Shown here piece by piece: positions 1-64,000 of a stretch of DNA of 64,000 nucleotides. The stretch is from assembly GCA_031291675.1 (NCBI GenBank), contig JARLIO010000025.1:1-64000 (forward strand), in the 5' to 3' direction. Positions within the stretch are counted from its first letter, which is position 1; the number at the start of each line of letters is the position of its first letter. The DNA is from Azospirillaceae bacterium. Its GTDB lineage: Bacteria; Pseudomonadota; Alphaproteobacteria; Azospirillales; Azospirillaceae. A program made the position numbers and the translations under genes. The notes under the pieces were generated by a model. The model saw nothing but the letters and a program-made list of their open reading frames with translations. It did not search any database and had not been told where the DNA came from.

Positions 1-526
1 ATGATTTGTCGGCTGAAGACGTCGATGACGACAGCCAGATAGAGCCAGCCTTCCTCGGTTGGGATATAGGTGATGTCACCAGTCCATACTGCGTCCGGTT
101 TTTCCGGGCTGAAGTTGCGGTTGAGAAGATTGGCGCAGACCGGCAAACCATGATTGCTGTCGGTCGTCGCCTTGAATTTCCGCTTCGACCGAGCCCGGAT
201 GGCGTTGTCGCGCATCATCTTACGAACCCGCTCCTTGCCAACCAGAATACCCCGCGCCCGCAACTCTCGCCATATTCGCGGCCAACCGTAGGCCCCTCTG
301 GTTTCGGCGTGGATCGCCTTGATATGGGCCAGCAGCCGCATGTCATTGACTCGTTTGCCGCGGCCATCCGAACCGCCGGTCACTTTCTTTCGTCGCATGT
401 GTTGGTGAAAGCCACTGACACTGACGCCAAGAACAGAGCATTGAATGGACACTGGCCAGACATTATCGTGTCGCTCGATAAAGGCGTACTTCACAGCGAC
501 TCCTTCGCGAAGTACGCCGCCGCTTT
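1..526 (-). CDS. IS3-family transposase OrfB, partial
   Basis: In the -1 frame relative to OrfA the minus strand encodes VKYAFIERHDNVWPV, then GAYGWPRIWRELRARGI, and then the integrase core with TGDITYIPTEEGWLYLAVVID. The two aspartates of the DDE catalytic triad are therefore present (D of GDITY, D of VVID). The third acidic residue lies beyond the window. No obvious independent start is needed, because the frame is open through the A7G slippery site. The product is probably made as an OrfAB fusion. Nothing visible is broken, so the copy may be active. Confidence 0.88.
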
Positions 527-784
527 TTTTAATATGTCGCGCTCCATTTTCACACGAGAAAGCTCCCCCCGCAATCGGCTGATCTCCATTTGCTCGGGGC
601 TGACCGTCGCTGTCGCCTCTCCTTTCAGTATTCCTTTCTCCGTCGCTTTGATCCAATTGTGCAACGTCTGCTCCGAAAGCCCCAGATTCTTGGCCACCGT
701 CGCCGCCCGTTCGCCGCCCTTGACCAGACGAACGGCCTCTTCCTTAAATTCGAGCGTGTAGCGCGCCCGCGTCATTTTCATCAT
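491..784 (-). CDS. IS3-family transposase OrfA
   Basis: A 97-residue protein with the helix-turn-helix of IS3 OrfA at residues 5-45 (YTLEFKEEAVRLVKGG, then a recognition segment LSEQTLHNWIKA). A leucine-zipper-like stretch near residues 68-88 (ISRLRGELSRVKMERDILKK) is the usual multimerisation region. OrfA binds the element ends and supplies the N-terminal part of the fused transposase. Near its 3' end lies a run of seven A followed by G (minus strand, 524-530 on the plus strand), the classic slippery site for -1 frameshifting into OrfB. The product is typical in length and ends in AKESL. Confidence 0.9.
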   Translation of the reverse strand: MMKMTRARYTLEFKEEAVRLVKGGERAATVAKNLGLSEQTLHNWIKATEKGILKGEATATVSPEQMEISRLRGELSRVKMERDILKKAAAYFAKESL

Positions 785-832
785 ACCGCCTCCGTTCCTT
801 TGCCGATTTTATCCGGCTATGGGAGGCGTGCA

Positions 833-1346
833 ACGCGGGCAAGGTCACGCTTGCTGCCAAATATAACTCGCGAGAGGTCGGTTCGCGTACCTCATTCCGT
901 TTCTTAAACGCGCGGTTCAATTCGAATAGTGCAAGATCCAGGACAACGTCAATGATACCGTCCCGGTTCGCCTGCGGGCACAACATCGCATATTCCATGA
1001 TCGGAGACAGCGGCGCGTATTCCTGAATGCATCCGAAAAGGCCTTTCGCATTCATTGCCTGCAAATCCGTTGACAACCGCATCACATCCTCGCGTTTCCG
1101 AAGCCGTTCGCCGAACACCTTCAGCAAGATCGAAAACGCAACCCGTTTGGCGCTATCGTTTCTGTCTGTACACCAATAGCCTGTCCTTTCCCCGGTCTCT
1201 ATAAGTGCCACGCCGGGGCTTGGGGCATCCGAAACGGTCTGCACGAACGTCCGAGCCTCATCCAGAACGGCGGCCATAAAACAGTCTGATCCCGGGGCGT
1301 CGGAAAAAGCTGAAACATTGAGGACTGGCGGCGAATGTGGAGCCAT
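833..1346 (-). pseudogene. unrecognised gene, 3' end lost to the IS3 insertion
   Basis: An open frame starts with ATG at 1346 and encodes about 170 residues (MAPHSPPVLNVSAFSDAPG, later CIQEYAPLSPIMEYAML and LDLALFELNRAFKKRNEV). It then runs straight into IS3 sequence, where it stops inside OrfA. I do not recognise the family. The composition is that of a soluble protein, with no signal peptide or membrane segment. It lies downstream of the CARF-HEPN gene in the same direction, about 350 bases away, so it could once have belonged to the accessory region. Whether it was a real gene is uncertain. Confidence 0.45.
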
Positions 1347-1439
1347 AGATGGGGGCCACTCCTAATAGACCCGCCGATCAACCAGGGCCGATCCGGCGGG
1401 AACATCTCTGTCAGCGGTGAGCACCGGTGCTGCATCAGT

Positions 1440-1578
1440 ATGAGTGAACCCGAGACCGGCCCTGCCTTCAAGAAGATCTTCGGCTCGGACGGCAGCCGGG
1501 ACATCCTGATCAATTTTGCGAATGCAGACATCGATCTGGCGGCGCCTGCCCACATCGTCGATGTCGCAACCCCCGATC
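1440..1578 (+). pseudogene. fragment of a PD-(D/E)XK (Rpn/PDDEXK family) transposase-like nuclease
   Basis: From ATG 1440 the plus strand reads MSEPETGPAFKKIFGS, then SRDILINFANADID, then HIVDVATPDPP. This matches the usual N-terminus of PDDEXK-family 'transposase' nucleases, which begin with a short leader, FKK(I/L)FG, a (K/R)D(I/L)LI-F segment and a VE-NP motif. The similarity stops at about 1578, well before the catalytic D-ExK region, so only some 45 residues remain. The rest of 1579-1700 shows nothing I recognise. An intact relative of the broader group lies on the other side of the CRISPR locus at 14995-16005. Confidence 0.5.
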
Positions 1579-1700
1579 CCCCACCAAGCCCCTCAAACCC
1601 AAGGCTGGAAGGAGACCTTCGTCAACGTTCGGGAACCGAAGGCCGAAGGTCGGTGGGGAACTGGAAAGGAACAAAATCGACTGAACGTCGGAAAACCATT

Positions 1701-3011
1701 TTATCGAACAAACGATGGAAACCGCGCAACATTCAATTGCGCATCGCAGTACTCTGAATTATTTCTATCGTCATGAATAATATTGTCAATTTTCTGAAGC
1801 AAAACATTCCACGCCGTCAAATCCGCGGGAGCTTTATTTTCAAATCCGTGAATCAGAATACTATAATTTCTATTCTTAACATCTTTTATATCATCGCCAA
1901 TAAGGCTTTTTGCCAGATCATCGTTCAGGAATTTAAGGAATCTTGCCGCCTGCTCCCGCGGCATTTGCAAACAACCATCTTTCATGGTCGGTAGCGTCGA
2001 GTTGCTTTTCCGAAGCTTTTTTTGAAATTCCTGGACCGCCGCAGTGAGTGGAATTCGGGCGCTGTCGTAGCCACGATCAAACAGACGGGCTTGACCCACC
2101 AACTCCAACAATCGGTAGCAACGGACCAGCGCATCCTCGAACTGGCCTTGGCGCACGCGTCGTTCGGCATTGGCAAAAAGGTCAATGATCAACAGACGCA
2201 ACCAGTCGGCGCGGGCCTTGAAATCATCGTCCCCGGGCTTGTCCGCCAGCCGATGGATCCAGTTGATCTCCGCCTCCTTGGGAAGGGTGGCAATCCAGTC
2301 CGCTGGGAGATCGGCCGCCGAGGGCAGCGGCAACGATGCGGCCTTCGCATGATCCAGACGGTCCCAGGCGGAGAGAAAGCGGGCGACTTGCCGGGCCGCT
2401 TCCAGCGCGGTGCTGTCCGTCGATGTCGGCCCGAGGCCCGAGAAGGGATGGCTTGGATCCGGCAGCATCTGCCCCAACAAATCGTCGGCCGCCGCAAAAG
2501 CGCCATCGCGCAGCAACCGGTAGGCCATGTCCTGCGTACGACGGGCCAACGCCCGTATCGGAGAAATGTGCCGGATCGTCTCCGTGCCGGCAGTGACCAT
2601 GCCGCGCCCATCGCGCTCACCGGAGATATAGCGCAGACTGCTGATTCCATTCCGCACGCCGGCCAGCACCAGGGCCGCGCTCATCGCCTTTGTACCCCGC
2701 GTGAAATCCGCGGTAATTTCGTCCACCATGCAGCCTGATTGACGAAGATCACCAATGACCTGATCAAACCAATCGAAACAGGCATCCGGATCATTTTCAG
2801 CGCCGGCTTTGGGCAATGGCCGGATTTCAATGCCATGATGCGCCGCCAATACCTCCAAGTGCTGTGCATTGCCTTCGGTTTCGTGCGAGGGCAGCAGGAC
2901 GATGCGGCCCCATTCGCCATCGCCGATCGATTTCATCAGGGGATCGAACAGTGTCTGCTTGAGATTCTCGCGGTCACCGGTACCAATGGTCAGAATCAGC
3001 GTCCTCGTCAT
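1701..3011 (-). CDS. CRISPR-associated CARF-HEPN protein, TIGR02710-like
   Basis: A 436-residue protein. Residues 1-150 look like a CARF domain: the N-terminal strand LILTIGTGD (residues 5-13) and the signature ADFTRGTKAMSA (101-112). Family members usually have a glycine where this protein has R105. The C-terminal half is helical (ALVRCYRLLELVGQ) and ends with RNYSILIH (about 381-388), an R-x6-H HEPN ribonuclease motif. By analogy with Csm6/Csx1 proteins it should bind cyclic oligoadenylate made by Cas10 and cleave RNA. It is the last gene of the csm operon, 84 bases after cas6. The final 290 bases, which encode the HEPN active site, are clearly more AT-rich than the rest of the operon. Confidence 0.82.
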   Translation of the reverse strand: MTRTLILTIGTGDRENLKQTLFDPLMKSIGDGEWGRIVLLPSHETEGNAQHLEVLAAHHGIEIRPLPKAGAENDPDACFDWFDQVIGDLRQSGCMVDEITADFTRGTKAMSAALVLAGVRNGISSLRYISGERDGRGMVTAGTETIRHISPIRALARRTQDMAYRLLRDGAFAAADDLLGQMLPDPSHPFSGLGPTSTDSTALEAARQVARFLSAWDRLDHAKAASLPLPSAADLPADWIATLPKEAEINWIHRLADKPGDDDFKARADWLRLLIIDLFANAERRVRQGQFEDALVRCYRLLELVGQARLFDRGYDSARIPLTAAVQEFQKKLRKSNSTLPTMKDGCLQMPREQAARFLKFLNDDLAKSLIGDDIKDVKNRNYSILIHGFENKAPADLTAWNVLLQKIDNIIHDDRNNSEYCDAQLNVARFPSFVR

Positions 3012-3095
3012 GTCGATAATCCTACATGAAAGTTGAATTTCATCTGGTACGATGCTTGTGATATCGCCGTAATAACCTTCGGATGTCTTACTGCT

Positions 3096-4076
3096 TTACG
3101 CCAAACTGACTTCGCCAAAGCCGAAAACTGTTTCCTTGCCAACATGGATGCGGGTGGCGAGACGCAGCAGCGAGAGCACGGATGCCGGGATCTCTTGCCA
3201 CACCATCTGGCCGACAACGCCACCGAGGATCATGGCCTGATCCTGCCTGCGAGAATAACGCCGCCAGTCCTGCCAACGAAGCGCCTGGTCAGAGCGGATG
3301 CCATCCGCCTCTCCCAGCCACGTCTCTACAGGCCAGTCTCGAACATTGGCCTGAGCGGCCGGCGTCCCACATTGCGCCGTCAGGATGCGAACCCGTCGAA
3401 CGACGTCACCAACAAGGCGCCGTGGCGTGATGTCGGCTGGCCGTAGTGGCCGACCTTTGACCTGGAGACGCAGCGGCGTGCGAAAATCCAATGTCACCTT
3501 GGTCTGCGTGGTCGTTTCGGCCTCACCATCGGTCAGGACCGGATTCTCCGGCAACACGGCGCCGAGTGTTCCCGTGTCGCAGTCATAGAGCGCCACAGGC
3601 GCATCTGCCTGCGGGGCGACAGCCCACACCCCTGTCAGTCTGGCCCGGCCACGCATCGGACCAAGGCCCCGGGCGAGCGCTTGTCGCCACGATTGAACCA
3701 CAAAGGGCAACCGCTCAATACCGGACCCGAAAAGCCGCATACCGAACGTGAAGAACTGTCCTTTCTTCAGGATCAACGCGCCCCCCTTCGGCGGCAGGAT
3801 CACATAAGGCGGACTGCCATTGCTGACCCTACGCTCAACCCCGACGCAATCAAGTGTGAGCGGGGCCGGCTCGAACAGAACGGGATAGGGGCAGGTCTGC
3901 TGCAACGGGCAACCGTCACACGCTTTCCGCCCGGTCATGCAGGCGATCCGCCGGAGTGCGGCCCCATAAGCGCCACGGAGAACCGAACCTGCGAATGCCG
4001 GCAGGAAAAGGGGCTCCAACGCCTCGCCGTCGATCGTCAAATCCAGAACAGGGAAAGGCGCGCTTTGAAGAATCAT
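3096..4076 (-). CDS. cas6: pre-crRNA processing endoribonuclease Cas6
   Basis: A 326-residue RAMP protein that cuts the array transcript within each repeat. It opens with a ferredoxin-like strand and a loop FAGSVLRGAYGAALRR (28-43). A four-cysteine cluster (C46, C53, C56, C62) follows, as in the Cas6 subfamily with a likely zinc knuckle. It ends with the glycine-rich VFGFGEVSL typical of Cas6. Its ATG overlaps the stop of csm5 by four bases (ATGA), so translation is probably coupled. The repeat hairpin (CCCC-loop-GGGG) and the 8-base 3' end ATTGAGAC fit cleavage by such an enzyme. The catalytic histidine cannot be named from sequence alone. Confidence 0.88.
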   Translation of the reverse strand: MILQSAPFPVLDLTIDGEALEPLFLPAFAGSVLRGAYGAALRRIACMTGRKACDGCPLQQTCPYPVLFEPAPLTLDCVGVERRVSNGSPPYVILPPKGGALILKKGQFFTFGMRLFGSGIERLPFVVQSWRQALARGLGPMRGRARLTGVWAVAPQADAPVALYDCDTGTLGAVLPENPVLTDGEAETTTQTKVTLDFRTPLRLQVKGRPLRPADITPRRLVGDVVRRVRILTAQCGTPAAQANVRDWPVETWLGEADGIRSDQALRWQDWRRYSRRQDQAMILGGVVGQMVWQEIPASVLSLLRLATRIHVGKETVFGFGEVSLA

Positions 4077-5608
4077 TGCTTCAGCGCACCCAGCCGGCGC
4101 TCAAGGTAGCTCCTCTCGCCAGGCGCTGAAAGAAGCGGCATGGCCTTTTCTTCGATCAGACGCACCAGCAACAGCCGCTCCGCTGCAGACCAGCCTCTTG
4201 AGGCTTGTCTCAGGTAGTTTTCAATCATGGGTCCGGGTGCTTCCCGCATTTTGAAGGTTTTCCCCAGCCCCGCTTGTCGTTCAAGTTCGTTTTCGAGCCG
4301 TTCGAGCTTTTCCTCGTTATCCGTGGTTGCGGCCGCAACGATCCTGGATGCCGGGGGTGCGGCCATCGCCACCTCCGGCGCGGTCGCCGTTATCACGATT
4401 GCCGGACGTTTCGACCGGACCGGCCAGCCCGCGCCACTGTGTTCCGCCTGTGCCGCGCACCAATCGCGAACCTTTTGGCTCGGCTCGTCCGCAAATTCCA
4501 CCAGCGCCCAGCCGAAAGGTTGTCCCGTTTTGGCCTCGTCATCCCCGGCCAGCCAGAAAGTCGTCCCCTTGTCGCGGTCTTCGCAATCGCTTCTGCTGAC
4601 CTTTACGCGGATGCGGCAATCCCGGCGCGTTTTGAATTCAGCCGGACAGAATTTCCCCAGCCGGATCAGCATGGCCGAGCCGCTGTCAAGCTCTGCCGCC
4701 ATTGTCTTTTCGACAAGCCCGGTCATGTCGTTGAGCCAGGGCTGATCCACGACGCCGAGATTGCGCATTTGTGCGGTATGGCTGTCAAAACGCCCGCGAT
4801 GAAACGCGGTGCATGCGATGGCAAGGTCCTTTAACGAAGGAAGCTGAACCGCCATTTTCCCGTCGAGGCTGGTTCGTCGCCAGGCCCCGCGGAAGGCACC
4901 CGCAACCAGCGGGGAGATCACCTCAACCTTGACAGGAAGGCCCTTACCCTTCTGCGACGACGTCCGTTTCACATTGCGCGCCACCACGACGCAGGTCGCA
5001 ACATCGTCACCGGCAACACAGTCCTCAACGCTCAGCAAGCGGAAGGGATCGGTCTGAAAACGTCCCCCCAGGATATCTTTGTCCTTCTCGCCCCGTGCCC
5101 CTTGCCCCAGACGATGGTCAACCCAGGCCGTCTTGAGCGCGCCCTTCATGCTGGAGCCCGGGATGATGGCCCGTCCGCATAAATTGTTGAACACGGTTCG
5201 GGCAATGGCGATCGCGTTGATCGTGTTGATCGTGTTGATCCTGACTTCGCCGGGTCCGGCCGCTCTTTGCACATTGTGGCCAAACTTCCCGGCGATGTCG
5301 TCGGCGAGGCGGGGCGGAATGGCGATGTCCGCGATTTCCGCTTTGGCGAACACCTTCTGATGGTCGCGGTAGAGCTTTTGCAACGCCACCAGAACCGTTC
5401 CCGCATTGCCACTGCCCGCCGACTGATCGATGCATTTGGTCAGTGCCGCGGCCAGTTGCGCCGATAACGTGACCCGCAGCGGATCGAACAGCACCAACCG
5501 GCCCGGCTCAACGAATGCGCTGGTCCAGTCAACGTCAACCGCGCTGCCGATATGGATCGGCGACAGCGGCGTCACCCAGAACGCCTGGCGTTCGAGAAAG
5601 CGGGTCAT
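4073..5608 (-). CDS. csm5: type III-A RAMP protein Csm5
   Basis: I start this gene at ATG 5608 (MTRFLERQAFWVTPLSPIHIG), which overlaps the csm4 stop by four bases. The open frame upstream is only a shadow of csm4. The 511-residue product has the Csm5 N-terminal motif (LSPIHIGS at about 14-21) and the RAMP loop AIIPGSSMKGALKTAW near residue 150. Csm5 caps the 3' side of the Csm backbone and helps crRNA trimming. The protein is longer than most Csm5 (roughly 350-400 residues). The excess is at the C-terminus, which has an Ala/Pro-rich linker, a charged coiled-coil-like segment (EEKLERLENELERQ) and more helices. A short tandem repeat in the gene encodes INTINTINA. Confidence 0.88.
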   Translation of the reverse strand: MTRFLERQAFWVTPLSPIHIGSAVDVDWTSAFVEPGRLVLFDPLRVTLSAQLAAALTKCIDQSAGSGNAGTVLVALQKLYRDHQKVFAKAEIADIAIPPRLADDIAGKFGHNVQRAAGPGEVRINTINTINAIAIARTVFNNLCGRAIIPGSSMKGALKTAWVDHRLGQGARGEKDKDILGGRFQTDPFRLLSVEDCVAGDDVATCVVVARNVKRTSSQKGKGLPVKVEVISPLVAGAFRGAWRRTSLDGKMAVQLPSLKDLAIACTAFHRGRFDSHTAQMRNLGVVDQPWLNDMTGLVEKTMAAELDSGSAMLIRLGKFCPAEFKTRRDCRIRVKVSRSDCEDRDKGTTFWLAGDDEAKTGQPFGWALVEFADEPSQKVRDWCAAQAEHSGAGWPVRSKRPAIVITATAPEVAMAAPPASRIVAAATTDNEEKLERLENELERQAGLGKTFKMREAPGPMIENYLRQASRGWSAAERLLLVRLIEEKAMPLLSAPGERSYLERRLGALKQ

Positions 5609-6558
5609 GGGCCGTATCCTCCGCTTTCGTCCAGCAGGACCGGCATCACCGGGGCGTAGCCCTGATGCACGGTTTCGGGGATGACCTGCGACAGTTCTCC
5701 ACCACCGCCGAGCCCGATCCCCATGACGTACCGTTTGAAATCCGGCGTTGCCGGCGTCAGCACCGCCCCGGTATCCATCAGCAGCACCGGTGTCTTGAAC
5801 GGCCGCATCAGGGCACCAATGCCACCGTGCCGGCCAAACCGGGTGAAAGGCCGATAGAAGCAGCGTTCTTCGTGCCAAGCCTGGCCCTGGGGCGCGGTTG
5901 GCGCCAACGTCATCCAGGCATTGGCGCCCGAGATCGCGGATGGCCGCCCGCCGCAATGGGCTTCAATCTCAAAGCGGCCAAGCCCCAGCGAACCATCCCG
6001 GCCGTAACCGGTGGCGCCGACATCCGTCAGCAATGCCAGCAAGTCGGCCAACGGCAACCGCACGGGATCATGCACCAGGTGCAGATCGAGCCGCAGCCCC
6101 GGGGCAGGCCACAATTGTTCCAACTGATAGGGGGCGAAATCCCCCTCGCCGGTCGTGGCGGTGTCGCGGCGAATGCTGTTGTGCGCCTGGGATTGCGGCG
6201 AAAACGGCCTCGGTGGCGGTGCCTCGGCGGCGGCCGCCTCAAGCCCCGCGGCCAAGGGCCGGGCGAAGACGGAGGCCGGCAGATAGCGTCGGCGCTTCCA
6301 TTGCTTGCGCTCCTCGGGCTTGACCGCTTGGGGCCAAAACCGGGGCGGAAGTTCGGGACGGGGCAGATGACCGGCCGGGAACGCATCGGATACCACCAGG
6401 AACGGCGCCCCCTGGGTATAGCCGGCCAGAAGCGCACGCAATCCGGCCTCACCCTGGCGATAGCGCGCCGCCCAGCACAACTGGCCGAACAAGGTATCGC
6501 CACGCAGGACCGAACCGAAGGCCGACACCGGTCGGATCGTCACCTGAACCCATTCCAT
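5605..6558 (-). CDS. csm4: type III-A RAMP protein Csm4
   Basis: A 317-residue Cas5-group RAMP. The N-terminus carries the pattern of Csm4: VTIRPVSAFGSVLRGDTLFGQLCWA, in which the GDTLFG-like loop is characteristic. The C-terminal part has GATGYGRDGSLGLGRFEIE, the glycine-rich region that holds the crRNA 5' handle, and a late GGGGELS segment. Csm4 sits next to Cas10 at the foot of the complex. ATG 6558 is the probable start; a GTG precedes it at 6561. The gene follows csm3 after a few bases and overlaps csm5. Confidence 0.88.
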   Translation of the reverse strand: MEWVQVTIRPVSAFGSVLRGDTLFGQLCWAARYRQGEAGLRALLAGYTQGAPFLVVSDAFPAGHLPRPELPPRFWPQAVKPEERKQWKRRRYLPASVFARPLAAGLEAAAAEAPPPRPFSPQSQAHNSIRRDTATTGEGDFAPYQLEQLWPAPGLRLDLHLVHDPVRLPLADLLALLTDVGATGYGRDGSLGLGRFEIEAHCGGRPSAISGANAWMTLAPTAPQGQAWHEERCFYRPFTRFGRHGGIGALMRPFKTPVLLMDTGAVLTPATPDFKRYVMGIGLGGGGELSQVIPETVHQGYAPVMPVLLDESGGYGP

Positions 6559-6564
6559 CACGGA

Positions 6565-7284
6565 TCACGCGGCCGGCGAAGACATCAGGAACGGATCCTG
6601 CGGCAATGCGATAGTCCGGCCGTCACAGGTGAGATCGCGCAAATGGACCTTGCCATACCCGCGCGAGCCCGCCCCGCCCAGGCTTTCCAGTTCCAGCAGC
6701 GCCAGTCCCTGCAACAACGTGCCCAGAAGATCGGGGTCGCCTTCGAAAACCCGAAGCGTCGCACGGAAGGCGAACACCGCACCGGCTGCGACACGCTCGG
6801 TCTGGCGCAAGCCTGTGTCCGCGGTTCCGGTGATGCGATTGATGGCGGTTTCCGCCTTGATCTCGATGAACGACAAGTTGGAGGCCTTGATCCTTTGGGC
6901 AAAGCCCGCGTCCAAACCGGCGTCGTGGAAACTTGCGCGCGACGGCCCGATCGCCTTGGCTGCTTCTTCGTCGACTTTCTCGCCTCCGCCCAAACCGAAC
7001 AGCCTCACAATCCGCCCGACCTCTTCGTGCTGCGCTCCGGTGCAGCCTTGGAAATTTTCGTAGCTCAAGGGACGTTCCTGGACGGCGCCGGAGCGCCATT
7101 CCAGCAGCGACCGGACTTTGCCTTTGAGACTGGAGCCGGGAATGTAGGGCTCGCGGGTCAGGGGATGCCGGACGACCGGCTTGTCGACGCCGCCGATGCG
7201 CATTTCCGTATCGCCCGCACCGATATGCAGCCCGGTGAGCAATTCCAGGCTGGCCCGGATGTCCTTGATGGCGGTGAGTTTCAT
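6565..7284 (-). CDS. csm3: type III-A backbone RAMP protein Csm3 (target RNA cleavage)
   Basis: A 239-residue Cas7-family protein, the repeated backbone subunit that cuts target RNA every six bases. It shows GLHIGAGDTEMRIGGVDKPVVR (from residue 18), the RAMP loop YIPGSSLKGKVRSLLE, ETAINRITGTAD and a C-terminal LGGAGSRGYGKVHL. The aspartate of IGGVD is D34 and corresponds to the catalytic aspartate known from studied Csm3 proteins (D32/D33), so target slicing should be intact. The ATG overlaps the csm2 stop (ATGA). Length is normal. Confidence 0.93.
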   Translation of the reverse strand: MKLTAIKDIRASLELLTGLHIGAGDTEMRIGGVDKPVVRHPLTREPYIPGSSLKGKVRSLLEWRSGAVQERPLSYENFQGCTGAQHEEVGRIVRLFGLGGGEKVDEEAAKAIGPSRASFHDAGLDAGFAQRIKASNLSFIEIKAETAINRITGTADTGLRQTERVAAGAVFAFRATLRVFEGDPDLLGTLLQGLALLELESLGGAGSRGYGKVHLRDLTCDGRTIALPQDPFLMSSPAA

Positions 7285-7688
7285 GATGACCTCTCACGGG
7301 ACTTCGGCGAAAAGCCGATGACGGCCTCAAACAAAAAACGAAAATTCTGCAGCGTCTCGACGCTAGTGACCTGTGCCAGGCACTTCCGCATGAATATTTT
7401 GAAGTTCTCGTCGACCAGATACTTACCATCCACCTTGCGTTCACCGGCGTAGGCGACACGGGCATTGATCATGCGAATGAAAGGCAACGCCTTCTTCAGG
7501 CTATCTTGATGTTCGACGGGGTCCCACAGGCGATCACCAAACCGCGACACTTCATCGTAGAAGCGCCGGATCTGCGTGGGTTTATTGGAGTCACCTTGCG
7601 CCAGTTTCTGCGCGATTGCTTGGGCCGTGCCGTCGAACAACGCCGGATCCGGTGTGGCAAGGTTGATCAATTTTGCCAGATTTTCCAT
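7281..7688 (-). CDS. csm2: type III-A small subunit Csm2
   Basis: A 135-residue, mostly helical protein (Cas11-type) that forms the inner filament of the Csm complex. The segment KPTQIRRFYDEVSRFGDRLW and the later INARVAYAGERK with ENFKIFMRKCLAQV match the usual Csm2 layout. ATG 7688 shares one base with the cas10 stop (TGATG), and the 3' end overlaps csm3 by four bases. Csm2 contacts the crRNA-target duplex but has no catalytic role. Confidence 0.85.
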   Translation of the reverse strand: MENLAKLINLATPDPALFDGTAQAIAQKLAQGDSNKPTQIRRFYDEVSRFGDRLWDPVEHQDSLKKALPFIRMINARVAYAGERKVDGKYLVDENFKIFMRKCLAQVTSVETLQNFRFLFEAVIGFSPKSRERSS

Positions 7689-10321
7689 CACCCCCTCACT
7701 GTGTAAAGCTGGTCGCTCACCACGATCCGATATTTCGCCTGCATCCGCCCGATCCCGCGTTCGCCGATTTCCTGGATGATCGCCGCAAGCGCCGCGTCGG
7801 TCCCGGACACATCACGCAAATAGCGCCGGGTACGGTAGAAAAGCAGGCTGCGCCACCGGGCGTTTTGCGGTCGGTCTTTCACTTTGGCGGCCATGTCGCA
7901 CAGCGCCAGAACATCGTGGAGATAGGCCGTCGGCAGCGCATGTTCGTCGACCAGCGTCGCCAGCGCCGTGCCCCGTTCGCGCAGCATGTCGTACTCCCGC
8001 CATTCCAGGGTCCGGCCCTGGAGATGAATAGCGTTCTTGCCGGTCCTCGCCTTGGCGTGCGCCAGCGCCTCTTCCGCCGCATCGCCCAGCAGGCGCAACG
8101 GATGGCCCGGCTTGACCATGATAAAACCGGCGGAAAAGCTCAGTTTCGGGTTTTCCGCGCCGTATTGCGCGAAATCCTGCCGCACCGTTCCCGCAAAATC
8201 CTTCAAGGTCCGCCACGGCCCGACGAAAAAGAAATCATCGCCACCCGCGAACACGGTATAGACGTTGCGGTACCGGGCGTCGTCGTGGCAGCGCCAGGGT
8301 AGCCAGGTTGCAAAGAACGCGTTCATCCGCCGCGACAAGGCTGCCCATTTGGCGAAGGTCGGGTTGTCGCCAAGGGCGGTGCGAAACAACAGGCCAAGAT
8401 TGTCGACATCCCCCTTCAGCACGCCCAGGGCCGTCACCCCATACAGACCTTCGTCGCCCCGGTCCTCCTGGTCATCGCGGGCCAGATGTTCGAAGGTCTT
8501 GATGTCGCCCGTCTTCGCCGTTTCTTTCAGCCCGTCATAGCGCCGGTCATCTTCGGCGCCGTCCCGGAACACCGGCACATGGGCATTGATCGGACGGCGC
8601 GCGATGCCGTGCCAGAGCGGGGCGTCACCATCCAGCGGCAACGACAGATCGAAGGCACGGCGCAACGTACCGGCCCTGGCGAATTCCCCGAAAGATCCGC
8701 TGGCCTCTTCGTCCCGGGTCAAAAGCATGCGGTAGCCGAAGATATCGCTGCGCAACAGACCGGTATTGTCACGCAGCCCGCCCGCCGCCGCATCGAACAC
8801 CAACAGGCGGCTATAGTCACGATCCGCCAGCAACCGACCCAGTGTCCTCTGGTCCAGGCTGAACGGATGCGCCCACCGCGTCCCCCCGGACTCGGGGTCC
8901 TCCACGGTTGCCGGCAGACGACCGTCCAGGTGGCACACCCCGTTGGCGAAATCGGTATCGCGGATCGCGGCGGGTGCCGTCTGCCCGCACAAACCGAAAC
9001 GCCGGCTTTTGGCATCGTCCAGGGCCTCCCCCAGTCTGTCAAGCAAGCCCTTGAACCCGCGCGCCTCGCCCTTGGTCAGGAAATCACGGCCGCAGGCTTC
9101 GGTTGCAGCCAGGGCGATGGAGGCAAGGCCGAAGGAGTGCTTCAGGAACCAATCGTCGAGCCGCTGGCGGACCATCGCCAACGCCGCCTTCACGTCCGGG
9201 GTGTTGGGGGCGACGATCAGGAACTTGCCGGCGGCATTGATAATCTGCGCCGTGGCCGGCAGCGCCAAATCGTCGAGCACGCGCAACGCCGCCAATTCGG
9301 TCAGCAGCGCCACCATCGCCGAACGCCCGCGCAGCAGCCTGGCCGCTCCCTTCTGGGTCAGGGACGCGGCACCGAAGATGAAATCCTGGATGCCGCAGAA
9401 ATCACCCTGGATCAGCAGGAATTTCTTATCGTCATAGTCGTCCCGGTCCTTCAGCCGCCGCGCCACCGCCGCGGCATCGTCGCCGCGCTCGGCGTGATAG
9501 CGCCACATCGCCACCGCCAGGGCCGCCGTCGTTTTGGCGTGGTCGTAAAGCGAAACATCGGGACAAACATCGAAGGCGGTCGCCGAGGGAATGGCATGGG
9601 CCACGCTCAGCCACAGGCTGTCGAGATGGTCAACAAACAGCGGCCAGCAGGCCCGATGCGACACCGGGATCTGCTTGGCCCCCGCGAGCAATGCGTCCCA
9701 CAGCCGAACATAGTTCGCCTGTGCCATCTTGACATCGGGCTCGGCATCCCTGACCGGGAACAGCGCCCGGGGCGACAGCGAAGCCAGGGGATAGCGCCAC
9801 CTCAAATCATCTTCCTGCGCCGCTTTCGCCTTGCCGTACGCCTCAAACGCCACCAGCAACCGGGTACGAACGTGATGGTCGCGATCCCGCTTACCGTTAT
9901 AGTCCGCGAACTGTTCGCGCTTGAAACCGGAAGCCAGACGGTCGCCGGTCGCCACACACCATTGCAGGAAGGTATCGGGCTTGTGATGGGCCGCCGCCGC
10001 GTTGATCAGTGAATCCGTGGGATCGCAATCCCCGCCTTCGCCGCCCCGGGGCGCGAACGGGCGCGGATCACCCGCCACCAGGTCGGGCAGCCACGGCTCA
10101 AGGTGGTCGAACGCCAGCGCCGTCGCCGCCGCATGCAGATGGGTGAACCAGCCGCCATCCTTGCCTCGATGATACGGACAATAGAGCTGGCGATTGCTCT
10201 CGATCGCGGGATCCCTGGCGAACACGCCGGCGCGCTCGGCAAGCTTGCCGAGATCGTGCAGGAAAGCCGCCAGCGCCATGCGGCACCCGGCATCCATCCA
10301 CTGTGCGCGATCAAGCGCCAT
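7688..10321 (-). CDS. csm1: Cas10/Csm1, HD nuclease and cyclic oligoadenylate synthase
   Basis: An 877-residue large subunit of the Csm complex. The N-terminal HD domain is complete at its signature: FLHDLGKLAER with H22-D23, the ssDNase centre. The second palm domain carries VFAGGDDFFFVG with GGDD at 693-696, the motif needed to make cyclic oligoadenylates from ATP. The order HD, inactive palm, linker, active palm, C-terminal helices is as expected. It is the first gene of the leftward csm operon, and its ATG faces the divergent cas2-cas1 unit across 138 bases. With both catalytic sites kept, the system should use DNA cleavage and second-messenger signalling. Confidence 0.95.
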   Translation of the reverse strand: MALDRAQWMDAGCRMALAAFLHDLGKLAERAGVFARDPAIESNRQLYCPYHRGKDGGWFTHLHAAATALAFDHLEPWLPDLVAGDPRPFAPRGGEGGDCDPTDSLINAAAAHHKPDTFLQWCVATGDRLASGFKREQFADYNGKRDRDHHVRTRLLVAFEAYGKAKAAQEDDLRWRYPLASLSPRALFPVRDAEPDVKMAQANYVRLWDALLAGAKQIPVSHRACWPLFVDHLDSLWLSVAHAIPSATAFDVCPDVSLYDHAKTTAALAVAMWRYHAERGDDAAAVARRLKDRDDYDDKKFLLIQGDFCGIQDFIFGAASLTQKGAARLLRGRSAMVALLTELAALRVLDDLALPATAQIINAAGKFLIVAPNTPDVKAALAMVRQRLDDWFLKHSFGLASIALAATEACGRDFLTKGEARGFKGLLDRLGEALDDAKSRRFGLCGQTAPAAIRDTDFANGVCHLDGRLPATVEDPESGGTRWAHPFSLDQRTLGRLLADRDYSRLLVFDAAAGGLRDNTGLLRSDIFGYRMLLTRDEEASGSFGEFARAGTLRRAFDLSLPLDGDAPLWHGIARRPINAHVPVFRDGAEDDRRYDGLKETAKTGDIKTFEHLARDDQEDRGDEGLYGVTALGVLKGDVDNLGLLFRTALGDNPTFAKWAALSRRMNAFFATWLPWRCHDDARYRNVYTVFAGGDDFFFVGPWRTLKDFAGTVRQDFAQYGAENPKLSFSAGFIMVKPGHPLRLLGDAAEEALAHAKARTGKNAIHLQGRTLEWREYDMLRERGTALATLVDEHALPTAYLHDVLALCDMAAKVKDRPQNARWRSLLFYRTRRYLRDVSGTDAALAAIIQEIGERGIGRMQAKYRIVVSDQLYTVRG

Positions 10322-10379
10322 CGCATTGGCCCTCAGATTGAAAATCGCAAAAAGCCGCCTCTTGAGAACACAACGCTAT

Positions 10380-10393
10380 GCCGTTGCAACGGC
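10380..10393. promoter_or_regulatory. 14-bp perfect palindrome between the divergent csm and cas2-cas1 units
   Basis: The sequence GCCGTTGCAACGGC is its own reverse complement. It lies 59 bases upstream of the cas10 start and 67 bases upstream of the first cas2 start, in the only non-coding gap between the two transcription units. A site here could bind a dimeric regulator acting on both directions. No regulator gene is adjacent, and a 14-bp GC-rich palindrome can arise by chance, so this is a candidate operator only. Confidence 0.3.
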
Positions 10394-10459
10394 TGCGGCA
10401 ACACATGACAAGCTTGCGGTGCGTTCATTTTTCCCGTCAGGCGTGAAAGATATCCATCC

Positions 10460-10738
10460 ATGAGCCGGAACCTTTACCTTGTCGTCTACGACATCAGCTG
10501 CCCGCGGCGATTGAAAGCCATTGGCCGTATGGTCAAGGCACACAAGACGGCCGGACAAAAGTCCTTGGCTGAATGTTGGATGGAAATGAGCGAACGCGAT
10601 TGCCTTCTCCGGTCCCTCGCGATCCGAATCGACCCGACATGCGACAGACTGCATGTCTTTCGTCTCGATCCACGCCAGACTCCACGTTTGTTCGGGATCG
10701 CCAAAACCGACCGCGGAGGTCCCTTTATGATCGTGTGA
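10460..10738 (+). CDS. cas2: Cas2 (first copy)
   Basis: A 92-residue Cas2. The first strand is LYLVVYDIS with the conserved aspartate of YDI. It is followed by RRLKAIGRMVKAHKTAGQKSLAECWMEMS, the helix and second strand of the ferredoxin-like fold. Strands IRIDPTCDRLHVFRLD complete the core. Cas2 bridges two Cas1 dimers in the spacer-insertion complex. The gene begins the rightward adaptation unit, 53 bases before cas1. It is clearly different in sequence from the second Cas2 at 11729. Confidence 0.85.
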   Translation: MSRNLYLVVYDISCPRRLKAIGRMVKAHKTAGQKSLAECWMEMSERDCLLRSLAIRIDPTCDRLHVFRLDPRQTPRLFGIAKTDRGGPFMIV

Positions 10739-10791
10739 TTCCGAAACCGGACCCAATACTTCCCCAACGCTTCAAGGAGAGGACTACGGTC

Positions 10792-11757
10792 ATGAGCAGC
10801 CTGTACGTCGATCGCCGTGGCGTCGAAATCGGCATCGACTCCGAAGCGCTCACCTTCCACGAGAACGGTGTGCGGGTGGGAACCGTTCCGATCGCGCCGC
10901 TGGAACGGGTGTATCTGCGGGGTGATATCCGCCTTGCCACGGGAACGCTGGGCCGGCTTGGGGCGCACGGGGTTGGGGTTATCATTCTGTCCGGACGCCG
11001 CGCCGAACCAACCTTGTTCCTGCCCCGTCCGCACCATGATGCCAGGCTTCGGGTAACCCAGCTTCGCTGGGAGGGAAATCCGGCCCGCCGTCTTGAAGTC
11101 GCTGGCTGGGTCCTCAAGGCCAAACTGTTGGCGCACCAGGCCCTGCTTGCAGAACTGGCGGAGGCCCGGCCGGAGCTGCGAGGCCCCCTGCTTCACGCGG
11201 CCGAGATCCTGGACGGAATGCACCGGCACATTGCGTCCAAACCCGATACCGATGCGCTCCGAGGTCTGGAGGGCGCGGCCGCGGCAGCCTATTTCGGGGC
11301 CTTGGTATCGATCTTTCCCCAGGCACTTGGCTTCACCGGACGCAACCGGCGTCCGCCGCGCGATCCCGTCAATGCCGTCCTGTCGCTTGGCTATACCATG
11401 CTGAACGCCGAAGCCGTCCTCACCACCCATGGTCACGGCTTCGACCCCTATGTCGGATTCCTTCATGCGCTTGATTTCGCCCGCCCCTCACTGGCATGCG
11501 ACGTCATGGAACCGCTGCGCCCGGTGATCGACCGCTTCGCCTGGCGGCTTTTCGCCGAACAAACGGTGCGGGCGCGCGATTTTTCCACCGAGAAGGACGG
11601 TTCCTGTCTGCTGGGCAAGGCGGGCCGGGAACGCTTCTACCAGGCCGTCGATGAACCGCTGACCCGGGCACGCAAACGTCTGGACGCGCTGTTGTCGGCG
11701 TTGCGATCGGTATTGCTGGAGGCCGAAGATGGCAGGGCTCTACCTGATCAGCTATGA
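10792..11757 (+). CDS. cas1: Cas1 integrase of CRISPR adaptation
   Basis: I choose ATG 10792 (MSSLYVDRRGVEIGIDS), preceded by AAGGAGA at 10774-10780; the open frame extends further upstream but is not Cas1-like. The 321-residue product has the N-terminal beta domain and the helical catalytic domain with all metal ligands in the normal context: E160 (LRGLEGAAAAAYF), H225 (FDPYVGFLH) and D237 (LACDVMEPLRP). Cas1 cuts the leader-repeat junction and joins new spacers. The 3' end overlaps the second cas2 by 29 bases. Confidence 0.95.
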   Translation: MSSLYVDRRGVEIGIDSEALTFHENGVRVGTVPIAPLERVYLRGDIRLATGTLGRLGAHGVGVIILSGRRAEPTLFLPRPHHDARLRVTQLRWEGNPARRLEVAGWVLKAKLLAHQALLAELAEARPELRGPLLHAAEILDGMHRHIASKPDTDALRGLEGAAAAAYFGALVSIFPQALGFTGRNRRPPRDPVNAVLSLGYTMLNAEAVLTTHGHGFDPYVGFLHALDFARPSLACDVMEPLRPVIDRFAWRLFAEQTVRARDFSTEKDGSCLLGKAGRERFYQAVDEPLTRARKRLDALLSALRSVLLEAEDGRALPDQL

Positions 11758-12202
11758 TATCGCCGATCCGAAACGCTTGGTCCGCCTGCACCGGCGGTTG
11801 AAGAATCTGGCGACCCCTATCCAATATTCGGTGTTCCTGGGTCGCCTGACCGACAATCAGCTGTGCCACTGTGTGACGATGATCGAAGCAACCATTAATC
11901 CCCGCGTCGACGACGTGCGCATCTATCCCCTGCCCGAAACGGGCTGGTCACGCCGGCTGGGCCATCCGCTGTTTCCCACCGGCATCATCCATACCGACAT
12001 GCCGGAGACCTTCGACGCATTGCCGGAACTGACGGCGGGTGAAGCCACCGCCGGGGCGGAAACCGCCGACACCCCCTTGCCGGCGCTTCCCCAGCCGCAG
12101 CCCTGCGCCATTCCTCAATCCCGCGCCGAAGCCAACGCCGCCCGCACCTTGCGCCGCAACCAACGCACCGGTGTCGTCACCGGATTGCTGTTGATCCCCT
12201 AA
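11729..12202 (+). CDS. cas2: Cas2 (second copy) with C-terminal extension
   Basis: A 157-residue protein. Residues 1-95 are a Cas2 ferredoxin fold (YLISYDIADPKRL, RRLKNLATPIQYSVFLG, DDVRIYPLP). The last 60 or so residues are unusual: an Ala/Pro/Thr/Glu-rich, probably unstructured tail ending in a short basic stretch (ARTLRRNQRTG) and VVTGLLLIP. The start overlaps cas1, so the two are translationally linked. Having distinct Cas2 proteins on both sides of one Cas1 is not the common layout. The tail may hold a partner or control assembly, but this is inference. Confidence 0.85.
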   Translation: MAGLYLISYDIADPKRLVRLHRRLKNLATPIQYSVFLGRLTDNQLCHCVTMIEATINPRVDDVRIYPLPETGWSRRLGHPLFPTGIIHTDMPETFDALPELTAGEATAGAETADTPLPALPQPQPCAIPQSRAEANAARTLRRNQRTGVVTGLLLIP

Positions 12203-12336
12203 GCCCACTGTGACACTGTTCTCCCCACGGATGATGAGGCGGCCGATGCCCAACAACCTATCTCCGGCACCGCCCCCTCCACCGTCTAAGGGTCTTGATA
12301 CATCGTTGATATGTAAACGGAAATGCCCCGACCGCA
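12203..12336 (+). promoter_or_regulatory. CRISPR leader
   Basis: This is the 134-base gap between the second cas2 and the first repeat. It sits on the side of the array opposite the degenerate terminal repeat, as a leader should. The stretch nearest the array (about 12294-12330) is locally AT-rich, which suits a promoter, but I cannot fix -35 and -10 boxes with confidence. Transcription from here would run rightward through the array. Confidence 0.6.
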
Positions 12337-13634
12337 GTCGAAAGACTGCCCCGTTCTTCAGGGGATTGAGACCTCGTGATCGGTAGTATTGCGTGAACGC
12401 TTGGGTCGAAAGACTGCCCCGTTCTTCAGGGGATTGAGACTCGCTTCGGGGTAGTCCGGCTGTCCGGTCTCGGTCGAAAGACTGCCCCGTTCTTCAGGGG
12501 ATTGAGACTCTCCCCGCACGTTGGTCAGGTTGCCCCGCACGCCGTCGAAAGACTGCCCCGTTCTTCAGGGGATTGAGACGCTTGCCCCGCGATGCTGACA
12601 AACTCTTCGGTCTTTCGTCGAAAGACTGCCCCGTTCTTCAGGGGATTGAGACTCGACTCGCGCCGGGAAGGTCGTGTTGTAGTTTACGTCGAAAGACTGC
12701 CCCGTTCTTCAGGGGATTGAGACATGCCACTGCGGCAGCTATGTCAATATATTTTTGTCGAAAGACTGCCCCGTTCTTCAGGGGATTGAGACTTCGCTAC
12801 AAATCCCTTTGGACAGCCATTCCACGTCGAAAGACTGCCCCGTTCTTCAGGGGATTGAGACCCGCCGCATCCATTCGGTGCTGTCGTTTATTTCCGTCGA
12901 AAGACTGCCCCGTTCTTCAGGGGATTGAGACCATGATTTTTTCCCCTAGTTAAGTTCGTCTCGTTAAGTCGAAAGACTGCCCCGTTCTTCAGGGGATTGA
13001 GACGTCCGGCTGCCACTCGAGCAGACTGGCATCGCCGTCGAAAGACTGCCCCGTTCTTCAGGGGATTGAGACCCGTCGGTGAGATCCGCGTCGGTGAGCT
13101 TGGCGTCCGTCGAAAGACTGCCCCGTTCTTCAGGGGATTGAGATATGACTCAACCCTCCATCAAAGCGGCATAGGAACGTCGAAAGACTGCCCCGTTCTT
13201 CAGGGGATTGAGATATTAGAAATTCGTCGCTCTATCCGATTGAGCTACGTCGAAAGACTGCCCCGTTCTTCAGGGGATTGAGATGCTGAGGTCGGCCCAC
13301 CTGAGGTTGGCGCCTCTGGTCGAAAGACTGCCCCGTTCTTCAGGGGATTGAGATGGCACCGGTGAAGTCGACCCTCCGGAGATCGGGTCGAAAGACTGCC
13401 CCGTTCTTCAGGGGATTGAGATCCACCCTCGCCCGCCATGGCCGTGCCACGGTATCCGTCGAAAGACTGCCCCGTTCTTCAGGGGATTGAGATATCAGGG
13501 TATAGACGCTGTTGTTAACTTCTTTCGGGTCGAAAGACTGCCCCGTTCTTCAGGGGATTGAGATGTCCGTACGGAACCCGTATTCCCGATCCAACCCAGT
13601 CGAAAGACTGCCCCGTTCTTCAGGGGATTGGGAC
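12337..13634 (+). CRISPR. CRISPR array, 19 repeats and 18 spacers, type III-A
   Basis: A 36-base repeat begins GTCGAAAGACTGCC and ends TTCAGGGGATTGAGAC, with a CCCC/GGGG hairpin around GTTCTTCA. Repeat starts: 12337, 12405, 12473, 12544, 12617, 12688, 12757, 12826, 12896, 12968, 13037, 13109, 13179, 13249, 13319, 13387, 13458, 13529, 13599. Spacers are 32-37 bases. Repeats 1-11 end in GAGAC, 12-18 in GAGAT, and the last in GGGAC. The degenerate last repeat and the ATTGAGAC 3' end (an 8-base crRNA handle after Cas6 cutting) point to rightward transcription. Spacer 13 matches part of a tRNA-Arg. Spacers 11, 14 and 15 encode pentapeptide repeats on the opposite strand. Confidence 0.98.
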
Positions 13635-13740
13635 GCGCATCTGGCATTGCCACTCGGATGAGGGGTAATGTCTCGACTGAGAGGTCGGAGGCTGTTTTGT
13701 GATGGTCGCGGCCAATCTGGCGATTGACCGGGAGTCCCCG

Positions 13741-14856
13741 ATGAAACCTGTGTTCATTTTTGGGGTCGGACGTACGCCCCAGATTGTGACCGAGACGTTA
13801 TGGGCGGTGTTGCATCACGAGGGAAGGCAAGCGCTGGCGGGGTGCATTCACATTCTAACCACGGCCGTGGGCGCGACAGCGGTGGAAAACGGGCTGCTGG
13901 GTGCCGGCGGCGCCCTCGCCCGTTTTTACCGGGACTATGATGTCGCGCCGATGCCGCTGATTCTTCACGTCTTACGCGATTCCGCGGGAACGGCGGTCGT
14001 CGATATCCGCAACGAGGCCGATAATACCCGCCTGGCCAATCTGATCTGCACGGTGATCCGCGATCTCACCGCCACCCCGGATCACGCGGTCCATGCCTCG
14101 GTCGCCGGCGGACGCAAGACCATGAGTTTCTATATCGGCTATGCATTGTCGCTGTTTGGCCGGCCGCAGGACCGTCTCAGCCATGTGCTGGTAGCGGAGG
14201 ACTTCGAATCTGCGGCGGATTTCTGGTATCCCCCGCCGTGTTCCACGCCGTTTCCCCTGACCGATGGCCGGACGCTCGACGCCGCCACCGCCATGATCTC
14301 GCTGGCGGAGATTCCCTTCCTACCGCTGCGCGACCGCCTGGATGCGCCGGTGTTGCAGACCGCCGCCCCTGATTTCAGCGAGGTCGTGGCCGATTTGAAG
14401 CGTCGGCTGGCGCGCCCGGTGTTGGAACTCGTGCCGCACCAACGCCTGCTCCGTTTCGATACCCTGGAATTGCGCCTGCCGCCCGATCAGTTTGCGGTGT
14501 ACCAACTTCTGGCCCTCTATCGTCTGGAGGGGGAGCCGGACGGCGGCTGGCTGCGCAAGACTGACCTTGCGACGGTGGAAACACCCGCCTGCAAGCGCTG
14601 GCTCGCGCTCTATCATGAGGTCGCCACCCGTTCTCCCGAAGTGCAGAGCCTGCGCCGGGCCATCGATACGACCATCACGGATTTGGGGACGCCGTGGAAT
14701 CCGTACTCGGAAAAGGTCGCAAAGGTGAACAGACTTCTAGTCAAGGCTGCACAAACCAGCGACTTGTGGCGCGACGCGCTCTGCGAACGCCAGGGCCGGC
14801 CCCACGCCGCCGCCCGCCTGACGCTGCCCCCATCCCGGCTGCGCGTGGTCTCGTAA
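13741..14856 (+). CDS. CRISPR-associated CARF protein, NE0113 family
   Basis: I prefer ATG 13741 (MKPVFIFGVGRTPQIVTETLWAV), with GGGAG seven bases upstream; in-frame starts at 13699 and 13702 also exist. The 371-residue protein matches the NE0113/TIGR02584 family. It has the N-terminal GxTPQ(I/V)VTETL motif, HILTTAVG, and SVAGGRKTMSFYIGYALSLFGRPQDRLSHVLV in the second half of the CARF fold. The C-terminal 120 residues (LPPDQFAVYQLLALYRL onward) look like a helical, possibly winged-helix, domain with no HEPN motif. It probably senses cyclic oligoadenylate. Whether it regulates transcription or degrades the messenger is unknown. It lies just downstream of the array. Confidence 0.8.
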   Translation: MKPVFIFGVGRTPQIVTETLWAVLHHEGRQALAGCIHILTTAVGATAVENGLLGAGGALARFYRDYDVAPMPLILHVLRDSAGTAVVDIRNEADNTRLANLICTVIRDLTATPDHAVHASVAGGRKTMSFYIGYALSLFGRPQDRLSHVLVAEDFESAADFWYPPPCSTPFPLTDGRTLDAATAMISLAEIPFLPLRDRLDAPVLQTAAPDFSEVVADLKRRLARPVLELVPHQRLLRFDTLELRLPPDQFAVYQLLALYRLEGEPDGGWLRKTDLATVETPACKRWLALYHEVATRSPEVQSLRRAIDTTITDLGTPWNPYSEKVAKVNRLLVKAAQTSDLWRDALCERQGRPHAAARLTLPPSRLRVVS

Positions 14857-14994
14857 TCGACCGGGGGAGAGGGTAGCGTGATGAATTGATGGAACAGACG
14901 CTTCGATCAGCCCCGTTTTTTTTGCACAACAGCGTTCACGCGGACAGAATAGTCGCAGAGAACAGAAGGCTGCATGGATACGCTGCTGAATCTC

Positions 14995-16005
14995 TCAGTG
15001 ATTGGAAGGTCGCGGGAAAAGGGCATCCAGATTGGTTGCATCGACGGCCGCATCAAACCAGTCATCGAGCACCGATATGTCGGCCTGGACGACCCGTTGC
15101 CGGACCGCGTCGGGAACCAAACCAAATCGGCGGGCCAGCAGGCGAAGCAGCGCATCCCTTTTGCCTTCAGCCATACCTTCGGCCTTGCCTTCGGCTTTGC
15201 CTTTTGCTTCCCCTTGAGCCAACCCCTGCTTAATTCCTTCGTCGAAAAACGGTTGCGTGATGCTTCCCATGATTTCCTCCTCGCGGGCCGGAGCCACCCG
15301 CCGCAGGGCGGCGCGCACCGTTTCAGGATCCACCATCCCAGGTCCTTTATCAATATAGGTCAACACCAGCAGCACATCCACAAGATCGAGGGTTGCCACC
15401 TCGGCCAGGACCACATCGATTCGCTCGCTGAGATCGGGACGTAGCACATATTTCAGTGCCTTCAGGAGGGCGCGCAGACGAATTTGCTGGGACAATGCGC
15501 CATCGTCGATACGGCCAAGATCGGCCAGGGCATAGTCGAAGGCGGGAAGGTACGGTGCGATCTCTGGCGGCAAAGCGCCGAACAAAGCCTGAAAGTGTGG
15601 AGAGATCGTCCAGGTGCGAAGGCCGTGGTAGACCACGAGCGGAATCACGACCGGCAATGGCCGGCCGTGACCCTGCTTGATCCAGCCATCCCAGATACGG
15701 GTCAAATAGCGAAGGACCTGTAAGGCAACCAGTGGTTCGGGAGCGCTTTTATGTTCAACCAGGACAAAGATCAGAAGGTCTCTGTCCCCTTGGGCAAAGC
15801 GGGTGCGGAACAGCAGGTCGGAATGATGCTGTGCAAGCTCTTCATCGACAAAGGAGCCGGGCAGCAGCTCCGGTGGTTCGCGGGACAGCAGGGCTCCCAC
15901 TTCGGGCGGCAGACGCTCGCGCAGGAACAAACCGGCTGTTGCCGGTTCGCTCATCAATTGCTTGAAGAACGCGTCGTGGATGTTGCCGGATACGGGGCTG
16001 GACAT
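14995..16005 (-). CDS. Rpn-family recombination-promoting nuclease / putative transposase
   Basis: A 336-residue protein of the Rpn (Transposase_31, PD-(D/E)XK) family. The N-terminus HDAFFKQLMSEPATAGLFLRERLP is diagnostic. The nuclease core follows with SDLLFRTRF (first Asp), LLIFVLVEHKSAP (E-x-K) and LQVLRYLTRIWDGWI. Then come VVIPLVVYHG and a long helical region. Near the C-terminus the tract GEAKGKAEGKAEGMAEGK is the Gly/Glu/Ala/Lys repeat common in this family. Known members cut DNA and promote RecA-independent recombination. The ATG is at 16005. It lies between the CRISPR locus and tRNA-Glu. Confidence 0.88.
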   Translation of the reverse strand: MSSPVSGNIHDAFFKQLMSEPATAGLFLRERLPPEVGALLSREPPELLPGSFVDEELAQHHSDLLFRTRFAQGDRDLLIFVLVEHKSAPEPLVALQVLRYLTRIWDGWIKQGHGRPLPVVIPLVVYHGLRTWTISPHFQALFGALPPEIAPYLPAFDYALADLGRIDDGALSQQIRLRALLKALKYVLRPDLSERIDVVLAEVATLDLVDVLLVLTYIDKGPGMVDPETVRAALRRVAPAREEEIMGSITQPFFDEGIKQGLAQGEAKGKAEGKAEGMAEGKRDALLRLLARRFGLVPDAVRQRVVQADISVLDDWFDAAVDATNLDALFPRPSNH

Positions 16006-16258
16006 GACGGGTTATTGGCTGTGCCGAGGGCTGGCGTCAAGCCGAAAAGTCCAGATTGAATGGCGAAGCCCGGCACCCCCGATTTGATAGTGAGGGCGCC
16101 TCTTCCGTCGTCCAAATGAGAGGGGCCGCAACGAGAAGTCAGACACCAACCCAACAACGTCCGCCCTCGTACGCGGCGGTTCCCGCATGTCCATGCAGTA
16201 ACTATGCAGTAAGTTCAGGCGGTGGGGCGCGCGGTGCGCCCTAACCCCTTGAAAAATA

Positions 16259-16334
16259 TGGCGTCCCCGACGGGATTCGAACCCGTGTTACCGCCGTGAA
16301 AGGGCGGTGTCCTAGGCCTCTAGACGACGGGGAC
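16259..16334 (-). tRNA. tRNA-Glu (UUC)
   Basis: On the minus strand a 76-base cloverleaf starts GTCCCCGTCGTC and ends GGGGACGCCA with an encoded CCA. The acceptor stem pairs GTCCCC with GGGGAC. The anticodon arm is CCGCC-CTTTCAC-GGCGG, giving anticodon TTC. The T arm contains GGTTCGAATCC. The 3' end faces the CRISPR-Cas region, which makes this a plausible integration site for it. Confidence 0.97.
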
Positions 16335-16373
16335 CTTGGAGGCGCAGAGAAATAGCCGCCCACAGCAGCGAAA

Positions 16374-18209
16374 TCAAGCTGTTTTTCGCGCATCCCACAG
16401 CAAAAACGCATCCTCGATTTGAAACTGAACACCAACCGCGCCATTCCAACGGTCAGGGCGCAAAATCCCCGCGATGTGCAGCGGACGCCCCTGGCTGTTC
16501 AGCAAGACCTGGCCCAACTCGGTGTCCACAGCCCGGAAGGCAATCGCCTTGAGCCGCCCGCCCTGCAGGCCGGTCAGGAAGCAACGGACATGGTTCGCTC
16601 CGACGACATCGGCCCGCGCGATCCGGACGTCGGAAATCGCAAAGCGGGGCTCCGGGTTGCCCGATCCATAGGGGGCCAAGCGTTCCACCATCGCGACCAG
16701 ATCGGTCGTGGCGCCGCTCAGCGCCAGCGCGCCGTCCAATTCCAGCACCGGGTTGAACGCCCGTTCGTCCGAATGCTCCTTCAGCCATGTGCTCAGGAAG
16801 GTGCGCAACGGATCCAGGCAGGCCAGAGCAACGGTGAACCCCGCCGCCATCTGATGGCCGCCGCCTGCGATCAACAGGCCGGCCTGGCGCGCCGCAATCA
16901 CCGCGGCGCCCAGGTCGACGCCACGGACTGATCGCCCCGACGCCTTGCCGATACCCGCCTCCAGCGCGATCACGCAAGCCGGGCGCGAAAACCGCTCCTT
17001 TAACCGCGCGGCCACAATACCGACAACACCCGGATGCCATCCCTCACCCGCGACAAACAGCAGCGGGTCCGTCCCGCCATCCGCCGGGACCTGGGCGATC
17101 GCTTGTTCCAGAACCGCGGCCTCGATCGCCTTGCGGTCGACATTATAGCCGTCGAGCTGGCGCGCCAAGCTCTGGGCCTCGGCGGCATCGTCGGTTGACA
17201 GCAGGCGGGCCCCAAGATCCGCGCCGCCGACCCGCCCCCCGGCATTGACCCGCGGCCCGAAAATGAAACCCAGATGTCCGCTGTCCGGCGGCTCGGCAAC
17301 GCCCGCCACGTCGGCCAGCGCCGCAAGCCCCGGATTGCGGCGCTGGCGCAGTACCTTGAGCCCCTGGGTCACCAGGGCCCGGTTCAATCCCACCAAGGGG
17401 ACGACGTCGCACACCGTTCCCAGGGCGACCAGGTCAAGCCAACGCATCAGATCGGGCTGCGGGCGTTCGCGATACCAGCCGCGGTCGCGAAGAATACGGT
17501 TGACGGCAATGACCAGCAAAAAGGTCACCCCGACCGCGGCCAGGGTGCGGTGGGGCGACTCCTCATCGATCCGGTTGGGATTGACGACCGCCACCGCCAG
17601 CGGCAGCGCCGACTCAGCCGCGTGGTGGTCGATCACGACAACGTCCAGGCCGGCGGTGGCCGCACCCGCCAGCGGCAGGTGTGCGGTGGTACCACAATCC
17701 ACGGTAACAACCAGCCCGATGCCCCGCTCGCGCAATCCCAGCAACGCCGGCAGGTTCGGGCCGTACCCCTCGGCGACGCGATCGGGAATATAGGTGATCA
17801 AGGTGCCACCGACCGCCCGGAAGAACCGCGTCAGCAAGGCCGACGAGGTCGCACCATCGACATCGTAATCGCCAAAGACCGCCGTCGGCTCGCCCGTGCA
17901 AATCGCCTGGGCGACCCGCTCGGCGGCCCGGTTCATGTCCTTCAAATGGCACGGATCGGGCAGCAAAGCCCGCAATGTCGGATTGAGGAAATCACCGGCT
18001 TGGTCCAACGTTACGCCGCGCGCCGCCAGCACGCGGCCCAGCAACTCCGGCAAATCCCAGGCCTGGGCCAGGGCTGCCGCCTGACGCGGATCGGCCGGGC
18101 GCGCGACCCACCGCCGGCCATTGGCCGAGTTTTCGACATCCAAAAAAGCCGGAGCCGGAGCCACCGCCGCGACTGCGCGACGGGGCTCCGCTTTACCATC
18201 AAGCATCAT
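16374..18209 (-). CDS. recJ: single-stranded-DNA exonuclease RecJ
   Basis: A 611-residue DHH-superfamily 5'-3' exonuclease acting in recombination, mismatch and base-excision repair. Motif I is AVFGDYDVDGATSSALL. Next come VVTVDCGTT and the signature DHH in VVVIDHHAAES. The second domain (DHHA1) has VNAGGRVGGADLG, and the later GIGKASGRSVRGVDLG and GGGHQMAAGFTV stretches are the usual RecJ C-terminal motifs. It ends with the oligonucleotide-binding domain. The gene follows glpX by 66 bases in the same direction and probably ends the alaC-hom-glpX-recJ unit. Confidence 0.96.
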   Translation of the reverse strand: MMLDGKAEPRRAVAAVAPAPAFLDVENSANGRRWVARPADPRQAAALAQAWDLPELLGRVLAARGVTLDQAGDFLNPTLRALLPDPCHLKDMNRAAERVAQAICTGEPTAVFGDYDVDGATSSALLTRFFRAVGGTLITYIPDRVAEGYGPNLPALLGLRERGIGLVVTVDCGTTAHLPLAGAATAGLDVVVIDHHAAESALPLAVAVVNPNRIDEESPHRTLAAVGVTFLLVIAVNRILRDRGWYRERPQPDLMRWLDLVALGTVCDVVPLVGLNRALVTQGLKVLRQRRNPGLAALADVAGVAEPPDSGHLGFIFGPRVNAGGRVGGADLGARLLSTDDAAEAQSLARQLDGYNVDRKAIEAAVLEQAIAQVPADGGTDPLLFVAGEGWHPGVVGIVAARLKERFSRPACVIALEAGIGKASGRSVRGVDLGAAVIAARQAGLLIAGGGHQMAAGFTVALACLDPLRTFLSTWLKEHSDERAFNPVLELDGALALSGATTDLVAMVERLAPYGSGNPEPRFAISDVRIARADVVGANHVRCFLTGLQGGRLKAIAFRAVDTELGQVLLNSQGRPLHIAGILRPDRWNGAVGVQFQIEDAFLLWDARKTA

Positions 18210-18275
18210 TGCTCATTCTTAACGGAGCCGAAGCCCCGGCGCCTGGCAAGCCCATCCGCGGTATCGCGGCGACGA

Positions 18276-19265
18276 TTACTCGCCGTGAAGCTCGTCCGTT
18301 GCCTTGTGGCGGAAGTTATGGTGCGCTTCGATCAGGCGCATCGTGCCGCTGAGGGAACGCATGACCACCGAGTGGGTCACGGCACCACCAGCAAAGCGCC
18401 GAACCCCGCGCAACATCGTACCGTTGGTGACGCCGGTCGCGGCAAACATGACACTGCCACGGGCCAAATCGAGCAGATCATATTTGCGCGACAAGTCGGT
18501 GATGCCGATCTTGCGCGCGCGCCCCCGCTCGTCATCATTCCGGAACACCAGCCGCCCCTGCATCTGGCCACCGATGCAGCGCAACGCCGCCGCGGACAGC
18601 ACACCTTCCGGCGCCCCGCCGATGCCAATATACATATCAACACCGGACTCGACCTGGGCAGTCGAGATGATCGCGCTGACGTCGCCGTCGGAGATCAGCA
18701 TGATCCGTGCGCCGGCTTCGCGGACTTTCGCGATCAACTCGGTGTGCCGCGGCCGATCCAGGATGCACACCAGCAGGTCCGAGACATCGGCATCCTTCGC
18801 CTTGGCGAGCTCATGCAGATTGGCCGAGGGGCTCGCGTCGAGATCGACGACATGATCGGGGAGATGCGGGCCAACCGCGATCTTTTCCATATAGACGTCG
18901 GGTGCATTGAGAAAGCCACCGGCTTCGGCCATCGCAACAACGGCCAGCGCGTTCTGGCCACCCTTTGCCGTGATCGTCGTCCCCTCGAGCGGATCCAGGG
19001 CGATATCGATCTTCGGCCCGGCACCGGCGCCGACCTTTTCACCGATATACAGCATCGGTGCCTCGTCGCGCTCGCCCTCGCCGATGACCACCGTGCCATC
19101 GATGTACAAACCATTGAGCGCCCGACGCATCGCGTCGACGGCGGCCTGGTCGGCCTCTTTCTCATCGCCGCGGCCCATCAGCAGCGATGCGGACAATGCC
19201 GCGGCTTCGGTCACCCGAACCGCTTCCAACGCCAAGTTGCGATCCGTCAACCACGGAATGGTCAT
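18276..19265 (-). CDS. glpX: class II fructose-1,6-bisphosphatase
   Basis: I start the 329-residue protein at ATG 19265 (MTIPWLTDRNLALEAVRVTEAAA), preceded by AGGGAG. It hydrolyses fructose-1,6-bisphosphate in gluconeogenesis. Motifs: GRGDEKEADQAAVDAMR, IDGTVVIGEGERDEAPMLYIGE and IDIALDPLEGTT, the metal-binding DPLEGT motif of the lithium-sensitive phosphatase fold. IGIGGAPEGVLSAAALRC follows. Placement after hom is conserved in many alphaproteobacteria; a gap of 98 bases separates them. Confidence 0.96.
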   Translation of the reverse strand: MTIPWLTDRNLALEAVRVTEAAALSASLLMGRGDEKEADQAAVDAMRRALNGLYIDGTVVIGEGERDEAPMLYIGEKVGAGAGPKIDIALDPLEGTTITAKGGQNALAVVAMAEAGGFLNAPDVYMEKIAVGPHLPDHVVDLDASPSANLHELAKAKDADVSDLLVCILDRPRHTELIAKVREAGARIMLISDGDVSAIISTAQVESGVDMYIGIGGAPEGVLSAAALRCIGGQMQGRLVFRNDDERGRARKIGITDLSRKYDLLDLARGSVMFAATGVTNGTMLRGVRRFAGGAVTHSVVMRSLSGTMRLIEAHHNFRHKATDELHGE

Positions 19266-19363
19266 GGCTTTTTCTCCCTCGGAACAAACTCGAAAAAGGC
19301 TACCCTTGTTGGGCGTTCTTGGTAACATAATGCCCCACATTGGCACCGGGGCGTATGATCTTT

Positions 19364-20668
19364 CTAGAATTTCTCGATATTGATGAAGCGGGGTGGTTCG
19401 ACGACTGTTTCAAGGCCACCGATCACATGCAAGGCACGCTTCATCGCGGCCTCATCGGTCTCATGCGTTGTCAGCACGACGGGAACGACGCCACCCGGGG
19501 ACCGTCCCCGCTGCAGCATCGCCTCCATCGAAACATTCTGATCGCGCAGGGCCGCCGCAACGTCGGCGATGACGCCCGGTTGGTCACGCACCATCAGCCG
19601 GATATAGAAAGCGCCGCGATGGCCAGGTCGGCCGGCGCCGCTGGCGTCGTCACCCGAGGCCAGGTCCTCGACACGAACGCCGAACGGTGGCACGAAGCAA
19701 CCGCGGGCAATATCAACAATGTCGGCGGCCACAGCGGATGCGGTCGGCCCCGCCCCGGCGCCACGCCCGACCAGCGTCACCTTGTCAACAAAGTCGCCTT
19801 CGGCAACGACGGCGTTGAACACGCCTTCAACCGCCGCGATCGGTGAACTGACGGGAACCATGGCCGGATGCACCCGCTGTTCGATACCCCGGCCGTCATG
19901 CTGACGGGCGATGCCCAACAGCTTGATGCGGTAGCCCAGTTGATCGGCATAGCGGATGTCGACGGCGGAGATGTGCCGGATCCCTTCGACGGTCACCGCG
20001 CCGATGTCGGGGGCGCAGCCGAACACGACGGCGGCCAGAACAGCCAGCTTGTGCGCCGCGTCGATCCCATCGATATCGAAACCCGGGTCGGCCTCGGCAT
20101 AGCCGAGCTGTTGGGCTTCGGCCAGGACTTCGGCAAAATCGCGGCCCGTCGTCCGCATTTCCGACAGGATAAAATTGCAGGTGCCGTTGAGGATGCCATG
20201 GATCTCACGGATCCTGTTGCCCGCCAAGCCTTCGCGGAACGCCTTGATCACCGGAATCCCGCCGGCAACCGCCGCTTCGAACGCCAGGATCCGTTGCTGT
20301 TGTTGCGCCTGCGTCGCCAGGGCCAGGCCGTGATGCGCCAGCAGGGCCTTGTTGGCGGTCACGACATGCTTGCCATGGCGCAGGGCGGTTTCGACCACGG
20401 TCCGGGCGACACCGTTGGCGCCACCGATCAACTCGACCACAACGTCGATCCGCGGATCCGCGGCCAGGGCCACCGGATCCTGAAACCAGCGATAAGGTGA
20501 AAGATCAACACCACGATCCCGGCCCCGGTCGCGGGCGCTGACCCCGGTGATGACGACGGGCTGCCCCGCGCGTTGGGCCAACATCGACGCCTGTTGTGCC
20601 ACCAGCTTGACCACAGCGGCGCCAACAGTCCCTAGTCCCGCAATCCCGAGTTGCAATCCCGTCCTCAT
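19364..20668 (-). CDS. hom: homoserine dehydrogenase
   Basis: A 434-residue enzyme that reduces aspartate semialdehyde to homoserine for threonine and methionine synthesis. The N-terminal Rossmann domain has LGIAGLGTVGAAVVKL. The catalytic part shows VVTANKALLAHHG, AAVAGGIPVIKAFREGLAGN and the signature AYAEADPGFDIDGIDAAHKLAVLA-type region (GYAEADPGFDIDGIDAAHKL). VGRGAGAGPTASAVAADIVD follows. A C-terminal ACT domain (about 350-430, MVRDQPGVIADVAAALRDQNVS) suggests allosteric control, usually by threonine. The ATG overlaps the alaC stop by four bases. Confidence 0.96.
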   Translation of the reverse strand: MRTGLQLGIAGLGTVGAAVVKLVAQQASMLAQRAGQPVVITGVSARDRGRDRGVDLSPYRWFQDPVALAADPRIDVVVELIGGANGVARTVVETALRHGKHVVTANKALLAHHGLALATQAQQQQRILAFEAAVAGGIPVIKAFREGLAGNRIREIHGILNGTCNFILSEMRTTGRDFAEVLAEAQQLGYAEADPGFDIDGIDAAHKLAVLAAVVFGCAPDIGAVTVEGIRHISAVDIRYADQLGYRIKLLGIARQHDGRGIEQRVHPAMVPVSSPIAAVEGVFNAVVAEGDFVDKVTLVGRGAGAGPTASAVAADIVDIARGCFVPPFGVRVEDLASGDDASGAGRPGHRGAFYIRLMVRDQPGVIADVAAALRDQNVSMEAMLQRGRSPGGVVPVVLTTHETDEAAMKRALHVIGGLETVVEPPRFINIEKF

Positions 20669-21897
20669 TTCAGGTCCGCCGGCCGGTCAAGGATTTCGAT
20701 GGGATTGTTGCTCTCCGCCGCCTTCTGGAAGAAGGCGCGGATATTGCGGCAGGCCTGGCGGATCCGCTGCTGGTTCTCGACCAGCGCAAGACGGACATGG
20801 CCGTCGCCATACTCACCGAAGCCGATCCCGGGTGCGACCGCGACCTTGGCTTCCTGGAGCAACAATTTCGAGAACTCCAGGGACCCGAGCGCGGCGAACG
20901 GGGCCGGTATCGGCGCCCAGGCAAACATGCTGGCGGGGGGACTGGGCACCATCCAGCCGGCCGCGGCAAGGCTCTCAATCATGACATCACGTCGCGCCCT
21001 GTAGAGCGCCCGGATTTCATCGACGCAATCCTGCGGGCCGTTCAGCGCCGCGGCGGCCGCGACCTGGATCGGGGTAAACGCACCGTAGTCGAGATAGGAT
21101 TTGATCCGGCCCAGGGCCTGGATCAGCTTGCGATTACCGGCCGCGAACCCGATCCGCCACCCCGGCATCGAATAGGTCTTGCTCATCGAGGTGAATTCGA
21201 CCGCGATCTCGCGCGCCTCGGGGATCTCCAGAATTGAGGGCGGCGGCGGCCCGTCGAAATAAATCTCGGCATAGGCAAGATCGGAGAGGATATAGATCCC
21301 GTGCTTGCGGCAGAACTCGACAATCGGGCGGTAAAAATCCAGCGTCACCACTTCGGCCGTCGGGTTGCTGGGGTAATTCAGGACCAGCGCCAACGGCTTG
21401 GGCACGCTGTGTTTGACGGCGCGCTGCAGCTGCTCCATGAAAGTGAAGTTCTGCCCCAGCGGCAAATGACGGATCGATGCGCCGGCCAGAATGAATCCGA
21501 ACGGATGGATCGGATAGCTGGGATTGGGCACCAGGATAATATCACCCGGGCTGGTAATCGCCTGCGCCAGATTGGCGAGCCCTTCCTTCGAGCCGAGCGT
21601 GACGATGATTTCCGTCTCGGGGTCGAGCTCGACATTGAAGCGGCGTTGATAATAGGCACTGTGGGCGCGCCGCAAACCCGGGATTCCCCGCGAAATCGAG
21701 TAGCGATGGGTGCGCGGATTCTGAATCGCCTCGACCAGCTTCTCGACGATATGAGGCGGCGTCGGCTGGTCGGGATTTCCCATGCCGAGATCGATGATAT
21801 CATCGCCGGCAAGACGGGCCCGCGCCTTCATCGCGTTGACTTCGGCAAAGACGTAAGGCGGCAAGCGCTTGATTCGATGGAATTCCAGGTCGGTCAT
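20665..21897 (-). CDS. alaC: pyridoxal-phosphate aminotransferase, AlaC/alanine-transaminase type
   Basis: A 410-residue class I/II aminotransferase, started at ATG 21897 (MTDLEFHRIKRLPPYVFAEV). The fold-type I signature lysine is in SMSKTYSMPGWRIGFAAGN. Substrate and cofactor segments include DLGMGNPDQPTPPHIV, LNYPSNPTAEV and DLAYAEIYFDG. It most resembles AlaC, and its coupling to hom (ATGA overlap) is a common alphaproteobacterial arrangement. The same proteins are often labelled LL-diaminopimelate aminotransferase, so the exact substrate is open. Confidence 0.88.
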   Translation of the reverse strand: MTDLEFHRIKRLPPYVFAEVNAMKARARLAGDDIIDLGMGNPDQPTPPHIVEKLVEAIQNPRTHRYSISRGIPGLRRAHSAYYQRRFNVELDPETEIIVTLGSKEGLANLAQAITSPGDIILVPNPSYPIHPFGFILAGASIRHLPLGQNFTFMEQLQRAVKHSVPKPLALVLNYPSNPTAEVVTLDFYRPIVEFCRKHGIYILSDLAYAEIYFDGPPPPSILEIPEAREIAVEFTSMSKTYSMPGWRIGFAAGNRKLIQALGRIKSYLDYGAFTPIQVAAAAALNGPQDCVDEIRALYRARRDVMIESLAAAGWMVPSPPASMFAWAPIPAPFAALGSLEFSKLLLQEAKVAVAPGIGFGEYGDGHVRLALVENQQRIRQACRNIRAFFQKAAESNNPIEILDRPADLK

Positions 21898-22061
21898 GAT
21901 ACGGGTCCGGACGCGGGTCGCGGCCCGGGCTGTCGCGCCCGGATCGGACCCGTTATGTACGCTGCCGCGAAAAAAGAAGCGAGAGGAAATCCCGGCAGCC
22001 GCGCCGGCTTTCTTGCCTGCGTTGCGGGGGGACAAACCGGGGCCATGGCGTCACCCCCTCC

Positions 22062-22628
22062 TCAAGGCGCCGAGGACAGAGTCGGCGGGGCGTCCGGCAA
22101 TTGATAGGAGTCGGCCGTCGGCGGCGGACCCTGCATCGGGATCGTTGGCAGCAGCGGTTTCGCCGTCACCGGCGCAGTGCTGGCGCCGGCCGGTGCCGGG
22201 CCCGCCGCCGGCGGGGGCAACGCGGCCGCCGTGGTCCCCGCTGCCGCGCTCGTGGCCGGCCTCGCGGCGACGCCGGGATGGGTTGCGGCAAACTGCTCGA
22301 TCGCCGCCCGGTTTTCCGCCGACATCTGGTCGGCCTGGGTCCGCTCCGACGCCAGGCTGGTCATTTCCCCCTGACGCGTCTGGACTGTCGACACGTTGGT
22401 CGGCCGCGGCGGTACGGATGCCAGGTTGGGCCAGGTCAGGCGTTCCTCGGTGATGCGGCGGATCGGCACCCCGGGTGGCGGTTCCGCCGAGGGATCCGCC
22501 CCCAGCAGTTCGGTCTTCCCCGGCAGGTCGGAGCAGGCGGCGGTCAAGGCCACCCAGAACAAGGCCGCGATGCGACACCATTGCTCAGCCGATTTCCGGC
22601 GGTCGTTTCTCAAGCGCAACGGCAGCAT
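22062..22628 (-). CDS. putative lipoprotein, function unknown
   Basis: A signal-peptide-like start is followed by a lipobox LTAAC (IAALFWVALTAACSDLPGK), so the product is probably a lipid-anchored envelope protein. I take the start at 22628 (MLPLRLRNDRRKSAEQW); an in-frame ATG also exists at 22676. The mature part has a short conserved-looking core (RITEERLTWPNLASVPPRP) and then about 90 residues rich in Ala, Pro and Thr that look unstructured. I do not recognise a family beyond similar proteins seen next to aminotransferase genes. It is divergent from phaC. Confidence 0.65.
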   Translation of the reverse strand: MLPLRLRNDRRKSAEQWCRIAALFWVALTAACSDLPGKTELLGADPSAEPPPGVPIRRITEERLTWPNLASVPPRPTNVSTVQTRQGEMTSLASERTQADQMSAENRAAIEQFAATHPGVAARPATSAAAGTTAAALPPPAAGPAPAGASTAPVTAKPLLPTIPMQGPPPTADSYQLPDAPPTLSSAP

Positions 22629-22678
22629 CTTTTTGGTCCCGAACCGATTGAAGAACCAGGATGGTGTGCCCCACACCC

Positions 22679-22724
22679 CATCCCGACGATGAAATTGTCA
22701 TCCCGATCGTGTATGAAACTGTCA
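22679..22724. repeat. two imperfect direct repeats upstream of phaC
   Basis: Two copies of CATCCCGA-n-ATGAAA-n-TGT follow each other at 22679-22698 and 22699-22724. The second has a six-base insertion before ATGAAA. They lie in the divergent gap between the lipoprotein gene and phaC, 139 bases or more before the phaC start, where tandem sites for a regulator could sit. No regulator is identified. Confidence 0.35.
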
Positions 22725-22862
22725 GGAGCTGCAAGTCCCGCACGACGGGCCCTGTCCGAGCAAGCCAATGCCACCAGGTACTGACATCATCGTCTTGACC
22801 CCGCCGACGATCTCCGCGACCCCCCAAAGACCACGCCGCTTCCGGCGCAGAGGACACGCACA

Positions 22863-24659
22863 ATGGCCGACACTGAGGGCACCGAAGTGAAACTGCCCGA
22901 TCCCGTGGAACTCTCCCGCGCAATGACCCGAATCGCTGAGCAATCCCAGCGCCTTGTGACCGATTTTCTGGCCCGCCAGTCGGTTGAGGGTGTCGCCGGC
23001 AATCGCGACCCGCTCAACATCGGCAACGCGTTCCTGGAAATGACCGCCAGGATATTGGCCGATCCGGTCAAGATGGTCCAGGCACAGATGTCGTTGTGGA
23101 CCGATTATATGACGCTGTGGCAGCGGACGACCCAGCGGTTTCTGGGCCAGACGACCGAGCCGATGATTGCGCCGGCCAAGGATGACCGCCGCTTCAAGGA
23201 TGCCGCCTGGGACGAAAACACCCTGTTTGACTATATCAAGCAGAGCTATCTGTTGACGGCGCGCTGGATGCAAACCGCCGTGCATGGCGTCGACGGGCTG
23301 GACGAGAAAACCGCGCGCAAAGTCGACTTCTACACGCGCCAGTTCGTCGATGCGATGGCGCCCAGCAATTTCGTGCTGACCAACCCCGAGGTGCTGCGCA
23401 CCACGATGGAAAGCGGCGGTGAAAACCTGCTCAAAGGGCTGGAACATCTGCTGGATGACCTGGAACGCGGCAAGGGTCAGCTCAACATCAAGATGACCGA
23501 CTACAACGCGTTCAAGGTCGGCCAGAACATCGCGATCACCCCTGGCAAGGTCGTCTTCCAAAACAGACTGATGCAGTTGCTGCAGTATTCTCCAACGACC
23601 GAAGAGGTCTTCAAGAGGCCGCTGCTGATTGTCCCGCCCTGGATCAACAAATACTACATCCTCGATCTGCGGGATCGCAACAGCTTCATCAAGTGGGCCG
23701 TCGGGGAAGGCCTTACGGTATTCGTTATTTCCTGGGTCAACCCCGACGAGACTTTGGCCAATGAGACCTTCGAAGACTATATGGAGGAAGGTCCGCTGGC
23801 GGCGATCGAGCAGATCCGGCAGGCGACCGGCGAAGCCGACCTCAATATCATCGGCTATTGCCTTGGGGGGACGCTGACCGCCGCGATGTTGTCCTACATG
23901 GCATCGCGCAACGACACGCGCATCACCAGCGCGACCTTCTTCACCACCATGACCGATTTCTCCGAGGCCGGCGAGCTTTCCATCTTCATTGATGAAGAGC
24001 AATTGGCGCTTCTCGAACAAAAAATGGCCGAGAAAGGCTATCTCGACGGCAGCGCCATGGCGACCACCTTCAACATGCTGCGTGCCAACGATCTGATCTG
24101 GTCCTTCGTCGTCAACAACTACCTGCTGGGCAAAGACCCCTTCCCGTTTGATCTGCTGTATTGGAATTCGGACAGCACGCGGATGCCGGCAGCGATGCAC
24201 AGCTTCTATCTCCGCAACATGTATCAGAACAACAAGCTGGTCGAACCCGGCGGGATCACCCTGAAGGGCGTGCCAATCGATCTGCGCACCGTCAAAGTGC
24301 CGAGTTGCTTCGTCTCAACCCGCGAGGACCATATCGCGCCCTGGAAGGCGACCTACGCGACGACGCAATTATTCTCGGGCCCGGTCAAATTCATCCTGTC
24401 GGCGTCGGGTCATATCGCCGGCATCGTCAACCCGCCGATCGCGCACAAGTACAATTATTGGACCAATGATGCCCTGCCGGCCAAGCCGGAAGCCTGGTTC
24501 GAAGGGGCGACGCCGACCCCGGGCTCCTGGTGGCCGGAATGGCTGCGCTGGATCACCCCGTTCAGCGGAGAGAAGGTTCCGGCACGCATCCCTGGTACCG
24601 GCGATCTCCCTGCGATCGAGGACGCGCCGGGTTCCTATGTCGCGGTGCGCGTCGCCTGA
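22863..24659 (+). CDS. phaC: class I poly(3-hydroxyalkanoate) synthase PhaC
   Basis: A 598-residue polymerase of the PHA granule that joins hydroxyacyl-CoA units. The N-terminal PhaC domain (DPLNIGNAFLEMTARILADP, later WDENTLFDYIKQSYLL) precedes the alpha/beta-hydrolase core. The lipase-like box is NIIGYCLGGTL, with the nucleophile cysteine at about residue 333. Catalytic Asp lies in STREDHIAPW and catalytic His in SASGHIAGIVNPP. The length fits class I enzymes, which act without PhaE or PhaR subunits. No other PHA genes are adjacent. A strong hairpin follows the stop codon. Confidence 0.97.
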   Translation: MADTEGTEVKLPDPVELSRAMTRIAEQSQRLVTDFLARQSVEGVAGNRDPLNIGNAFLEMTARILADPVKMVQAQMSLWTDYMTLWQRTTQRFLGQTTEPMIAPAKDDRRFKDAAWDENTLFDYIKQSYLLTARWMQTAVHGVDGLDEKTARKVDFYTRQFVDAMAPSNFVLTNPEVLRTTMESGGENLLKGLEHLLDDLERGKGQLNIKMTDYNAFKVGQNIAITPGKVVFQNRLMQLLQYSPTTEEVFKRPLLIVPPWINKYYILDLRDRNSFIKWAVGEGLTVFVISWVNPDETLANETFEDYMEEGPLAAIEQIRQATGEADLNIIGYCLGGTLTAAMLSYMASRNDTRITSATFFTTMTDFSEAGELSIFIDEEQLALLEQKMAEKGYLDGSAMATTFNMLRANDLIWSFVVNNYLLGKDPFPFDLLYWNSDSTRMPAAMHSFYLRNMYQNNKLVEPGGITLKGVPIDLRTVKVPSCFVSTREDHIAPWKATYATTQLFSGPVKFILSASGHIAGIVNPPIAHKYNYWTNDALPAKPEAWFEGATPTPGSWWPEWLRWITPFSGEKVPARIPGTGDLPAIEDAPGSYVAVRVA

Positions 24660-24667
24660 CTTTCGCA

Positions 24668-24694
24668 CCCGGGGCCGGGCTCTCCGGCCCCGGG
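24668..24694. terminator. GC-rich hairpin between convergent phaC and carbonic anhydrase genes
   Basis: An 11-bp perfect stem, CCCGGGGCCGG with CCGGCCCCGGG, closes a five-base loop GCTCT nine bases after the phaC stop. CTTT follows on the plus strand. There is no long T tract, so it may terminate weakly or protect the mRNA end. Confidence 0.55.
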
Positions 24695-24737
24695 CTTTGA
24701 CGCCCGGGGCCCGGTCGCAACGATCCGACCGGACACG

Positions 24738-25265
24738 CTAAGCCGTGAAACGGGCCCGGTATTCGGCGGCGAGCTTGACGTAGTTTGCCGCGGACACCGG
24801 GAAATACGCTTGTTCCTCCGCGGTCAGGGCTCGAGACGGGCGCGCCGGCACTCCGGCCCACAATTGCCCCTGGACGACACGTTTGTCCGGCGTGACCAGT
24901 GCGCCGGCGGCGACCATTGACCCGCCCTCCACGACGACGCCGTCCATGATGCAGGCCTTCATCCCGACAAAGCAGCAATCTTCCAGGGTACTGGCGTGAA
25001 TCATCGCCAAATGGCCGACCGTGACATCGTCACCGATCACAGTGTTGTGGCCGTTCGCCGTCACATGAATGACAGTGCCATCCTGAATGTTGGTCCGCTG
25101 ACCGATTCGGATGCTGTTGACGTCGCCCCGGACAACAGCGCCAAACCAGATGCCTGAGTCGGCGCCAATCTCGACATCGCCAATGATCACGGCCGTTTCG
25201 GCAATGAATGCGGTTGGATGAATGCGCGGAAATTTGTCGCGGTAGGGAAGGATCACGCCGGCCAT
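24738..25265 (-). CDS. gamma-class carbonic anhydrase-like protein
   Basis: A 175-residue left-handed beta-helix protein. I take ATG 25265 (MAGVILPYRDKFPRIHPTAFIAET), preceded by GGAG; in-frame ATGs at 25271 and further upstream are also possible. Hexapeptide repeats run through IIGDVEIGADSGIWFGAVVRGDVNSIRIG and TNIQDGTVIHV. The zinc histidines are in the expected places: VIHV, VGHLAMIH. It resembles the PaaY/YrdA branch of the gamma carbonic anhydrases, whose physiological substrate is often uncertain. It is convergent with phaC. Confidence 0.85.
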   Translation of the reverse strand: MAGVILPYRDKFPRIHPTAFIAETAVIIGDVEIGADSGIWFGAVVRGDVNSIRIGQRTNIQDGTVIHVTANGHNTVIGDDVTVGHLAMIHASTLEDCCFVGMKACIMDGVVVEGGSMVAAGALVTPDKRVVQGQLWAGVPARPSRALTAEEQAYFPVSAANYVKLAAEYRARFTA

Positions 25266-25402
25266 TGTCATCTCCATTTCGGCGCTCATACCACGCGAAG
25301 AGCGGCAGGAGCCCGTCAACAACGCTGGGTTCCTGCCTAGCCTCTCACGCGCCGCGGCGCAAGACCGGCAGACGAGCGCCGCGACCGGGCAACACCGAAA
25401 AT

Positions 25403-25436
25403 AAAAAAAACAGGGCGTCCCAACGGAACGCCCTGT
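25403..25436 (-). terminator. Rho-independent terminator of rplM-rpsI
   Basis: On the minus strand a 9-bp stem, ACAGGGCGT with ACGCCCTGT, has a nine-base loop and is followed at once by eight T residues. It lies 31 bases after the rpsI stop. This is one of the clearest intrinsic terminators in the window. Confidence 0.88.
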
Positions 25437-25467
25437 CATCACGATCAGCGAAACCGAAACGCTGCGA

Positions 25468-25959
25468 TCAGCGCTTGGAGAACTGGAAGCTGCGGCGCGC
25501 CTTGGCGCGGCCGTACTTCTTACGTTCAACCGTCCGGCTATCCCGGGTCAGGAAGCCCGCGGCCTTCAACGGCGAGCGCAAGGTCGGGTCGTAATAGGTC
25601 AAAGCGCGGCTGATGCCATGGCGCACAGCGCCAGCCTGGCCCGACAAACCACCGCCGGTGACCGTCGCGACGATGTCAAACTGCCCGACACGATTGACGA
25701 TCGCGAACGGCTGATTGATCAGCATGCGCAACACCGGGCGCGCGAAATAGACAGCATCGTCGCGGGCGTTGACCGTGATCTTGCCGGTTCCCGGCTTGAT
25801 CCAGACCCGGGCGATGGCGTCCTTGCGCCGGCCCGTGGCATAGGACCGGCCGAACTCGTCGATCCGGGGCACAACCGCTTCGATCACCGCTTCGGCCGCT
25901 ACCGGCGCACCGACCGTCGCGCCGAGTCCCTTGAGGTCGCTCAGGGTTTGCGTTGCCAT
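25468..25959 (-). CDS. rpsI: 30S ribosomal protein S9
   Basis: A 163-residue S9 with an extended N-terminus of about 30 residues, as in other alphaproteobacteria. Core motifs: [46 protein letters not shown] and the C-terminal [25 protein letters not shown], whose basic tail reaches the P-site tRNA. It directly follows rplM. Confidence 0.98.
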
Positions 25960-25962
25960 GGG

Positions 25963-26427
25963 TTAGGCGCTCCTCTTGTTCTTCGGATTCCGCGCCGCGA
26001 TATCAAGAACCGTCGGCTGCTGGGCCTCGTGCGGGTGAACGGGGCCTTTATAGACCCGGAGATTGGTCATCTGGCGACGCCCCAACGGGCCCCGCGGCAC
26101 CATGCGTTCCACCGCCTTGATGATCACGCGCTCGGGATAGCGCCCGTCAAGGATCTGCCCCTTGGAACGCCCCTTGATGCCGCCCGGAAAGCCGGTGTGC
26201 CAGTAAAAGATGTCGTCCTTGCGCTTATTGCCGGTCAGTTGAACCTTTTCGGCATTCACGACGATGATATTGTCACCACAATCGACATGGGCGGTGTAGG
26301 TCGGCTTGTGCTTGCCGCGCAGAATGTTGGCCAGAATGCTGGCCAGCCGGCCAAGAATGAGCCCGTCGGCATCGACGACGACCCATTTCTTCTCGACCTC
26401 GGACGGCTTCAAAACGAAGGTCTTCAT
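25963..26427 (-). CDS. rplM: 50S ribosomal protein L13
   Basis: A 154-residue L13 started at ATG 26427 ([22 protein letters not shown]). Conserved parts are [37 protein letters not shown] and [32 protein letters not shown]. It begins the standard rplM-rpsI pair; three bases separate the two genes. Confidence 0.98.
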
Positions 26428-26980
26428 GGTGTTCTTCTCATAACCGGATGACGGCGCGCCTGGACGAGCCGGCATGCCCTAAGAGGGTGCCTTGTACGCA
26501 TCCGCGACACCGACGTCAACTGTTTTCGTCGCCGATGATAGACGTGAAATCAAGGCGTTAGAGATGCGGTATTATATTACCGCCTATAAAGCTTCCATTA
26601 ATTCAATGATTTGCAGCTCTCTTCTCCCATAACGGTACTATAATACCTCATTCGCGACACCTTCAAAAGTCAGACGTCATTATCTACAGCATGTATGTGT
26701 TCTATTGCATTTCAGACGATAGAATTATGTTGAATTTTCCACCGAACTGGATTTCCATGGGTTGCCGGCGATCGAATGACCGCGCTCGCCATCGTGGTCG
26801 GCACGGAAGTCGATCTGTTCAAGGCCCCATGACACCCTGTGCCGAGTTGGCAGCGCCTGATAACGTTCTGGTTTGATGGCGCCGCGCCACCCGGGCCCCG
26901 GGCGGAACGCCAAGCAATGCGGCAGGTCGCCCTTTCTCTCCCGACCCGATGGTCCCCCCCAAAGCGGAATTCCAGTCACA
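26428..26980. other. non-coding, AT-rich interval between rplM and a CoA-binding protein gene
   Basis: No convincing gene. About 26530-26760 is much more AT-rich than its surroundings. It contains the inverted repeat GCGGTATTATATTACCGC (26566-26583) and a TATAAT box at 26639-26644 on the plus strand. It should hold the promoters of rplM (leftward) and of the rightward CoA-binding protein-metY unit. I looked for SAM riboswitches ahead of metY and did not recognise one. Confidence 0.5.
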
Positions 26981-27475
26981 ATGGTCACCGAAAACCACAC
27001 CGCTTCCCGGCACGATCACGATAGCGATGACGTGCTGCGCGACGTCCTGAACAAGGTCAAAATCATTGCGCTCGTGGGCGCCTCCGACAAGACGCAGAGC
27101 CCGCAATATCATGTGACCGAATACCTCCAGTCCCAGGGATACCGCGTGATCCCGGTCAATCCGCGCCTCGCCGGACAGGCGGTGCTGGGCGAAGCGGTCT
27201 ATCCGACACTGGCCGATATCCCGGGCCCGGTCGATATGGTCGACATTTTCCGCAACAGCGAGGCCGCGGGCCCGATCACGGACGCGGCGATTGCCAAGGG
27301 CGCCTCTTACGTCTGGATGCAACTCACGGTGCGCAACGACGAAGCCGCGCACCGGGCCCGGGCTGCCGGGTTGACGGTGGTGATGGATCGCTGTCCCAAG
27401 ATCGAACACCGGCGCCTGTTCGGCACGCCCGAGCCACAGACCACAGCTCCGGTTCACGCAACGCCGGCGCGGTAA
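26981..27475 (+). CDS. CoA-binding domain protein (YccU type)
   Basis: A 164-residue Rossmann-fold protein from ATG 26981 (MVTENHTASRHDHDSDDVLRDVL). Motifs are KIIALVGASDKTQSPQYHVTEYLQSQGYRVIPVNPR, VYPTLADIPGPVDMVDIFRNSE and GASYVWMQLTVRNDEAAHRARAAGLTVVMDRCPKIEH. This is the CoA_binding_2 family; biochemical function is not established. It precedes metY by 44 bases and is likely cotranscribed, as in many related genomes. Confidence 0.88.
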   Translation: MVTENHTASRHDHDSDDVLRDVLNKVKIIALVGASDKTQSPQYHVTEYLQSQGYRVIPVNPRLAGQAVLGEAVYPTLADIPGPVDMVDIFRNSEAAGPITDAAIAKGASYVWMQLTVRNDEAAHRARAAGLTVVMDRCPKIEHRRLFGTPEPQTTAPVHATPAR

Positions 27476-27519
27476 TCGGCCTGGGAAACCACAACAAACC
27501 CCCAAGGAGAACAGCAGGA

Positions 27520-28833
27520 ATGTCTGACAATCCGCAGCTCGGCTTCGAAACCCGCGCCGTTCATGCCGGAACCGCCCCCGACGCCAGCACGGGCGCCCGG
27601 GCGACCCCGATCTACCAGACCAGCAGCTATGTCTTCGAGTCGGCGGAAGAAGCCGCTTCGCTGTTTGCCCTCAAAAAGGCCGGATACATCTATTCCCGCC
27701 TGACCAATCCCACGGTGGCGGCGCTCGAGGCGCGGCTGGCCGACCTCGAAGGGGGACGCGGCGCCACAGCGACAGCCTCCGGCCACGCGGCACAACTGCT
27801 CGCCCTGCTGCCCCTGCTCGCCCCGGGCGACACCGTGATCGCGTCCCGCAAGCTTTATGGCGGTTCGATCAACCAGCTCGGCCACACCTTTCCCCGGGCG
27901 TTCGGCTGGAATTCTGTTTTCGTCGACAGCGACGATCCCGAGAATTTCCGGCGCGCCGTCACGCCCAAGACCAAGGCGATCTTCATCGAAAGCCTGGCCA
28001 ATCCGGGGGGCGTGGTCTCGGATGTCGAGGCGATCGCCCGCATTGCCGACGATGTCGGCGTGCCGCTGATCGTCGACAACACCCTGGCAACGCCCTATCT
28101 GCAGCGGCCGATCGAGTATGGCGCGACGATCGTGGTGCATTCGACCACCAAATTTCTGGGCGGCCATGGCAACAGCCTGGGCGGGATCGTGATCGACAGC
28201 GGACGGTTCGATTGGAGCCGCGATGGCCGCTATCCGGCCCTGACCGAGCCGGAACCCGGCTATCACGGCCTGCGCTTTGTCGAAACCTTCGGTGATCTTG
28301 CCTACACGGTCTATGGCCACGCCGTCGGTCTGCGGGATCTGGGGCCGTGCCAGGCTCCGCTCAACGCCTTTTTGACCTTGACCGGAATCGAGACCTTGCC
28401 ACTGCGGCTGGAGCGACACAGCGCCAACGCCCTCAAGGTTGCCCAGTTCCTCGAAGCCCATCCCGACGTGTCGTGGGTCCAGTATGCCGGCCTGCCCTCG
28501 AGCTCGTATCACACGCTGGCGCAGAAATACCTGCCGCGGGGCGCCGGGGCGGTCTTCACCTTCGGCGTTCGCGGTGGTTACCGACAGGGCTTGCGCGTCG
28601 TCGAGTCGGTCAAGATCTTCAGCCACCTGGCCAATGTCGGCGACACCAGAAGCCTGATCATCCATCCCGCCTCAACGACCCACAGCCAATTGAGCCCGGA
28701 AGAACTGCTGCTGGCCGGGGCCGGCCCTGACGTGGTGCGCCTGTCGGTCGGGATCGAGAATGTCGACGACCTGATCGCTGACCTGGACCAGGCCTTGCGC
28801 GCCAGCGGAAACGACGGCCCCTTGGCCGGGTGA
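27520..28833 (+). CDS. metY: O-acetylhomoserine aminocarboxypropyltransferase (sulfhydrylase)
   Basis: A 437-residue Cys/Met-metabolism PLP enzyme that makes homocysteine from O-acetylhomoserine and sulfide. It starts [17 protein letters not shown] after AAGGAG. Visible motifs: [37 protein letters not shown] and the PLP lysine in [18 protein letters not shown]. The C-terminus has [22 protein letters not shown] and [17 protein letters not shown]. The length and insertions fit MetY rather than cystathionine synthases. Confidence 0.93.
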
Positions 28834-28977
28834 TGGCAGTCGCGCGGCGCACAGGACCGCAGAAATGCCAGCGCCGCGCGGCCCTCACCCCGTTCCTCTC
28901 GCTCGATATGACAAGGCGGGTGTGCCCGCACCCCTTTCCTTTTGCTTCGTGGCATCACTTGTTCTAGATCGACGACG

Positions 28978-29757
28978 ATGCTCACCGCTCCGGGACCGGA
29001 CATGCCGTCGTCATCGCTGCCACCGCTGTTTCACACCGATTTGTTCATTCCCCACTATCGCCCGATGCAGTGCGGTGATTGGCGGGTGCTCGTCGCCGGT
29101 CTCAACCTGGCCCCGGGATACTGGAGCGAGACCGCACTGATCCAGGGCATGGCCGGACTGCTCCGCAACGGCGCCTGCTGGATGTCGATGACGCCGATGG
29201 AGTTGGAGAGCCAGGAGATCGGGATTCGTCTGGCCCGGGGCCATGTGCTGATTTTCGGGCTCGGCCTGGGCTGGTCCGCCGTCACGAGCGCGTTGCGGGA
29301 TGAGGTCACCGCAGTCACCGTCGTCGAATTTGACCGCGATGTCCTCGACCTGCACCGGGAACTTGACATCTTCAGCCAGTTGCCGGAACCGGCGCAGCGA
29401 AAGATTCGGCTGATCGAGGGCGATGCCTACAGCTACCGGCCTGACCGGCCGGTGGACCTGCTGATGCCGGACATCTGGCTGCCCCTGATCAGTGATGGCC
29501 GTATTGACGAGGTTCGAGGCATGCAACAGCGCGTCCAGGCGGGGGCGATCTATTTCTGGGGCCAGGAAATGGAAATCGCACGCCACGCCGTTGCCGCGGG
29601 CCGCGGCCTGGACGATGCCGGGATCGCGGCCACGATCGCTGGCTTTGACCTGCCGCTGATCGGACCCGCCTTTCCCGATTACGCCGGCAAGCTCACTTGT
29701 GCGGCGCGGCGCTGGATGGGCGCCCGGTGGCTGCCCGGCTCGACCGCCCCCTGGTGA
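28978..29757 (+). CDS. methyltransferase-fold (spermidine-synthase-like) protein
   Basis: A 259-residue protein from ATG 28978 (MLTAPGPDMPSSSLPPLFH); ATG 29002 is an alternative. Residues around 90-130 form a Rossmann nucleotide site: VLIFGLGLGWSAVTSALRDEVTAVTVVEFDRDVLDLH. The acidic end of strand 2 (VVEFDRDV) is as in SAM-dependent or spermidine-synthase-like enzymes. The later LIEGDAYSYRPDRPVDLLMPDIW matches their D-A-D loop region. The substrate is unknown. It follows metY by 144 bases. Confidence 0.65.
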   Translation: MLTAPGPDMPSSSLPPLFHTDLFIPHYRPMQCGDWRVLVAGLNLAPGYWSETALIQGMAGLLRNGACWMSMTPMELESQEIGIRLARGHVLIFGLGLGWSAVTSALRDEVTAVTVVEFDRDVLDLHRELDIFSQLPEPAQRKIRLIEGDAYSYRPDRPVDLLMPDIWLPLISDGRIDEVRGMQQRVQAGAIYFWGQEMEIARHAVAAGRGLDDAGIAATIAGFDLPLIGPAFPDYAGKLTCAARRWMGARWLPGSTAPW

Positions 29758-29784
29758 TCGCCCCCCTGGTGATCGGCCCGCGGC

Positions 29785-30099
29785 TCACGCCGTTTCCGCC
29801 GCGATCCAGGCCAGATAATCGGGATCCGCCGCCACCAGCGGCAACGCGACAATACAGGGCGTAACGGCGCTGTGCAGAACCCGAACCCGCGCCTGCACCA
29901 CGTCAAACAGAGAGCGCCGCGTCTTGATCAGGACGACCACCTCATCGGCCTGTTCGACCGCACCTTGCCAATGATAGATCGAGCGCATGCCGTCGATGAT
30001 ATTGGCACAGGCGGCGAGCCGCTCGGTGACCAGGGTTCGCCCGATCATCTCGGCCTCTCCCTTCGATGTGGCGGTCACATAGATCATAATCGCGTCCAT
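29785..30099 (-). CDS. cutA: divalent-cation tolerance protein CutA
   Basis: A 104-residue trimeric CutA1-type protein with a ferredoxin-like fold. Signature pieces: IYVTATSKGEAEMIGRTLVTERLAACANI, RSIYHWQGAVEQADEVVVLIKTR and VLHSAVTPCIVALPLVAADPDYLAWI. It is linked to copper and other divalent metal tolerance, though its exact role is debated. It is convergent with the gene at 28978 and divergent from that at 30210. Confidence 0.95.
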   Translation of the reverse strand: MDAIMIYVTATSKGEAEMIGRTLVTERLAACANIIDGMRSIYHWQGAVEQADEVVVLIKTRRSLFDVVQARVRVLHSAVTPCIVALPLVAADPDYLAWIAAETA

Positions 30100-30209
30100 T
30101 GTCCCCTCCTTTTGCTACGCAGCCCCCTTTCGCAAAGCGGGGTCTGTCGGCTACCATCCCGCCGCAGGGCTCCGCCGGGCCCCACCCTTTCGGCGAGGAT
30201 CCCACTCGA

Positions 30210-30491
30210 ATGACTGCATCCCCCGCCACCCCCGCGCAACGCCACTGGTTACGGCGCGGCCTCGATCAGCCCGGCGGCAAATTGCCGCTGTTCGACGAAG
30301 AAGGCCAGCGTATCGACGAGCGCCTGATCCGTCAGTGCCTTACCGCCGGCTGGGCCGAACCCTGGTTTGCCAATCCCCTGAAGCCGGATTGGCTGGTGTG
30401 CCGCCTGACCGTCCAGGGTCGCGAGGTGGCCGAGGCGGCGTCGGCAGCCGGCGTCGGGAAACGCCCCGCCAAGACAATGCCGCAATCCTGA
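30210..30491 (+). CDS. small hypothetical protein
   Basis: A 93-residue soluble protein from ATG 30210 (MTASPATPAQRHWLRRGLDQPGGKLPLFD) with AGGA upstream. The segment DEEGQRIDERLIRQCLTAGWAEPWFANPLKPDWLVCRLT reads like a compact basic-aromatic domain, and the last 20 residues are Ala/Gly-rich. I do not know a named family. Codon use and length fit a real gene, and the divergent position from cutA is sensible. Confidence 0.6.
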   Translation: MTASPATPAQRHWLRRGLDQPGGKLPLFDEEGQRIDERLIRQCLTAGWAEPWFANPLKPDWLVCRLTVQGREVAEAASAAGVGKRPAKTMPQS

Positions 30492-30711
30492 ACGGTGCCG
30501 TGAATTTTAGCCCGAGTGCTGCGGCCAGCGTTCGGGGAGTCGGGATTCCGCGCCGAATCGCCAGCGATCTCGGCCACCGACCGCGCGACAAATCATGAGA
30601 GCTGAAAATCTGAACCACGATCGCCGTGGCTTGCCCGCCCCATTGGGATTTCGCAATCTCGTGGAAATGTCGCGTTTTTCGCAATGTGGGCTCTGCGATT
30701 TCCTCTTGCTC

Positions 30712-31254
30712 CTATCTTGCGAGGAACTCGCGCGCCAGTAAGCCCATCATGACATCGTCGTGCCACTCGCCGCAGACGAACGCCGCCTCGCGTTCGCGAC
30801 CTTCCTCGACAAATCCGCACGCTGAATAGCAGCGGATCGCCCTGGCATTGTAGGCGAGGACGCGCAGGCTGACCCGATGCAATGTCATCACCGTGAATGC
30901 ATGAGCCATCAGCAGCGTGATCGCCTGTCGGCCCAACCCCCGACCCAGGAGCTCAGCGTCGTACAGCCCAATCGCCAATTTCGCTCGACGATCATGCTCG
31001 TCCAAAGCGTCGAGACGAATTTCGCCTATCCACTTTCCCACATGCTCGATTGCGCATGCGAATGGATGTTTTGCGAGGCAGCCAATCCAATCCTTAACGG
31101 CAGCCTCGCCGAGCCGTCCGACCCTCGAAAGGTCGGCGCCGTACATGCGTATGATTTCCGGCGTCTGACCTAATGCAAGGCGATCCGTCACGTCCCCAGG
31201 GAGAAAGTCGCGGAGAGTGAGACCGTGGCCGGTCAAAGTGGGTTTAGTTGTCAT
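30712..31254 (-). CDS. GNAT-family N-acetyltransferase (RimJ/RimL type)
   Basis: A 180-residue acetyltransferase. It begins MTTKPTLTGHGLTLRDFLPGD. The acetyl-CoA loop is in LGRGLGRQAITLLMAHAF, a good R/Q-x-x-G-x-G/A match. It is followed by LHRVSLRVLAYNARAIRCYSACGFVEEGREREAAFVCGEWHDDVMMGLL, the classic RimJ/RimL C-terminal part. The substrate is unknown. Base composition is lower in GC than the neighbouring core genes, and it lies in the patch beside tRNA-Pro. Confidence 0.85.
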   Translation of the reverse strand: MTTKPTLTGHGLTLRDFLPGDVTDRLALGQTPEIIRMYGADLSRVGRLGEAAVKDWIGCLAKHPFACAIEHVGKWIGEIRLDALDEHDRRAKLAIGLYDAELLGRGLGRQAITLLMAHAFTVMTLHRVSLRVLAYNARAIRCYSACGFVEEGREREAAFVCGEWHDDVMMGLLAREFLAR

Positions 31255-31368
31255 TTGGGCAGCATCGGAGAAATACGATATATATATTTCGTCTTATAAG
31301 GAATGCCCGGTTACTGACATACGAAATAGTCACTGACATTTGTCCGCTTCACTGACAGAATCGCCCGA

Positions 31369-31596
31369 TCATGCCGCACGCCGTGATTGAGTCTGAAGCA
31401 GTCGAAGGGCCTCCGCGATGACGTCGGAATGATGGCTAGCGAACTGGATATCGTAGCCCATCGGCTGGCCGTCTTCACCGACATCGACCGCGTATTCTTT
31501 GTCATCATGCACGACCGTATGAGCCACACGGCCTTCGCGCAACGTCACGTACATGCTGTCCGTGGCCGGATCGTAAATAATGGGCGATGTCGTCAT
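31369..31596 (-). CDS. DUF2283 family protein
   Basis: A 75-residue protein, IIYDPATDSMYVTLREGRVAHTVVHDDKEYAVDVGEDGQPMGYDI. This matches the DUF2283 pattern of a short beta protein with the YD---D--Y--L motif and a later D-G---GI/YDI-like segment. The ATG (31596) overlaps the stop of a 40-codon frame upstream (ATGA), so the two look translationally coupled. DUF2283 genes often pair with a DUF4258 gene in a toxin-antitoxin-like layout; the function is unproven. Confidence 0.75.
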   Translation of the reverse strand: MTTSPIIYDPATDSMYVTLREGRVAHTVVHDDKEYAVDVGEDGQPMGYDIQFASHHSDVIAEALRLLQTQSRRAA

Positions 31597-31715
31597 GGTT
31601 CGAAATCCCGATCAAGCATGGCGTTGTGCACTGTCTCGCCGTCTGCAAGGGTTACCACCCGCAACCAGTGTCTCAGTTCCGGAATCCATCCCCATTGACG
31701 GATCCGACCGTTCAA
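31593..31715 (-). CDS. 40-residue ORF resembling the C-terminal part of DUF4258
   Basis: Starting from TTG 31715, preceded by GGGAGTGAG, the frame encodes NGRIRQWGWIPELRHWLRV, then VTLADGETVHNAML, then DRDFEP. The part LRVVTLADGETVHNAMLDRDF is like the end of DUF4258 proteins, the usual partners of DUF2283. An in-frame TGA sits just before the start, and no N-terminal half is visible in other frames. It is either a truncated partner gene or a small protein kept for coupling to the DUF2283 gene, which it overlaps. Confidence 0.45.
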   Translation of the reverse strand: MNGRIRQWGWIPELRHWLRVVTLADGETVHNAMLDRDFEP

Positions 31716-32063
31716 CTCTCACTCCCTTCGATGAGGAGAATTTAGGACGGACTTTATCATTATCGGATCAATCATGCGACGGTCAGGCCGAGCCATAACC
31801 GTCAGAGCGAAATATCGAGTTCGCCAAAACGGTGGAGGCGGCAAACAATCCGGTTCGGTCATGTCGGCTCAGGCACGGCCAAAAAGAGACAAGATAATCG
31901 GTTGACCGGGTTGAAATCGCGAGGCCACGAAGGTCCCCTTCGGATCAGCTTCGACCGTTCGCCTCAGTCTATTGCAGAACTCAAGACTTACGCAAAAATT
32001 CCAAGCCTTTGGAATCAGGTTATTTTTCGCGTGCACAAGTCTGGAGCAAATCCGGCGCGCAAA
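31716..32063. other. non-coding stretch in the tRNA-Pro accessory patch
   Basis: I see no convincing gene in this interval. The composition is more AT-rich than the core genes, and short open frames lack family motifs. It lies between the DUF2283 pair and a Fic gene remnant, consistent with decayed accessory DNA. Confidence 0.5.
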
Positions 32064-32285
32064 TCACCCCCGCTCGACCTCATCAAGACCCATCTTGTCA
32101 CCGTGCTCGATCACCTCGGAGGCCTCACGCCGTGTCGGCATGTTGCCCTCAATCGTGTTCGCGGCGCCGGTCGGCTCGACATCGTAGAATTTTTGCAGAC
32201 TCTTGAGCGCATCCGTCGCCAGGGGCCGCAGCGCATCAAGCTCAGCTTTCTTGGCGGCGATCGCGGCAAGCCGCTTGTCCCTGAC
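32064..32285 (-). pseudogene. remnant of a Fic-family protein gene
   Basis: The minus strand reads DKRLAAIAAKKAELDALRP, LATDALKSLQKFYDVEP, then TGAANTIEGNMPTRREASEVIEHG. This is the N-terminal part of Fic proteins, where (S/A)N-IEGN-(L/M)T--E is the inhibitory/N-terminal motif. A TAG at 32286-32288 precedes it in frame, and a TGA at 32064-32066 ends it after GLDEVERG. The AMPylation motif HPFxxGNGR is absent. About 70 codons remain, so it cannot be functional as a Fic enzyme. Confidence 0.7.
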
Positions 32286-32463
32286 CTATTTGCAGAGACT
32301 GACCCGGCATCACGATTGCCGCACAACGTATAAGATATTTCACAAAGCGCCTCGGGAAACGATCGTTACGACCGACCGGACATTGCGCGATCGCTGCAGG
32401 TGACCCGGTTTGCGACCGGTATTGTCAGCAACGGAGCGGTCCAAAATAACCGCGTCAATTTAT

Positions 32464-32540
32464 TGGTCGGGCAGGCGGGATTCGAACCCACGACCCCCAG
32501 TCCCCCAGACTGATGCGCTACCAGGCTGCGCTACTGCCCG
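32464..32540 (-). tRNA. tRNA-Pro (GGG)
   Basis: A 77-base minus-strand cloverleaf with encoded CCA. It begins CGGGCAGTAGCGCAGCCTGG and ends CTGCCCGACCA. The anticodon arm TCAGT-CTGGGGG-ACTGG gives anticodon GGG, and the T arm has GGTTCGAATCC. Its 3' end faces the Fic/DUF2283/GNAT patch. Confidence 0.97.
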
Positions 32541-32640
32541 ACCGTTCACGCCACCGCGTGAGGCCGGGAATATAGCGGCGACTTTCCGGGGATGCAACGA
32601 TTGAACGCGCCGGCGGTCACCTTTTTTAAGCTCGGCGGAT

Positions 32641-33138
32641 TTATGACTTTGGCGGCAGCAGCGCACGAAGCGCCATCAACGAATCAAGGATCGCTTCAAG
32701 TTCCGCACGCTGCGCCGCCGTCATCCCGGTCGGGATGACGTCACCATCGATCTCAATTTCGTGTTCCGGCTCTGGTTCCGCGCCGGGCTCGACCTCGAGC
32801 TCGGCATCGTCGAGGGCGGGCACCATCTCGTCGGTGACCAGATCCCCGGGCGCAGGCTCTTGCCGACCGCCACGGGATTCACGCAGCAGCCGCTGCACGC
32901 CCTTGATCGTATAGCCTTCCTTGTACAGCAGGCTCTGAATCCGCCGCAGAAGGTCAACATCCTCGGGCCGATAGTAACGGCGCCCGCCCCCGCGCTTCAG
33001 CGGCCGGATCTGGGTGAACTTGGTTTCCCAAAAGCGCAGCACATGCTGCGGCACATCGAGTTCACCAGAAACCTCGCTGATGGTCCGAAAGGCGGTTGCT
33101 GATTTGACCGGCTTCAGCTCGGGATGAGTGCCAACCAT
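32641..33138 (-). CDS. MerR-family transcriptional regulator
   Basis: A 165-residue protein. The MerR winged helix occupies residues 17-85: [66 protein letters not shown]-type sequence is complete. The middle is an acidic Pro/Glu linker ([16 protein letters not shown]), and the end is a helix ([18 protein letters not shown]). No metal-binding cysteines are seen. It follows ihfA closely, a widely kept alphaproteobacterial pair; the target genes are unknown. Confidence 0.9.
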
Positions 33139-33144
33139 CGGCCA

Positions 33145-33480
33145 TCAACCGACCCGGACGGTTTGGCCCAGATCCTCGGTGTCCGCGGCCACCCGGTTGA
33201 CCCGCTCCTTCAGGACATGGCTGGCGCGGAACACCAGCACCCGGCGCGGCATGATCGGCACCTCTTCGCCGGTCTTCGGGTTACGCCCGACGCGCCGGCC
33301 CTTCTGGCGTACCGAGAAGCTGCCAAATGACGATATCTTGACCATCTCCCCGCGCGCCAAAGCATCGGAGATCTCATTGATCACGGTCTCGACCAAATCG
33401 GCAGACTCATTGCGGGACAGGCCGACTTCCTGATAGACGGCCTCGCTTAACAAGGCGCGGGTCACGGTATTTTCGGGCAT
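33145..33480 (-). CDS. ihfA: integration host factor subunit alpha
   Basis: A 111-residue DNA-bending protein from ATG 33480 ([30 protein letters not shown]). The HU/IHF signature is present: [44 protein letters not shown], with the intercalating proline arm GRNPKTG. The long C-terminal helix tail distinguishes the alpha subunit. It is encoded upstream of the merR-like gene. Confidence 0.96.
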
Positions 33481-33586
33481 CTTCGTCAGTCCGATTGCCG
33501 TTGGCAACGGTCAAAACATTAGCCCCAGGAAAGAAATCCGTCAATTCCAAAGAGTTGCCGCGCTTCCTTCAGACGCGAGAGCCGCA

Positions 33587-34561
33587 TCACAGCCGAACCA
33601 GCGCACTACCCCAGGTAAATCCGCCGCCCATCGCCTCAAGCAGCACCAGATGACCCCGCTGGATCCGTCCGTCGCCGATCGCCTCGCTCAGCGCCAACGG
33701 CACCGAAGCGGCCGAGGTATTGCCGTGGCGGTCCACGGTTATGACAACTTTTTCAGGGCTGAGCTTAAGTCGCCGCGCCGTGCTGTCGATGATCCGCCGA
33801 TTGGCCTGGTGCGGCACCAGCCAGTCAATATCGTCCGGCGTCAGGCCGTTGGCGGTCAGGGCTTCGTCAACGACCTCAGACAGCCGGGCAACCGCATGAC
33901 GGAACACTTCCTGGCCCTGCATCCGGACATGGCCGACCGTCCCGGTTGACGAGACGCCCCCATCGACCCAGAGCTGCTGATAATGCCGGCCATCCGCATG
34001 CAGATGCGTCGACAGGATGCCTCGGTCACCGCTGTGGCCCTCACCCTCACCGGCGCACAGCACCACGGCGCCAGCGCCATCGCCGAACAGGACACAGGTG
34101 CTGCGGTCGCTCCAGTCCAGAATCCGCGAGAAGGTCTCAGCGCCGATCACCAGCACGGTGTGGGCCTGGCCCAGGCGGATGAAGTTGTCGGCCGTCGCCA
34201 GCGCATAGAGAAAGCCCGAACACACCGCCTGAAGATCGAAGGCGAAACCCTTGGTGATCCCCAATGCCGCCTGGACCTTAACCGCGGTCGCCGGGAAGGT
34301 GTTGTCCGGTGTCGTCGTGGCCAGGATGACGAGGTCGACGGCCTCTCCCGGCAGGTCCGCGGCCTCAAGCGCACGCCGTGCCGCGGCAATGGCGAGGTCC
34401 GAGGTCATTTGATCAGGGGCCGCGATATGACGGCTGCGAATACCGGTGCGCTGGGCGATCCACGCGTCGGAGGTATCGACACGCAACGCCAGATCGTCAT
34501 TGGTCACGACCTGTTCAGGCAGGTAGGAACCGCAGCCGACAAGAAAGGAACGCCTGATCAT
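33587..34561 (-). CDS. fabH: 3-oxoacyl-ACP synthase III (FabH)
   Basis: A 324-residue condensing enzyme that starts fatty-acid synthesis from acetyl-CoA and malonyl-ACP. The triad is complete: Cys in [14 protein letters not shown], His in [12 protein letters not shown] and Asn in [13 protein letters not shown]. It starts at ATG 34561, sharing one base with the plsX stop (TGATG). The C-terminal [13 protein letters not shown] is typical. Confidence 0.97.
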
Positions 34562-35610
34562 CAGATGGCCGCAGCCTTCGATTCCGGGAGCAAGGGCGCA
34601 CGCAGGCGCGCCAGTTCTTCTCTGATCCGGTCGTTGAACCCCTGTTTGACGAGATCCACGGCGACACAGATGGCATTGGCGAAGCCGACGGCGTCGGTTC
34701 CCCCATGACTTTTGACGCACACGCCCTGCAATCCCAGGAACATCGCGCCATTATAGCGGCGCGGATCGGTGCGCTTGCGCAATTTCTTGAAGGAATTGCG
34801 GGCCAACAGATAACCAAGACGCGCCATGATCGACGCGCTGAAGGTGCGACGCAGAAACTCGGAATAGAGCTTGGCCGTTCCCTCGGCGGTCTTCAGGGCC
34901 ACATTGCCGGTGAAGCCGTCGGTAACAACGACATCAACGGTCCCGGCCGCGATATCGTTGCCCTCGATGAAGCCATGGAACCGTCCCGGGAAGGTGGTTT
35001 CGCGCAGTTGCGCCGCGGCCAGTTTCACCGCCTCGCGACCCTTGACTTCCTCGGCGCCGATATTCAGCAGCCCGACACTCGGCTCCTGCAGCCCCAACAC
35101 CGTACGGGCAAACACCGCCCCCATCAGCGCAAACTGCACCAGATGCTCGGGCCCGCACTCAATATTGGCGCCAAGATCCAGCATCACGGTTTCCCCGCGC
35201 AATGTCGGGAAGAACGACGCAATGGCCGGACGATCGATCCCGGGCAGCGTCTTGAGCACGAACTTGGCCATCGCCATCAGGGCGCCGGTGTTTCCCGCCG
35301 AGACAACGCAATGCGCGCGACCGTCGCTGACCGCGTCGATCGCCAGGCGCATGCTGGAGCCTCGGCCGGATCGCAAGGCCACCGACGGTTTGGTTTCATT
35401 CGAAACCGATTCGGCAGTATGCAGGATCCGCGAAATCGCCTTCAGCCCTTTGTGGCGATCGATCAGGGGTGCGATCCGCCCCTCATCGCCAAAGAACAGA
35501 TAGTCGATGTCGGGGCAGCGTTCCCGGGCCCGCTCTGCGCCGGCAACAACCATATCGGGAGCGAAATCTCCACCCATGGCGTCCAAGGCAATGGTCAACG
35601 GCGCGTTCAC
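34561..35610 (-). CDS. plsX: phosphate acyltransferase PlsX
   Basis: A 349-residue enzyme converting acyl-ACP to acyl-phosphate for phospholipid synthesis. Motifs: [56 protein letters not shown] and [18 protein letters not shown]. It sits in the conserved rpmF-plsX-fabH order, 24 bases after rpmF and abutting fabH. Confidence 0.97.
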
Positions 35611-35634
35611 CTGTTACGGCTCCGATCGGCCCAA

Positions 35635-35817
35635 TCAGGCCTTGGTGGCCTCGACAACTTCGCGCCCGTCATAGTGGCCGCACTCGTCACACACATGGTG
35701 GGGACGCTTCAGCTCGCCACAATTGGGGCACTCGGCGAATGCCATCGGCACCAGGGCATGATGAGACCGGCGCATGTTGCGGCGGGACTGGGAGGTCTTT
35801 TTCTTGGGGACGGCCAT
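35635..35817 (-). CDS. rpmF: 50S ribosomal protein L32
   Basis: A 60-residue L32 ([20 protein letters not shown]). The zinc-binding cysteines are kept ([18 protein letters not shown]). It lies between yceD and plsX as in most alphaproteobacteria. Confidence 0.98.
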
Positions 35818-35841
35818 GACACAAACTCTCTATGATTCCAA

Positions 35842-35867
35842 AAGGCGGCCCACGCCGGGGCCGCCTT
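35842..35867 (-). terminator. hairpin between yceD and rpmF
   Basis: A 9-bp stem AAGGCGGCC/GGCCGCCTT with an eight-base loop lies 25 bases upstream of rpmF. On the minus strand it is followed by only TTGG. It may partly terminate the yceD transcript or set rpmF expression. Confidence 0.5.
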
Positions 35868-35948
35868 GAGCGGATTGTTTCTTTACAAGCAAACGGCCCC
35901 GGAGTGCAAGCAGGATTGCGGTAATATGGCAGACATCCCGCGCGCACG

Positions 35949-36518
35949 CTAGCGCCGCCGCGTCAAACGCGCCGCCGTGGCCAGCGTCCGCACCGGCGCG
36001 ACGACCGGTTCCTCGACGGCAGTGGCAATCGCGGCACCCGGTTTGCGCGGATAGGGGTCCAGGGCCAACGACAGATGCTGTGCCGTCACCTCACCGATGT
36101 CGACACCCCCCGACTCCAACGGCTCCGGCCACTCGTCCTCGTCCGCCGCATCCGGATCGTAGACCAGTTCGGGCTCGGTGTCCGTGATCAGGTGCGCCGG
36201 GGCAAACAGGGCGGTGAAATGCTCATCGATGTGCGCCGGCACCGGCTCGAGCGTCACGACACAGCTCTGAACCAGATCCGCGGTAACATGTCCGTCAACC
36301 GCGATCATGACATCACGGATCCGCCGCAGCGTCACGCTGGCCTCGAGATGATGGATCGCCGGCAGATCAAACCGCCGCGCCAGGGCGGCACACTCCGCCG
36401 GCGTGGCGACGATCTTCTGGACGAGGCCGTTGGTGCTGATGGTATCGGCGATGACGCGCCGAGAAAATTCGGCGGGAATCGCGGGGCCGGCGGCGACAAC
36501 CGCGGGTTCTTGGGTCAT
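35949..36518 (-). CDS. DUF177 (YceD) family protein
   Basis: A 189-residue protein, the YceD/DUF177 family usually encoded just before rpmF. Features: EFSRRVIADTISTNGLVQKIVATPAECAALARRFDLP, SVTLRRIRDVMIAVDGHVTADLVQSCVVTLEPV, with the single conserved Cys, and an acidic middle region. YceD proteins are linked to 23S rRNA accumulation in other organisms. Twelve bases separate it from the preceding chaperone gene. Confidence 0.88.
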   Translation of the reverse strand: MTQEPAVVAAGPAIPAEFSRRVIADTISTNGLVQKIVATPAECAALARRFDLPAIHHLEASVTLRRIRDVMIAVDGHVTADLVQSCVVTLEPVPAHIDEHFTALFAPAHLITDTEPELVYDPDAADEDEWPEPLESGGVDIGEVTAQHLSLALDPYPRKPGAAIATAVEEPVVAPVRTLATAARLTRRR

Positions 36519-36530
36519 GACAACCTCCGA

Positions 36531-37133
36531 TCAAGCGGAACAAAAAGCGCCGGTGTCGTCGACGGCCGCGGCATCCCCGCCAGGGGCGCCACCGAACGCG
36601 ATGTCACCGGTCAACAAAACGGCCAGCGGCTGCGCCGCCAGGGCCGCGGCTTCACGCCGCACATAGGCCGACATCTGTGCCAGCGCCCCGGCCGCGGGTT
36701 CGCTTGTGCCAAACAGATTCCGGTCCAGGGCGTCGTACAGCAGCCGGTCATCCGGCGCGGCCATGCCCTGACGATAGGCGACCAGGCGACCACGCAGGGC
36801 CACGACCATGGCCTTTATTTCCCGGGGCACGCGCAGGTCACTGATGCCCATTTCCCGCAGGCTGGCATCCATATCGCTGACCAGCCGGTTCATCAGCGCC
36901 TGGGCAAACGCATCGGCGGGACGCCCCTGCCCGCGCAGTCGTTCGGCAAGCAGATAGACATGCAGCACGATCAGCTCGAAACGACCATCGACGCTGTCGG
37001 GAACCCCGACATCCCGGTAAAAGCCCGGCAACCGGGCCTGAGCCACGAGCCGGTCATAGCCACGCAAGACCGCGTCCGGGACAGATTGGCGATGGAATAA
37101 ACGAAACGGCACGGCAGCCCCGGCGCTCGACAT
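36531..37133 (-). CDS. ubiquinol-cytochrome c chaperone family protein
   Basis: A 200-residue, mainly helical protein started at ATG 37133 (MSSAGAAVPFRLFHRQSVPDAVLRGYDRLVAQARLPGFYRD-type N-terminus). The frame stays open far upstream, but that part overlaps bamE on the other strand. ELIVLHVYLLAERLRGQG and LMNRLVSDMDASLREMGISDLRVPREIKAM are the family core (CBP3/UQCC1), which helps assemble cytochrome b. It heads the yceD-rpmF-plsX-fabH run and is divergent from bamE. Confidence 0.9.
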   Translation of the reverse strand: MSSAGAAVPFRLFHRQSVPDAVLRGYDRLVAQARLPGFYRDVGVPDSVDGRFELIVLHVYLLAERLRGQGRPADAFAQALMNRLVSDMDASLREMGISDLRVPREIKAMVVALRGRLVAYRQGMAAPDDRLLYDALDRNLFGTSEPAAGALAQMSAYVRREAAALAAQPLAVLLTGDIAFGGAPGGDAAAVDDTGAFCSA

Positions 37134-37329
37134 TGACAGGACAATCCGCGCGATGCGATTGTGTCCCCTGACATAGGGTTCCGGATCGGTGCCGTCAATC
37201 GAGTTCCGTGCTGGCACGTTCCATCGTGGCGTGTTCGTTCGGTTGATGCCTGTCCCGGTGGCTTCTGTTCCGCCGACTTCCATGCCGCGGCGGCGGTGAT
37301 CGTTTCCGGGGCCCTTCCCGCGCCATTCA

Positions 37330-37806
37330 ATGAGCGACGTTTCAATGGTTAAAGCACCCGTTTGCCGCCTGATCGCCGCTGGGCTGTTGAGCCTTGGTCT
37401 CGGGGCTTGCACTTCCACCGTGTCGATCCACGGCAACCCCGTCCCCCCCGAGAAGCTGGCCATGCTCCAGCCCGGTGCGACGACAAAAGACCAGGTTGTA
37501 GGGATTCTGGGGACACCGACCTCGGTATCCACCTTCGACGCAAAGACCTGGTACTATATCGCCCGGACCATGGAAAAGACCTCTTTCTTTAATCCAGAAC
37601 TCCTCGATCAACAGATCGTCATCGTCAAATTTGACGACAAGAACATCCTGGCCGACGTGCACAAGGCCGACCCGAACGCGGCCCAGGATGTCGCGATGGC
37701 GGAATCGGTGACGCCAACCCCGGGTAAGGATCAGACGGTCCTTCAAGAAATTGTCGGCAATATCGGCCGCTTCACCCCGAACATGGGCCAGAACACGGTT
37801 CATTGA
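37330..37806 (+). CDS. bamE: outer-membrane assembly lipoprotein BamE
   Basis: A 158-residue lipoprotein of the BAM complex. A signal peptide ends in lipobox LGLGAC (GLLSLGLGACTSTVSIHG). The SmpA/OmlA fold follows: PGATTKDQVVGILGTPTSV and TWYYIARTMEK. The start could be 37330 or ATG 37345. The C-terminal 40 residues are longer than in enterobacterial BamE, as usual in alphaproteobacteria. Confidence 0.9.
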   Translation: MSDVSMVKAPVCRLIAAGLLSLGLGACTSTVSIHGNPVPPEKLAMLQPGATTKDQVVGILGTPTSVSTFDAKTWYYIARTMEKTSFFNPELLDQQIVIVKFDDKNILADVHKADPNAAQDVAMAESVTPTPGKDQTVLQEIVGNIGRFTPNMGQNTVH

Positions 37807-37850
37807 CCGGAGGGAGCATTGACCGGAGGGAGCATTGACCGGGGGAACTG
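37804..37850 (+). repeat. short tandem repeat after bamE
   Basis: The unit GACCGGAGGGAGCATT occurs twice in a row right after the bamE stop, followed by a partial third copy GACCGGGGG. It probably reflects replication slippage and has no evident role. Confidence 0.7.
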
Positions 37851-37897
37851 ATCCGGTCCCGGCGCAATCCGCCCCGGCACCGGCAGCACACAGACAA

Positions 37898-37925
37898 AAG
37901 CCCCGTGGCGCATGCCACGGGGCTT
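37898..37925. terminator. bidirectional intrinsic terminator between bamE and hppA
   Basis: A perfect 12-bp stem AAGCCCCGTGGC/GCCACGGGGCTT with a GCAT loop lies between the converging bamE and hppA genes. Short T-containing and A-rich flanks are present on both sides, so it may serve both directions. Confidence 0.85.
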
Positions 37926-37950
37926 CTTGCTGTCCGGTGTTTTTCCGCGA

Positions 37951-40050
37951 TCAGGCGGCGAGCTTGGCAATAATCGCCAGCAGCAGGATCGCGACGATGT
38001 TGATGATCTTGATCATCGGATTGACCGCCGGTCCGGCGGTGTCCTTGTAGGGATCGCCGACGGTATCGCCGGTCACGGCCGCCTTGTGGGCATCCGAACC
38101 CTTGCCGCCATAGTTGCCCTCTTCGATATATTTCTTGGCATTGTCCCAGGCACCGCCGCCCGAGGTCATCGAAATTGCCACGAACACCCCGGTCACGATC
38201 GTGCCCAGCAACATCGCGCCCAACGCGGTGAACGCCTGCGCCTGCCCGGCAACCGCCCGGATCACCAGGTACAGCACCACGGGCGCCGCAACCGGGAGCA
38301 GCGACGGCAAGATCATTTCACGAATCGCGGCCTTGGTCAGCATATCGACGGCGCGGCCATAATCCGGCTTTGCCGTGCCTTCCATGATGCCCTTGATCTC
38401 GCGGAATTGCCGCCGAACCTCGATCACCACCGACCCGGCGGCACGACCCACCGCGGTCATGCCCATCGACCCGAACAGATAGGGCAGCAAGCCACCAATC
38501 AGCAGACCGACGACGACGAACGGATCCTGGAGATTGAAGTTCACCGTGATCGTCGGGAAATAGTAATGCAGATCCTGGATATAGGAGGAAAACAGCACCA
38601 GCGCGGCAAGGCCCGCCGAGCCGATGGCATAGCCTTTCGTCACCGCCTTGGTGGTATTGCCAACGGCGTCCAGGGCGTCGGTGGTCACGCGGATGTCCTT
38701 GGGCAGATCGGCCATCTCGGCAATGCCGCCGGCATTGTCCGTCACCGGTCCGTAGGCATCCAGAGCCACGACCATGCCGGCCAGCGCCAGCATCGTTGTC
38801 GCCGCCACCGCGATGCCAAACAGCCCGGCTTCGCCATGGGCGATCAGGATGCCCGCGCAAATCACGATGACCGGCAGCGCCGTCGATTCCATCGAAATCG
38901 CCAAGCCCTGGATGACGTTGGTGCCATGGCCGGTTTCCGAGGATCTGGCGATGCTGCGCACCGGACGGAACGTGGTGGCGGTATAATATTCCGTGATCCA
39001 GACCAGCAATCCGGTCACGCCCAAGCCAACCAGCGAGCAGATGAACAGATTGAGGCCGGTGATCGTGTTGACGCCGGGGATCGTGCTGTCGGGCGCGATC
39101 GGCGTCCGCAACCCGAACAGCGCGACAATCGTCAGAAACACCAGAACCGCGGATATCGCGCCGCTGCTGATCAGGCCCTTGTAAAGGGCGCCCATGATGT
39201 TGTTGCTCGGGCCGAGCTTGACGAAGAACGTACCGGCCACCGACGCCAGGATGCAGACGGCGCCGATCACCAGGGGCAGGATCATCGCGTGGGACGCCGC
39301 GGTGCCAAACAGGCTTGACGCCAGCAGCATCGTTGCCACGATGGTGACGGCATAGGTTTCGAACAGGTCGGCAGCCATGCCGGCACAATCACCGACATTG
39401 TCGCCGACATTATCCGCAATGACCGCGGGATTCCGCGGATCATCCTCGGGAATACCGGCCTCGACCTTGCCAACCAGGTCAGCACCGACATCCGCACCCT
39501 TGGTGAAAATGCCGCCCCCGAGACGGGCGAAGATCGAAATCAGCGATGCACCGAAACTGAGCGCCACCAGGGCCTCAAGCACAACCCGTGTTTCGAGACC
39601 GAGCAGCAGCAAGATGCCATAATAGCTGGTGACACCGATCAGCCCGAGCCCGACGACGAGCATCCCGGTGACCGCACCGGATTTGAAGGCGATCGCCAGG
39701 GCCGGCGCCAGGCCGCCCGTCGCTGCGTCGGCGGTGCGGACATTGGCCCGGACCGACACATTCATCCCGATGAACCCGGTCGCACCCGAAAGCGTGGCGC
39801 CAATCAAAAAGCCGACGCCGACCGGGATCCCGAGAAATAACGTCAGAATGATCAGAATAATGACACCGACGATCGCGATCGTCGTGTATTGCCGATTCAG
39901 ATAGGCGCGCGCCCCTTCCTGAATCGCCGCGGCAATCTCCTGCATGCGGGCAGAACCCGCACTGGCAGCAAGAACCTCGCGGCCGGTGTATGCCCCGTAG
40001 GCCAAAGCCACCAAACCGCAGGCGAGGATGAACACAAATGTAAAAGCCAT
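37951..40050 (-). CDS. hppA: membrane-bound proton-translocating pyrophosphatase
   Basis: A 699-residue integral membrane pump from ATG 40050 ([23 protein letters not shown]), with about 16 membrane helices. It couples PPi hydrolysis to H+ transport. The PPi site is [51 protein letters not shown]-type (D-rich DVGADLVGK and [11 protein letters not shown]). A second acidic cluster is [19 protein letters not shown]. The motif [18 protein letters not shown], with Lys where K+-dependent enzymes have Ala, points to the K+-independent class. Confidence 0.96.
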
Positions 40051-40270
40051 TGTTCCCCCAGTTCCTTCCACCGTTGTTTGTGCCGCCGGCGGCCGAAAAG
40101 AAACTGCCGAACACAAGCGGCTTATTGAGGCGAAGCATGCCCAAACAGCGGCGACAACGCAATGGCCGGCGGAAATGCGTTCGAACTGAGGCTGATATGT
40201 CGCGACACAACGTCTTGTGGTGCGGGGAACCGGTGTAGACTCCGTTCCGAATCGGCAAATGAGGGCTCAA

Positions 40271-40744
40271 TCAAGCCGGTCGCTGGGTCACCACCTGGAC
40301 CAGCACATCGTGGATCGCGTCTTTGCCCATCAACTTCTGCACGGCGATGGTCAATTTCGCCTTCACTTCGTCGACCTTGACAAGGCCGTTGTCGAGCAGA
40401 ACACCGGTGGCAAAACCGCCGTAAAGGGTTTGCAGACACGCGTCCTCCAGCCGCGGCATCACGGCACGGATCTTCGCCGCGACGCCGTCATCGGCAACCT
40501 CAAGGGCCACGACCAGGGTTACGACCTGGTCGACCCGGTCCTTGCCGATCACCGGCAAAATCAGCGGACCCACCTTGACGAAGACCGGCGCGCTGTCGAC
40601 CACGGGCGCTGCCGGCGGCGGCGGCGGCGGCGACGCCTCGGCTGTCACCACCGGGTTGTGGCGAAACAGGAACCAGCCCCCGGCCAGGCCGGCGCCGCCG
40701 AAGATCAGCGCCATCAGCAAAATCAGCAAAATCTTGATCATCAA
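40271..40744 (-). CDS. FliL-like membrane-anchored protein
   Basis: A 157-residue protein with one N-terminal membrane helix (IKILLILLMALIFGGAGLAGGWFLF), then a Pro-rich linker (EASPPPPPPAAPVVDS) and a periplasmic domain (VFVKVGPLILPVIGKDRVDQVVTLVVALEVADD). The overall layout and the late DAIHDVLVQVVTQR resemble the FliL family, which sits by the flagellar motor. No flagellar gene is near, so it may be a FliL homologue with another role. It lies upstream of hppA in the same direction. Confidence 0.6.
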   Translation of the reverse strand: MMIKILLILLMALIFGGAGLAGGWFLFRHNPVVTAEASPPPPPPAAPVVDSAPVFVKVGPLILPVIGKDRVDQVVTLVVALEVADDGVAAKIRAVMPRLEDACLQTLYGGFATGVLLDNGLVKVDEVKAKLTIAVQKLMGKDAIHDVLVQVVTQRPA

Positions 40745-41105
40745 ACCGGTCCCTCTGCCTCGATCCGCGCGCTACTATCACCGCAAAGGTGTTACCGCGG
40801 CGTGACTTTCAGCAGCCTCAAAACGACTCTTAAGTATCCCTGGCCGTACCAGGGCATTTTCCAACCCGGCGGCTCCCGGTTGGGTGAGGAAAATGCGGCA
40901 AAACAAAGAGCTCAAGCTGATTCAGGGCCACCGTGATCGAAAACAGCCCTCGTGGCTCGCGTCGCTGACAATGAGAGGATCTCTCGCCACCGTCATGCTC
41001 GCGAACGCGGGCATTCAGGGCCACAGGCGCCATCGCTCGGAGCGTGCGGCTCTGGGCCCCCGCTTTCGCGAGAGCGACGGTCGCAAATTCGATGACGCAC
41101 CCCTC
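40745..41105. other. non-coding gap between thiL and the FliL-like gene
   Basis: No supported gene. The interval contains one copy of the dispersed palindromic repeat (about 40851-40925) and should hold the promoter of the FliL-like gene on its left side. Confidence 0.55.
40851..40925 (+). repeat. dispersed palindromic repeat, copy A
   Basis: The copy begins AGGGCATTTTCCAACCC and continues through GGTTGGGTGAGGAAAATGC and GGCAAAACAAAGAGCT. GCATTTTCC and GGAAAATGC form inverted arms, with a second GC-rich inner pairing. Related copies are at 52661-52721 and, inverted, at 53883-53920. All are intergenic. Confidence 0.7.
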
Positions 41106-42110
41106 CTAGAAATGTTCCCAGCCCCGGCTCGTCAACGGAAGCGGTTGCCCCTGGGGATCCAGGACCGTGACCGCCCCGCCCTGCCGCCCCTCCGGGGGCG
41201 CGGTCAGATGGCCAATATCAGTGATCGCCACCGCCGCAGCCGCGGCCAATTCCTGCAAGGCCACCGCCTGATGCGCCGGAGCCGTGAAAACCAGTTCGTA
41301 GTCGTCGCCACCCGTCAACACCGTCGCCAGCAGTTCCGGGCTTTCGTCAAGGACGGCGCGCGCCGCGCCCGACAAGGGCACCCGGTCACAGGCGACCACG
41401 GCGCAAACACCGGAGGCTTCAGCGATATGGCCAAGATCGGCGACCAGCCCGTCCGAAACATCCGCCATCGCCGAAACCAGGCCGCGGACCCCGGCCCCAA
41501 GACCAAGCCGGGGCGTGGGACGGCGCAACCGGGCCAGCAGCGCGTCGGAACCCGCGCGCATCGCGATCTGGCCGAAGGCGATTTTGAGCGCCAGCGCGGC
41601 GTCGCCGATGGTTCCGGTCACGAAGACGCGGTCCCCGACCTGCCCGCCCGATCGCCGCACGGCCTGACCGATCGGCACGAAGCCAAAGGCCGTCACCGCG
41701 AAACTGGCGGGACCCGGGGTTGCCACCGAGTCACCGCCGGCCAGCATGATGCCGAACTCCGCCTGCTCCAGCGCCAGACTCGCGGCGAACCGGGTCATCC
41801 AGGCATCATCGATCGTCGTTGGGACCGACGTGATCAAGGTATAGGCCAGGGGTTGGGCGCCCATGGCGGCGAGATCCGACAGATTGACCCGCAACAGCTT
41901 GGCGGCCACGTCTTCGGGAGTATCATCGACGAAGAAATGCACGCCGGCGACCATGGCATCGGTCGTGACCACCAGTTCAAACCCGGCCGGGCAGTTGATC
42001 AGGGCGGCGTCGTCGGACAGGTTGAGAGCCCCGGCGAAGCCCGCGGCCAAAGGCCGGAACAATTGCCGGATCCGTCCGAACTCGCCGAGCGGCGCGTCAG
42101 TTTTCGACAC
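41106..42110 (-). CDS. thiL: thiamine-monophosphate kinase
   Basis: A 334-residue kinase giving thiamine pyrophosphate. I start it at GTG 42110 (SKTDAPLGEFGRIRQLFRPL), which overlaps the nusB end by 14 bases; there is no ATG with ThiL-like sequence. Motifs: LNLSDDAALI, VTTDAMVAGVHF, VNLSDLAAMGAQPLAY, IMLAGGDSV and VLTGGDDYELVF. The nusB-thiL order is usual. Confidence 0.94.
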   Translation of the reverse strand: MSKTDAPLGEFGRIRQLFRPLAAGFAGALNLSDDAALINCPAGFELVVTTDAMVAGVHFFVDDTPEDVAAKLLRVNLSDLAAMGAQPLAYTLITSVPTTIDDAWMTRFAASLALEQAEFGIMLAGGDSVATPGPASFAVTAFGFVPIGQAVRRSGGQVGDRVFVTGTIGDAALALKIAFGQIAMRAGSDALLARLRRPTPRLGLGAGVRGLVSAMADVSDGLVADLGHIAEASGVCAVVACDRVPLSGAARAVLDESPELLATVLTGGDDYELVFTAPAHQAVALQELAAAAAVAITDIGHLTAPPEGRQGGAVTVLDPQGQPLPLTSRGWEHF

Positions 42111-42618
42111 GGTGAGGATCCGGTTGCGCCAATTCCTCGGGCCGGAGCAGACGGGCCAACTTGTCGAGCACGCCGTTGACCATGCCCGGCTCGCGGCCCG
42201 CGAAAAAGGCGTGCGCGACCTCGACATACTCGTTGATCAGAATGCGCGGATGGGTGTCGGCATGAGCGAGGATCTCGAAGCCGCCACCGCGCAGGATCGC
42301 CCGCAGCAGCAGTTCGAGACGCTCGATCGGCCATTGCGGATCGAGACAGGTGCCCAGCAACCGATCGATTTCATCGTGGCGGACGCTGGCGCCCCGAACG
42401 ATGTCGCTGAACAGGGTCGGATCGGCGGGAACATAGGCCTCACCATCCAAATCCTGACCGATGCGATGGTCGATGAATTCCCGGACCACGGTTTCAACCG
42501 CCTCGCCCGCAAGCTCAATCTGATAGAGCGCCTGGACGGCGGTCAGACGGGCGGCGCGCCGGCGCGCCTTGGCTGAACCGCTGCCGGTGCGACGGACGGT
42601 GCGTTTGGTTTGGGCCAT
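42097..42618 (-). CDS. nusB: transcription antitermination factor NusB
   Basis: About 173 residues from ATG 42618 (MAQTKRTVRRTGSGSAKARRRAAR); ATG 42630 is also possible. The helical NusB core is present: RLTAVQALYQIELAGEAVE, LLGTCLDPQWPIERLELLLRAILRGGGFEI, RILINEYVEVAHAFF and VNGVLDKLARLLR. NusB acts with NusE in rRNA antitermination. It directly follows ribH. Confidence 0.93.
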   Translation of the reverse strand: MAQTKRTVRRTGSGSAKARRRAARLTAVQALYQIELAGEAVETVVREFIDHRIGQDLDGEAYVPADPTLFSDIVRGASVRHDEIDRLLGTCLDPQWPIERLELLLRAILRGGGFEILAHADTHPRILINEYVEVAHAFFAGREPGMVNGVLDKLARLLRPEELAQPDPHRVEN

Positions 42619-42635
42619 ACTCGGATTCATCGATA

Positions 42636-43100
42636 TCAACGGGGGTAGAGCCGAAAGTGGCGTTTCAGTTCGATCATATCAAGACAAGCCTGGGCGGCGA
42701 ATGCGCCCTTGTTCCTCTGGTCGACGGCAGCACGCGCCCAGGCCTGCTCCCGGTTTTCAACGGTCAGGATGCCGTTGCCGATCGCGAGCGTATAGTGCAT
42801 GGCCAGATCCTGGAGCGCACGTGCGCTTTCCCGGCTGACAATGTCATACTGGGTCGTTTCGCCGCGGATCACGCAACCCAGGGCGACATAGCCGTCAAAG
42901 CGCCGCCGCGCCGCAAAGAAATCCAGCGAACGGATCGCGAATTTGATCGCGGCGGGAATCTCCAGCACCCCGGGAACGCCAATCCGCTCATAGGTCACAT
43001 CGACCTTGTCGAGCTGCAAAATCGCGCCGCGCGCCAGTTCATCGGCGAGATCGTCGTAGAACCGCGCCTCGACGATCATGATATGGGGCGTGTCAACCAT
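42636..43100 (-). CDS. ribH: 6,7-dimethyl-8-ribityllumazine synthase
   Basis: A 154-residue lumazine synthase, the penultimate step of riboflavin synthesis. Seen: VPGVLEIPAAIKFAI, YVALGCVIRGETTQYDIVSRESARALQDLAM and IGNGILTVENREQAWARA. It overlaps the end of ribB by eight bases, and nusB follows. Confidence 0.95.
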   Translation of the reverse strand: MVDTPHIMIVEARFYDDLADELARGAILQLDKVDVTYERIGVPGVLEIPAAIKFAIRSLDFFAARRRFDGYVALGCVIRGETTQYDIVSRESARALQDLAMHYTLAIGNGILTVENREQAWARAAVDQRNKGAFAAQACLDMIELKRHFRLYPR

Positions 43101-44259
43101 GGCCTGACAGGGATGGGTCCGTCACCGGACCGGCGTTTCCCGGCGCATCATCACGGGGGATCGGCTGGATGCCCGCCACCTTGAGGCCATAACCCTCCAG
43201 GCCAATAAGGGTTCGCGGACGGTTGGTCAGCAGGGTCATGGTCCGGACCCCGAGATCCAGCAGGATCTGGGCGCCAACACCGTAGTCCCGCAGCTCGGTG
43301 CCGTCGCCACCCGCGCCCGAGATCGCGGCGCGGACCCGGCTGGACAGGCTGGTCGGCTGCGGTTCGCGGATCAGCACGACGACACCACGGCCGGCGCGCC
43401 CGATCGCCTCCATGGCATGGGGCAACTCGTCATGACGCCCGCCACTGCGGTCGTGCAGCACATCATCCAGCACATTGAGGGCGTGCATCCGAACCAGAAC
43501 CGGTTCAGGACCGGAAATATCGCCCTTCACCAGCGCGATGTGTTCGGCATAAGCGGCATTATTGACATAGACATAAAGGCGGAACTGACCGCCATGCTCG
43601 CTATCGAGCACCGATTCCAGGGCCCGGGTCACAATCGATTCGCGGTGCCGGCGCCACGCGATCAGATCGGCGATGGTGCCGATCTTGATGTTATGGAACT
43701 GGGCAAACTTCACCAGATCCGGCAGGCGCGCCATCGTGCCGTCATCATTCATGACTTCGCAGATCACCCCGGCGGGCACCAATCCGGCGGCCCGGGCAAA
43801 ATCCACCGCGGCCTCGGTATGGCCGGCGCGCACCAGGACGCCGCCGTCCCGGGCAACCAGGGGAAACACATGGCCCGGCGAGACGATATCCGTGGCGCCG
43901 GCCGCGGGGTCGATCGCGACCTGGACGGTCCGGGCGCGATCGGCAGCGGAAATGCCGGTGGTTACGCCCTCGCGGGCCTCGATCGAAACCGTGAACGCGG
44001 TCTGGTGGCGGGTGCCATTCTGGCGCGCCATCAAAGGCAGCCCCAGGCGCTCGACACCGGCGCGATCCATCGCAAGACAGATCAGACCACGGCCGAACCG
44101 GGCCATGAAATTAATCGACTCGGCGGTTGCCATCTGGGCCGGGATGATCAGGTCGCCTTCGTTCTCCCGGTCTTCGTCATCGACCAGAATAAACATGCGA
44201 CCGTTGCGGGCCTCATCCAGCAATTCCTCGGTGGTCGAAAGATAGGCATGGTCTGGCAT
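43093..44259 (-). CDS. ribB: 3,4-dihydroxy-2-butanone-4-phosphate synthase with degenerate GTP cyclohydrolase II domain
   Basis: A 388-residue two-domain protein. The first 205 residues are a complete RibB: FILVDDEDRENEGDLIIPAQ, QNGTRHQTAFTVSIEAREGVTTGISAADRA-type loop, and VLVRAGHTEAAVDFARAAG. The second domain has the RibA frame, but the zinc-cysteine region is lost. Where RibA reads H-(S/A)-E-C---D-FGS--CDCG, this protein has VRMHALNVLDDVLHDRSGGRHDE, without any of the three cysteines. It should therefore make the butanone phosphate only; GTP cyclohydrolase II must come from another gene. Confidence 0.92.
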   Translation of the reverse strand: MPDHAYLSTTEELLDEARNGRMFILVDDEDRENEGDLIIPAQMATAESINFMARFGRGLICLAMDRAGVERLGLPLMARQNGTRHQTAFTVSIEAREGVTTGISAADRARTVQVAIDPAAGATDIVSPGHVFPLVARDGGVLVRAGHTEAAVDFARAAGLVPAGVICEVMNDDGTMARLPDLVKFAQFHNIKIGTIADLIAWRRHRESIVTRALESVLDSEHGGQFRLYVYVNNAAYAEHIALVKGDISGPEPVLVRMHALNVLDDVLHDRSGGRHDELPHAMEAIGRAGRGVVVLIREPQPTSLSSRVRAAISGAGGDGTELRDYGVGAQILLDLGVRTMTLLTNRPRTLIGLEGYGLKVAGIQPIPRDDAPGNAGPVTDPSLSGHG

Positions 44260-44263
44260 GATC

Positions 44264-44851
44264 TCAGAGCCCGGCGATCAGTCTGGCAACATAGCGCGCC
44301 AGCATATCGACCTCAAAATTGACTTTCTGACCCGGATTGAGGGTCCCGAAGGTGGTCTCGGCCAGGGTGTGGGGGATGATGTTGACACCGAATTTATTGC
44401 CATCAACCTCGTTGACCGTCAGCGAGACCCCATCCAGGGCCACCGAACCCTTGGATGCCACATAGCGCGCCAGCGCCGCCGGCACGGCAAAGGTGAAACG
44501 CTGGCTGTCGCCATCCGCGCGGCGACTGACGACATCCGCGACCCCGTCAATGTGCCCGGACACCAGATGTCCGCCAAGCTCGTCACCCATCCGCAGCGCG
44601 CGTTCCAGATTGACCCGGGACCCTTCGCTCCATGCGGCGAGAGTGGTTTTCGATAGCGTCTCTGCCGAGGCGTCGACGCTGAACGTCCCGTCCCCGGTGG
44701 CGACGACGGTCAGGCAGACACCGCTACACGCGATCGACGCACCGATCGGCACCGTCGCCAGATCAAAGCGGGTGGCAATGGTGAAACGGGAGTCACCCCG
44801 GCGCTCAACAGCGACGACGCGACCGACATCTGTGACGATTCCGGTAAACAT
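44264..44851 (-). CDS. ribE: riboflavin synthase, alpha subunit
   Basis: A 195-residue tandem beta-barrel enzyme. The first repeat starts MFTGIVTDVGRVVAVERRGD and contains IACSGVCLTVV. The second contains GHLVSGHIDGVADVVSRRADGDS, KGSVALDGVSLTVNEVDGN and the C-terminal helix VDMLARYVARLI. It forms riboflavin from two lumazines. Five bases separate it from ribB. Confidence 0.95.
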   Translation of the reverse strand: MFTGIVTDVGRVVAVERRGDSRFTIATRFDLATVPIGASIACSGVCLTVVATGDGTFSVDASAETLSKTTLAAWSEGSRVNLERALRMGDELGGHLVSGHIDGVADVVSRRADGDSQRFTFAVPAALARYVASKGSVALDGVSLTVNEVDGNKFGVNIIPHTLAETTFGTLNPGQKVNFEVDMLARYVARLIAGL

Positions 44852-44918
44852 GCCGCGAAACTATCATCTTGGGGACACAGTGGCCAGTGCCGATGCACAA
44901 AGCCCCCGGGACCGGATG

Positions 44919-46028
44919 TCACGCACGGCGCTCATAGCTTTCCACAATATCGGCCCCGGCCCGGCGCGCCCGGACCAGAGCGAAATCCACCGTATCGGCC
45001 AGGAAATCGACACCGAATCCAACCATCGCCGCGACGCCGTCGCCGCCAATCAGCCGCGCGGCGCGAAACCACTCCAGCCGATCCACCAGAGCGCCGCGAA
45101 GCATCGTTGCCGCCAGCCGGGACCCGCCCTCGACCAGCACGCGGCTGATCCCCCGGCGGGCCAGAATCGATAACGCGGCCTTGATATCCGGTTCGCCGCG
45201 GGAATCGGTGCCGACCTCGATCAGGGTGACACCGCAATCCAGAAAGGCCTGACGGCGCGCCGGTTCCTGCCCCCGGGCCAGGCAGATCACCGCGGTCGGA
45301 TAGCGCGCCGCGCCGCGGACCAGCCTGCTGGTCAGGCTGAGGCGGAGACGGCTGTCGGCGACGACGCGCAGTGGCGAGCGCGGCATCAGGCCGGGCAACC
45401 GGCAGGTCAATTCCGGATCATCGGCCAACGCCGTGCCGATCCCGACCATGATCGCATCGTGATCGGCCCGCAGCCGATGCCCCCAGGCCCGCGCCACCTC
45501 GCCGGTGATCCAGTGGCTATCCCCCTTATGGGTGGCGATGCGGCCATCAAGGGTGCTGGCAACCTTCAGCGTGACCAGCGGGCGGTCGGCGGTGACGCGA
45601 AGGAAGAACCCCTCATTGAGGTGATAGGCCTCGTCCCCGCACAGGCCCAGTTCGACGGCAACGCCGGAGTCGCGCAGGCGCGCGATTCCGGCGCCATGGA
45701 CCCGGGGATCGGGATCGACGCAGGCGATCACGGCGCGGCGGATGCCGGCCTGGATCAGGGCATCGGCGCAGGGCCCGGTCCGACCGTGATGCGAACAGGG
45801 CTCCAGCGTGACATAGGCGGTTGCGCCCCGCGCCCGGTCACCGGCCCGGGCCAGGGCCTCGGTTTCGGCGTGAGGCCGCCCACCCGGTTGGGTCCAGCCG
45901 CGACCAACGACATAACCATCGCGCACCAGCACGCAGCCGACCGCGGGATTCGGTGCGACGGTGCCCAATCCGCGCCGTGCCAGGCCCAGTGCCGCGCGCA
46001 TCGCTGCGATATCGTCAATATCCGCCAT
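44919..46028 (-). CDS. ribD: bifunctional riboflavin deaminase/reductase RibD
   Basis: A 369-residue enzyme for the second and third steps of the pathway. The N-terminal deaminase domain has the zinc motifs PHAETEAL and TLEPCSHHGRTGPCADALI. The C-terminal reductase domain (from about residue 150) shows VTLKVASTLDGRIATHKGDSHWITGEVAR and VLVEGGSRLAATMLRGALVDRLE. It follows nrdR by a few bases. Confidence 0.96.
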   Translation of the reverse strand: MADIDDIAAMRAALGLARRGLGTVAPNPAVGCVLVRDGYVVGRGWTQPGGRPHAETEALARAGDRARGATAYVTLEPCSHHGRTGPCADALIQAGIRRAVIACVDPDPRVHGAGIARLRDSGVAVELGLCGDEAYHLNEGFFLRVTADRPLVTLKVASTLDGRIATHKGDSHWITGEVARAWGHRLRADHDAIMVGIGTALADDPELTCRLPGLMPRSPLRVVADSRLRLSLTSRLVRGAARYPTAVICLARGQEPARRQAFLDCGVTLIEVGTDSRGEPDIKAALSILARRGISRVLVEGGSRLAATMLRGALVDRLEWFRAARLIGGDGVAAMVGFGVDFLADTVDFALVRARRAGADIVESYERRA

Positions 46029-46031
46029 GGC

Positions 46032-46490
46032 TTAGGACATCTCAGTCTTCAGGCCGCCGACAAACTGGTTGAAATCCGACGCCTCGCGGAAATCCTTGTA
46101 GACCGAGGCGTAGCGAACATAAGCGACCTGGTCGATGTTGAGCAACGCCTCCATCACCATCTCGCCGATCTGACTGGTCGGGATCTCGCTTTCGCCCGAT
46201 GATTCCAGTTGGCGAACCAGACTGTTGACGATGCGATCGATCTGTTCGGAATCGACCGGGCGCTTGCGCAAGGCAACGCGCATCGACCGCATGATCTTGT
46301 CACGATCGAAAGGCTCGCGTTGACCGGTGCTCTTGATGACCACCAGTTCACGCAACTGCACGCGTTCAAACGTGGTGAAGCGGGCGCCGCAACCCGGACA
46401 CGACCGGCGGCGCCGGATCGCCGAATTGTCCTCGGTTGGTCGCGAATCTTTGACCTGGGTGTCATCGTGACCGCAAAATGGACAACGCAT
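46032..46490 (-). CDS. nrdR: transcriptional repressor NrdR
   Basis: A 152-residue regulator of ribonucleotide reductase genes. The zinc ribbon is [17 protein letters not shown] with [19 protein letters not shown]. The ATP-cone follows ([21 protein letters not shown] and [15 protein letters not shown]). I use ATG 46490; a GTG is immediately upstream. The glyA-nrdR-ribD order is standard in alphaproteobacteria. Confidence 0.96.
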
Positions 46491-46633
46491 CACCAGTGCC
46501 GCCTCATCACCGGGGGCAGGCCAATCACGGCCTGCGCCATTGCTCTTCGATGCCGTCCCGGGGACTCCACCATCACCGACGATGCAAGTCCCGTTCCGGT
46601 CATCCCCTGTTACGACCCGGCCTCACGGGCAGC

Positions 46634-47959
46634 TCAGCCACCATAGATCGGGAATTCACGGCACAAGGCGCGGACCCGCTCGCGCACTTTGCGCTCGGTC
46701 TCGGCGTTCCCTGCGGCGGCATCATCGCCACCATGGGCCGCCAAACCGTCCAGAACCTCGACGATCAGATCACCGACAAGCGCAAACGCCGCGGTCCCGA
46801 AACCCCGTGTCGTCGCCGCGGGTGTGCCCAGACGAACACCAGAGGTTACCGTCGGCTTTTCCGGATCGAACGGCACGCCATTCTTGTTGCAGGTCATGCC
46901 GGCACGCTCCAGGCTGGCCTCGGCCACTTTGCCGGTCAACCGTTTGGGCCGCAGATCAACCAGCACGACATGGCTGTCGGTGCCCCCGGAAACGATATCG
47001 AGCCCACCGGTCGCCAGGCGTTCCGCCAGAACCCGGGCGTTCGCGACCACGTTGTGGGCATAGGTCTTGAATTCAGGCTTCAGCGCCTCACCGAAAGCCG
47101 CCGCCTTGCCGGCGATGACATGCATCAAGGGTCCGCCCTGGATGCCCGGGAACACGGCGGAATTGATCTTCTTGCCGATCTCGGGGTCGTTCGACAGAAC
47201 CATGCCGCCCCGCGGCCCCCGCAGGGTCTTATGGGTCGTCGTGGTCACGACATGGGCATCGGCGAGCGGGCTGGGATAGCTGCCCCCGGCGACCAGTCCC
47301 GCGAAATGGGCCATGTCGACCATGAAATAGGCCCCGACCTCGTCGGCAATGCGCCGGAACCGGGCATAATCGATGGTCCGCGGATAGGCCGACCCACCCG
47401 CGATGATCAGGCGGGGCTTGTGTAGGCGGGCCTGCGCCTCGACCTCGTCATAATCGATCTGCTGGGTATCGCGCCGCACGCCATATTGCACGGCGGTGAA
47501 CCATTTGCCCGACTGGTTGGCGGAAGCGCCATGGGTCAGATGGCCCCCCGCCGCCAGCGACATGCCCAGAATGGTGTCGCCCGGCTTCAGCAGGGCCATG
47601 AACACCGCCTGATTGGCTTGTGATCCGGAGTTCGGTTGCACATTGGCGAAGGTGCAATTGAACAGCGCACAGGCGCGTTCGATCGCCAGCCGCTCCGCGA
47701 CATCGACAAACTCACAGCCACCATAATAGCGCCGGCCGGGATAGCCTTCGGCGTATTTGTTGGTCAACACCGAGCCTTGCGCTTCCAAGACCGCCTTGGA
47801 AACGATGTTCTCCGACGCGATCAGCTCGATCTGCTCTTGCTGACGCTCCAACTCGTGGCGGATCGCGGCCGCGAGCTCAGGATCAGTCGCTGCCAGATCG
47901 GCGGAAAAAAAACTCTCGGCCACGGGACCGGTACTGGATCGTAGAGGGGCAACGGACAT
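46634..47959 (-). CDS. glyA: serine hydroxymethyltransferase
   Basis: A 441-residue PLP enzyme interconverting serine and glycine with tetrahydrofolate. Start at ATG 47959 ([19 protein letters not shown]). Signature parts: [65 protein letters not shown] and the PLP lysine in [17 protein letters not shown]. Confidence 0.97.
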
Positions 47960-48028
47960 CACGTTGATCTCCAAGAATGCTGAGGTGAGGATGAACGGCC
48001 CCAAGGTACAGGGCAACGGCGCTGCCGC

Positions 48029-48478
48029 TCAGCCCAATTTGGCAACCCGCAGGGCATGCCTGCCACCCTCGAACGGCGTGGCCAGGAAAGTTTCAAGACA
48101 ATCCTGCGCCACCGCCGTGCCAACAATCCGCGCGCCCAGCGCCAAAACATTGGCATTATTGTGCAATCGCGCGAACCGGGCGGTGGTCACGTCGTGACAC
48201 AGCGCGCAACGGACCTCCGGGAACCGGTTGGCCGCGATGCTGATGCCGATCCCGGTGGCACAGACCAGCACACCGCGCGCAACCTGACCGCTGCGGATCG
48301 CCTCGCCCATGGCGGTGCCGAAATCCGGATAGTCGACCGATGCCGGACCATGGGTGCCCAGATCCAGCACCATGAATCCTTTTTGCTCCAAGGCCGCCTT
48401 CAGTTCCGCCTTCAGGGCAAAACCGGCATGATCCGCGGCAATCGCGATTGTCTCACCTGTCATCTTCTCGCCAACCAT
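48029..48478 (-). CDS. rpiB: ribose-5-phosphate isomerase B
   Basis: A 149-residue RpiB/LacAB-fold isomerase. Start at ATG 48478 (MVGEKMTGETIAIAADHAGFALK); ATG 48463 is also possible. Motifs: AADHAGFALKAELK, VDYPDFGTAMGEAI, VLVCATGIGISIAANRFPEVRCAL with the catalytic Cys, and HNNANVLALGARIVG. It precedes glyA in the same direction. Confidence 0.95.
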   Translation of the reverse strand: MVGEKMTGETIAIAADHAGFALKAELKAALEQKGFMVLDLGTHGPASVDYPDFGTAMGEAIRSGQVARGVLVCATGIGISIAANRFPEVRCALCHDVTTARFARLHNNANVLALGARIVGTAVAQDCLETFLATPFEGGRHALRVAKLG

Positions 48479-49095
48479 CTTCCTCGCCTCTCTGTCCCGG
48501 CTCGATCCGGGCAGCCCAAGGCCTGCCGCTTCGACGAAACCGCGCGGGCGCCGCGCCATCGTCCGACACCGTGGCGCGCCTCTGGCGTTTAGCCTACCAG
48601 ATATCGTTACCGATCACCAGTTCGACCCCATCCCCTGCCTGCGATCCGTTCATGACGCGGTCATGTGTCGATGCGGCCGCGCGCATCCCTTGCCCGCCCG
48701 CACCATCGGCATCGACTATCCCGGCGCCGCAGCGCCGGCCGCCACGATGGCTTCGGCATCGCCGCCGGCTTGTCCCGGGCCGGACGCCGGCGAGCCGCCG
48801 GCAACGATGACCGTCGACACCGACCGCCCCCCGTCCTTCGCTCCGGCAATCCATGCGGAATTCTTAAAGCATTACCCGAAAGACCCAGCCGTCGTGGATG
48901 ACACAACGCATTTCGACGCAACGATCCGCCGAGCATCCACTTTCGATGACACCGTCATTGGGAAAGATGAATAATTTTTTAGAATAGATTCGGTGTGAAT
49001 TGCATTGCGCAGCACTTGCAGAATTCTATCCGATGCCCAGATCACCGCTTAGGCCGCGAGTCAGCCGTAACATTGAAGCACCAGGATGCTGAGAA
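48479..49095. other. intergenic region between rpiB and mucR
   Basis: A 312-base open frame (48663-48974, plus) is Pro/Ala-rich and has no recognised motif, so I do not call it a gene. Positions 48960-49050 are AT-rich and contain TTTTTTAGAATAGATTC. This is a likely promoter of the mucR-like gene, perhaps with autoregulatory AT-rich sites typical of MucR proteins. Confidence 0.45.
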
Positions 49096-49527
49096 ATGAT
49101 GCAACACCAGACCGATGATGCACTGATGAGAATGACAACAACAATCGTATCGGCCTATGTCAGCAAAAATGTCTTGCCGCCTCAGCAGATCCCCGATGTG
49201 ATCAATAGAGTGTTTTCGTCACTGACGGGATTGAGCAGCGCCACCGTCGACGTCCCGGCCGAGCCCTCGAAACCAGCGGTTCCGATCCGACGCTCGGTGA
49301 CGCCCGAATACATCATCTGTCTCGAGGATGGCAAAAAGCTGAAAATGCTCAAGCGACATCTGCGCGCGAGCTACAATCTGACGCCCGACGAGTACCGGGA
49401 GAAATGGGGACTGCCGGCGGATTATCCGATGGTCGCCCCGAGTTATGCGGCACAGCGCAGCGATTTCGCCAAGAAAATCGGGCTGGGGCGCGTGCCGGCG
49501 CCAACCGTCGCGCTCAAAAGCGCGTGA
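49096..49527 (+). CDS. MucR/Ros-family transcriptional regulator
   Basis: A 143-residue regulator. The N-terminal oligomerisation part runs LMRMTTTIVSAYVSKNVLPPQQIPDVINRVFSSL. The C-terminal DNA-binding part contains PEYIICLEDGKKLKMLKRHLRASYNLTPDEYREKWGLPADYPMVAPSYAAQRS, the Ros/MucR zinc-finger-like domain with C, D and H ligands. Such proteins act as H-NS-like global silencers of AT-rich promoters in alphaproteobacteria. Confidence 0.93.
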   Translation: MMQHQTDDALMRMTTTIVSAYVSKNVLPPQQIPDVINRVFSSLTGLSSATVDVPAEPSKPAVPIRRSVTPEYIICLEDGKKLKMLKRHLRASYNLTPDEYREKWGLPADYPMVAPSYAAQRSDFAKKIGLGRVPAPTVALKSA

Positions 49528-49631
49528 CCGGGATCCGGGGTCGCGAGGGAATGAAGGGCCCCCCGGATCGGGGCCATCCGTCGCATCCCCGGCTCACGCG
49601 GCGAGGCGGGTCGCAGGGCACGAAGCCATTG

Positions 49632-50204
49632 CTACGCGACGCTCGAAACCGCGAAAGAAGGACCCGCATATTCGATCGAACCTGACCAGAACCGTTCGAG
49701 TTTGCGCATGATGTCATTGGTGCGCGACAGCTCCTCTTCACTGACCCCGGAATTTTCCAGTGAAGACAGCTGGCGTTCAAACATCACGCTGATCTTGATC
49801 CGCAGCTCCAGGCCCTTCATTGACAACCGAACCCGAACTGAACGCCGATCATGCGGCGACCGTTCCTGGCCAAGATAGCCGTTTTCAACCATCTTCTTGA
49901 CATTATACGACACATTCGAGCCAAGGTAATAACCGCGTGCCGTGAGCTCGCCAACCGTCAGTTCGTCGTCGCCGATGTTGTAGAGGATGAGACTCTGAAC
50001 ATTGTTAATGTCCTGAATGCCCAGCCGGTCCAGCTCTGCTTTCAATACCTCAAGAAAGTGGCGATGCAAACGCTCGATCAAGAGGATGCTATCGTAATAC
50101 GGCTGTCGCACGGCAGTCTCCACAAGGAAAGGGCGCAGGCACACAGATCGCTGTGGTACCCCGGATCCATGGCCGATATTAACAAACGAAAATCCATTAA
50201 GCAT
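49632..50204 (-). CDS. MarR-family regulator, LdtR-like
   Basis: About 190 residues from ATG 50204 (MLNGFSFVNIGHGSGVPQRS); the start is uncertain because homology begins near PYYDSILLIERLHRHFLEVLKAELDRLG. The winged-helix core INNVQSLILYNIGDDELTVGELTARGYYLGSNVSYNVKKMVENGYLGQERSPHDRRSVRVRLS closely follows LdtR proteins, known from Rhizobiales as regulators of L,D-transpeptidase and envelope stress genes. No such target is adjacent. Confidence 0.82.
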   Translation of the reverse strand: MLNGFSFVNIGHGSGVPQRSVCLRPFLVETAVRQPYYDSILLIERLHRHFLEVLKAELDRLGIQDINNVQSLILYNIGDDELTVGELTARGYYLGSNVSYNVKKMVENGYLGQERSPHDRRSVRVRLSMKGLELRIKISVMFERQLSSLENSGVSEEELSRTNDIMRKLERFWSGSIEYAGPSFAVSSVA

Positions 50205-50324
50205 CGGAATAATATCCGGCAAAAGCCATGGTTTCGTCGGTTTGGCTGGGAAAGCGTCGGAAAACCACAATTGGTTCAGCCACGCAACGCATCGGCCTTG
50301 GGCCGGGCGCCGCTATAACGTTGA

Positions 50325-51443
<1,119 letters not shown>

Positions 51444-51485
51444 AGCGGGCGGCGGGGCGGCACCGTCGCCCCACCGCCGCCGTCA

Positions 51486-52328
51486 TCAGGCCCCGTCGCT
51501 CAGGAACCGGCTGATCGCGGCAATCTGATCCAAAGCCATCAGGCCCGGCGCGTGACCGATCCCCGGCAGCGTCACCAGTTGCGCCTTTTCGGCCATCCGC
51601 GCCGCGGTGTCGGCCGACAGCAGATCCGAGTCGCCGCCGCGCAACACCAGGACCGGACAGTCAATCCGCTCCCACAGCGCCCACAAGTCGAGATCGCTGA
51701 TGGGAGCGGCCTTGAAGGCCGCGGCGATCCCTGGATCAAAGGCCAGCCCCAACTGGCCATCGGGCTTCTGACGCCAGGAATGCCGGGACAGGTGCTGCCA
51801 TTGCGCATCACTGAGCGGCCCGAAGGGCCGATAAATCTCGCGCAGATAGGCCTCAAGCGCCGCGAGATCGGTGAAGGCCGGGTCGAGCCCGACATAGCCG
51901 GCGATCCGCTCCAGCGCTTCGTGCGCGACAAAGGGGCCGACATCGTTGAGAACCAGCCGCCGGATCGGCGATCCCGCCGCCGCGGCGATGATCAGTCCGA
52001 TCAGCCCGCCCATTGAGGTGCCAACCCAATCGACCGGCGCTGCGTCCAGGCGGCCGAGCAGAACCGCCATGTCGGCAATATATTGCCCATAATTGTAGGA
52101 CTGCGGATTGGCGAGCCACCCGCTTCGCCCGCGGCCCACGATGTCCGGACAAACGACCCGGCGCCCGGCCGCGCCCAGCGCCTGGGCCAGGACGTCAAAG
52201 TCGCGACCGTTGCGTGTCAGGCCATGGGCGCAGACCACCGTCGGCTCACCCTGGCCCCATTCGGTATAGACGATCCGGTGAAAACCGGCCGCGGTGACGC
52301 CGAAGACCTCTTTTGCCAGCGGCTCCAT
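51486..52328 (-). CDS. alpha/beta-fold hydrolase
   Basis: A 280-residue hydrolase. The oxyanion region is VCAHGLTRNGRDFD, the nucleophile elbow VDWVGTSMGGLIGL, the acid in VLVLRGGDSDLLS and the histidine in LPGIGHAPGLMA. CPDIVGRGRSGWL and the cap domain are as in esterase/haloalkane-dehalogenase-like families. The substrate cannot be inferred. It is convergent with hemB. Confidence 0.88.
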   Translation of the reverse strand: MEPLAKEVFGVTAAGFHRIVYTEWGQGEPTVVCAHGLTRNGRDFDVLAQALGAAGRRVVCPDIVGRGRSGWLANPQSYNYGQYIADMAVLLGRLDAAPVDWVGTSMGGLIGLIIAAAAGSPIRRLVLNDVGPFVAHEALERIAGYVGLDPAFTDLAALEAYLREIYRPFGPLSDAQWQHLSRHSWRQKPDGQLGLAFDPGIAAAFKAAPISDLDLWALWERIDCPVLVLRGGDSDLLSADTAARMAEKAQLVTLPGIGHAPGLMALDQIAAISRFLSDGA

Positions 52329-52391
52329 GGTCTTACCCTCGCTTTTGCAGTGCGGACCCTTGTCCGTCCGGCACCCCGCACCCAGTCCGCG

Positions 52392-52643
52392 TCAGCGCCG
52401 GCGGCGCCAGCCGACACCCAGAATTACCATGACCACGACGCCCAGGGAACCAACCGCGACGGCCATGCCGTGGGCGATGCTGGCCGATCGATCCGGCGAA
52501 AACCCGATCAAGGTCGTCAGAAACCCTTCGATGACGAAATAATACAGGATCGTCAGCAGCCCCCATCCGGCATAGGGCATCAAGGCCCGCGCGGCGCCCC
52601 GCCCGGCCCGGCCCGCGCTGCGTGCGTATCGTTGATCGTTCAT
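52392..52643 (-). CDS. small membrane protein, unknown function
   Basis: An 83-residue protein (MNDQRYARSAGRAGRGAARAL) with two membrane helices, about 27-48 (AGWGLLTILYYFVIEGFLTTLIG) and 60-79 (GMAVAVGSLGVVVMVILGVGW), and a basic end WRRRR. I do not name a family with confidence. A copy of the dispersed palindromic repeat lies directly upstream. Confidence 0.6.
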   Translation of the reverse strand: MNDQRYARSAGRAGRGAARALMPYAGWGLLTILYYFVIEGFLTTLIGFSPDRSASIAHGMAVAVGSLGVVVMVILGVGWRRRR

Positions 52644-53074
52644 CCCTGTTCCCCTTCCTAGAGCATTTTCCGACCAAGTGGGTTCCTGTTGGGCGTAGAA
52701 AATGCGACAAAACAAAGATCTGGCGCTGCCACCATAGCGGTCCCGCGGCCCGCGGCAAACCGAGATCCGTCACCCCGCGAATCACGACAGCCCGCGGCGG
52801 CAACACCCTCCCGTCGCCACGAACGACAGTCCTCGCCATTCGATCCCGATCAGGAGCAATCACCATTGTCGACGCCGCATTTTCATCAGTCGGATGCCGA
52901 GACACACGGCAAGATGACCCAATATTAAACATTATGAGACGATTTCTTGACACTTTCATCAATATATTCGCTGCGGCAATTGCGTTCTCTCATCTCCAAT
53001 GCCGATTTCGATTATGGTAAGCGCCAGCCTTTTATTTCTATGCCCCCAGATGGCGCAAACGTGACGGAGTCCCC
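52644..53074. other. non-coding gap upstream of a solute-binding protein gene
   Basis: No supported gene. It contains copy B of the palindromic repeat at its left end. The right part (52920-53060) is AT-rich and probably holds the promoter of the solute-binding protein gene. Confidence 0.5.
52661..52721 (+). repeat. dispersed palindromic repeat, copy B
   Basis: It starts GAGCATTTTCCGACCAAG, continues TGGGTTCCTGTTGGGCGTA and ends GAAAATGCGACAAAACAAAG plus ATCT. The arms GCATTTTC and GAAAATGC pair. It shares the tail GCAAAACAAAGA-like sequence with copy A and its first half with inverted copy C. Confidence 0.75.
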
Positions 53075-53842
53075 ATGATGCGCACGACACACGCATTTTC
53101 CGCCTTCGCCTTGGTCACCGTCGTCGTTTCATCCACGGCGCCTTCGGCCCACGCCGATGAAACCTATATCGTTGGCGTCGAAAACATCGAGTATTATCCA
53201 CAATACAACTTCAAGGATGGTGAATATAGCGGCTTTGCGCGGGTTCTCCTCGACGACTTCGCTCACGAAAATCATTATGTCTTTACCTATAGCGCCTATC
53301 CGGTTGCACGTCTTTTCAATGAGTTCATGGACGGAACCGTCGATCTGAAATATCCGGACAATGCGCTCTGGTCATCGGAATTGACCAAGGGGCACAATGT
53401 TGTTTATAGCGATCCGGTTGTCAATTATACCGACGGCGTCAGCATCCTGCCCGACCACAAGGGACGCCCCGTGTCGGAGCTCAAGCAACTCGGGATCGTC
53501 CGCGGCTTTACCGCCTGGGAATATGCCGACCAGATCAAGAATGGCACCATCAAACTTCAGGAAAACAACAGCTTCGTCGGCCTGCTCGAAGTGACACAGC
53601 TCGGACGGGTCGATGGCGCCTACGGCAACGTTGCCGTCGTTAACTACACGCTGAAAAACAATCTCAAGAAGCCCGACGCCCTGATCTATAATCCGTCACT
53701 GCCGCACACCACAGACGCCTATCACCTTTCCTCGATCAAACACCCCAAGGTGATTGCGGAATTCAACGCCTGGCTCAAACAAAATGCCGATAAGGTCGCA
53801 AAGCTGAAGGCGGATTATGCGGTCGAAGCCGGCGTCCCGTGA
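53075..53842 (+). CDS. periplasmic solute-binding protein, SBP_bac_3-like
   Basis: A 255-residue secreted protein. A signal peptide (MMRTTHAFSAFALVTVVVSSTAPSAHA, cut before DETYIV) precedes a two-lobed binding fold: VGVENIEYYPQYNF, GFARVLLDDFAHENHYVFTY, DLKYPDNALW and LGIVRGFTAWEYADQI. Sequences of this type resemble family-3 amino-acid binding proteins, but no ABC permease is adjacent. It may be an orphan receptor. Lower GC than neighbours hints at transfer. Confidence 0.75.
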   Translation: MMRTTHAFSAFALVTVVVSSTAPSAHADETYIVGVENIEYYPQYNFKDGEYSGFARVLLDDFAHENHYVFTYSAYPVARLFNEFMDGTVDLKYPDNALWSSELTKGHNVVYSDPVVNYTDGVSILPDHKGRPVSELKQLGIVRGFTAWEYADQIKNGTIKLQENNSFVGLLEVTQLGRVDGAYGNVAVVNYTLKNNLKKPDALIYNPSLPHTTDAYHLSSIKHPKVIAEFNAWLKQNADKVAKLKADYAVEAGVP

Positions 53843-54360
53843 AAGCAGGCCGCGACGCGGATCAGGTGTCCGGTCACCAACCCGCCCGACCGGAACCCAC
53901 TTGGTCGGAAAATGCTCCAGGCCGATTCGGCCGCGGCCAGGATCCCGCGCCGCGCTGGGCGCCAATGCGTTGATGACGATCGGAATCGCGCGCCAAATCG
54001 CGAAACCGCCCGGTCGATGACCGCCTCGCAACCCTGTCAAGCGGTCCGTGACGCGTTGGCGACTTGCCCTTCTGGTGTCAAAGGTCGTAAAACGCTCAGA
54101 CAAGGCCGTTGATATGCCTCATTTCCGGGTGCCTCGAAATCACGTAGATCTGCGAAGCGGCGAGCAATCGGTTTGGTGCGGGCGGACAACAAGCGAAGGC
54201 ACGCGCCGGGAGGGGCTTTGTTCCCGTTTCACCGCGAGATGATCAAAATACCTGTGTTTTCCACTGCCATCACGACCAACCAAAACCAGCCAGTCCCGTC
54301 GACGCACCGTCATGGGCGTGCCGCTGTCACAGCCGCGCTGGGAGAGATGAAGGATCAGCC
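53843..54360. other. non-coding gap downstream of the solute-binding protein gene
   Basis: No supported gene. The left end holds inverted copy C of the palindromic repeat; the rest shows no recognised feature apart from a GGGAGAG ribosome site just before 54361. Confidence 0.5.
53883..53920 (-). repeat. dispersed palindromic repeat, copy C (inverted, partial)
   Basis: Read on the minus strand it is CTGGAGCATTTTCCGACCAA followed by GTGGGTTCCGGTCGGGCGGG, nearly identical to the first half of copy B. The GAAAATGC-CAAAACAAAGA second half is missing. Confidence 0.7.
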
Positions 54361-54693
54361 ATGCGCGATCAACCGCTAACAATTTCGGAGACCGCCCGCT
54401 GGCTCCGTTGCTCCGAGGACGAGGTTGAGGACCATCTCAGTGCCGGGCGTTTGGATATCTATCCCGGCGCGGACACAGATGACACCACGCTGGTATCTTT
54501 GAATTCCGTGGTCGTCCTCGCTGAGAGCCTTCCGGCGGAACGTGGCGTGTTCCAAATCCGCGAGCCTGTGCCCGGTCTGGATGACTATGCCGGACCGCGG
54601 TCATCGGCCGGTCCGCGCGGCCCCGCCAGCACCCGCCCTCCTTTGATCATCGAGCGGCGCCCGTCGCGCCCGATGACCACCCGGCGGCCCTGA
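54361..54693 (+). CDS. hypothetical protein with helix-turn-helix-like N-terminus
   Basis: A 110-residue protein from ATG 54361 (MRDQPLTISETARWLRCSEDEVEDHLSAGRLDIYPGAD), with GGGAGAG upstream. The first 35 residues look like an excisionase-type HTH (LTISETARWLRCSEDEVEDHL). The C-terminal 35 residues are Pro/Arg-rich (RPPLIIERRPSRPMTTRRP) and probably unstructured. No family assigned. Confidence 0.55.
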   Translation: MRDQPLTISETARWLRCSEDEVEDHLSAGRLDIYPGADTDDTTLVSLNSVVVLAESLPAERGVFQIREPVPGLDDYAGPRSSAGPRGPASTRPPLIIERRPSRPMTTRRP

Positions 54694-54752
54694 ACCGATC
54701 GTCGACCGGCACCGGGCGGTGCACCGCCCAGTGCCGGTGCGCGCGGCGAAGT

Positions 54753-55643
54753 TCAGTCGCGCGAATAGCCAAAACGCGTCAGCAGGGCGCCCGCCTGATC
54801 GAAGAAGCGGGCGTTCATCGCGTCATCAAAATGGTTGCGCCAGTCGCCGATGGTGCCTTTGCGGAAAAACGACGCCTTGCTTTCCTGTCCCGGACGCCGG
54901 CCGCCGCTCAACGCCTCGAATTGCCCCTTCGTGCAGCAGCGTTCGACCGCCGCGGCGCTTGACGAGACACCCAGAAACGACAGCATCCGGGTCACGCTCG
55001 GCGCCGGGTCGGCAATCAGATCCTCGTAGCGCACCTCACAATATTGCTCCGGATGGCTCTCGCTGAATTCGACGCCGGCTTGAACACTATTGATCCAGGC
55101 CGCGATGAACGGATCCAGATACTCCGGCAATGTCGTATATTTTTCTTTCGACCAATCAGGGCTGACACGCTGATTGTGAAACCATGCCGACACGGCGCAA
55201 TCACGGCCGTCGCGAACGATGTGGATGAATTTCGCCCCCGGAAACAATTGCGTCAGGAGGGGACAATACTCGATGTTATTCGGCGTCTTTTCGCCGACCA
55301 CCGGAACGTCCTTGCCCTTTGACTGCATCGCCAGGGCATAGCTCGCAGCCGTCGCAACGACGTAAAGAAAACCATCATCGTCGATCGACGGATAGCCCTG
55401 CATTTCACCAAAGATCTCGTTATTCTTTCCGGTGATATACCGGTTATACCGGTCGAATCCCGATCCCAGCGCCAGGGCCAGACCATCAACAAAATGGCCT
55501 TCGCCGTTGCAGCTGATTTCGGGATGGCTGTCCAGCATCAACTGCAACCAGGTCGTTCCCGATTTCATGCAGCCACCGATGAAAAACAGGCGCTTTGACC
55601 TCAATCCGGCGATGGTCTCGGCAACGCGATCGTATGTGAACAT
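54753..55643 (-). CDS. sulfotransferase family protein
   Basis: A 296-residue PAPS-dependent sulfotransferase. The 5'-phosphosulfate loop is FFIGGCMKSGTTWLQLMLDSHPEI (about residues 20-40). The 3'-phosphate site is IHIVRDGRDCAVSAW, and RKGTIGDWRNHF near residue 265 is the conserved GxxGxxK-type loop. EVRYEDLIADPAPSVTRML is typical. The acceptor is unknown. It is divergent from the MFS transporter gene. Confidence 0.92.
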   Translation of the reverse strand: MFTYDRVAETIAGLRSKRLFFIGGCMKSGTTWLQLMLDSHPEISCNGEGHFVDGLALALGSGFDRYNRYITGKNNEIFGEMQGYPSIDDDGFLYVVATAASYALAMQSKGKDVPVVGEKTPNNIEYCPLLTQLFPGAKFIHIVRDGRDCAVSAWFHNQRVSPDWSKEKYTTLPEYLDPFIAAWINSVQAGVEFSESHPEQYCEVRYEDLIADPAPSVTRMLSFLGVSSSAAAVERCCTKGQFEALSGGRRPGQESKASFFRKGTIGDWRNHFDDAMNARFFDQAGALLTRFGYSRD

Positions 55644-55950
55644 TATTTCTGCCCATCCGGCGTGGATACGGTTTGCTTGACGAACGTTCGATCAGACCGG
55701 GCCGCAAACCGGGGCAACAGGTGGCAAGCGACCAGGGTCACGGCCACCGGCCCGTCAACGGGATCAGAGCTTAACATTTCGGCGCAGCCAAAGTTGAGCG
55801 CTTTCTTGCCGGCCACAACGCCATTGCGCACAACAACCGCACCGATCCGAACGCGCGGACCAATGTGGCGTTGACACCCGGTGGTTTCCAAGCCATCGCT
55901 TTCCAGACACGCCTGTAACCGCCGCTCCGACCTCCCCCGAGATGATTTGA
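55644..55950. other. intergenic region between divergent sulfotransferase and MFS genes
   Basis: No supported gene; a short minus-strand open frame at 55643-55891 lacks motifs. The gap should contain both promoters. Confidence 0.45.
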
Positions 55951-57303
55951 ATGATGAACAACGTCGCTGACGGCCTCCCCGTACCGCAACGTTATGGCGC
56001 GGTGCTTGCCATCGCGATCGGCATCATCATGGCCGTCCTCGACAGTGCGATCGCCAATGTCGCCTTGCCGACGATCGCGCGCCATTTCGCGGCCGACGCG
56101 GCGACCTCGATCTGGGTCGTCAATGCCTATCAACTCGCGATCACGGTCTCGCTGCTGCCCTTCGCCTCGCTCGGGGCGATTGTCGGCTATCGCCGGGTCT
56201 ATTGCGCGGGTTTGGCGGCCTTTACCCTCGCCTCTTTGGGCTGCGCGCTGTCGACCTCGCTGCTGGCCCTGACGCTGGCGCGGATCGTCCAGGGCTTTGC
56301 CGCCGCCGGCATGATGAGTGTCAACACCGCCTTGATCCGCTTCATCTATCCGCGCCATTTGCTGGGTCGCGGCGTCGGCTACAACGCCTTGTTCGTCGCG
56401 ACCGCCGCGGCCGCCGGACCGACGGTTGCCGCCGGCGTGCTCTCGGTCGCGTCCTGGCCCTGGCTGTTTGCGATCAATGTTCCGATCGGAGTGATCGCGC
56501 TGATCACCGCCACCCGGACACTGCCCGAGACGCCGCGCGCCCATTTTCCGTTCGACGCCGTCAGTGCTGTGCTGTCGGCCTTGACCTTTGGCCTGCTGAT
56601 CACCGGCATCGACGGGCTGGGCCATGACGAAAGGCTGGCCCTGGTCGGCGTCGAGTTCGCCGCGGCGCTGGCCGTGGCAACGCTGCTGGTCCGCCGCGAG
56701 TTGACGCGCACCGAGCCGATGCTGCCGATCGATCTGCTGCGCCTGCCCGTGTTCGCGCTGTCGATCATAACCTCGGTCTGCTCGTTTGCCGCCCAGAGCC
56801 TCGCCTTTGTCTCCCTGCCCTTCTATCTCCAGGATGTGTTGGGCCGCTCGCAGGTCGACACCGGTCTGCTGATGACGCCCTGGCCTCTGTCGGTGGCGGT
56901 GATGGCGCCGTTCGCCGGTCGGCTCGCGGATCGCTATTCATCGGGGATCCTGTGCGGCATCGGCCTGATCATGCTGGCGGCCGGCCTGGGTTCCCTGGCG
57001 ATTCTGCCGATCGACGCCGCCGCCGGCGACATTGCCTGGCGGATGGTGCTGTGTGGCCTGGGCTTCGGCCTGTTTCAATCCCCGAACAACCGCACCCTGC
57101 TCAGCAGCGCCTCGCCCGAGCGCAGCGGCGGTGCCAGCGGCATGCTGGCCACCGCCCGGTTACTGGGCCAGACGACGGGCGCCGCGCTGGTCGCCCTGGC
57201 CTTCGGGCTTTCGGTCCGCCATGGCATTTCTGTCGCCCTGACCATGGGGGCGGTTTTCGCCCTGATCGCCGGCGTCACCAGCACCCTGCGCCTGCTGCGC
57301 TGA
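55951..57303 (+). CDS. MFS transporter, DHA2 (drug:H+ antiporter) type
   Basis: A 450-residue inner-membrane exporter with an expected 14 helices. The first helix holds the DHA2 motif IIMAVLDSAIANVALPTIARHF. Motif A-like loop PFASLGAIVGYRRVY and the helix-5 antiporter motif VAAGVLSVASWPWLFAINVPIGVIAL follow. Substrate unknown; perhaps antibiotics or metabolites. No regulator is adjacent. Confidence 0.92.
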   Translation: MMNNVADGLPVPQRYGAVLAIAIGIIMAVLDSAIANVALPTIARHFAADAATSIWVVNAYQLAITVSLLPFASLGAIVGYRRVYCAGLAAFTLASLGCALSTSLLALTLARIVQGFAAAGMMSVNTALIRFIYPRHLLGRGVGYNALFVATAAAAGPTVAAGVLSVASWPWLFAINVPIGVIALITATRTLPETPRAHFPFDAVSAVLSALTFGLLITGIDGLGHDERLALVGVEFAAALAVATLLVRRELTRTEPMLPIDLLRLPVFALSIITSVCSFAAQSLAFVSLPFYLQDVLGRSQVDTGLLMTPWPLSVAVMAPFAGRLADRYSSGILCGIGLIMLAAGLGSLAILPIDAAAGDIAWRMVLCGLGFGLFQSPNNRTLLSSASPERSGGASGMLATARLLGQTTGAALVALAFGLSVRHGISVALTMGAVFALIAGVTSTLRLLR

Positions 57304-57321
57304 GCAACACGGCGCCACAGC

Positions 57322-58905
57322 TTACGGGGCTGTCGCCTTGACCGGCGTTGCCGTTGCCGGCTGGTCATTCACCTGCTCGACCTGGGTCGGGTTCGGCAAT
57401 TGCGCGGCGTTCCAGCCCCCGCCCAGGTCCTGGATCAAGGAGACCGATGCCGCGAGCAGCGACTTGCGTATTGTCAAGAGATCCTGCTGGTCGGTCAACA
57501 GGGTCGCCTGGGCAGTCACGACACTGGTATAGGTCACGGTGCCGGCGCGGTACTGGTCGAGGTTGAGACGCACCGAAACCTCGGCCGCATCGATCGCGCG
57601 CTGCTGCACCTCGGCCTGCTGGGCCAGAATACGCAATTCCGCCAGATCATCCTCGATCGCCTGGAACGCGCTCAGAACGGTCTGCCGATAACTCGCAACA
57701 TCCTGGTCATAGGCGGCGCGGGCCTCGGCGACCGCGGCCGTACGCTGCCCGCCGTCAAACAGGGTCTGGGAGACGCTGGGCCCCAACGACCAGATCCCGT
57801 TGCTGGCATGCAGCAAGGTGTCGACGAACGAACTGCTGAAATCCAGCGATCCGCTCAGAGTGATGTCGGGGTAGTATGCCGCCAGGGCGACCCCGATCTC
57901 GGCGTTCTTGGCGGCGACCAGCCGTTCCGCCGCGGCGATGTCGGGCCGACGTTCCAGCAGGGTCGACGGCACCGCAGCCGGGGTCGGCGGCACCGCGATC
58001 AGCTTGTCCACCGGCGCAATCGAGAATTCCGCCGGCGCCTTGCCGATCAGAATGGCGATCGCGTGCTCGAGTTGCGCCCGCGTCACCCCGGAATTGATCG
58101 ATGAGGCCCGGGCGTTTTCCAGTTGGGCTTGCGCGGAGGCAACGTCGGCACGGGTGACGATGCCGGCCTGGTACTGGTTCTGCGTGATGGCCAGCGAACG
58201 CTGATAGGCGTCGGCCGTGGCATCGTAGAGCCGCTTGGTCTCATCGGCAACCCGCAACGCCAGATAGTCGCTCGCCAGCGTGCCCTGGGCGGAGAGGCGG
58301 GTCGCGGCAATGTCGGCGGCGCTGGCCTGGGCACTGGCGACGTCGCTTTCGACGGTACGGCGGATCTTGCCCCAGACGTCCGCATCCCAACTGATGCTGG
58401 GACCGACGGAGAAGCTGTTCATGCTGCGTGACGACGCGCTGGCCCGTTCGCCATTGAGCGTGCCGCTGCGCATCGCCGACGTGCTGGCCGAGACCGTGGG
58501 GAAATAGCTGCCCTGCGCCGCATTGACCACCGCGGCCGCCTGGCGATAGGCCGCCTCGTACTGCTTGACGTTCTGGTTGGAGACATCAATCTGTACTTCC
58601 AACTGATCGAGCAGCGGGTCGCCATAGACGGACCACCAGGCGCCGCGATCGGCCAGATCGCCCGGCTCCGCCGGCTTCCAGGGGCCCTGCTCCTTAAAGG
58701 CCGCCGGGGTAACAACAGCCGGGCGCTGATAGTCCGGGCCGACAGTACAACCGGTCTCCAGTACCAGCCCGGCAAGCCCCAGCAGCATCAGCCGTGCCGC
58801 CGCCCTCCGCCGACCGGCGGCGATACCCGCCACCGCCCCGCGGCGCCGGCGTCGCCGCAGCAACACGCCGGCTTTACACGATCTCGATCCGATCCTGGTC
58901 CTCAT
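57322..58905 (-). CDS. RND efflux outer-membrane channel lipoprotein (NodT family)
   Basis: A 527-residue TolC-like channel. Start at ATG 58905 ([23 protein letters not shown]), which overlaps the pump gene stop by four bases. Lipobox LETGC is in [18 protein letters not shown], the typical NodT mature N-terminus. Long helices with two OEP repeats follow ([32 protein letters not shown] and [24 protein letters not shown]). It completes the tripartite pump. Confidence 0.94.
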
Positions 58906-61900
58906 TCGCCCGCTCCTGTCACCTGACCAAAATCGACGGCAGAACCACGCTGACGCAGTCTCCGGGTCCACAATCGTAGTCTCTCAAGATAGAGATAGAT
59001 GATCGGTGTTGTATAAAGGGTCAGCATCTGGCTGACCAGCAGGCCACCGATGATTGCGATGCCCAACGGCCGACGCATTTCGGCGCCGTCGCCCGTTCCG
59101 ATCGCCATCGGCAACGCGCCCAGCATCGCCACCATCGTCGTCATCATGATCGGCCGGAAGCGCATCACGCAGGCCTGGAAAATCGCGTCGCGCGGTGTCA
59201 GCCCGCGCGTTCGCTGCGCATCAATGGCAAAGTCGATCATCATGATCGCGTTCTTTTTCACAATTCCGATCAGCAAAATCACCCCGATCAAAGCAATCAG
59301 TGAAAACTCGGTATTGCACACCAGCAACGCCAGAACGGCACCGACGCCCGCGGACGGCAGCGTCGACAGGATCGTGATCGGATGGACATAGCTTTCATAC
59401 AGGATGCCCAGCACGATATAGACGGCACCCAACGCCGCCAGGATCAGCAGGCCCTGATTATTCAGCGACGCCTGGAACGTCGCGGCGGCACCCTGGAAGC
59501 TGCCATGCACCGTCGCGGGGACCCCGATCCGGTTCATCGTGGCCTGGATCGCGGCGACAGCGTCGCTCAACGAACCCCCGACCGGCAGATTGAACGAAAT
59601 CGTCGCGGCCGCGAAGTGGCCCTGGTGATTGACACCCAGCGGCGTGCTTCCCGGGGTGAAGCGGGCAAAAGCGCTGAGCGGAACCATCGTCTCGGTTTTG
59701 GTGCTGATCGCCGATCCCGTCGAAGCGCTGTTGCGCGCGATCGTGCCCAACTGGTTGGACTGCTGATTCTTCGCAGTATTGGCCGCGGTTGTGCTGCCAC
59801 TCGATGTCGTCGCTGTGGTCGTGCCGCTGGTTGACGATGTCCTGGATGACGTCGTCCCGGAAACGGCGTTGGTGGCGCTGCTGCCGCTGACCGAACCGCC
59901 CGAGGTACTGACAAACAACTGGTCGAGCGTGTTCGGGTCCTGCCAATATTGCTGCCCGACCTCCATGATCACATGGTACTGGTTGGCCGCATTGTAAATC
60001 GTCGACACCTGTCGCTGACCGTAGGAATCATACAGCGTGTTGTCGATCTGGCTCGCGGTCAGCCCCAGGCGCGATGCGGTATCGCGATCGATTGTCAGGT
60101 CGATCTCTTGTCCGCCGTCCTGCTGATCACTGTTGGCGTCGACGACACCATCGACATGCCGCAGCGCCTCGGTCAGCTTCGGGGCCCAGCTTCGCAGCGC
60201 CGCCAGGTCATCGGCCTGCAAGGTGAATTGATAAAGGCCGTTTCCCGGCCGGCCACCAACCCGGATATCCTGCACCGGGATCAGGAACATGGACGCCCCG
60301 GCCACCACACTCAACTTGTCACGCAGTCGCGCAATCACCTGACCCACCGAGATTTTCCGTTCCGACAGCGGCTTCAGCGTGGCGTACATGAACCCGGTGT
60401 TGGTCTGTGACCCGCCGGTATAGCCGATCACCGTATTGAGCGCCGGGTCCTGCAACAGGATCTGCTGGAAGCGGGTCATCTTCTTGCGCATCGCCTGGAA
60501 CGAGATGCTTTGGTCGGCCATCACGCCGCCAATCATCTGCCCGGTGTCCTGTTCGGGAAAGAACCCTTTCGGGATACTGATATACAACTCAACATTGAGG
60601 CCGATCGTCGCCAGCAGGATCAGCATCACCAGCAGCGGATGCGCCAGGGCGCCGGCCAGCGACCGGCGATAAAGGCCGATGACCGCCGCGAGCCCCCGCG
60701 CACTGACCCGGGCCGGCCACAAGGGCCGGCGCTCGCCCGTCACCGGCCGCAACAAGCGCGCGCACATCATCGGGGTCGTGGTCAGCGAGACCAGCAGCGA
60801 GACCAGGATCGCGACCGACAGGGTCATCGCGAACTCATGGAACATCCGACCGACAATGCCCCCCATCAGCAGAATGGGAATGAACACCGCGATCAAGGAC
60901 AGGCTCATCGACAGAACGGTGAAGCTGACTTCCCGGGTACCCTGCAATGCCGCCTGAAGCCGCGGCATTCCTGCTTCGAGATGCCGTGTCACATTTTCCA
61001 GAACCACGATGGCGTCGTCGACGACGAAGCCGGTGCCAACAGTCAGCGCCATCAATGAAAGGTTGTCGAGGCTGTAGCCAAGCAGATACATCACCCCGAA
61101 AGTTCCGATCAAGGACACTGGCACGGCAACGCTCGGGATCAGGGTCGCACGGACCTCGCCCAGGAACAGAAACACCACCAGGATGACCAGGATGATCGAA
61201 ATCACCAGCGTCCGCTCGACGTCGCGCAACGAGCCGCGGATCGTCGTCGTCCGGTCCATCGCGACCTCCAGCTCGATCGCCGAGGATACCGATGCCCGCA
61301 AAGCCGGCACCAGGGCGTGAACCCGATCGACGACGTCGATGATATTGGCGCCCGGTTGGCGGAACAGGATCAGCGCGACGCTTCTCTGGCCGTTGAACAG
61401 TCCCTGATTGCGCAAATCCTCGACCGAATCGACGACCTCCGCGACATCGGACAGGTGAACGGCCGATCCGTCGCGATAGGCAACGATCAGGGACTGATAA
61501 TCGGCCGCAGTTCGTGCCTGATCATTGGTGTAGATCTGATAGCGCTGCTCGCCGACATCGATCGTTCCTTTCGGCGTATTGGCATTGGCCGCGGCCAGGC
61601 CGGCGCGGACATCCTCGGGGCCGAGGGCGTATTTGGCCAGGGCCCGGGGGTTGAGCTCGACGCGGACGGCGGGCAGCGAACTGCCGCCGACAACGACCTG
61701 GCCGATACCTTCGACCTGCGACAGTTTCTGTTGCAGCACGGTCGAGGCCGCGTCGTAAATCTGGCCCTGGGTCAGGGTCTTGGACGACAGCGCAATGATC
61801 ATGATCGGCGCGTCGGCCGGATTCATCTTGCGATAGGTTGGATTGCTTTTCAAACTGACCGGCAGATCAGCCCGGGCGGCGTTGATCGCCGCCTGGACAT

Positions 61901-62219
61901 CGCGCGCGGCCCCGTCAATATCGCGGTTGAGGCCAAACTGCAGAATGACCCGGGTCGACCCGACCGTACTCGTCGAGGTCATCTCGGTGACATCGGCGAT
62001 CTGACCCAGATGGCGTTCCAACGGGGTTGCGACGCTCGTCGCCATGGTTTCGGGACTGGCGCCCGCCATCGACGCCTGAACCGAGATCGTGGGAAAATCC
62101 ACCTGGGGCAGTGGCGACACCGGCAGCAGGAAGAAGGAAACGATGCCCGCCAACGCGACGCCCAGGGTCAGCAACGTCGTCGCGACCGGTCGGGCAATGA
62201 AGATCGCGGAAAAACTCAT
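58902..62219 (-). CDS. RND efflux pump inner-membrane subunit (MdtC-like)
   Basis: A 1105-residue AcrB-type proton antiporter. N-terminus [26 protein letters not shown]; the helix-4 proton relay is [27 protein letters not shown] (with the D-D pair). The second half shows [51 protein letters not shown] and [25 protein letters not shown]. An unusual Ser/Thr-rich insertion lies at about 765-840 in the second porter region. The gene overlaps the next pump gene (62216) by four bases. Confidence 0.94.
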
Positions 62220-64000
62220 GGCCGCGAGCCTTCGGAATCCAGCCTCGCCGCCCCGTGCGACGGCCGTCGGCCGAAACGCGTCGCCAACCCGTCAAACGTC
62301 AGATAGATCACCGGCGTTGTGAACAGGGTCAACAACTGGCTGATGATCAGGCCGCCAACGATGCTGATGCCCAACGGGTGGCGCAACTCCGACCCGGTCC
62401 CGGTCCCCAGCATCAAAGGCAACGCGCTGAGAAGGGCCGCCATTGTCGTCATCAGAATCGGCCGGAACCGCAGCAGACAGGCCTGATGGATCGCCTCGCG
62501 CGCCGTTTTCCCTTCGTTGCGCTCGGCATCCAATGCGAAATCGATCATCATGATCGCGTTCTTCTTGACGATGCCGATCAGCAGAATGATGCCAATGATG
62601 CCCATGATGCCAAGATCGCTGCCGTCCATCATCAGCGCCAACAGGGCGCCAACGCCGGCCGACGGCAAGGTCGACAGGATCGTGACCGGGTGGATGTAGC
62701 TCTCATACAGAACGCCGAGAACAATATACATCGTCACGATCGCCGCCAGGATCAGCAGCACCTCGTTGGTCAGCGACGACTGGAAGGCCAGTGCGGTCCC
62801 CTGGAAGCTGGTCAGAATGCTGATCGGCGTCCCGATCTCCGCCTGCGCCTGCTTGATCGCGGTGACCGCGGCACCCAGCGAGGCGCCGCTGGCAAGATTG
62901 AACGACACCGTCGCCGCGGGAAACTGGCCCAGGTGATTGACCTGCAACGGCGCGGTCATCGTGCTGACGCTGGCGATCGCCAACAGAGGCACCTGGCCGC
63001 TGTTGGCGGATGGCAGATAAATATTGTCGAGTGACGCCAGGGAATTCTGCAACGCCGGATCGGCCTCAAGGATCACGCGGTACTGGTTGGCCTGGGTAAA
63101 GATCGTCGACACGATCCTTTGTCCGAACGAGTCATAGAGGGCGTTGTCGACGGTCGCGGGCGTGATGCCGAACCGGGCCGCGGTCCCGCGATCGATGGTA
63201 ATCGCGACGCTCTGCCCCTGGTTCTGGGCGTTGCTGGCGACATCGGTCAATTCCGGAATCTGGCTGAGACGCTCGACCAGTTTCGGCACCCAGGCGGCCA
63301 ATTCGTCAGGATTGGCATCCTCGAGCACGAACTGATACTGGGTCCGGCTGACCGTCGAATCGATGGTCAGGTCCTGAACCGGCTGCATATACAACACGAT
63401 GCCGGGAACGGCGGCGGTCTCCCGCTGCAAGCGGCGCAGCACGTCGCTGACGGTGCTGCTGCGCGCCTCGCGCGGCTTCAGATTGATCATCAGCCGGCCA
63501 CTGTTCAGGGTCATGTTGGTGCCATCGGCCCCGATGAAGGACGACAGCCCCGCAACATCCGGATCCTGCAGGACCGCCGCGGCCAGAGCCTCCTGCCGTT
63601 GCGCCATCGCCGAAAACGAGATCGATTGCGCCGCCTCGGAGATGCCCTGGATCATGCCCGTATCCTGGACCGGGAAGAACCCCTTGGGAATGACCATGTA
63701 AAGCGCCACCGTCAATCCCAGCGTCGCGACGGCGACCAGCAGCGTCAGCGCCGCGTTATCGAGAACCCAATTCAGCACGCGGCCATAGCCGGCGATCAGG
63801 CCATCAAACCCACGCCGGGTGCGCAGCGCGATCGCCGACAGTTCCTGGTCGGCATGATGGCGCAGCAATTTGGCGCACAACATCGGCACCAGCGTCAGCG
63901 ACACCACCGCCGAAATCAGAATCGTCACCGCAAGCGTAATCGCGAATTCGCGAAACAATCGGCCGACGACGTCGGCCATGAACAACAACGGGATCAGCAC
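62216..64000 (-). CDS. RND efflux pump inner-membrane subunit (MdtB-like), partial
   Basis: The C-terminal 594 residues of a second AcrB-type pump; the N-terminus is beyond the right edge. Visible: [63 protein letters not shown] and [49 protein letters not shown]. Two adjacent RND pumps, as in mdtB-mdtC, suggest a heteromeric exporter. The membrane-fusion subunit should be further upstream. Confidence 0.93.

Follow-up and report, generated by a model that had tools for sequence, protein, structure and literature searches.

Why does a CRISPR array carry a spacer that reads as a piece of a tRNA gene, and would the corresponding guide be aimed at the tRNAs of the host or at those of an invader? 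The question is raised by the window analysed here, a stretch of 64,000 nucleotides from an Azospirillaceae bacterium (contig JARLIO010000025.1), in which a CRISPR array at 12337..13634 (+ strand) comprises 19 repeats of 36 nt and 18 spacers. All 19 repeats are at most one base away from the commonest form, and the repeat is present at one place only in the assembly. The 34 bases at 13215..13248 (+ strand), singled out as spacer 13 by the initial annotation, make up exactly one spacer, flanked by the repeats at 13179-13214 and 13249-13284 and ranking 13th of 18 when numbered from the cas2 side. Their reverse complement, GTAGCTCAATCGGATAGAGCGACGAATTTCTAAT, follows the order of a tRNA: base 7, T8, A9, the D arm, base 26 (a G), ACGAA, TTTCTAA and base 39. 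Here ACGAA is the 5' side of the anticodon stem and TTTCTAA the loop, with the anticodon TCT in register, so that coordinates, strand and anticodon register had all been given correctly.

Resemblance to tRNAs was quantified as ungapped identity on both strands against a library of 70 unique tRNAs, in which spacer 13 reached a best value of 32/34. The library behind this maximum is biased, as it includes viral tRNAs that were fetched because they resemble the spacer; even so, the host tRNAs alone gave 26/34 and 28/34, above every control value. The best identity was 25/34 among 3,000 mononucleotide shuffles of the spacer and 24/34 among 2,993 random 34-mers of the window (7 of 3,000 had been dropped for being close to a tRNA-Pro gene), and the 125 other spacers compared, 17 from the same array and 108 taken from seven further arrays located near Csm1 genes, reached 22/35 at best. 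That the likeness arose by chance is a reading for which we found no supporting point, and its probability is negligible: shuffles and window 34-mers stayed below the 28/34 of host and the 32/34 of viral tRNAs, and all 18 viral contigs retrieved with a degenerate pattern (see below) carried tRNA-Arg(TCT) at the site. Chance likeness was rejected on the shuffle and 34-mer control, and spacer 13 was thereby confirmed as a piece of tRNA-Arg(UCU), as had been claimed; it spans bases 7-39, with a likeness beyond chance. The Rfam tRNA model, too insensitive for 34 bases, left the fragment unreported at E <= 5, as expected for a piece so short. Likewise in keeping with such a length, individual blastn matches between the 34 bases and phage tRNA genes had E values no better than 0.1.

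The array belongs to a complete type III-A system with Cas6, Csm6, Cas1 and Cas2. Encoded on the - strand are a csm6/csx1-type CARF-HEPN protein (1701..3011; PF09670, TIGR02710 3.2e-36), cas6 (3096..4076; PF10040, PDLC01477 4e-76, no NCBIfam match), a csm5-like RAMP protein (4073..5956, a mechanical ORF whose start is probably too far upstream), csm4 (5605..6561; TIGR01903, PDLC01494), csm3 (6565..7284; TIGR02582 4.9e-59), csm2 (7281..7691; PF03750, TIGR01870) and cas10/csm1 (7688..10321; TIGR02578 3.7e-173). On the + strand follow cas1 (10573..11757; PF01867 5.3e-68, TIGR00287), with no reverse transcriptase family listed among its matches, and cas2 (11729..12202; PF09827, TIGR01573). The profiles for Csm1, Csm2, Csm3 and Csm4 (TIGR02578, TIGR01870, TIGR02582 and TIGR01903) scored above their cut-offs; the set of Cas10/Csm1 and Csm2-Csm5 is thus present, with a weak Csm5 assignment (PF03787 1.1e-5, 26.5 bits vs a cut-off of 22.1; PADLOC Csm5 2.9e-6; no NCBIfam match). 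The Cas10/Csm1 translation, read by eye, shows GGDD and HD motifs, so that the locus combines a cyclase motif with a predicted CARF-HEPN effector. Compared with known type III-A (Csm) systems, the locus shares Cas10/Csm1, Csm2-4, a Csm5-like protein, Cas6, Csm6, Cas1, Cas2, 36-nt repeats and a predicted handle; we found nothing structural that sets it apart, and what differs is that the target of spacer 13 would be a structured non-coding tRNA. Directly 3' of the array, on the same strand and separate from the main cas operon, lies a CARF protein of the NE0113 family (13699..14856, + strand; PF09623, TIGR02584 3.3e-53), a family that NCBIfam names CRISPR-associated ring nuclease Csm6. Transposase-type genes flank the CRISPR locus at 491-784 and 14995-16005 (both - strand; HTH_Tnp_1 and Transposase_31, YhgA-like), so the locus may have moved as a unit.

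The handle at the 3' end of the repeats, together with the position of the array after cas1-cas2, suggests that crRNAs are read rightward and that the crRNA of spacer 13 would hence be antisense to the tRNA, in support of the orientation first assumed. The repeats end in ATTGAGAC or ATTGAGAT, which we take to be the usual type III handle form, and the predicted handle sequence of the locus is ATTGAGA(C/T); in repeat 19, the one farthest from cas2, it is altered to ATTGGGAC. With a length of 8 nt, presumed from type III crRNAs, the predicted 5' handle of spacer 13 (ATTGAGAT) lies at 13207..13214 (+ strand), at the end of repeat 13179-13214, and on the rightward reading the crRNA would begin ATTGAGAT-ATTAGAAATTCG. 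A probable leader, assigned from its position between cas2 and repeat 1, spans 12203..12336 (+ strand); a consensus promoter scan of this interval found none. Rfam models for CRISPR repeats gave higher scores for the minus strand than for the plus strand, though none reached its gathering score. Along the array (12337-13634), the 3' ends of the repeats switch in blocks inside the crRNA handle, from GAGAC in repeats 1-11 to GAGAT in repeats 12-18 and GGGAC in repeat 19. Being far from cas2, spacer 13 is probably one of the older entries.

An antisense guide against a host tRNA would be aimed at an essential RNA, the worry that the initial annotation had voiced. We found that no place in the 5.87-Mb assembly besides spacer 13 itself lies within 3 mismatches of it, and when the whole array was compared with the assembly by blastn, 15 short matches (E 0.08-6.8) were returned besides the array itself, none of them convincing. 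When the spacer was aligned to 39 unique host tRNAs, tRNA-Arg(UCU) itself showed 23/34 identity (11 mismatches), tRNA-Arg(ACG) 26/34 (8 mismatches) and tRNA-Arg(CCG) 24/34 (10 mismatches), and the remaining 36 reached at most 22/34. One of the 15 blastn matches led to a host tRNA-Arg(CCU) gene that the tRNA family search had missed, located at L089:1496-1790 (contig C88 of the host genome, G000). It is interrupted right after the anticodon by a 218-nt insert, with boundaries set by us, which resembles the Rfam group I intron RF00028 at 30.4 bits (E 1.1e-5), below the gathering score of 50. The joined exons are recognised by ARAGORN as tRNA-Arg(cct) and are 28/34 identical to spacer 13 (6 mismatches), the unspliced form 26/34. 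Spliced tRNA-Arg(CCU) is the closest host RNA found, and no near-exact self match was detected; since the assembly consists of 99 contigs with 97.71% completeness, a host tRNA could be absent from it. The worry is thus largely answered for the UCU, ACG and CCG species, and the spliced CCU species comes closer.

The D-arm half that spacer 13 has in common with host tRNA-Arg, the basis of the 26/34 (ACG) and 28/34 (spliced CCU) identities, would also fit a spacer taken from a host tRNA-Arg gene that drifted later. Such a self origin is very improbable, because 7 of the 11 mismatches to host tRNA-Arg(UCU) fall at crRNA positions 1-14 (numbered from the handle), because viral tRNAs attain 32/34 and because a drift of 6-11 bases in one spacer is hard to reconcile with 19 repeats that have hardly changed; with nothing within 3 mismatches and tRNA-Arg(UCU) at 23/34, we rejected it.

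Phage genes are the likelier source. Among 50,697 phage records, 100 had a match to spacer 13, and all of the 60 matches listed had E values of at least 0.1. Among these matches, 11 records reach a query coverage of at least 80%; they are from Vibrio, Serratia, Pectobacterium and Aeromonas phages, and 9 of the 11 are annotated with a tRNA-Arg at the site (the other 2 carry no annotation there). An exact protospacer was not found: the exact 34-, 23- and 19-mers of spacer 13 occurred in 0 IMG/VR viral contigs, its 22-mer core in 0 contigs of the genome collection, and the 82 genomes of the host family held no match except spacer 13 itself. The nearest viral matches were 32/34. An anticodon-arm pattern, GAGCNACGAATTTCTAATTCG, retrieved 3 viral contigs, each with an ARAGORN tRNA-Arg(TCT) at the site. 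A second pattern, degenerate and anchored in the D arm, retrieved 18, one of them already among the former 3, and here ARAGORN called tRNA-Arg(TCT) in 18/18, with identities of 29-32 of 34. Because both patterns derive from the spacer, likeness to it was built in; the presence of tRNA-Arg(UCU) in all matches was not. Thirteen of the 18 pattern loci carry two to twelve tRNA genes.

The best viral matches are two loci at 32/34 each, L052, which differs from the spacer at crRNA positions 14 and 24 and has a tRNA-Leu as its neighbour, and L104, which differs at 10 and 14. Base 26 is an A in all 18 D-arm pattern matches, while the spacer implies G26. The 46-kb contig that holds L052 (G083) encodes a terminase large subunit, a portal protein, a DNA polymerase, a primase and a major head protein (protein scans of 10 and 9 proteins, with matches for 4 and 5). 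None of the other spacers matched the sequence fetched from the three viral contigs found first (best 24/36); these phages can therefore be no more than relatives of the source, which is probably an unsampled relative. In sum, spacer 13 shares with phage tRNA-Arg(UCU) genes the anticodon UCU, the D loop and the anticodon arm, with no more than 32/34 bases identical, and differs in being a 34-base antisense copy held as a spacer, with G26 for A26. Given the two 32/34 viral contigs and the tRNA-Arg(UCU) in all 18 pattern contigs, we infer, with a probability of roughly 80%, that spacer 13 comes from a phage tRNA-Arg(UCU) gene and lies in antisense register, in agreement with the phage-encoded source first suggested.

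A source in a plasmid, an integrative element or the chromosome of another bacterium with a tRNA-Arg(UCU) gene also has to be weighed, as integration often occurs at tRNA genes. Integration at tRNA genes is also described for an archaeon (PMC3718332). The plasmid set contained 8 records with weaker matches. The fullest of these, with 84.4% identity over 32 of 34 bases (E 0.9), lies in a record of 4.9 Mb from Aeromonas caviae that is, judging from its size, a chromosome; tRNAs of this general look are therefore not confined to phages. Such a non-phage source is nevertheless unlikely. The anticodon-arm pattern was found in 3 viral contigs vs 0 contigs of the genome collection, and spacer 13 corresponds to the 5' half of the tRNA, although integrating elements usually rebuild the 3' half of the gene. 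In addition, a search of the assembly at <= 2 mismatches with a 26-base piece of the 3' half of the host tRNA-Arg(UCU) gene found that piece only once. Together with the 23/34 identity of the host gene, this led us to reject an element integrated at that gene, which had been offered as the alternative source and found no support.

If the spacer indeed stems from a phage tRNA, a guide so similar to host tRNA-Arg would have to spare the latter. Of the crRNA, positions 1-13 face base 39 together with the loop and the 5' stem strand of the anticodon arm, position 14 faces base 26, and positions 15-34 face the D-arm side. Mismatches near the crRNA 5' end are reported to block or reduce cyclic-oligoadenylate synthesis by the Cmr complex of T. 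thermophilus, which also needs a 3' seed for binding (PMC8376896), and by the Csm complex of S. solfataricus, which tolerates them well elsewhere (PMC6053304). For S. marcescens Csm, a preprint gives +1, +2, +4, +5, +7, +8, +10 and +11 as the sensitive positions (PMC13060164), and every sixth base is described as unpaired (PMC8376896, PMC13060164). In the S. epidermidis system, mismatch blocks in this area are reported to leave phage targeting intact (PMC6053304). A need for pairing at positions 1-11 in the present system is thus drawn from other type III systems. Leaving out position 6, L052 is fully paired over 1-11, and the host tRNAs mismatch there at 1, 8, 9, 10 and 11 (UCU), at 4, 8, 10 and 11 (ACG), at 1, 4, 8, 9 and 10 (CCG) and, in tRNA-Arg(CCU), only at 10 when spliced and at 2, 3 and 10 when unspliced. 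Altogether, 24 of the 35 mismatches to the four host tRNA-Arg species (CCU spliced) fall at positions 1-13, in the anticodon arm. By analogy with the systems cited, the UCU, ACG and CCG species look safe from spacer 13. L104 mismatches within 1-11 at position 10, as host tRNA-Arg(CCU) does, so the two could not be told apart through the activating region. For tRNA-Arg(CCU), sparing would depend on the mismatches at positions 10, 13 and 14 and on how the tRNA is folded.

Mismatch and handle pairing had both been proposed as ways of escape. Over handle positions -2 to -5 (G-U counted), the flank of L052, TCGTAGGT, pairs at -4 only and that of host tRNA-Arg(UCU) at -5 only, so that the flank of this near match, which is not an exact protospacer, is essentially unpaired, and handle-based escape does not seem to play a part for the host tRNA. 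Since most of the host mismatches lie in the region where pairing activates Cas10 in the systems studied, mismatch rather than handle pairing probably spares the host, in line with the former suggestion rather than the latter.

Mature tRNA is folded, modified and charged, and its accessibility to the crRNA is therefore doubtful; the precursor transcript would be the likelier target. We propose that spacer 13 is the memory of a tailed phage encoding its own tRNA-Arg(UCU), and that the III-A (Csm) complex carrying its crRNA would recognise by base pairing either the phage tRNA itself or, with greater probability, its unfolded precursor transcript. Pairing would set off cleavage by Csm3, activate Cas10 and start cyclic-oligoadenylate signalling to Csm6, and the host tRNA-Arg species would be spared mainly through differences under the 5' part of the crRNA. 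That spacer 13, in addition to its origin, also works in this way has about even odds. The same phage origin is compatible with an idle spacer, taken up at random from phage DNA and prevented by tRNA structure from pairing productively, a quite conceivable outcome that we rate somewhat below even. In the type III-B system of Marinomonas, spacers are reported to be taken up in either orientation, host-derived antisense spacers being selected against (PMC5576922), so antisense orientation, not rare by chance, is weak evidence of function. The spacer also lies far from cas2. The orientation deduced for the crRNA, and the complete pairing of L052 over the activating region, are what would be expected of a working spacer, but one spacer cannot separate the two. 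If idle, spacer 13 would be an ordinary phage memory. Overall, it seems to be an immune memory of the ordinary kind whose target is unusual.

More tentatively, and with a probability that we regard as low, the III-A system may sense infection through the phage tRNA or through its precursor, distinguished from host tRNA-Arg by the anticodon arm. The idea comes from the layout of the guide, in which the activating positions 1-11 lie on the anticodon loop and stem and the conserved D arm falls under the 3' binding part. If true, aiming a spacer at a phage tRNA would at the same time hit a counter-defence factor. The intron-bearing host tRNA-Arg(CCU), which over the activating positions differs at position 10 only once the unpaired position 6 is set aside, would then mark how near to self type III-A immunity can operate. 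As tRNAs are conserved, the case offers a natural setting in which to test how similar host RNAs are avoided in type III immunity, and host tRNA-Arg(CCU) at 28/34 and the phage tRNA at 32/34 form a ready pair for measuring the activation threshold.

According to PMC11555353, phage tRNAs can counter the tRNA-cleaving defences retron-Eco7 and PrrC, and a role against tRNA-cleaving defences is likewise proposed in PMC10264068. With those systems the present case shares phage tRNAs as players in an arms race; there, the tRNA is attacked as the effector step, whereas here a CRISPR guide would be aimed at the phage tRNA. Such a guide would close a loop in which phage tRNAs aid survival of the attack on host tRNAs. 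Cas12a3, described as a CRISPR nuclease that is triggered by RNA and cuts the tails of tRNAs (PMC12851939), is another instance of CRISPR immunity touching tRNA, but, as described there, it cuts tRNA upon recognising another RNA, and in our case the tRNA would be the target of the guide. In the open-licence full text of PubMed Central we found no described CRISPR spacer against a phage tRNA; one may exist elsewhere.

Csm1 was found in 5 of 385 genomes of the class and in 14 of 398 of the phylum (the present genome counted in both). In stretches taken around all 17 other Csm1 loci, some clipped by contig ends or by a 20-kb limit, a simple array finder detected arrays in 7 of the 17, with 108 spacers. 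None of these was tRNA-like against the 70-tRNA library (best 20/33), a survey that is too small to give the rate or rarity of tRNA-derived spacers.

Regarding the other spacers of the array, the whole array gave no match to phage records at E <= 1, and a 25-base core of spacer 17 occurred in 0 viral contigs. Spacer 14 matched 3 phage records at E 4-5, and spacer 11 matched 119, of which the 10 listed have E 4-5. Against plasmids, the whole array gave a single match, of spacer 2 to pTX1, a conjugative plasmid of Thauera sp. K11, which was discarded as too weak (E 0.1, 88.6% over 35 bases, five of them in the repeat; 26/32 for the spacer alone). The stretch of pTX1 that spacer 2 (12441-12472) weakly resembles has no listed gene and lies near a tyrosine recombinase gene. 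Finally, the reverse complements of spacers 3, 11, 14 and 15 (12509-12543, 13073-13108, 13285-13318 and 13355-13386) read by eye as pentapeptide-like repeats, with the translations GVRGNLTNVRG, DAKLTDADLTD, RGANLRWADLS and DLRRVDFTGA, respectively, so that the crRNAs of these four spacers would be antisense to such genes.
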